From the IMG/VR virus record IMGVR_UViG_3300028025_000616, positions 1 to 25,516 of that record: a stretch of DNA of 25,516 nucleotides; one strand, given 5' to 3'. Positions 1-25,516 of this stretch are shown here, piece after piece. The position numbers and the translations under genes were made by a program. Each line of letters opens with the position of its first letter. Within the stretch, counting starts at the first letter, position 1. Under the pieces are notes generated by a model. It ran no database searches, had not been told where the DNA came from, and saw only the letters and a list, made by a program, of their open reading frames with translations. This DNA comes from a virus.

Positions 1-3000
1 CCGCTAAGAGAGGTATCTTAAATGGATACTTAACACCTGATGTAGTCATCGCTGATTGAGCGTCCATAATAACCTGTTTAACAGAGAATATAGGATCATA
101 AATAACCGATGCTCTAAAGAATCTGTTGGTAGGTGTAAAGAAATCTACAAGCGGACCAAACGCTGCTTGAGCACCTGTAAAGTAATGTACAAATAGCGGG
201 TCTTCTAATTTATATGTACGAGGGGAACCATTTTGCCATACTACAATCTTATTGCCTGGATTAACATTAGCCCCTTGAGGTAATGGACCTGATATATCAT
301 CAGGCATAATTTCTTGCATAGCTTTAACGGCATTTTGTGCAGTTTTATTACCAATACCTTTACGTATAGAATAAGTAATCCAACGCTCCATATTATCAAA
401 GACGTTGTTTACGGCATCATAGGAACCTTTAAATCGTTTTTCACGCGTTCTGTCTAATAATCCACGAGTATTTTCTCTAGGACCTTCTCCAGCTTCAAGC
501 TGAGCCACACGATAGAACGGAACATATTCCATAGCTTCTGCTAACTCAGTAGCATCTTCTTGGTTGTAATAACCTGTATCTACAAGGAACTGAATTACAT
601 TAAGACGTACTTCATTCCACTGATCTACAATTTCATCTAGTTCTGGAAATTTATCTCTTAATGATAACCCTGCTTCAATTTGTTTTTTATTTAAGTGAAC
701 TAGTTTATATTGTTTTTCCCAAAGTTTCTTAGCACCTTTTTTATCACCATCTACAAGTAACTTCAATACTCTTTTCTTTAACGCTGTATTAGTTTTAATT
801 AACTCTGCAGCGCGTCTAGCTACAAAGTATGTATGAGCATGAAGTTCCATTTTTTCATAGCTCTTACCATATTGCTTACCTATCTCACCAATACGTTTCA
901 TCATATTACCCCAGCTTGCACCTGACTGAGATGGAATAATTTCAAAGGTAAATGAATCGTTATTATATTGAATACCACCTAATTCTAAGAAGTATGACGC
1001 AAGGTTTTCTGCATGCAATGCTTGAGAAGTCATCATAGACTGAACAACTTCTTTTATTTTTGAGAATGGTAATCCTGCTTTATCCATAGCCTCACGCATA
1101 GCTGAATTAAGACCTGAGTCAGAGGAGAATACCGCAGAAGTAAAGTTCCTTATCGCATGCTTAATATCTAAATCAGCTATTGTTTTAAAGATACTCTTTG
1201 ATGAACCCGTATTTAGTTTATTAATACCAGTTTCTTCTTGTAATTGATCTGCTGTTTTATTAGCATTTTTTTGGTAGAGAGGTTCAACCGCAGGGAAGTT
1301 CTTTAAGTTCTCAGGTCTTGTGCCTACAAATAAGTCAGGCGCAACACTTACAAGGTCACTAAGTAATGACTTATCCATATTAGGAATCTTGAACATATCA
1401 ACAAGAGCATTTAGCCAGTCAGTCCACAACGAAGTTAACGGAGCTGGTGATTCTACTACGCTAGGCGTATCAGCTAAGAATCTTTCAAAATCCGCATTAT
1501 TAAATGCGTTAGCAACAAACTCATCCATGTTTTTAAATGCTTCACCAAAGTCTCTTTCCTCTTGCATAGCACGAGCTTCGGCTGCGTCAAATATAGCCAC
1601 TAAGTCTTCACCAATTTTAGTACGTGCAACTGGTCGACCATTCTTCATAGTTACATGTTTTTTAATTTCCCATGTGGTAGCACTATGTGATGCTTCGTGG
1701 TAAATAGTTTCAATACCTGCGTCAGGACTAATCGTAGTCTTATTCATAGTAGGGCTATACTTACCGAACTCACCCTTTTCTAGACCCATAACTTTGTATG
1801 TGCCTTTAACTACATTACCTAAACCAGTAACAACATTATGCATAATCTTTTGTGCAGCATTAAGTTTATCAAAGTGTTGGTTTTTAATAATGTTAAGTGC
1901 TTGACCTAATGTCTTAGCAGGCTTAGTTGTATTAACAACAACTTTACCTTCTTCTGTTCCTTGTTGTGTTGATAATAAATCTTCAGGCTTTTGCTGAGCC
2001 ATATACTCTTCTTGCATAGCCGCAACATCTTCATCAGCCATTGTTTTAAATGTAGCTTCAGCTTCTGTAGCTTCCCTAGCTTCTCTTGCAAGAGCTTTTT
2101 GTTCTTCTACGGTCATCTTTTGTACGTACTTTTTCTCGCCCTTCATGATGTCATCAAGTTCACTTACTTGCTCAGACAACGCATAGTTTTTGGCAGTCTT
2201 AATTAAGTCTTCTTTTTCTTCCTGAATCATTTCAGGATTTCTTAAGTCTTCAATTAAGTATGATGGAGGGTTAGGTATGGTTTCCAAATAGCGTGCCATA
2301 TTATCAGCACGTCTTTCTACTGGATCTTGTTTAGGTGCAAGTTCATCTAGTTGAGCAGCTATCTTAGCTAACTCTACATTATGTTTTTCTTTAAATTGTC
2401 TTACAAATTTACGTCTAGCTTCACGACGTAGCATAGGATCAGGATCATTAAGTAGTTGTTGTAATGTTAAAACTCTTTCACGACCTTGTGGTTGATTATA
2501 TACATCTTCTGTAACGGTTTCTAATGGAGCGTTGCTTGTTTCTTCTCCTGTTTCAATGACTCCAATAGGACTTCCACTGATATTAACTGTAGGTCCGAAA
2601 CGTCCTTCAATTCCTCCGGGAGTTCCATATTTAGATCCTCCAGATACCGCATCGCTAATTCGAGTTGTTCCACTGATAGGTCTTCCACTTTCAACTCCTT
2701 TTAAGTAATCGTCTACTGCTGTTTCGTTTATTTTACCCTTATTTGCTTCCAAAGTCTTTTGCACTAAATCAAGACCTTCAGGAGTAGAAGCATCTACACC
2801 TTCCAATGCTTTGAATGCATTAGAGCGTGGGTTTAATCCCCACGAAGTTAACGTAATTTTATTTAATATCGTTGTTGGTTCTTCTGTTACTTTAGGTTCA
2901 GGAGTAGTTTTAGTTTTAATTTGTTCACTTTGTGTAACTAAATCTTGGAAGGATTGATCAATAAGTTTTTCACGACTTAGTTCTTTCTTTTCACCTTCTT

Positions 3001-4111
3001 CCGCATCTTGTTTTTCAACTGCTTTATCTATGCGACTGTTTTGTATTGTAGTATTAATTCCTGAATAACCACCCGCTACGGCAAACCCTACTAAAGCTCC
3101 TTGTGTAGCTGCCTCTGCAACACCTTCATCCCATGGTCTATCATTAGCTAAGTTCTGAGCAATTTGTTCTTGAATAGATTGTGGAAGTTCTTCTAATGTT
3201 GATTCAGCAAGACCTGATTTAATAGCTTTAGTTAAATTTTGCGTAGCTGTTGTTCTTATAGTAGGTGAGGCACTTTTTGTTAATAATGTTTCAAAGTCAT
3301 CTAAACCTATTTTAGTTGCTATCTTACTACCCATTGCACCAAAGCCACCTGTTAATATACCACTTCCTGTAGCAATAACCGCTTGCTTAGGCGTTATTAA
3401 CCCATCTTCAGATTGTTGACGCGCATCTTCTGCTATAGAACCGCCTGTGATAGCACCTTCACCAATACCTACAGCAGTTGCAGTTCCTAATTTAGGAGTT
3501 TTTTGTAAAACTTTACGAGCAATACCTACACCACCATACATAGATGGTAAAGATTGTTCAATTAAACCTAAGAAAGCAAGGGGGTTTTTAGCAAGAGCTA
3601 GTGCAGTATTTTTAACACCTTTAGCTTCTTGAACAGCTTTTTCTTGCTCACGTAATTCTGGAGTTTTTAATTCTTGAAGATTTTGTTGTAAGTCTTTTGA
3701 TGTACCACCAAAAATTGCTTTTTCTGCGGCTTCAATACCTTTACCTGCATAACCTAAAGTAGGAATATCGGCAATACCAACTAAACCTTCTCCTAACCCT
3801 ACGACACCTTGTGCTAAACCAATCCCTGTATCTGCAATAGCTCGCCTAGCAAAACTGCTAGGTTTATATGGAGTTTTAGTTGCGGGGGTAGGTGTTTGCG
3901 CCCAATCAGGAATAGCTTCAGTAGTTTCAGCAGTGGGGGCTAAAGCCCAATCAGGAATAGATTCAGTAGCCGATGCAACGGGTGTATCTTCTAAATTATC
4001 ATCTACTTGTTCTACACCATTAAGATTTATATTATCAAATAAGGGTGAGTTTAAAGGAACATTAGTAAGATCTATGGGTTCCTTTGCCCAATCAGGTATT
4101 TTATCAGCCAT
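1..4111 (-). CDS. Giant phage polyvalent protein with zincin motif (3' end outside window)
   Basis: The frame opens at ATG 4111 and stays open to the left edge, giving at least 1370 codons. The N-terminus has three copies of IPDWA in a Pro/Thr-rich leader. Residues about 100-350 are Gly/Ala-rich with hydrophobic stretches that may be membrane-active. A charged helical middle follows. H805-E-A-S-H809 is an HExxH zinc-protease motif, and E864 in a DEFVANAF stretch is a plausible third zinc ligand (gluzincin-like). Residues about 1200-1370 (VVWQNGSPRTYKLEDPLFV, then IYDPIFSVKQVIMDAQ) resemble from memory the start of the LPD38-type domain of large polyvalent phage proteins. Such proteins are thought to be packaged and injected with DNA. 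Its place at the end of a structural operon, after small Gln-rich proteins, parallels T7 gp14-gp15-gp16 (gp16 is 1318 aa). The gene is certain, polyvalent/ejection protein is likely, and protease activity is inferred. Confidence 0.8.
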   Translation of the reverse strand, partial: MADKIPDWAKEPIDLTNVPLNSPLFDNINLNGVEQVDDNLEDTPVASATESIPDWALAPTAETTEAIPDWAQTPTPATKTPYKPSSFARRAIADTGIGLAQGVVGLGEGLVGIADIPTLGYAGKGIEAAEKAIFGGTSKDLQQNLQELKTPELREQEKAVQEAKGVKNTALALAKNPLAFLGLIEQSLPSMYGGVGIARKVLQKTPKLGTATAVGIGEGAITGGSIAEDARQQSEDGLITPKQAVIATGSGILTGGFGAMGSKIATKIGLDDFETLLTKSASPTIRTTATQNLTKAIKSGLAESTLEELPQSIQEQIAQNLANDRPWDEGVAEAATQGALVGFAVAGGYSGINTTIQNSRIDKAVEKQDAEEGEKKELSREKLIDQSFQDLVTQSEQIKTKTTPEPKVTEEPTTILNKITLTSWGLNPRSNAFKALEGVDASTPEGLDLVQKTLEANKGKINETAVDDYLKGVESGRPISGTTRISDAVSGGSKYGTPGGIEGRFGPTVNISGSPIGVIETGEETSNAPLETVTEDVYNQPQGRERVLTLQQLLNDPDPMLRREARRKFVRQFKEKHNVELAKIAAQLDELAPKQDPVERRADNMARYLETIPNPPSYLIEDLRNPEMIQEEKEDLIKTAKNYALSEQVSELDDIMKGEKKYVQKMTVEEQKALAREAREATEAEATFKTMADEDVAAMQEEYMAQQKPEDLLSTQQGTEEGKVVVNTTKPAKTLGQALNIIKNQHFDKLNAAQKIMHNVVTGLGNVVKGTYKVMGLEKGEFGKYSPTMNKTTISPDAGIETIYHEASHSATTWEIKKHVTMKNGRPVARTKIGEDLVAIFDAAEARAMQEERDFGEAFKNMDEFVANAFNNADFERFLADTPSVVESPAPLTSLWTDWLNALVDMFKIPNMDKSLLSDLVSVAPDLFVGTRPENLKNFPAVEPLYQKNANKTADQLQEETGINKLNTGSSKSIFKTIADLDIKHAIRNFTSAVFSSDSGLNSAMREAMDKAGLPFSKIKEVVQSMMTSQALHAENLASYFLELGGIQYNNDSFTFEIIPSQSGASWGNMMKRIGEIGKQYGKSYEKMELHAHTYFVARRAAELIKTNTALKKRVLKLLVDGDKKGAKKLWEKQYKLVHLNKKQIEAGLSLRDKFPELDEIVDQWNEVRLNVIQFLVDTGYYNQEDATELAEAMEYVPFYRVAQLEAGEGPRENTRGLLDRTREKRFKGSYDAVNNVFDNMERWITYSIRKGIGNKTAQNAVKAMQEIMPDDISGPLPQGANVNPGNKIVVWQNGSPRTYKLEDPLFVHYFTGAQAAFGPLVDFFTPTNRFFRASVIYDPIFSVKQVIMDAQSAMTTSGVKYPFKIPLLA
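3901..3969 (-). repeat. Tandem 45-base units encoding IPDWA repeats
   Basis: Two 24-base copies differing at one base (3901-3924 and 3946-3969) lie 45 bases apart, and a shorter third match is at 4087-4100. Translated, they give IPDWA three times near the N-terminus of the giant protein. The 45-base spacing keeps the reading frame (15 codons). Confidence 0.85.
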
Positions 4112-4113
4112 TA

Positions 4114-5340
4114 TTATCTAGGTATTTGATTCACCAAAGAAGGAGCATCAATTCCAAATCGAGCTTTAAATTTATCTCTTAATTCAGGATGAGCTGTTAC
4201 ATAATCAATATCTGCTTGTGTTGGTTTTGGTTTGGTAGCAGGAGTTGTTGTAGCTGCCGGTTTAGCAGTAGTTGTTGTAGCTGCTGGTTTATCAGTAGTT
4301 GTTGTAGCTGCTGGGCTATTTATTGACTTTATTTCAGAGGGATCAATATTGTATTCAGAAGCTAAAAACTTTAATTCTTTATCTATTTTTCTGTCTAGTT
4401 CAGCATTCCATTTTGATTCATCACCAAAGAAAGGCGCTGCAGATAAACCAGCAGTGCCATACTGATCTCTCATAGCATTTTGAGCATTATCACGAGCTTT
4501 ATTATAAAGATCTCGTTTATTAGATGATGTAGCTTTAGCAATAGTAGCTCCAATTTTAGCTTTTTCAATTTGTGCATTAAGTAAAAGATTTTTTCTTTCT
4601 TCCATAGCTTTAAGAGCACCTTGAGCATCACCACGATTTTGAGCATTTTGAGCTTCAGATAGTTTCATATCTGCTTGTTTTAATAATCTATCTTGAGTTC
4701 TAATATCTTTAACATCTGCACCATACTGAGTAATGCCTTGAATAGCGCCTTCACTAATATTCTTTAGAGCAAATGGAGAAGTACCTGCAGCCATACCTAA
4801 TCCTGCACGAGTTAATGCCATCCATCCAGCATCAGATTTTTCACCTTTTAAAACATCTCTTTCTTCTTGTAATTTTTTAGCTTGTTTAGCATAAAATTCA
4901 GGATCAACACCATATTGTTCATAAGCATTTAGTTGTTCCATTTTTAAATCATCCCATTCAGGAACTATAGGCATTTCAATACCATATTCATCAGTAGTAC
5001 CACCTTTAGCAAACGCAACAATACCACCTGAAGCAAAGTTTTTCTCATCATACATGTCACCTGTAGGAAGTGATGCAACACCTTGTTCTTCTACGGGCAG
5101 TTGTGGAGCTACCATTGCTATACCTTGTTCCATAGGTGGAGTAGGCGCTGCTAAGTCTTCAGCTACAGTTGTTTGAGCTGGTTGTTGTTGTTGCTGATAC
5201 TTTTCTCTCATCGTTTTACGACGTTGTAATTCACTAAGAGCTAGATAAGTAGGAACTTCACCTGTAGGATTTTGAACATAGCCCACTAACGATTGATCAG
5301 GCACACTTTTAAGTTGATCTTGTAATTTAATGATATTCAT
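4114..5340 (-). CDS. Virion or ejection-associated protein, 408 aa
   Basis: The start (MNIIKLQDQLKSVPDQSL) and the following YVQNPTGEVPTYLALSELQRR belong, from memory, to a type of uncharacterised protein common in environmental podovirus-like genomes. Residues 48-54 are a poly-Gln run. A GG-motif (SGGIVAFAKGG) lies at about 104-114. Residues about 150-320 are helical and charged, probably coiled coil. Residues about 342-366 are Pro-Ala-Thr repeats, like a flexible linker. The C-terminus (about 368-408, ADIDYVTAHPELRDKFKARF) looks like a small helical domain. A good AAGGAT ribosome site precedes ATG 5340. It ends two bases before the giant gene's ATG. Position and composition suggest a minor virion protein delivered with the DNA. 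No enzyme motif is seen. Confidence 0.85.
   Translation of the reverse strand: MNIIKLQDQLKSVPDQSLVGYVQNPTGEVPTYLALSELQRRKTMREKYQQQQQPAQTTVAEDLAAPTPPMEQGIAMVAPQLPVEEQGVASLPTGDMYDEKNFASGGIVAFAKGGTTDEYGIEMPIVPEWDDLKMEQLNAYEQYGVDPEFYAKQAKKLQEERDVLKGEKSDAGWMALTRAGLGMAAGTSPFALKNISEGAIQGITQYGADVKDIRTQDRLLKQADMKLSEAQNAQNRGDAQGALKAMEERKNLLLNAQIEKAKIGATIAKATSSNKRDLYNKARDNAQNAMRDQYGTAGLSAAPFFGDESKWNAELDRKIDKELKFLASEYNIDPSEIKSINSPAATTTTDKPAATTTTAKPAATTTPATKPKPTQADIDYVTAHPELRDKFKARFGIDAPSLVNQIPR
4244..4315 (-). repeat. 27-base tandem repeat encoding Pro-Ala-Thr linker
   Basis: Two full 27-base units (4244-4270 and 4271-4297, three differences) are followed by a partial third. On the coding strand they give PAATTTT(D/A)K repeats in the 408-aa protein. 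Copy number could vary by slippage without changing frame. Confidence 0.9.
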
Positions 5341-5348
5341 TTTTATCC

Positions 5349-6479
5349 TTAACTCATTGCTTTATAAAGACCAAGTCCAGCTAAACCTAAACCGCCTACT
5401 TGTGAAGCTATACTTGGTTGTGGAACATATTGTGTTTGAGTTGAACCAAGAGCCCCTGCATTACCACGAAGAATATTACTGAGATATTCAAGTTGTTGTT
5501 TTTGATAATTACGTTTTTCCATTTCAGTTTGATAAGCCGTATCAAGTTGTTTTTGTTTAAATGCTTGAGGTTCAGCAGCACTTGCGGCTTGTGCTCTAAG
5601 TCTTTCAAGATTAGATTGTTGTTCTTGTGCGGCCGTAGCAGCTAGAGCTTTAGATGCATCTGTACCTACTTGTAATCCAGCAAGACCAATGTCTTTACCT
5701 AAACCTGCAGCATATTGCTGACCTTGTTGTGTTAATTGCGCGGCTTGCATTCTTCTAGCTTGGTCAGCATTAAATTGTTGTTGTGCTGATTGGAATCCTG
5801 CTTGACTTCCTTTAGCTTGAATATCACCTATATTTTGAGCTAAGTTTCTATCTTGTTCTGATTGCATTAAAGCTTGACGGGCACCGCCAAATGTACCACG
5901 ACCAATTGAGCCTAATGCTCCACGAGATCTTTCAATATCACCTTGACGTCTCGCTTCACGTAAAGCAATATCAGTAACACTTTGTTGATATGGGTTCATA
6001 TAAAATCCAGCTGCACCTTGATCAAATGTGCCGCCTTGAATGTCTTGCGGTTGGTATCCAAAAGCTTGATTTAAACCTTGAGCCGCGGCTCCATAACCCA
6101 TAGTTTGACCTACACCAAGACCTGAAGTTGCTTGGCCGAATCCGCCCGGAGTTCTTAATCCCGCAGTTTCTTGTTGAACTGCTATTTGACCTGGTTCAAA
6201 TCCTGCAAGTCTTTCACCTTCATAGGGTTGATAAGCTTTAATACCTATAACGTTGCCGCCACTAATAACTTTACCAGTATTTGGATCTCTAACTTCTGGC
6301 TCAGTTTCATAAATTTGTTTGCCAGTTTGCTTTAAAAGTTCTTGGTAGTATGGCTTAGCATATTCAGGTAAGTTTGTAGAATAAGAAGAAGTACTACCTC
6401 CACCTCCACCACCACTACTATAAAAAGTAAATGCTTTTACTAAGGTTTGTATCCAGTTAAATATGTTAAACATCTTCAT
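5349..6479 (-). CDS. Gln/Ala-rich internal virion (ejection) protein, 376 aa
   Basis: The protein has a short hydrophobic N-terminus, a Gly/Ser run at about 23-33, and a conserved-looking block (EYAKPYYQELLKQTG). A long helical region from about 160 to 340 is rich in Gln, Ala and Arg, beginning FYMNPYQQSVTDIALREAR and including RGTFGGARQALMQSEQDRN. The C-terminus is short and Gly/Leu-rich (VGGLGLAGLGLYKAM). The YMNPY...ARRQ...RGTFGGAR pattern is one I recall from many environmental phage structural proteins. Composition and position match the small ejection proteins of podoviruses (T7 gp14, P22 gp7/gp20 as functional analogues, not proven homologues). Its ATG overlaps the previous gene's TGA (ATGA), so the two are probably translationally coupled. 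Confidence 0.85.
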   Translation of the reverse strand: MKMFNIFNWIQTLVKAFTFYSSGGGGGGSTSSYSTNLPEYAKPYYQELLKQTGKQIYETEPEVRDPNTGKVISGGNVIGIKAYQPYEGERLAGFEPGQIAVQQETAGLRTPGGFGQATSGLGVGQTMGYGAAAQGLNQAFGYQPQDIQGGTFDQGAAGFYMNPYQQSVTDIALREARRQGDIERSRGALGSIGRGTFGGARQALMQSEQDRNLAQNIGDIQAKGSQAGFQSAQQQFNADQARRMQAAQLTQQGQQYAAGLGKDIGLAGLQVGTDASKALAATAAQEQQSNLERLRAQAASAAEPQAFKQKQLDTAYQTEMEKRNYQKQQLEYLSNILRGNAGALGSTQTQYVPQPSIASQVGGLGLAGLGLYKAMS

Positions 6480-6889
6480 AACTTTTTCTCCACTACGTTT
6501 GTGACTTTTTCAAGTCCTAGTTTTATTTTAAACAGTCTAGCTTGTGAATCTTTTGCATAAGCTCTTATTTTGGTGACACCTTGAAGTTTTGCCCAGTCTT
6601 CATATTGTTTTACAGTATTACTATTAAATAATCCTTTACCGCCCATGCATGTTGTATGTGCAATTCTATCATTAGGTTGATTAAACACTTCTACTGTAAA
6701 CGCACCTATAATTTTATTATCTTCTGTAACTACAAATAAATATTGATATTGCTTAATAACTAAAACTTTTAAATGATTTACATCATAATCAGCATTATCA
6801 AAATTAATAAACGCTCGTTTTAACATGGGTTCTATTATGCCCCATACCTGATGTACATAATCAGGCGCTACTAATTTTACTTGGCTCAT
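6476..6889 (-). CDS. GNAT-like fold protein in ejection cassette, 137 aa
   Basis: The length and order of elements fit a GNAT-type fold: a helical N-terminus (VHQVWGIIEPMLKRAF), a central strand pair (YLFVVTEDNKIIGAFTVEV), a helix with a WAKLQGVTKIRAYAKD segment, and a C-terminal LFKIKLGLEKV stretch. It lacks a clear acetyl-CoA loop (R/Q-x-x-G-x-G/A), so it may be inactive. T7 gp13, a GNAT-fold protein needed for virion assembly, sits in the matching place beside internal core genes. This gene lies between two probable ejection proteins and has ATGA overlaps at both ends. A scaffolding or core-assembly role is inferred. A catalytic acetyltransferase is the alternative. Confidence 0.75.
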   Translation of the reverse strand: MSQVKLVAPDYVHQVWGIIEPMLKRAFINFDNADYDVNHLKVLVIKQYQYLFVVTEDNKIIGAFTVEVFNQPNDRIAHTTCMGGKGLFNSNTVKQYEDWAKLQGVTKIRAYAKDSQARLFKIKLGLEKVTNVVEKKL

Positions 6890-8193
6890 GCTGGTAAGTA
6901 TTTATTAGGATTGATTTCTCGACCCTGTTTTTTTGTCCCTGTTCTAGCATGTCTTACTTTGTCTAACATTTTATATAAACGTTTTGAACCTGCTCTAGAT
7001 GAACCATTACCAATATGACTTACTACATCTGCAGGAACTACAAATTCGCCGTCAGCTAAACGAGCCGGCTGTTTACCTTCTATTGTAGCAGGAATTGAGT
7101 CACTCATTCCATCACCAGCACCATTTAAATAACCACCTTTTTCAAAAGCAATTGCGCCTCCGCCAGTATAGCCTAAAGTTTTAGCGTTATTCATAGCTTC
7201 AGCACTTGCTAATCTATCTAATCTACCAATACCATAACCATCGTTTGAAATATTTTCTAATGCTTGACCTTCAGGTCTATTATATAAATCAGATAATCCA
7301 CCACCTACAGATGGGTTTCCTACAGCGCCACCTAATGCATATAATCTTAATCCTGTATCACCTGATAAATTTAATGTTGCATATGGATCATATTTATCTT
7401 CTTTAGACTTAAGGAGATCGCTATATAAATCAGAAGGTTCTAAACCACCTAATAAAGCACCTGCACCTGTCATAGCTAATTTAGGCATGCCAACATTATC
7501 AACAAAACGACTAGCTGTATCCATAGCTGAAGATGTTCCACCAGCAGCTTGAGGAGTAAACCCTGCTAACGCACCGCGAGTTTCACCTAGAGAACCCTGT
7601 GCTATCTGACTAGGAGATAAATTAATGCCTGGAGCGCCTCCGCTTTGGGCAAGAGTACTAAAATCAATACCTGCTTTTCCACCTTGAACTGAATTAAGAG
7701 CTGTGCTAGAAGCTAAATTATCAACCTGATCGCCTATAGATTTACCTATATTGCTTGAAATTGTGTTTGTAATACCTGGATTAGTAGCTGCTCCAAAAGC
7801 CTTTCCTAAATCAGCACCACCGTAACCACCTACACCACCCATAATACCGCCCATTAATGGATCTTCACCTTTAATCCCTGCAATAGCAGCACCAGTAGCA
7901 GCACCAGCTAAAATAGGAGCAGCTGTAGCCCAGCCACTACCTGCTTGAAGTCCCCACGAAGCGCCTGCAGGTCCACCCACCATAGCACCAACTGCTGTTG
8001 GTATTAAAGAAGTAATAAAGTTACCTAAATTAAATGCTTCTGGAAGTCCAGTATCTGGATTAATAGTTAATGAACCTCCTTGAGCCATAGCTAGACCTTG
8101 AAGTCCTGCTACTTCTTTTGGGCTCATATGAACGAGCATTGAGTCGCCATTGCGACCTAGAGATGCTAAACCTTGGGAAGCTTGATGTATCAT
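6886..8193 (-). CDS. Gly/Ala-rich membrane-active virion protein, 435 aa
   Basis: The N-terminus (SQGLASLGRNGDSMLVHMS) is a signature I recall from environmental phage structural proteins. Residues about 50-140 are long Gly/Ala hydrophobic stretches resembling glycine-zipper membrane segments. GGGAIAFEKGG lies at about 345-355. The C-terminal part contains SIPATIEGKQPARLADGEFVVPADV and then a basic helix (SKRLYKMLDKVRHARTG). The GEFVV-type segment resembles one found near the ends of tape-measure-like or internal virion proteins. In a short-tailed phage this suggests a protein that enters the cell envelope during DNA ejection. The ribosome site is AAGGACTCC upstream of ATG 8193. No catalytic residues are recognised. 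Confidence 0.85.
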   Translation of the reverse strand: MIHQASQGLASLGRNGDSMLVHMSPKEVAGLQGLAMAQGGSLTINPDTGLPEAFNLGNFITSLIPTAVGAMVGGPAGASWGLQAGSGWATAAPILAGAATGAAIAGIKGEDPLMGGIMGGVGGYGGADLGKAFGAATNPGITNTISSNIGKSIGDQVDNLASSTALNSVQGGKAGIDFSTLAQSGGAPGINLSPSQIAQGSLGETRGALAGFTPQAAGGTSSAMDTASRFVDNVGMPKLAMTGAGALLGGLEPSDLYSDLLKSKEDKYDPYATLNLSGDTGLRLYALGGAVGNPSVGGGLSDLYNRPEGQALENISNDGYGIGRLDRLASAEAMNNAKTLGYTGGGAIAFEKGGYLNGAGDGMSDSIPATIEGKQPARLADGEFVVPADVVSHIGNGSSRAGSKRLYKMLDKVRHARTGTKKQGREINPNKYLPA

Positions 8194-8237
8194 AATTGGG
8201 AGTCCTTAATTTTGTCTAATAATATCATGTTTCTCAT
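8190..8237 (-). CDS. Possible 12-15 aa leader peptide upstream of the 435-aa gene
   Basis: A mini-gene fills the 46-base gap between two structural genes. AAGGATGAG is spaced well before ATG 8228 (MILLDKIKDSQL), and an in-frame ATG at 8237 is also possible. The TGA overlaps the next gene's ATG as ATGA, the coupling used elsewhere in this operon. It could be chance. The peptide is too short to recognise. Confidence 0.25.
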   Translation of the reverse strand: MRNMILLDKIKDSQL

Positions 8238-8239
8238 CC

Positions 8240-8515
8240 TTATACTACAGTACCTGCAGCATTTATCCAGTTAGTTCCATCCCACCAAATAGGCCTATTT
8301 ATTGTTGTATCAAAATATTGCTGTCCTATCTGTAAACCGGTAGTTGGGCGCGCAGTTGTAGTTCCTGCACTTGGTGTTAACAATGAATTAAATACTGAAT
8401 CTATAGTATTAAAGTATAAACGTAATGCATTACTAAACGATTCTGTATAAGTCTGACTATAACTAATAGTAGGTATAGGTAAGTTAGGTGCTTTTGTTCT
8501 ACGGATACTAGCCAT
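8240..8515 (-). CDS. Small virion-associated protein, 91 aa
   Basis: The N-terminus is basic (ASIRRTKAPNLPIPT). A segment follows that I recall from small environmental phage proteins placed after the large tail protein (YTESFSNALRLYFNTIDSVF). The C-terminal half (GLQIGQQYFDTTINRPIWWD) resembles the short beta motif seen in phage fibre or tail proteins. Start and stop are set by a TAATG overlap with the 662-aa gene upstream. It is probably an accessory tail or fibre-attachment protein. The function is unknown. Confidence 0.8.
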   Translation of the reverse strand: MASIRRTKAPNLPIPTISYSQTYTESFSNALRLYFNTIDSVFNSLLTPSAGTTTARPTTGLQIGQQYFDTTINRPIWWDGTNWINAAGTVV

Positions 8516-10503
8516 TAATTTCTCGTTCCGTCAGGGCGAGCATCAATCCTAGGTAAACCTAGTTGCCATTGTGTGCCTATTGTATCTGATTCAATTTTAA
8601 AATTCATTTGTCGACCCCGTGCTCTAATAAAGACTTGGTTTGTGTATTGGTCAACTGTTGCTGTTGCAGTTACAATATCTGCATTTGTAGTTTGACCTTC
8701 TTCATTAGTGATTGAACTAGAAGCACCTGGAAAGTTTCTTACCCCCACAGTAATAGTAACTTCAGGAGTAACATTAGCGCCTGTTACAGGATTTGCTACT
8801 TCAGAACCTCTAAAATTAATATCTGGAATAACGCGACGGATAAGCATGTATTTATCACCGTCATCAATATCAATATCTGCAGATTGAATATAAGCTTCAA
8901 TAGGAAGCGGTGCTGCTCCTAATGGTTGTCCATCATCTGTACCATTTTCATGTTGATATACCCATCCATCACCATTAACATCATTAGCGAGTCCAACTGG
9001 ATTATTGAATACACCAGAATCAATCCATGCAGTTCTTTCAAGTTCGCCATAATACCAAATATTTTCAAGGTAATTAAATACAGCATATCTATTAATTTCG
9101 TCTGAATCAGCTGAAGGATAGAACCAAATAATTTCTGTAAACTTGTTGTTAACCCCGGCAAATATAAGTGCGCTTTGAGCAAAGTTAAGGTCTGTAAATA
9201 TGTACTGCCTTATAGTGCAAGGTAATGTATCAACACGACCTGAATAAGTATAGAATCTATCTCGACCCATCCAGTAGGTAATATTATTAGATCCTACAAC
9301 AGCATTAGCACCAATAATTGATATGTTATGTGATAACTCTTGTAAACCAAATACTTCGTCTGTACCTAAAAATTGTATTGAAGTTAATGATGTATTAGTA
9401 AATACTAATGTTTCTTGTCTAGTATTAATTGCAGTAATAATTCTAGAACCTGATTGGAGTCGTAAGAACCCCGCAGTTTTGCCAGTTCCAGGTTGCCAAT
9501 CTTCAGGCTCTGGACCAATATCAGGATCAACATTAGACCAACGTATAAGTAATGGGTCATAAGTACCTAAATAATCTGGCGGAGAAGCTCCAGCATCATA
9601 ATTAGTACAGCCTAAAGCAAATAAAAATCCTTGTGGGCTAAATAATATCTTAGTAACTTTTTGAGGTACTGCAACCGCCCCTCCTACTGAAGATAACAAT
9701 ACTGCACGCGTATTAAAAGCAGATGTATATGCCCAATAATAAATTTCTCCGCCTGTAGTACCTACAGTGTCATACTGAGTATTAAATACTAAATCGTTAT
9801 TAAACTTATCCATAAAAATAAGTCGTACGGGTTGAAATATTGGTGACGTAGAGCCTGAACCCCAAGTAAGTCTCCCCCAAGTAGAAGTACCCCAACCGTA
9901 ACCCGCTGTTGTAATAGGAAACCCTGCAGGCATATAAACAATAGCAGTAATAGCTGTGCCGCCTTGCCCAGTTGTGGTAGACGTTGCAGTGGTTGTAGCT
10001 TCAAAAGTAAAAGTATTAGTATCAATTACAGTGACTTGAACAGTTGCGTTCATTTCAGTAACAGGAATACCACCAATAGTAGGCCCTGCAATACCACTAA
10101 ATTCTACATAAGTACCTGTAGTAGCCCCGTGCCCTGTAATAGTTACAGTTACAGTTTTAGATGCATTTGTTGTGCCTATGCAATTGTCTGTTGATGGAGT
10201 TGTTCCAGAATTATATGTTTCATAAATAGGTGTTATATCATATAGCGTAGTACCCGCACCAACATAGATTCTATTATTAGTACCAATACCTACTAAATTA
10301 GCCCCATCAGTTGTTGACCAACTAAATATAGATCGCGCTGAACCGGTATACGCATTTAAATTAGATACAGTCCAACCGCCAAATTTTTCAGGGTAACCTG
10401 ATCTAAAACGAACAAGCTGAGTTTCATACCAACCACCTTCTGATGCGTAGTTAGTTTGGTCTCGGTTAATACCGGGTTTAAATACTAATTTACCTAATGC
10501 CAT
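8515..10503 (-). CDS. Large tail hub/nozzle-like structural protein, 662 aa
   Basis: The start (MALGKLVFKPGINRDQTNYA, then GGWYETQLVRFRSGYPEKFGGW) is characteristic, from memory, of a widespread environmental phage structural protein. Repeated short beta blades, many with Gly-x-x-x-Tyr/Trp or DPLLIRWSN-like elements, and the length suggest a beta-propeller core. This would be like the nozzle or hub proteins that close short tails (T7 gp12 and P22 gp10 are functional analogues only). Residues about 105-187 (ITGHGATTGTYVEFSG and following) look like a separate beta-sandwich module inserted into the N-terminal half. ATG 10503 overlaps the lysozyme stop by one base. It is confidently a virion protein; the hub role is inferred. 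Confidence 0.85.
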   Translation of the reverse strand: MALGKLVFKPGINRDQTNYASEGGWYETQLVRFRSGYPEKFGGWTVSNLNAYTGSARSIFSWSTTDGANLVGIGTNNRIYVGAGTTLYDITPIYETYNSGTTPSTDNCIGTTNASKTVTVTITGHGATTGTYVEFSGIAGPTIGGIPVTEMNATVQVTVIDTNTFTFEATTTATSTTTGQGGTAITAIVYMPAGFPITTAGYGWGTSTWGRLTWGSGSTSPIFQPVRLIFMDKFNNDLVFNTQYDTVGTTGGEIYYWAYTSAFNTRAVLLSSVGGAVAVPQKVTKILFSPQGFLFALGCTNYDAGASPPDYLGTYDPLLIRWSNVDPDIGPEPEDWQPGTGKTAGFLRLQSGSRIITAINTRQETLVFTNTSLTSIQFLGTDEVFGLQELSHNISIIGANAVVGSNNITYWMGRDRFYTYSGRVDTLPCTIRQYIFTDLNFAQSALIFAGVNNKFTEIIWFYPSADSDEINRYAVFNYLENIWYYGELERTAWIDSGVFNNPVGLANDVNGDGWVYQHENGTDDGQPLGAAPLPIEAYIQSADIDIDDGDKYMLIRRVIPDINFRGSEVANPVTGANVTPEVTITVGVRNFPGASSSITNEEGQTTNADIVTATATVDQYTNQVFIRARGRQMNFKIESDTIGTQWQLGLPRIDARPDGTRN

Positions 10504-10952
10504 TATTTACCTTCAAAGAGTGCTTTCTCGTCTAATCTACGGATTTGTAGACCTCTGAGTATTTTACCACCTGCACGACAATATTTCACTAACGATTCCA
10601 TAGCCGCCTTTTTATCCCCGCGTAGAAGCGCTTGACGGAGTGTTGATCTTTGAAAGCATCCAAGGCCCAAATTGAAGCAAAAACTAATAATAGCGTCAAA
10701 TTCGCATTGTCTAAGAGGCACGTTAGGTAACATCTTATGTACTCCCAACTCGAAGCGACGTAGGTCGGATTTAAGAATTCCATCTATTTCTTCCTGCGAA
10801 AAAGTTCTGTTCCAAGAATCAGGCAAAGATTTGCCATCGCCGATAAGGTGGCCAACACCAACAGTCCACAAGTTTGCAGGACAACGATAGGGACGACTAC
10901 GCACGCCTTCGTGATGTTTAATAAGAGCGATAGCAGCTTTTGATACATTCAC
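10503..10952 (-). CDS. Endolysin: GH24-type lysozyme (muramidase), 149 aa
   Basis: Hydrolyses the beta-1,4 bonds of peptidoglycan at lysis. The catalytic pattern E-8aa-C/D-5aa-T is complete: E15, C24, T30, in HHEGVRSRPYRCPANLWTVG. The Asp of T4 lysozyme is replaced by Cys, as in some phage endolysins. A VGVGHLIG block follows. Residues about 85-100 (CEFDAIISFCFNLGLGCFQ) match the family's conserved second region (FDALvSFaFNlG). There is no signal peptide or SAR-type N-terminal anchor, so export should depend on the holin. The start is GTG directly after the holin's TAA; the nearby ATG at 10948 is out of frame. Full length for a single-domain family member. Confidence 0.93.
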   Translation of the reverse strand: MNVSKAAIALIKHHEGVRSRPYRCPANLWTVGVGHLIGDGKSLPDSWNRTFSQEEIDGILKSDLRRFELGVHKMLPNVPLRQCEFDAIISFCFNLGLGCFQRSTLRQALLRGDKKAAMESLVKYCRAGGKILRGLQIRRLDEKALFEGK

Positions 10953-11438
10953 TTATTTCTTTTCCCAAGTTCTAGCACCAAAGTAGAATCCAATAATAGA
11001 AGCTACGATGCTCATTTCATCACCAGAAAATACAACGTCCATAGCTTCACGGCTAAATCCAGTTGAGTGAATTGCCCATATAAATCCAGCTATATCTACA
11101 AATACAAGTAGCCCTACAAAAGTGAAAGCAACAATAGGACGGACAGCTGCGTTAAGAGTTTTAACCCATGGGGCTGCATCATGTACAAGTTTTGCATCGT
11201 GTTCATAAAGTGCTTGACGTTCTTGTGCAAATGTTTCAGCATAAGTACCCTCCAATTCAATAGCAGCTATTTTTTCTTGAGCAATAAAACCTTTTTCAGC
11301 CATAGCCATTTGTTGTTGATTTTGCATTTCAGCCATTTTACGTTCATGTGCTTGGTCTCCCTTTTGTTGGAAGAAGCTTAAAATGTTTGGTAGCCCCGCA
11401 GTAGCGAAGCCGAGAATCGAGGAGAGGATTGATAGCAT
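10953..11438 (-). CDS. Holin, three-transmembrane type, 161 aa
   Basis: Predicted to form membrane lesions that release the lysozyme. The N-terminal hydrophobic segment spans about 2-23. A charged helical region follows at about 25-90. The second segment is at about 101-123 (VAFTFVGLLVFVDIAGFIWA) and a third at about 142-156 (SIVASIIGFYFGART). The pattern NAAVRPIVAF before the second segment and IIGFYFGART at the end resembles the 3TM holin family found in gene transfer agents and environmental phages (from memory). It begins one base after the stop of the coiled-coil gene and ends next to the lysozyme, giving a compact lysis cassette. Confidence 0.85.
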   Translation of the reverse strand: MLSILSSILGFATAGLPNILSFFQQKGDQAHERKMAEMQNQQQMAMAEKGFIAQEKIAAIELEGTYAETFAQERQALYEHDAKLVHDAAPWVKTLNAAVRPIVAFTFVGLLVFVDIAGFIWAIHSTGFSREAMDVVFSGDEMSIVASIIGFYFGARTWEKK

Positions 11439-11439
11439 G

Positions 11440-11835
11440 TTAGTTGTTCAATGGATTAACCATTGCCTTTCTTAATTGTTTCATTTCGTCTTTTACATTT
11501 GTTACTGTATCTGTGATCTTGTCTTGAGTAGCTTTAGCAACACTATTAGCTTCAATAGCACGACCATAAGCTTCGTTTGCTTTTTCTAATGCACGGTTGT
11601 TAGACATCATCACATCAACTAATTGGCGCTCAGTAGAACGTGATCTATCTTCTAAAACTATAATACGAGTCTCAACAGAGCTCATCTTTTTTACTTCCTC
11701 AATCGTCGAGGTCAAATCGTTGAAGAGGGTTATCCCGTAATATACTGCGCCACCTGTTGGCACTAGCACGGATAATATAATCCCCAGTATCATTTGCGCT
11801 GATAAATTCAAGGAGTATGTTTTGTTGTTGTCCAT
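11440..11835 (-). CDS. Membrane-anchored coiled-coil protein, i-spanin-like, 131 aa
   Basis: One transmembrane segment lies near the N-terminus (about 13-35, MILGIILSVLVPTGGAVYY). About 95 residues of charged, heptad-like helix follow (TSTIEEVKKMSS..., then LEKANEAYGRAIEANSVAKA). This layout, plus position directly before holin and lysozyme, fits an inner-membrane spanin subunit (Rz-like); an accessory holin is the alternative. The first 137 bases overlap the 3' end of the upstream secreted-protein gene in another frame. AGGA lies about 8 bases before ATG 11835, supporting this start. No lipoprotein partner (o-spanin) was identified, so the spanin role is an inference from shape and context. 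Confidence 0.75.
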   Translation of the reverse strand: MDNNKTYSLNLSAQMILGIILSVLVPTGGAVYYGITLFNDLTSTIEEVKKMSSVETRIIVLEDRSRSTERQLVDVMMSNNRALEKANEAYGRAIEANSVAKATQDKITDTVTNVKDEMKQLRKAMVNPLNN

Positions 11836-12736
11836 ATTCTTGTTCCTGTATAAATTTAATTGATTCTTCTAGTTGCGCTTGCTGCATATTGTAGCCCGCG
11901 TTTAAAAGCTGCATCGACATTACTATGCCAAAGCCTGGTACTAAATCTTTCCCCACAGGTGTTTCTGGGGCTTTTACATTATCTTTCTTACTTGTACCCA
12001 ACGTTGTCGTACTCTTTGCGGGGCTTGGTGCAAATGTCCCCCCACTTGATTCGCTTTTTACTGTGGCTACCGAAGTAGCCGGTGTTTCTACTGTCGTCGT
12101 CAATGCAGTCATGTCCTGTACAATTACAGGTTCGGGTTGCATGATTGGCGCAGTTGTGACTTGGTTTAGCACACTGTTTGGATTCATTGGGCTTATCGGA
12201 CTGATCGGCGATGCCGGGTTGTTTAAGTTCGTCGATGTCATCTTGCAAGTATTGTAAATTTCCGACCAAGCAGTCCAAGTTGGCGAACCATACGGATCTG
12301 AGCATATCGAAGTTCTTTGTTCTTGTGATAATCCTTCGAAGCCAGCTTGACATGTTAGTTGCCTCGTTTCAACAGATTCAATACACGTTGGAGGATCTGG
12401 CGTACAGTTGTTAGAAGTCGTTGTCCAATCTGTCCACTGGTTATTACTACATGTTTTAGTCCTACTTTGATTAATTGCGCCTGAGTAATTAGGTTGGCAA
12501 GCAATACTTTGAAACTCAGTAATATCTTGGCAAGGAGGGTCCACAGGTTGCCCACACTCAGGGATGCTAGGATAAATTTGGCATGCAAGTTGTTGACAAG
12601 CTGCAAGAGTCGTTCCTTGATCAACATATAAACTGTCAAAAACTGGGCCATAATACGTCCAAGAACCTGCGTAACAATTTGCATATGCATTATTCCTTAG
12701 TAGAAGGCAAAGCAGGAATATTATAATCCTCGCCAT
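11699..12736 (-). CDS. Secreted Cys-rich repeat protein, 345 aa, unknown function
   Basis: The N-terminus is a clear Sec signal peptide (ARIIIFLLCLLLRNNAYA, likely cut before N20). The mature N-terminal part has twelve cysteines (21 to 164). It includes two matching modules, C80-x15-C96-x14-C111 and C129-x15-C145-x18-C164, each with a G, Q-x-R-T, and WT(D/A)W before the last Cys. They look somewhat like thrombospondin-type or other bacterial surface Cys repeats. Residues about 170-265 are a Pro/Ser/Thr-rich linker. Residues about 275-345 are helical and charged. The signal peptide region overlaps the preceding gene by 47 bases, and the C-terminus overlaps the next gene by 137. It may act in the periplasm or at the cell surface of infected cells. 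Not recognised. Confidence 0.8.
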   Translation of the reverse strand: MARIIIFLLCLLLRNNAYANCYAGSWTYYGPVFDSLYVDQGTTLAACQQLACQIYPSIPECGQPVDPPCQDITEFQSIACQPNYSGAINQSRTKTCSNNQWTDWTTTSNNCTPDPPTCIESVETRQLTCQAGFEGLSQEQRTSICSDPYGSPTWTAWSEIYNTCKMTSTNLNNPASPISPISPMNPNSVLNQVTTAPIMQPEPVIVQDMTALTTTVETPATSVATVKSESSGGTFAPSPAKSTTTLGTSKKDNVKAPETPVGKDLVPGFGIVMSMQLLNAGYNMQQAQLEESIKFIQEQEYGQQQNILLEFISANDTGDYIIRASANRWRSILRDNPLQRFDLDD

Positions 12737-13157
12737 ATAATTTTTTGAACCTTTCGGGATTACGTTGGAACCAAGCTTTCTTAGCGGCTTGACCTACAGA
12801 ACCTCCCATAGGACAAGGTGATCCACTCATCTCCATAGCGTCCCATACTTTTGGATCTTGGCATAACACCGATACGGCAGCTACTTTAAGTCCTAAATCG
12901 TTTAGTGTTTTGGCTAACTTGATTTTAACGCAGTTCTCATCAAGTAAAACTGTGCCACCTGACAAAGAAATAAAACCTAAATTACCCGCTGCACTAATAG
13001 GCACTGCACAAACATCTTGTGAAAACGCAGACATACTAGGTGCCATAGCACTAGGTACTGGCATTCCTTTTTGATTAATTGTCGTGGTTTCTGCGTGAGC
13101 TTGATGAATGCAAACTAACAAACAAAGCGTAATTAAAATTCCAACTATAATCTTCAT
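12690..13157 (-). CDS. Secreted four-cysteine protein, 155 aa, unknown function
   Basis: A signal peptide (MKIIVGILITLCLLVCIHQA) ends at an AHA cleavage site near residue 22. The LLVC is a poor lipobox, so type I cleavage is more likely. The mature part has cysteines at 50, 76, 99 and 115, enough for two disulfides. Segments such as VPSAMAPSMSAFSQDVC, LLDENCVKIKLAKTL, LKVAAVSVLCQDPKVWDAM and SGSPCPMGG recall a secreted-protein family I have seen in environmental phages without known function. It starts one base after the fibre gene's stop and overlaps the next secreted gene by 47 bases. Its place just before the lysis genes suggests a late periplasmic role. Confidence 0.82.
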   Translation of the reverse strand: MKIIVGILITLCLLVCIHQAHAETTTINQKGMPVPSAMAPSMSAFSQDVCAVPISAAGNLGFISLSGGTVLLDENCVKIKLAKTLNDLGLKVAAVSVLCQDPKVWDAMEMSGSPCPMGGSVGQAAKKAWFQRNPERFKKLYGEDYNIPALPSTKE

Positions 13158-13158
13158 T

Positions 13159-13992
13159 TTATATAGTACCGAAAGAAGTTACATTACCTATCACAGTCAA
13201 ATTACCCAATGAATCTATTTTACCTACATTAGACCCATTATAACTAAATATTAAATCTGTACCGGTTGGAGTTACATTCCAACCACCCGCATTCGTAATT
13301 CGAGTAGCGTTAGTAGCGTTAGTTACTGCTGTAGTACTAATCTGTCCTACAATATCAGCAGCACTGGCAACTTGAATAGCACTTGTTGTATTTCCTTTTA
13401 ACAAAGCGCCTGATGTAAATGTTGCAGCTCCTGTACCACCTTGAGCTACTGAAAGAGGCGTAGTTAATCCAGATATTGATGTAGCAGCTAATGTAGTAAA
13501 GGCTCCTGTTGAAGCACTGATAGCACCTATAGGAGTTGCATTAATTGCACCACCTAAAATAACTGCAGCGCTTGATAAAACAGCGCCTTCAAAAAAATTA
13601 ATAGCCGCATTAACACCGGTGCCTGTACTAAATACTTGCCCAGTAGTTCCTGCGGGAATGGTATATGTAGGACCTGTTGAATTTTTAACTGTTACGTCAT
13701 TAGCTAAACCGTTAGTCACAATGTAATATTTTTCAATATCAGGTACAGTTAAATTACGAGCTCCACCTGAAGTTCCAGTTAGGTTAAGTCTTAAATTACG
13801 CGCAGCTTGTGACGTATTAGTATTAGTAAGCGTCAAAGTTACGTCCGCACTTGAAAAAGCTACGTTAGCAGAACCTGTAATAGCCTCTTCAATCGCCGTA
13901 CCTAAATTGGTATTTGTAGTTGTACCCCAGGTACCAGACTGATCGCCTGTACCCATAAGTTCTATTTTTAAGCTTGAATATGTACTTGACAT
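13159..13992 (-). CDS. Tail fibre protein, 277 aa
   Basis: The N-terminal block (TYSSLKIELMGTGDQSGTWG, then NTNLGTAIEEAITG) is a virion-attachment signature I recall from many aquatic phage fibres. The middle is a beta-rich Ser/Thr/Asn/Gly domain of about 140 residues containing VTLTLTN and DIEKYYIVTNG. The second half has repeated GGTG and ATS-type fibre turns (LSVAQGGTGAATFTSGALL). The end (GTDLIFSYNGSNVGKIDSLG) resembles a short C-terminal trimerisation motif. AAAGGATTT precedes ATG 13992. It is the last of the fibre cluster and is followed by the secreted-protein pair. No receptor specificity can be read. Confidence 0.85.
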   Translation of the reverse strand: MSSTYSSLKIELMGTGDQSGTWGTTTNTNLGTAIEEAITGSANVAFSSADVTLTLTNTNTSQAARNLRLNLTGTSGGARNLTVPDIEKYYIVTNGLANDVTVKNSTGPTYTIPAGTTGQVFSTGTGVNAAINFFEGAVLSSAAVILGGAINATPIGAISASTGAFTTLAATSISGLTTPLSVAQGGTGAATFTSGALLKGNTTSAIQVASAADIVGQISTTAVTNATNATRITNAGGWNVTPTGTDLIFSYNGSNVGKIDSLGNLTVIGNVTSFGTI

Positions 13993-14018
13993 AATAAATC
14001 CTTTATTTAATAATCCGT

Positions 14019-14024
14019 ATTATA
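14019..14024 (-). promoter_or_regulatory. Candidate -10 element (TATAAT) before the 277-aa fibre gene
   Basis: A perfect TATAAT lies in one of the few intergenic gaps (34 bases), 27 bases before the ATG. No good -35 box lies 16-18 bases upstream (best about 3 of 6), and an AT-rich gap makes a chance match likely. It could be a weak internal promoter for the 277-aa fibre, secreted and lysis genes. Confidence 0.2.
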
Positions 14025-14026
14025 CC

Positions 14027-14947
14027 CTAACTACAAGGTTGCTTTGTATCTATGGTTCCCCAATTCGGGGTTTGTGCATCATTTACATCTACCCATACGC
14101 CATTAGGAGTTGCTATTGTAGCCCATGAAGCGGACTGACTATCATCAATCTTAAACCAGCCGTTGTAACATAAGTCATCTAGTAATGTAATAACCTCTGT
14201 AATTGACTGTAAATAATTAGATTGCTGTGTAGATGAATCATTTAACCTTGAATTTTCTACCCTAACTACAATAAACTGAGCACTAATTGTAGGCGTGTCT
14301 TCTACTGTAACAGGCTCTGTAATATCCAAGAAGAATACACTACCTATAACACTACTATCAGCAAGATCAACATTTTCTACTTTAGTTACTACAAAGTTAG
14401 CAACAATACTATTTAGATCAGCTAAGTTAATGTTTTCGTTTCTAGCTACACTAAACTGCGCCGTAATGTTTCTAACGTCGTTTAAAATTACATTTTCTGC
14501 TCGGCTTGTATTAAACTGCGCTGAAATAGTATTTACATCGTCAAATATAGCATCTTCATTACGAGATTGTAGCGCTGCAAAGAAAGGTACTAAAACGTCG
14601 TTTACATCCACGTTCTCTGTCACACTTTGAGCAAACCCAGCTACTATTGATTGTTGGCTTTCTATAGTATTAATAGGCTCTGTGATACTTTGTAATGCAT
14701 CAAAAACTTCAGTGTTTGCAGCTTCTACACTAATAAGTTCGTTAATTGTTCCAATAAAAATACTTGCGTCAGAGTTAAAATCATCTATCTCAGCGATAGG
14801 CTCTATTCTTGTTTCATTAAAAGTAAATAACTGCGTATTAATATCAGCTATGCCAAACGCTTCAGTTACTGACTCAAAAAAGCTATTGCCCCCAGCAGAG
14901 GGTAAGGTAGTAAAGGATACTTCTGCAAATGATGCGTATCCAAACAT
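14027..14947 (-). CDS. Fibre-like protein of 20-residue repeats, 306 aa
   Basis: After a 25-residue start (MFGYASFAEVSFTTLPSAGG), residues about 26-250 form roughly eleven degenerate 20-residue units. The pattern is x-(I/V/A)-x-E-x-(I/V)-x-(L/V)-x-D-x(4)-(I/V)-x-A-x-F; examples are SRAENVILNDVRNITAQFSV and ARNENINLADLNSIVANFVV. The C-terminus holds three Trp-containing turns (GWFKIDD, ASWATI, NWGTID). Such SVTE...D repeats recur in environmental phage tail proteins from memory. They probably form a stacked beta structure such as a solenoid or fibre shaft. The stop is TAG. ATG 14947 follows the upstream TAA directly. A role in the adsorption apparatus is inferred from the fibre genes on both sides. 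Confidence 0.85.
   Translation of the reverse strand: MFGYASFAEVSFTTLPSAGGNSFFESVTEAFGIADINTQLFTFNETRIEPIAEIDDFNSDASIFIGTINELISVEAANTEVFDALQSITEPINTIESQQSIVAGFAQSVTENVDVNDVLVPFFAALQSRNEDAIFDDVNTISAQFNTSRAENVILNDVRNITAQFSVARNENINLADLNSIVANFVVTKVENVDLADSSVIGSVFFLDITEPVTVEDTPTISAQFIVVRVENSRLNDSSTQQSNYLQSITEVITLLDDLCYNGWFKIDDSQSASWATIATPNGVWVDVNDAQTPNWGTIDTKQPCS
14198..14872 (-). repeat. Protein-level 20-residue (60-base) tandem repeats
   Basis: About eleven consecutive units of 20 codons can be aligned by the invariant E and D (six residues apart) and a Phe near position 18. The DNA has diverged so much that no base-level identity remains apart from short matches. Unit length drifts by one residue in places. 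Confidence 0.75.
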
Positions 14948-15316
14948 TTAGTCTTCTAATTTAACCCAAGATATAGTAGCTTCATCCCAATAGTACTCTT
15001 TGCCATCTGTAGGATAAGGTATTGGAGCTTCCCATAACCATGTAGATTGATTTAATACCCAAGAGTCAAGAGGTTTTGGCTCATAAAATACGTCATTTTC
15101 TTTGTCATAAGTAAACCCAATCCCAGCATAGTTACCTCTTAATGCAATGCCTCCATCAGGTTTTTCATCCTGTCCATAATGAATACCACCATAAGTATTA
15201 ATAGAGGTTTGTATCCATAATGATGGGTCTCCTAAATGACCTTCATCAATAAAGTCTTGTTCAACTACAAGAACATTTTGTACTATTCCATCAACAACTT
15301 TTGCAAAGTGACTCAT
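14948..15316 (-). CDS. Fibre-associated protein of cyanophage type, 122 aa
   Basis: The sequence begins MSHFAKVVDGIVQNVLVVEQ and contains SLWIQTSINTYGGIHYGQ, GGIALRGNYAGIGFTYDKEN and SWVLNQSTWLWEAPIPYP. I recall this full pattern from a small protein widespread in cyanophages and other marine or freshwater phages, usually among tail-fibre genes. It is thought to be structural, but its function has not been defined to my knowledge. The length is typical and the protein complete. Its ATG overlaps the glycine-rich gene's TGA (ATGA). The family is a marker of an aquatic phage but does not identify the host. Confidence 0.88.
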   Translation of the reverse strand: MSHFAKVVDGIVQNVLVVEQDFIDEGHLGDPSLWIQTSINTYGGIHYGQDEKPDGGIALRGNYAGIGFTYDKENDVFYEPKPLDSWVLNQSTWLWEAPIPYPTDGKEYYWDEATISWVKLED

Positions 15317-16329
15317 GCTGTGTAAGTTCCTGTTCCTGTAAATGTAATAATAGTATTAGAACCACTAGTAGAAATAGATACACTTGCTGGGGGTCCATAA
15401 GTTCCAGAATATAAAGCTGTAGGCACAGATAGTATAACTACGCCTGAACCACCAGGTTGTCCATTAAAACCTGAACCGCCACCCCCGCCTCCAGTATTTA
15501 CTGCTCCAGCAGTTGCAAGGACAGAGCCTGGATTTGTTCCTCCACTACCGCCCCCTCCTAAACCACCTGCACCCACAGTTCCAGTATTTGTTCCACCCCC
15601 ACCACCACCTGCGTAGTATGAGCCAGTTACTGAAAATAAAGCACCTGCTCCACCTGTTCTAGGTCCACTACCAGGAACACTAGTACCCGCTTGAGTTGCT
15701 CCACCCCCACCACCACCAAATTGTGATGAAGCAGCACCACCTGGAAAACCTTGACCTGGTGTGCCAGTTCCACCTACGCCGTTAGCTGGACCAGGATTTC
15801 CTGAGGATCCGTTATTAGCACCACCGCCTCCACCTGAGCCTCCTGGTCTACCCACAGTACCTGGAGAACCTGGAGGAGTTGAATTACCGCCTGGTCCACC
15901 ACCTGTAGATGTAATTGTAGTAATTGGAGTTCCTGCTAATGATGAGTTTCCTCCGTTTGCTGTAAATACTGCAGCAGGACTAGGACCTGTTCTTCCTGCA
16001 CCACCACCACCAATTGTTGCGGTATATGTAGTTCCACCAACTAATGTAACTGAGCTAGTTAAATATCCACCAGCACCTCCACCACCTCCTCGAGATCCGC
16101 CGCCGCCACCACCACCAGCTACAATTACATATTCAGCAGAATATGTAAGTGATTTACCATAAAAGTCAGTAGGCATAACAATTTGCCCTGTTGGTACGCC
16201 AGCCAAAGCTCTAACATCTGCATCATTAAGAGATAGTTGAGCTGTACCTGGTTGTCTTAATTCTGCAGCTATTGATACACCAGCAGTAGTACCATTTAAG
16301 CTTATTTGTCCTGATGGGTTTAATGCCAT
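15313..16329 (-). CDS. Glycine-rich tail fibre/adhesin, 338 aa
   Basis: The N-terminal 60 residues (ALNPSGQISLNGTTAGVSIA, then LSLNDADVRALAGVP and MPTDFYGKS) are an attachment domain recalled from aquatic phage fibres. Residues about 62-300 are a glycine-rich domain opening YVIVAGGGGGGGSRGGGGGA, with repeated runs of four to seven Gly. SVTLVGGTTYTATIGGGGAG is typical of the phage glycine-rich fibre domain. The C-terminus (GSGVVILSVPTALYSG) closes that domain. Poly-Gly runs can pack as polyglycine-II helices, as in the T-even adhesin gp38 (analogy only). This is a probable receptor-binding protein. The proline-rich reading on the opposite strand is a shadow of its GGN codons. Confidence 0.87.
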   Translation of the reverse strand: MALNPSGQISLNGTTAGVSIAAELRQPGTAQLSLNDADVRALAGVPTGQIVMPTDFYGKSLTYSAEYVIVAGGGGGGGSRGGGGGAGGYLTSSVTLVGGTTYTATIGGGGAGRTGPSPAAVFTANGGNSSLAGTPITTITSTGGGPGGNSTPPGSPGTVGRPGGSGGGGGANNGSSGNPGPANGVGGTGTPGQGFPGGAASSQFGGGGGGATQAGTSVPGSGPRTGGAGALFSVTGSYYAGGGGGGTNTGTVGAGGLGGGGSGGTNPGSVLATAGAVNTGGGGGGSGFNGQPGGSGVVILSVPTALYSGTYGPPASVSISTSGSNTIITFTGTGTYTA

Positions 16330-16330
16330 A

Positions 16331-18619
16331 TTATTTAGCCTCTAATTTATTTACTTTTTCTGTTAATTCTTTAATTGCCGCAAATGCTAATGAGCATAGT
16401 TTTTCATAGTCTACTGCAAGAGTTCCATCTTGTCTTTCTCTTACTGCAATTGGAAACACTTCTTTTACATCTTGTGCAATTATACCAAAATCTGATTTAT
16501 TAACAAAATACCCGTCTTCCCCGCCATGATTTTTAATATAGTCATCTGTCCAATCAAATAATTTACCACCTATATGATTTACTTTATCAAGAGCATCTGG
16601 AATATCTTTAATGTTTTCTTTTAATCTAGCATCTGATGAATAGAATGAGGTTACATTATTAGTTGCACGAATTTCACCTGTTGTACCTGATGATGCTGTA
16701 CCTACCCCGAATGAACCAAACTGAACACCTGATGCTGTGCCAATAGATTGTGGTGTTGATAACGTAACAGCGCCTGTGGAAGCTGAAGCAATAACTTGGT
16801 TAGCTGTACCTGTAATTGAAGTTACACCCGCATTAGCTACAGTAATTGAACCTGTACCATTAGTAATGGTAATGCCCGTTCCTTGAGTTAGTGTCGCCTT
16901 AGTTAAGGTATTTCCTGTTGTGTTACCAATTAAGAGTTGGCCGTCAGTATATGTAGTTTGTCCTGTACCACCATTATCTACTGGAAGTGTGCCTGATACA
17001 TGCGTAGTTAAACCAATCTTACCCCATGAAGGATCGCCGCCAACACCGCCTGAAATAAGTGCATTGCCTGTAGCTACGTCAGCTAATTTACCTAATGTGT
17101 TTGTAGCTGTGGCATATATAAGATCACCTTGCGTATATGTAGTTAATCCTGTACCGCCTGATGTAGGACCTAATGTACCTGCTAATGTTACGGCGCCTGT
17201 TGTAGCTGTACTTGGTGTTAACCCATTTAATGATGTTTGAAATGAACTAACTAATGAACTTGATACTGTACCCCATGATGGTGCAGCGCCTGTATTACCT
17301 ATTAAAACTTGTCCTGTAGTCCCTGCTGCTGTAACACCCAATGCAGATGTACCATTACCATATAAAACACCGTTAGCTGTAAACGTAACAGCCCCTGAAC
17401 CACCCGCTTCAACAGGTAATGTACCTGCTACTAAAGCTGATGATGATGTTGAATATAGAGCGTAATTAGCAGAGCCAAAAGTAGTTAATCCTGTACCGCC
17501 ATAAGCAGTACCTATTGTATTTCCGTTCCATGAAGCGTTTGTAATTGTAGCAGTACCAAAATTAGCTGTTGTAGCATTAAAGTCATACGATGCAGGGAGA
17601 AATGCATGTCTTCTCCAAGTACCAGCAACAGTAGCATTATCAGCTAAATATACAAAACTTGCGGCGCCGCCAGGTACTGTTTCAATAGGTCCAGTTGCAT
17701 TATCAACAACAGTTAAAGTTCCTGAGGAATCGTTGTCAAAGATAAATGTTGTACCTTCTAATAAGGTTGTGGCATCAGGTAATTGAAATGTTTGTGTTGT
17801 AGAACCAAGTAAATTTTGATAGTAATTAGAGTCTGCTGTTAAAACTGTAGTGCCCGCTGCTGATGTAATTGCTGAATAACCAGGCACAAACTTACTAGCT
17901 GCCATGTTACCTATACCCGGATTTCCGAATGTACCTAATGATATACCGCCATTATTATAGATAGTCATGGCATCGGTTGTATTACTATTAGTTACAAAGT
18001 GGATGTTATAAGCACCATATGTACCAAGTGTTAAATCAGTAGAGGCGGATGCAACATAAGATGCCCCAGCAATATTAAATGAGCCTGTACCAGTAAAGGT
18101 AGATGAGTTAATACCTAATTCAGCGTAGTTAGCTCCTGCTGTACCTGCATCGTTAGATACATTAAAGTTGGTAGATGCGTTTGTAGCGGTGCTTTTATTT
18201 TGAACAACAACTTGGTTGTAGCCAGCGACAGTAGACGCAAAAGATCCAATAATGCCAGTATCAGCATATCCAAGAACTTCGCCAATAGTAGCTACACCAT
18301 TAGCATCGTAGTTAATAGATTTTTCAGCAGGGTATGTACAAAATACAGATTTAGAATTACCGGCAAACGATATAGGAGATGTAGTACCAGCTGAATTTGA
18401 TAAAACCGTAGTACGAGCTAAAGTACCAGCACCTACAGTACCAATACCTACTTCCCAATCATATGCAGTTAAATCATAGATTGTGTAGAAAGTAGTATTA
18501 CCATTACCAATAGCTGTAGAAAAGGTTTGAAACCCCGCAACTGCTCCTGCAAGGGTAAGCGTACCTGTCCCACTAGTTACGGACGTTTCCTGTACTCTGT
18601 CTGCGACTACAAGAGCCAT
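16331..18619 (-). CDS. Tail fibre with C-terminal peptidase S74 intramolecular chaperone, 762 aa
   Basis: The N-terminal about 100 residues (MALVVADRVQETSVTSGTG, then YDWEVGIGTVGAGTLART) resemble a common fibre attachment domain. The long centre is Ser/Thr/Gly-rich with many GGTG(L/Q)T turns (YGGTGLTTFG, NGGTGQTTYTDGQ), typical of fibre shafts. Residues about 661-762 are a peptidase S74 domain: S662-D-A-R-L-K667 gives the Ser/Lys dyad used for self-cleavage in endosialidase-type chaperones. Conserved FGIIAQDVKEVFP and a final coiled coil (AAIKELTEKVNKLEAK) follow. The domain should trimerise the fibre and then cleave itself off near S662. Ribosome site AAGGAG before ATG 18619. Largest fibre of the cluster. 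Confidence 0.92.
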   Translation of the reverse strand: MALVVADRVQETSVTSGTGTLTLAGAVAGFQTFSTAIGNGNTTFYTIYDLTAYDWEVGIGTVGAGTLARTTVLSNSAGTTSPISFAGNSKSVFCTYPAEKSINYDANGVATIGEVLGYADTGIIGSFASTVAGYNQVVVQNKSTATNASTNFNVSNDAGTAGANYAELGINSSTFTGTGSFNIAGASYVASASTDLTLGTYGAYNIHFVTNSNTTDAMTIYNNGGISLGTFGNPGIGNMAASKFVPGYSAITSAAGTTVLTADSNYYQNLLGSTTQTFQLPDATTLLEGTTFIFDNDSSGTLTVVDNATGPIETVPGGAASFVYLADNATVAGTWRRHAFLPASYDFNATTANFGTATITNASWNGNTIGTAYGGTGLTTFGSANYALYSTSSSALVAGTLPVEAGGSGAVTFTANGVLYGNGTSALGVTAAGTTGQVLIGNTGAAPSWGTVSSSLVSSFQTSLNGLTPSTATTGAVTLAGTLGPTSGGTGLTTYTQGDLIYATATNTLGKLADVATGNALISGGVGGDPSWGKIGLTTHVSGTLPVDNGGTGQTTYTDGQLLIGNTTGNTLTKATLTQGTGITITNGTGSITVANAGVTSITGTANQVIASASTGAVTLSTPQSIGTASGVQFGSFGVGTASSGTTGEIRATNNVTSFYSSDARLKENIKDIPDALDKVNHIGGKLFDWTDDYIKNHGGEDGYFVNKSDFGIIAQDVKEVFPIAVRERQDGTLAVDYEKLCSLAFAAIKELTEKVNKLEAK

Positions 18620-18629
18620 TTAAGACTCC

Positions 18630-19244
18630 TTAACTTGTTGCAGTTGTTGAGTATGTAACTGCTACTGTGTCACCAGCTGTTGTAACTTTAGCCACGGCAA
18701 ATGCGCCTGCTGAGTATAAAACACCACCAGTATTACTTTGTGTATTTACTGCACCAGAACCTGTGATTAAGAAACAACCACTCACTGTACCGCCTGCACC
18801 TGTAATAGTGTAAGTAATAGGCGATGCTGCGCATGTAGTTACGTTAGTTGGTGTTGATCCTGTAGATGATGCAGCACTAAATGATGCTGTGCCTCTAACT
18901 GCTGATCCACCTACTGTGTAGTTTACAAACTCAGTCCAGCCAGCGTGTGATGTTTGTGTGTCAGTGCCAGTACCAAATGTTGGAGTAGCTCCACCAATTA
19001 AACCTAAGAAAGGCCCTACTGTTGTGTATGTGCCCGTTGTACGGAGTAAAGTATCAAACATAAGTTCTTTACCTATTTGGTTAACTAAATTAGGAAATGA
19101 TTCTTCCCATTTTAAATTACCAGCTGCATCACGGCATTCAACTTTATAAAAGCCTTCAATCCCTACAGTTTCATTGGCTTGAGCACCAGCATTTAGCGTG
19201 ATGGTAGCTTGATCACCAAATCCATTTTGTTCTTTTTGTATCAT
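18630..19244 (-). CDS. Tail/fibre-associated structural protein, 204 aa
   Basis: The N-terminal part contains GIEGFYKVECRDAAGNLKWE and then ESFPNLVNQIGKELMFDTLL. This recalls an environmental phage structural family found beside fibre genes. The C-terminal two thirds are Thr/Gly/Ala-rich beta sequence with two Cys (GGTVSGCFLITGSGA and NVTTCAASP). No enzyme motif is present. AAGGAG stands a good distance before ATG 19244. It probably decorates or joins the fibre apparatus. Confidence 0.8.
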   Translation of the reverse strand: MIQKEQNGFGDQATITLNAGAQANETVGIEGFYKVECRDAAGNLKWEESFPNLVNQIGKELMFDTLLRTTGTYTTVGPFLGLIGGATPTFGTGTDTQTSHAGWTEFVNYTVGGSAVRGTASFSAASSTGSTPTNVTTCAASPITYTITGAGGTVSGCFLITGSGAVNTQSNTGGVLYSAGAFAVAKVTTAGDTVAVTYSTTATS

Positions 19245-19254
19245 AATATACTCC

Positions 19255-19680
19255 TTAATTAATTCGTAATACAGCAGTGGTTGAGGTAGCTGCTGGAAAT
19301 TCTATTGTAAATGTTGTAGAGGCTGTTTTTACCCCACCAAAGCTTAGTACTGCGACCGATGCATTTGTAGTGCTATTATATATCAAGGCACCCGCTGCGG
19401 TAAAGTTTGCAGGGTTCCAAGTTACATTAGCAAAAGTAACAAAAGCCGTATTATTACTAGTATCACTACCTACCGTTGGAGATAATACCTTGCCCCCAGC
19501 TACGTAGCCTGTACCTGTAATTTCGTTAGTTGTTGTATATGCGGTTGTTTCGCTATTAATAGTAGCTACTGCATCATACAAAGCTATTTTATATGTATAC
19601 GGTGAACCCGCATTAAAATTTTCTAAACCTTTTAATAAGTTTAGTTTAAACGTCGTGGTCTGTGCTTGTCCTAAAATCAT
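19255..19680 (-). CDS. Beta-rich tail/fibre-associated protein, 141 aa
   Basis: Residues begin with TTTFKLNLLKGLENF. A YKIALYDAVATINSETTAY block, a NEITGTGYVAGGKVL turn, and VTWNPANFTAAGALIYNSTT follow, ending with TTFTIEFPAATSTTAVLRI. I recall this order from small environmental phage proteins adjacent to fibre genes. The pattern suggests a single beta sandwich. The 4-base ATGA overlap with the upstream adaptor gene implies coupled translation. The function is probably structural but is not known. Confidence 0.82.
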   Translation of the reverse strand: MILGQAQTTTFKLNLLKGLENFNAGSPYTYKIALYDAVATINSETTAYTTTNEITGTGYVAGGKVLSPTVGSDTSNNTAFVTFANVTWNPANFTAAGALIYNSTTNASVAVLSFGGVKTASTTFTIEFPAATSTTAVLRIN

Positions 19681-20318
19681 TGAACTGGGTACCTTACTTG
19701 ACCTGATCTATACGCATCTTGTCTATCTTTACCATCACCTAGTTGTTTCAATAACATCATGGCTTCATCATATCTAGCTTTATAATTAGCTATAACATCT
19801 GCTTCGCCCTTCATATAGGTGTAAGCTTCTAATAAAGATCCGTAGAGTAAAGTAGAACTAAAGTTATCACCTAACCAAGTTGTACCTGATACAGTCGTTG
19901 TAATAGACTCAGGATAATAGAAGTAATGTAGCTCAACATTATAATTTGCATCGGGTGTAGGGCCTAATATAAACGACGTGTTATCAAACACTGCATAGTA
20001 CTGAGGTACACCATAAAAGTCTGAATCTGTATCAGGAAATGATTGTCTAATATAGTTCACGTCTTTATTTAAAAGATACAAGTATTCATTATTAGCATTA
20101 ATTACAGCTAAGCTAAACGTGGCCAACCAATTAGTAGGCATCGCTAAATACTTATTACCAGATGTAGTTGTGCCTGTTACGTTTTTACGTAATGCTGGTA
20201 ATTGAACTGTATTATAGATTCTCTGTTCAGCTTGAGTAATAAACGTATTTACTACAGTAGTTGTGAACTGATTCTCTGTATAGTTCTGTATCTCTGCTAC
20301 TAACTGGGTGTAATTCAT
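19677..20318 (-). CDS. Phage adaptor-like (tail tube A / head-tail joining type) protein, 213 aa
   Basis: The sequence shows a helical start (MNYTQLVAEIQNYTEN), FITQAEQRIYNTVQLPALRK, and TGTTTSGNKYLAMPTNWLAT. Next come a beta region (PQYYAVFDNTSFILGPTPDA), YNVELHYFYYPESI, and a helical end with SLLEAYTYMKGEADVIANYK. This pattern is one I recall as a phage adaptor-type protein of environmental podovirus-like genomes; by analogy with T7 gp11 it would sit between portal and tail. About 210 residues is usual for that type. It lies upstream of the fibre cluster. An adaptor role is plausible but not shown by any invariant residue. Confidence 0.82.
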   Translation of the reverse strand: MNYTQLVAEIQNYTENQFTTTVVNTFITQAEQRIYNTVQLPALRKNVTGTTTSGNKYLAMPTNWLATFSLAVINANNEYLYLLNKDVNYIRQSFPDTDSDFYGVPQYYAVFDNTSFILGPTPDANYNVELHYFYYPESITTTVSGTTWLGDNFSSTLLYGSLLEAYTYMKGEADVIANYKARYDEAMMLLKQLGDGKDRQDAYRSGQVRYPVQ

Positions 20319-20321
20319 TTA

Positions 20322-20618
20322 TTACGCCATCGGACCGCGAGCTTTTGTACCTTTAGTAGCTGCACCGCAACCACGAATAGTAACTTCACCATTTCGATTA
20401 ATAACTTTAGAGCCCGGATCACCTGCGCTAACACGTTGTCTAGCTGTTTTAAAATTAAGGTCTTGTGATTTTAATTTATTAGGGTCTTGAGAAACCTCAA
20501 TATCTGAACTATTTGTATTCACTCTTGGTTGAATATACTTTTCTAACGGTTGTGCAGTATCAGCAGGGAAAAACTCAGTACCTGTTGATTGTGCTGCTGA
20601 TCTGTTATCTTTAGCCAT
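20322..20618 (-). CDS. Small protein with C-terminal Gly/Lys tag, 98 aa
   Basis: A polar protein with a Pro-containing middle (FFPADTAQPLEKYIQPRVN), a KTARQRVSAGDPGSK segment and a basic end, IRGCGAATKGTKARGPMA (81-98). That end is a diverged form of the GIAxxGKTxG tag seen in three nearby genes. It has one Cys (84). AAGGATAATTATC precedes ATG 20618. It is probably a minor virion or DNA-associated protein. The family is not recognised beyond its frequent occurrence in aquatic phages. Confidence 0.75.
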   Translation of the reverse strand: MAKDNRSAAQSTGTEFFPADTAQPLEKYIQPRVNTNSSDIEVSQDPNKLKSQDLNFKTARQRVSAGDPGSKVINRNGEVTIRGCGAATKGTKARGPMA

Positions 20619-20623
20619 GATAA

Positions 20624-20818
20624 TTATCCTTTTTTCTGTGCTGCAACTTTAGCCATACCGCGACCCATAGTTTTCATGTCAATGTTCTTTTTACCACCTT
20701 TAGAACCTGCATGTTTAGGGCCTTTTTGAATGCCTACTGAAGCGCCGTCATTACCTAAATTTTTACCTTTAGTTTTACCTTGTTTAGCAATACCATCTGC
20801 TGTTGATCTGAATCCCAT
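20624..20818 (-). CDS. Very small basic Gly/Lys protein with N-terminal tag, 64 aa
   Basis: About one quarter of residues are Lys or Arg and about one fifth are Gly. The tag STADGIAKQGKTKGKNLG is at residues 5-22, the only copy in this window near an N-terminus. A GASVGIQKGPKHAGSKGGKK stretch and a short C-terminal helix (MKTMGRGMAKVAAQKKG) follow. A strong AAGGAG ribosome site precedes ATG 20818, which argues that this short gene is real. It may bind nucleic acid by charge. No family is recognised with confidence. Confidence 0.72.
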   Translation of the reverse strand: MGFRSTADGIAKQGKTKGKNLGNDGASVGIQKGPKHAGSKGGKKNIDMKTMGRGMAKVAAQKKG

Positions 20819-20828
20819 ATACTTCTCC

Positions 20829-21260
20829 TTATGTTGTTGTTACTGTTACTGTGCCCACATTACCTATTCCTACTAGATCATTAGGCGTTAATCCAGCATC
20901 ATTCAATCTTGATCCGCCTACAGGATTCCAACCCCACTGAATAATTCGGCTACCTAATAGTGGTACACCTGTTTCACTTTGTAATGTTCCTGTTACTTCT
21001 AGCGTTTGTAACCCATTTAAACCTGATTGATAGTAACTTGGACTATCAGGTCTTGGATTTCTAACTGCTTGCGGATCATTAACTGGGTATAAACCTAGTG
21101 ATAATTGCGGTTGATCCGGTTCCCAGCATTCTGGACATACGAGTATATTAACATTTTTGGTCTTAATAACCAATCTTTTAAGTTGTTTAAGCTTATATCT
21201 AAACCCACAACGGTCACACTGCGATATGGCATTTTTACCGCTTGAATATTTACTTGGCAT
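20829..21260 (-). CDS. Zinc-ribbon virion-region protein, 143 aa
   Basis: Two CxxC knuckles (C15-DR-C18 and C42-PE-C45) are separated by 23 residues including basic KLKQLKRLVIKTK, forming a zinc ribbon. The rest (PVNDPQAVRNPRPDSPSYYQ, then LLGSRIIQWGWNPVGG) is Pro/Gly-rich and recalls a protein common in environmental phages next to the 307-aa type. The zinc site may be structural or bind DNA. Its place among connector-type genes suggests a virion or assembly role rather than a transcription factor. The start follows the upstream stop by a few bases. Confidence 0.82.
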   Translation of the reverse strand: MPSKYSSGKNAISQCDRCGFRYKLKQLKRLVIKTKNVNILVCPECWEPDQPQLSLGLYPVNDPQAVRNPRPDSPSYYQSGLNGLQTLEVTGTLQSETGVPLLGSRIIQWGWNPVGGSRLNDAGLTPNDLVGIGNVGTVTVTTT

Positions 21261-21264
21261 TTAA

Positions 21265-22188
21265 TTACCCGTGGTAAAACATTTCACGAGGTACAAACCT
21301 CACAGATGCTTTTTCTCTATCTTCGTCAGCTGCTAATTGGAACTGTTGTTCGTAATCTTGTTTAAGCATTTCTATACGACCTTCAGCACCTGGTAACTTA
21401 ACACTTAAATAGTAAGCGAGTCCTGCTACCATGCATGGAATAAATCTGAACGGAATATCTTCTACATTAAGCCCGTTACCTGCGTCTTGAATACGTCTTA
21501 ATCTGTAATAAACAAATGAATAGAAACTACTTTGATCAGGTGCTGGCCATACATTCACTGTAGGTAAGTTCTGAACATATATTTTAGATGCAGTTAAGTG
21601 TGTTGCAGCTGTTGTATTATTAACGCCACGTATGCAATCAATTAAGTCATTACCACTAATACCGCCATACTGAATCGTTTCGTTATCTACTTTAACAAAT
21701 CCAAATTGTGCTAAGCCTACAGTTGTTGTTAATGTAATTGTAGTTTCTGTCGCATCTAAAGCTTCAGCTGTAAGAATTGTAGTAGGGTTTTCTTGGCCGC
21801 TTTGTCTATTAATCCACACTTGGATCGGACGGCCTGTAGCATTTTTATTAGGTATAGTGATGTATGTTGATTCACTAATACGGTTGATATTAATGTCTTG
21901 TTGGTTTGATCCTGTTCCAGTGCGTGTCACCATGTCAAGCAAGTCAATCGTATCGACAGGCAACGGGTACATGATCTGGCCTTGGTTTAATTGAATCTGA
22001 CCAGGTTCTATAGTCCACATATTAATACCGCGGTTAGCCCACTCGATTGTCATAAGATTTAGTGAACGTCTTGCAGTTCTTAAATCATAACCCGTACGAA
22101 GTTCTTTACCGCATCTTTCAAATGCGTCTTCAACTAAGTTATTTAAATCTAAGTTAAAACTTGTTTGCCCTGTGGTTCTATCTACCAT
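21265..22188 (-). CDS. Virion connector/adaptor-like protein with inserted domain, 307 aa
   Basis: The N-terminal helices (NLVEDAFERCGKELRTGYDL, then RTARRSLNLMTIEWANRGIN), a beta block (MYPLPVDTIDLLDMV), and the C-terminal part (WPAPDQSSFYSFVYYRLRRI, FRFIPCMVAGLAYYLSVKLP) match an environmental phage structural family I recall. Residues about 138-207 look like an extra beta module (GFVKVDNETIQYGGISGNDL, then IRGVNNTTAATH), since the flanking parts would normally join directly. A helical tail with DYEQQFQLAADEDR ends the protein. It is probably part of the head-tail or tail-tube junction. ATG overlaps the previous stop (TAATG). Confidence 0.83.
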   Translation of the reverse strand: MVDRTTGQTSFNLDLNNLVEDAFERCGKELRTGYDLRTARRSLNLMTIEWANRGINMWTIEPGQIQLNQGQIMYPLPVDTIDLLDMVTRTGTGSNQQDININRISESTYITIPNKNATGRPIQVWINRQSGQENPTTILTAEALDATETTITLTTTVGLAQFGFVKVDNETIQYGGISGNDLIDCIRGVNNTTAATHLTASKIYVQNLPTVNVWPAPDQSSFYSFVYYRLRRIQDAGNGLNVEDIPFRFIPCMVAGLAYYLSVKLPGAEGRIEMLKQDYEQQFQLAADEDREKASVRFVPREMFYHG

Positions 22189-22439
22189 TATTTAACTCTT
22201 CTATAAGGTTTTACTTTTTGTTTAATTGATTTAGGTTGAGCTACAAACTGTTTACCTTTAGCTTTTCCTGCCCTTTTAGCTTTTGTTGTTGCTGCATACT
22301 CTTGCGGGCTTAATGCTTTAATTGCTTTTTCTGGTAAGTATCTTTCACCTGTCTCACTAGACTTTTTACCAGACTTAGTTGTCCACTTTTGCTCACCCCA
22401 TGCTTTTAGTGAACGTTGCGGTTTAGCTAATGCACTCAC
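22188..22439 (-). CDS. Small basic protein, DUF5872-like, 83 aa
   Basis: A very basic protein, SLKAWGEQKWTTKSGKKSS followed by GERYLPEKAIKALSPQEYAA and a Lys-rich end. The W-x-x-Q-K-W-T/R-T-K-S/D-G-K pattern and YLPxKAxKALSPxEYAAT are features I recall from short cyanophage and environmental phage proteins (DUF5872-type; name from memory). It begins with GTG, overlapping the upstream TGA as GTGA, so coupling rather than a strong ribosome site sets the start. The function is unknown. A DNA-binding or virion-packaged role is possible. Confidence 0.75.
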   Translation of the reverse strand: MSALAKPQRSLKAWGEQKWTTKSGKKSSETGERYLPEKAIKALSPQEYAATTKAKRAGKAKGKQFVAQPKSIKQKVKPYRRVK

Positions 22440-22732
22440 TTATATCCACCACCTGCAGCTTTATATTTCTTAGCTACTAACTGAGCTTTACGAGCTGACC
22501 ATTGACCAGCACCTGTACCGTGTGTTGCAGCGGATTTAACTTGTGACACTATTCTTTTACGTAAACTAGGCTTTGTGTAGTTACCTGCTTTGTTTACTGT
22601 GCCACCTTCTTTAAACTGAGTAAAGTCTGTGTTGTCACGACGTTTTTTAACCACGCCCTTAGGCATAGTGTTCTCAGTAGCACTAGGTATCTTAGACTTT
22701 TTAATAGCGCCCATACCTCGTGAAGGTCTCAT
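22436..22732 (-). CDS. Small basic protein with GQWSARKAQ motif, 98 aa
   Basis: A Lys/Arg-rich protein with an FKEGGTVNKAGNYTKPSLRK block. The highly characteristic end (VKSAATHGTGAGQWSARKAQ, then LVAKKYKAAGGGYK) is one I recall in many environmental phage genomes without a known role. The basic helical end could contact nucleic acid. The start overlaps the upstream stop as TAATG and the end overlaps the next gene's GTG start. It is part of the run of small basic genes on the right side of the window. Confidence 0.8.
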   Translation of the reverse strand: MRPSRGMGAIKKSKIPSATENTMPKGVVKKRRDNTDFTQFKEGGTVNKAGNYTKPSLRKRIVSQVKSAATHGTGAGQWSARKAQLVAKKYKAAGGGYK

Positions 22733-23481
22733 TATCTTCTGCCTTTTAATTTTGGCATTGGTTTTTTTAATAAACTAGATAACCCTAGTCCAGGAACTGG
22801 AGCTGGTTGTCGAACAAGAGGTTGTTGTACTTGTGGTTGTCCATAAGCAGCTTGTATTTCTGGTCTACCAGCTAACCCTAAAGGTTGTTGTACTTGTGGT
22901 ACAGGTCTTGATGCATCTAATTGTGCTTGTAGTGCTGCAAGTTGTTCTGGGGTAGCTGACTGACCTCTTGATGGAGCATAACCAGGAAGGTTTGATGGCG
23001 TAGTAGTTGTTGGTGGTAATCTTGATGCATCTAATTGTGCTTGTAGTGCTGCAAGTTGTTCTGGGGTAGCTGACTGACCTCCGCCTTTACCGCCTTGTGC
23101 TGGAACTTGACCCGGAGCTGGTTGTTGTACTTGTGGTTGATCCATCATACTATTTACATATGGTTGAGCATAGCCAGGGAGAGTTCCTGTGCGTGTTCCA
23201 TCAGGGTTTTGTGCTTTACCGCCTTGTGCTGGTACTTGACCAGGAGCTGGTTGTTGTACTTGTGCTGGTACTTGATTAGCCATAAGTCTGTCTATGTCCG
23301 CTGGAGAGTAACCGCCTAAGGTACGTGGTGGAACTTGACCGGGTTGAGCTCCGCCTTTACCGCCTTGTGGTGGTAGTGTAGAACCTTGTCCTGGTGGTGC
23401 TAATGTTGGTCTTGGAGATTGAACTCCGCCTTTACCACCTTGTGGTGGTAGTGTTGATCCTGGTTTTGCTGCTCCGGCCAT
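22732..23481 (-). CDS. Pro/Gln/Gly-rich repeat protein, 249 aa
   Basis: Almost wholly low-complexity. Units of GSTLPPQGGKGG occur twice and VQQPAPGQVPAQGGK-type units two or three times, with related shorter fragments. QSATPEQLAALQAQLDASR appears twice, identical, from a 62-base exact DNA repeat. The end is basic (LLKKPMPKLKGRR). The sequence predicts a flexible, disordered protein with two short helices. AAGGAG before ATG 23481 and a TAATG overlap at the end support expression. I recognise no family. It may be a spacer or scaffold-like virion protein. Repeat copy number is likely to differ among related phages. Confidence 0.78.
   Translation of the reverse strand: MAGAAKPGSTLPPQGGKGGVQSPRPTLAPPGQGSTLPPQGGKGGAQPGQVPPRTLGGYSPADIDRLMANQVPAQVQQPAPGQVPAQGGKAQNPDGTRTGTLPGYAQPYVNSMMDQPQVQQPAPGQVPAQGGKGGGQSATPEQLAALQAQLDASRLPPTTTTPSNLPGYAPSRGQSATPEQLAALQAQLDASRPVPQVQQPLGLAGRPEIQAAYGQPQVQQPLVRQPAPVPGLGLSSLLKKPMPKLKGRR
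22906..23081 (-). repeat. 62-base exact direct repeat pair
   Basis: Bases 22906-22967 and 23020-23081 are identical, 114 bases apart (38 codons, in frame). They encode the two helical QSATPEQLAALQAQLDASR segments of the 249-aa protein. Shorter related repeats flank them (around 23081-23140 and 23214-23270; 23351-23380 and 23428-23455). Confidence 0.92.
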
Positions 23482-23482
23482 A

Positions 23483-23872
23483 TTATATCTCCTTGTACAT
23501 TTGTACTTGCGTACATCTATATCCTATATTGTTTAAAAAACTTTTAGTCCAACCAGGTCTACCTGATAATGTTACCACAGTGCAACCTTGACTCTTTGCC
23601 CATTCAATAATACCTGGTTCCATATCTTGTAGTTCTTTTATATCACCACCAGCTAGGAAAAAATGTATTACTTTCTTCTTTGGATAATTTACAATTTGTG
23701 TCACTACAGCTGAGTTTTTGCCCGGCCAAAATTGTGCATTACCATTCATTACATCTTCAAAAACATTACTTATATCAAACGTACCATGAGCATAGTCTAG
23801 AGCATTCTCTAACCATTGTTCACAGCGTTTAAATTCGTCAACCCAGTCATAACGACTATAATCTACTGGCAT
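23483..23872 (-). CDS. GNAT-like phage protein, 129 aa
   Basis: The fold pattern reads as a degenerate GNAT: a helical N-terminus (WVDEFKRCEQWLENALDYAH), paired strands (AQFWPGKNSAVVTQIVNYPK, KVIHFFLAGGDIKELQDM), a helix with IIEWAKSQGCTVVTLSGRPG, and a last segment WTKSFLNNIGYR. The block of LAGGD, WAK-x-x-GC and GRxGW...GYR is one I recall from many environmental podovirus-like genomes. T7 gp13 is a GNAT-fold virion protein, so an assembly role is more likely than acetylation. No convincing acetyl-CoA loop is visible. The ribosome site is weak (GAGGA too far from ATG 23872), so translation probably couples to the gene upstream. Confidence 0.82.
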   Translation of the reverse strand: MPVDYSRYDWVDEFKRCEQWLENALDYAHGTFDISNVFEDVMNGNAQFWPGKNSAVVTQIVNYPKKKVIHFFLAGGDIKELQDMEPGIIEWAKSQGCTVVTLSGRPGWTKSFLNNIGYRCTQVQMYKEI

Positions 23873-23876
23873 TTTA

Positions 23877-24203
23877 TTAGCAGATTTTTCCTCTAGTTTT
23901 GCCTTTTACAGCAATACCATCTGCACGTTTAGAAGCTGAAGATTTAACTGAACCACCTGAAGCCATTTTTTTAATCATGCCACCTTTTTTCTTATATATT
24001 ACCCGACCCTTTTCATCCTTTTTTACATTAGGAAATTCAATTGCTTGTTCAGGAAGGTCTTTCATTTTAGGTAATTGTTCATACTCTTCTTTTGATAACA
24101 TTTCTAGTCCTGTACGGTTACGGTATGGACCCATATCATTTTCTGATGAGCCTACAGTTGCTTCAAAGTTTTTTCTTTTTTCTGCTTCAGTTAATTTAGC
24201 CAT
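23877..24203 (-). CDS. Small basic protein with GG motif and C-terminal tag, 108 aa
   Basis: The N-terminal two thirds are charged (KLTEAEKRKNFEATVGSSEN, then MLSKEEYEQLPKMKDLPEQA). A Lys-rich hinge leads to KKKGGMIKKMASGGSV (71-86), then SSASKRADGIAVKGKTRGKI, closing with Cys. Both motifs recur in neighbouring genes. The C-terminal tag is nearly identical to that of the 185-aa protein upstream, although the two N-termini are unrelated. ATG overlaps the previous stop (TAATG). It is a probable virion or DNA-associated protein. The function is unknown. Confidence 0.78.
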   Translation of the reverse strand: MAKLTEAEKRKNFEATVGSSENDMGPYRNRTGLEMLSKEEYEQLPKMKDLPEQAIEFPNVKKDEKGRVIYKKKGGMIKKMASGGSVKSSASKRADGIAVKGKTRGKIC

Positions 24204-24760
24204 TAAATATTCCTTCCTCTTGTTTTACCGCGAACTGCAATACCATTAGCTTTAGCAAGTTGACCGCCTTTAGAATAACCACAACCTTTAGCCATACCGC
24301 CTTTTTTCATGCCATGTTCTTTCATTTCTTCGGCTTTAGTTTCTTTTTTCTCGTGTTTCATCATAGCAGCTTTAGATGCATATTTCTCGCCTGTACCTTT
24401 TTCTACGATGCCACCTTTTTTCATTTTGTGCATTGATGATTCATGTCCCTTAACTTCTTTTTTAGCGATCATCTTTGCATCTGATTTTGTTGCACAACCA
24501 CCTTTTGCATAGCCTTTAGCCATACCACCTTTTTTCATGTAGCCCATTTTATTTCTAACCTCCGTTGGTAATTTTGATAATCCAGGATTGTCACTTGAGT
24601 CAACTTCTTTAAGTGCTCCACCTGATCCGAACTTCTTAGTTTTATCTGCTTTCATAAACTCTTCTCCTACTGATTTTGATATACCAACTTTTTTAGCAAA
24701 TTTTGGGTTATTAGCCACTGCAGCCATTAAGTTGTGTTGTGCTTTAGATTTACTAGGCAT
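24203..24760 (-). CDS. Lys/Gly-rich protein with repeated MKKGG motifs and C-terminal tag, 185 aa
   Basis: The N-terminus (MPSKSKAQHNLMAAVANNPK, then FAKKVGISKSVGEEFMKADK) is highly characteristic of a small protein found in many environmental phages. The centre and end hold three MKKGG units (about 75, 114 and 151), two of them followed by a second GG within nine residues. Cysteines at 89 and 160 lie inside these units. The C-terminal tag is AKANGIAVRGKTRGRNI. Very basic overall. The N-terminal part may be a small folded domain and the rest a flexible basic tail, suited to binding DNA or the capsid interior. The role is not known. Confidence 0.82.
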   Translation of the reverse strand: MPSKSKAQHNLMAAVANNPKFAKKVGISKSVGEEFMKADKTKKFGSGGALKEVDSSDNPGLSKLPTEVRNKMGYMKKGGMAKGYAKGGCATKSDAKMIAKKEVKGHESSMHKMKKGGIVEKGTGEKYASKAAMMKHEKKETKAEEMKEHGMKKGGMAKGCGYSKGGQLAKANGIAVRGKTRGRNI

Positions 24761-24940
24761 TTAATCAGCCTTTGTATCTGTGTGTTGAACTTCTACTTCA
24801 ACTTTAGTTTCTTTTTTACTAGGCTTGATAGTTTCGACAGCAACTTCTGTAACTTCTTCTGTAACTTCTGAATGAGTAATTTCATCTAATAATTCCTTTT
24901 GTTTTTTCATTTTAAACACCTTTTCTATAAAAGTTTTCAT
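24761..24940 (-). CDS. Short acidic/Thr-Val-rich protein, 59 aa
   Basis: The gap between two genes holds an intact small gene with ATG at 24940 directly after the upstream TAA and its own TAA directly before the next ATG. It reads MKTFIEKVFKMKKQKELLDE, then Glu/Val/Thr-rich sequence with EVTEEVTEVAVE, to a polar end. A second in-frame ATG at 24910 has a better placed AAAGGTG, so a 49-aa form is possible. Its exact fit between neighbours is the main support. No family is recognised. Confidence 0.6.
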   Translation of the reverse strand: MKTFIEKVFKMKKQKELLDEITHSEVTEEVTEVAVETIKPSKKETKVEVEVQHTDTKAD

Positions 24941-25162
24941 TTATTTACCTAGCCAATGAGTTACCATCCAGCTTATAACACCTGATATAACAGTAGCGAT
25001 AGCAATAAATACTTTCCAACCGCCTTTGATTTCTTCTAGTGTTTTTTCAATACCATCTAGACGGGCTTTTAATTGTTCCATGTCTTCCATAATACTATCC
25101 ACATCTGATTGAATATGCTTAATTTCTACACCGTGTTCTATAACTTCGCGTTCTGCACTCAT
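24941..25162 (-). CDS. Coiled-coil plus C-terminal membrane segment, XhlA-like, 73 aa
   Basis: Residues 1-47 are an acidic/basic heptad helix (VIEHGVEIKHIQSDVDSIME, LKARLDGIEKTLEEIKGG). Residues about 49-70 are one transmembrane segment (VFIAIATVISGVISWMVTHW) with a short tail. This order and length match haemolysin XhlA-type phage proteins, which assist holins, and small phage holins. It lies about 13 kb from the holin and lysozyme, so it may be an accessory membrane protein rather than the main holin. An AAGGTGG site precedes ATG 25162, which overlaps the upstream TGA (ATGA). Confidence 0.78.
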   Translation of the reverse strand: MSAEREVIEHGVEIKHIQSDVDSIMEDMEQLKARLDGIEKTLEEIKGGWKVFIAIATVISGVISWMVTHWLGK

Positions 25163-25422
25163 TTACAATTCCACCTTTTTAGTGATGCGGCTTTCCTAGT
25201 AGGTCTACCTTTTTCATCTTTCATAGGACCAGGCATGCCAGACATTCTAGCACAAAATGACTTCTTGCGAGCGCCACCTTGTGGTTGAGGAGCCTTTAGG
25301 TTTGACCCAGTAGCTGCGTTATACTTTGCACGACCTTTAGCCGTGAGCCCTGCACCTTTAGACACAGGAAGTTTTTCACCACGTCCAACTGCTAAGCTAG
25401 GACCTTTTTTCTTGTTAGCCAT
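25159..25422 (-). CDS. Small basic protein, DUF6321-like, 87 aa
   Basis: Contains LTAKGRAKYNAATGSNLKAP, KKSFCARMSGMPGPMKDEKG and RPTRKAASLKRWNCK. The combination of a G-L-x-A-K-G-R-x-x-Y-N start, SFCARMxG and a final R-x-W-x-C is one I recall for a small domain of phage and environmental proteins (DUF6321; name from memory). Two conserved Cys (positions 61 and 86) could bind a metal or bond. Very basic, so it may contact DNA. The start codon overlaps the stop of the upstream gene. Confidence 0.8.
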   Translation of the reverse strand: MANKKKGPSLAVGRGEKLPVSKGAGLTAKGRAKYNAATGSNLKAPQPQGGARKKSFCARMSGMPGPMKDEKGRPTRKAASLKRWNCK

Positions 25423-25516
25423 AGATTATTTGTACTGAATCTGTATTAGACATTTCAGCATACACGCTTGTTTCAACTCGTATGCCTTCACCCGGAATAA
25501 ACGGGACGTTGGCAAA
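25415..25516 (-). CDS. C-terminal end of an unidentified gene (5' end outside window)
   Basis: Thirty-three codons, open from the right edge, end at TAA inside the next gene's first codons: FANVPFIPGEGIRVETSVYA, then EMSNTDSVQIIYG. The tight overlap is the same style as the rest of the operon. The end looks like a beta strand of a structural protein. Too little is present to name it. Confidence 0.6.
   Translation of the reverse strand, partial: FANVPFIPGEGIRVETSVYAEMSNTDSVQIIYG

Follow-up and report, generated by a model that had tools for sequence, protein, structure and literature searches.

Why should four small proteins of one phage, otherwise unlike one another, carry the same short Gly/Lys-rich peptide, three of them at the C-terminus and one near the N-terminus? 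The question is raised by a 25,516-nucleotide virus record (IMGVR_UViG_3300028025_000616; hereafter the window), in which the original prediction had picked out the motif G-[IA]-A-x-[KRQ]-G-[KT]-[TK] four times. All four copies are present in minus-strand ORFs at the positions where they had been placed. The tag has two alignable forms, A (RADGIATKGKT-RGKMV*) and B (RGCGAATKGTKARGPMA*). The tagged genes of the window and their landmarks are as follows.

24203 to 24760, minus strand: 185-aa protein with a SKAQH module (aa 1-43), a KKGG-rich middle and form A at the C-terminus, AKANGIAVRGKTRGRNI (profile 32.1 bits)
24206 to 24256, minus strand: C-terminal form A tag of the 185-aa protein; core GIAVRGKT at 24221-24244, 5 aa from the C-terminus
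23877 to 24203, minus strand: 108-aa protein with form A at the C-terminus, SSASKRADGIAVKGKTRGKIC (profile 47.0 bits)
23880 to 23930, minus strand: C-terminal form A tag of the 108-aa protein; core GIAVKGKT at 23895-23918, 5 aa from the C-terminus
20624 to 20818, minus strand: 64-aa conserved protein that carries a version of the tag near its N-terminus, ADGIAKQGKTKG, and a helix at the C-terminus
20753 to 20806, minus strand: N-terminal tag of the 64-aa protein; core GIAKQGKT at 20771-20794, 8 aa from the N-terminus (28.6 bits)
20322 to 20618, minus strand: 98-aa conserved protein with a form B end, IRGCGAATKGTKARGPMA; upstream of a 213-aa gene in syntenic contigs too
20325 to 20378, minus strand: C-terminal form B tag of the 98-aa protein; core GAATKGTK at 20343-20366, 6 aa from the C-terminus (16.7 bits)
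22732 to 25158, minus strand: variable island bounded by the SFCAR family (25159-25422) and the QWSARKAQ family (22436-22732), the site of most form A genes of the lineage
21265 to 22188, minus strand: head-tail adaptor of SU10/Pam1 type (Pfam PF24175, 5e-08), the landmark that fixes the lineage

In composition-preserving shuffles, the expected number of motif copies is 0.0017 for the four proteins, against 0.005 for all 31 window proteins that were tested. Four copies were reached in 0 of 2000 shuffles, which places the tag above the frequency expected from composition. No further copy of the motif was found among the 31 proteins. The bodies of the four tagged proteins had been described as mutually unlike, and blastp found no resemblance among them. 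Furthermore, a tag profile built from 270 homologous tails (cut-off 15 bits) scores all four window copies. The copy in the 98-aa protein had been taken for a diverged one; a copy is indeed there, but it belongs to form B, and 55 of 62 homologues of this protein keep that form at the C-terminus. It is thus a member of a sister tag form and not a degenerate stray. In the 64-aa protein, G9, G14, K15 and T16 are invariant in a 58-row alignment, and most relatives of the 108-aa protein are similar to it over the last 30-40 residues only.

The distribution of form A was assessed by scanning IMG/VR with a degenerate DNA pattern of about 40 bits for ADG[IC]Ax[KR]GKT[KR]G. At least 185 matches in at least 120 stretches were obtained, all in frame within ORFs, whereas a codon-scrambled pattern of equal information gave no match in IMG/VR. 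Among the matches listed, about three quarters end exactly 3 residues before the stop, and most of the others lie 10-14 residues from it (e.g., GKTKGTMVKMxxGGxC*). A scan for the commonest version of form B, RGxGAAx[KR]GxxFxG, gave at least 130 matches, and among those listed 127 of 130 are 0-3 residues from the stop, 119 of them at exactly 2. The terminal bias that had been predicted for homologues is therefore seen in both forms. In 257 Gb of bacterial and archaeal genomes, five stretches match the form A pattern; four are contigs of metagenome-assembled genomes with a typical tail, which in one of the four ends a 613-aa ORF. The fifth, a Streptomyces match, was rejected as not being a tag.

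The profile search that had been proposed along with the motif recovered 747 ORFs at or above 15 bits in the retrieved loci, and none in reversed sequences. The matches are mostly terminal and cluster in the head-gene region, and most copies finish 0-1 aa from the C-terminus. The tag is about 16-25 residues long, and in a mixed alignment of 87 proteins its columns G173 and G178 are invariant while R170 and A175 are nearly so. Exceptions to the terminal position are the N-terminal copies, found only in the 64-aa family, the copies 10-14 residues before the stop, and a tandem arrangement at one locus. Because such copies occur, a free C-terminus is not required. Untagged ORFs were also screened for a third type of tail, and the screen gave chiefly A and B variants and families of orthologues.

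The DNA of the tag copies was compared with the peptide it encodes. In 298 C-terminal copies, G, A, G, K, T and G are fixed although their codons vary, the fixity of the K-T and G positions being partly imposed by the search pattern. Since the codons vary and the residues stay constant, the conserved entity is the peptide and not the DNA.

Both forms are confined almost entirely to one phage lineage. Among the matches listed, 118 of 120 form A loci and 117 of 119 form B loci carry its genes. Its named members include HTVC023P (a Pelagibacter phage), DSL-LC04, CRP-901 and Pag-Yong1 (a Planktothrix phage), and the lineage is one of abundant phages of lakes and ocean. The gene order is terL, portal, GroES, a scaffold candidate, two small genes, MCP, the SFCAR family and the variable island, followed by the QWSARKAQ family, an 83-aa family, the adaptor, a Zn-finger-like gene and the 64-aa, 98-aa and 213-aa genes. 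The window stops before the MCP, portal and terminase genes, which relatives, among them L209 and L124, carry in synteny. It shares syntenic small genes and a homologous adaptor with the HTVC023P/DSL-LC04 lineage, and homologues of this adaptor occur in DSL-LC04, HTVC023P and CRP-901. A tblastn search of cultured phages with the tag peptide found nothing, an outcome that the short query probably explains; inspection of the relatives' C-termini succeeded instead. HTVC023P has two form B tails and Pag-Yong1 has one form A-like tail, and no recognizable A or B tag was seen in the lineage members HTVC027P, psg01, DSL-LC04 and CRP-901.

The tag stays constant on bodies that do not. Tagged proteins with bodies of at least 70 aa (551 proteins; median length of tagged proteins 124 aa) form 227 body clusters, of which 178 have a single member. 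Between phages whose adaptors are 95-99.9% identical, a tagged body of one phage is matched in the other in only 42% of comparisons. The corresponding value for untagged ORFs of the same island is 56%, so the whole island is variable. The flanking families are always alignable between loci, a control conditional on both loci having the family. Among the nine nearest relatives of the window, five have adaptors 90-91% identical to its own, and none of the window's tagged bodies occurs in those five. The turnover of bodies may be exaggerated by the fast divergence of short low-complexity sequences.

Few of these bodies resemble anything described. Searches of 87 tagged proteins against Pfam, NCBIfam, PHROGs and PADLOC returned only "virion structural protein," for three proteins with the SKAQH module. 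Neither the tag nor the 185-aa protein nor two neighboring small proteins had a meaningful sequence match in the PDB. The 64-aa and 108-aa proteins were modeled with AlphaFold at low confidence (pLDDT 57-60); in the models the tag has no predicted fold of its own, and the 64-aa protein has helices at 45-63 only. The N-terminal module of the 185-aa protein matches phrog_16759, phrog_22033 and phrog_25121, which are annotated as virion structural protein, and PHIKZ165.1 of phiKZ. This is a virion link for one body only.

The position of the tagged genes is far less variable than their content. On contigs that have the MCP as well as the adaptor gene, 178 of 203 form A copies lie between the SFCAR and QWSARKAQ families. 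All 738 placeable form A ORFs share the strand of the head genes, and one to six tagged genes are present in 153 of 156 complete islands. Form B genes lie mostly around the portal. Core virion genes are never tagged (148 MCP, 121 portal, 101 scaffold candidate and 261 adaptor sequences). The SFCAR family carries the tag in 20 of 181 sequences, where it is added beyond the usual last residues.

Furthermore, the two forms follow branches of the lineage. In an MCP tree, all 53 form A rows fall in one clade (support 100/100), which also contains 20 rows without a recognized tag and two B rows; the other 27 of the 29 B rows are outside it. By profile, 118 of the loci of at least 8 kb have form A only, 46 form B only, 12 both and 15 neither, and 10 of the 12 loci with both owe this to the conserved 98-aa gene or its like. 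A short contig of the A clade (L300) has two B-tagged genes, and the body of one is 54-64% identical to A-tagged proteins. The distribution of forms between clades, together with this contig, fits a tail that would have to match its partner, although the relationship is correlative.

Exchangeable bodies, a constant tail, a position in the head module and lineage matching together make the pattern of a docking tag. We consider it about evenly probable (roughly 0.5) that the tag is a docking motif by which variable small proteins are loaded onto the assembling phage head. Under such circumstances, a short linear motif would bring small proteins that are unrelated and quickly replaced to a single common partner while the head or head-tail junction is being assembled. 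The partner would be a protein of the assembling capsid, such as the scaffold, capsid or portal, and the carriers would travel in the virion as cargo or accessory components, their bodies perhaps acting on the host or stabilizing the particle. More tentatively, the island may represent a lineage-wide cargo-loading code, in which almost any small protein that gains the 16-25-residue tail becomes virion cargo delivered to the host, with marine and freshwater branches using two co-adapted versions. The original prediction had proposed a common sorting signal on unrelated small basic proteins. The shared tag, its terminal bias and its clustering with virion morphogenesis genes are borne out, and the sorting or packaging role is our reading of them. 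Among the functions suggested there, packaging or binding to a virion partner is the best candidate.

Targeting peptides as such are already known. The capsid-targeting sequence (CTS) of phage T4 is N-terminal and is removed by the prohead protease. It is one short conserved terminal peptide carried by highly diverse small internal proteins (PMC3012670). The likeness to the tag lies in diverse bodies sharing one short terminal peptide (here 551 proteins, 227 clusters and two forms). The tag, in contrast to the T4 sequence, is mostly C-terminal and Gly/Lys-rich, is unrelated to it in sequence, and has carriers whose place in the virion is putative. Cargo-loading peptides of encapsulins bind the inner face of the shell protein and, like the tag, are usually C-terminal and short. 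They load cargo proteins into an HK97-fold shell (PMC8346489, PMC10960027). Encapsulins, however, are compartments of cells that take up one or a few families of cargo, whereas the bodies that bear the tag number in the hundreds and are encoded in a phage head module. This module holds terminase, portal and adaptor genes, unlike an encapsulin shell gene without phage assembly genes. The tag therefore differs from known targeting peptides in sequence, end, lineage and number of carriers. In the literature searched, no mention of the tag strings or of the idea turned up, HTVC023P-type, DSL-LC04 and Pag-Yong1 phages included, and no family in Pfam, NCBIfam, PHROGs or PADLOC describes the tag.

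As a handle on hundreds of uncharacterized proteins, the tag predicts which of them share a destination, and a shared destination becomes testable in the cultured phages HTVC023P and Pag-Yong1. The tag may expose a quickly evolving group of proteins that dominant aquatic phages deliver with their virions, and, being a small natural peptide, it could be used to load proteins into phage heads.

The destination need not be the virion, as the evidence indicates a shared partner but not which one. The tag could gather small proteins on a non-virion complex, such as phage GroES with host GroEL or the replication machinery, and the carriers would then act in the infected cell. A GroES gene is conserved within the same module, but the position and strand of the island are tied to head genes and the restriction to the lineage parallels the capsid/portal module, so we regard this explanation as unlikely. 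A tail that binds or condenses nucleic acid, helping small basic proteins to bind packaged DNA, would suit the basic character of tag and bodies (body K+R 20%, D+E 12%). Plain DNA binding, one of the functions first suggested, is nevertheless improbable, because charge would not demand invariant G, A, G, K, T and G residues, and K and R can replace each other at other positions. Form B, moreover, has xxF in place of KT, and bacterial and archaeal genomes hardly contain the tag (the five stretches above).

A signal for proteolytic maturation or stability, in which the end is cut during head maturation or shields the protein from host proteases, is quite improbable. The terminal position and the removal of the T4 targeting sequences by the prohead protease speak for it. 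A maturation site had also been among the original suggestions, but it is unlikely because the motif sits at the very end and sometimes internally, in tandem or N-terminally. The tag has no conserved acidic cut motif of the T4 type, and no prohead protease, such as one of gp21 type, was recognized among the annotated genes examined from terL to the adaptor.

Repeated 3' gene ends might instead allow cassette exchange by homologous recombination, the peptide itself having no role. Tagged genes do lie in a variable island, where repeats at gene ends could aid shuffling. The longest exact DNA run between tag copies, however, has a median of 9 nt within a contig and 8 nt between contigs, with 12 of 121 pairs reaching 20 nt, and the tag copies differ synonymously while their residues stay constant at positions with varying codons. 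A recombination anchor was set aside after this comparison as highly improbable.

Conservation of the 3' end as the ribosome-binding site of the next gene has hardly any probability and is ruled out as the main cause by the codon pattern, since it accounts for the last 2-3 codons only, not for G-x-A-x-[KR]-G-K-T with its free codon choice, and leaves the N-terminal and internal copies unexplained. A translational signal is nonetheless visible at the end of the tag. The Gly of codon 12 is GGA or GGG in 68% of copies, compared with 3% for the Gly of codon 8, and in 468 of 477 cases no more than 30 nt separate the stop from the next ATG. The last Gly-Lys/Arg codons favor GGA-AAG/AGG, a Shine-Dalgarno sequence for the next gene. 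The window itself provides an example, in which the last codons of the 185-aa protein's tag, AGA GGA AGG, are also the Shine-Dalgarno sequence of the 108-aa gene.

The N-terminal module of the 185-aa tagged protein (MPSKSKAQHNLM..VGEEFMKADK, aa 1-43) is 72-74% identical to the phiKZ-group protein PHIKZ165.1, and it also occurs in annotated structural proteins of the jumbo phages PBECO4 and vB_KvM-Eowyn. The module is common to jumbo phages and the present lineage of smaller phages. This protein and the other window features considered here are as follows.

22732-23481, minus strand: Gln/Pro/Gly-rich 249-aa protein, inside the variable island
23483-23872, minus strand: untagged 129-aa protein, inside the island
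24203-24760, minus strand: 185-aa protein carrying the N-terminal module
24203-24230, minus strand: example of tag codons overlapping a Shine-Dalgarno sequence
25159-25422: SFCAR family member with the conserved ..FCAR..W-C end, untagged in the window

At the 3' ends of tagged genes, the final tag codons (GGA-AAG/AGG) also provide the following gene with its Shine-Dalgarno sequence, and codon choice at these last codons is strongly biased. Of 181 SFCAR family sequences, 20 carry the tag immediately after the point where the protein usually stops; in PHROG profiles, phage proteins of far greater size have the SFCAR module at their C-terminus.

One 153-aa protein (L008:5343-5467) has two tags in tandem close to its C-terminus, and the 5.9-kb contig L008 carries five copies in total. 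A tagged-family homologue of phage DSL-LC04 (L279:7313-7657) has another ending, TSKGQGRVIRSKKTRIC, which may represent a third type of tail in this branch.

Within the island, the 129-aa protein shows weak similarity to one PHROG annotated as acetyltransferase and to PHROGs that have no known function, and the 249-aa protein contains the repeat units LPPQGGKGG and SATPEQLAALQAQLDASR.
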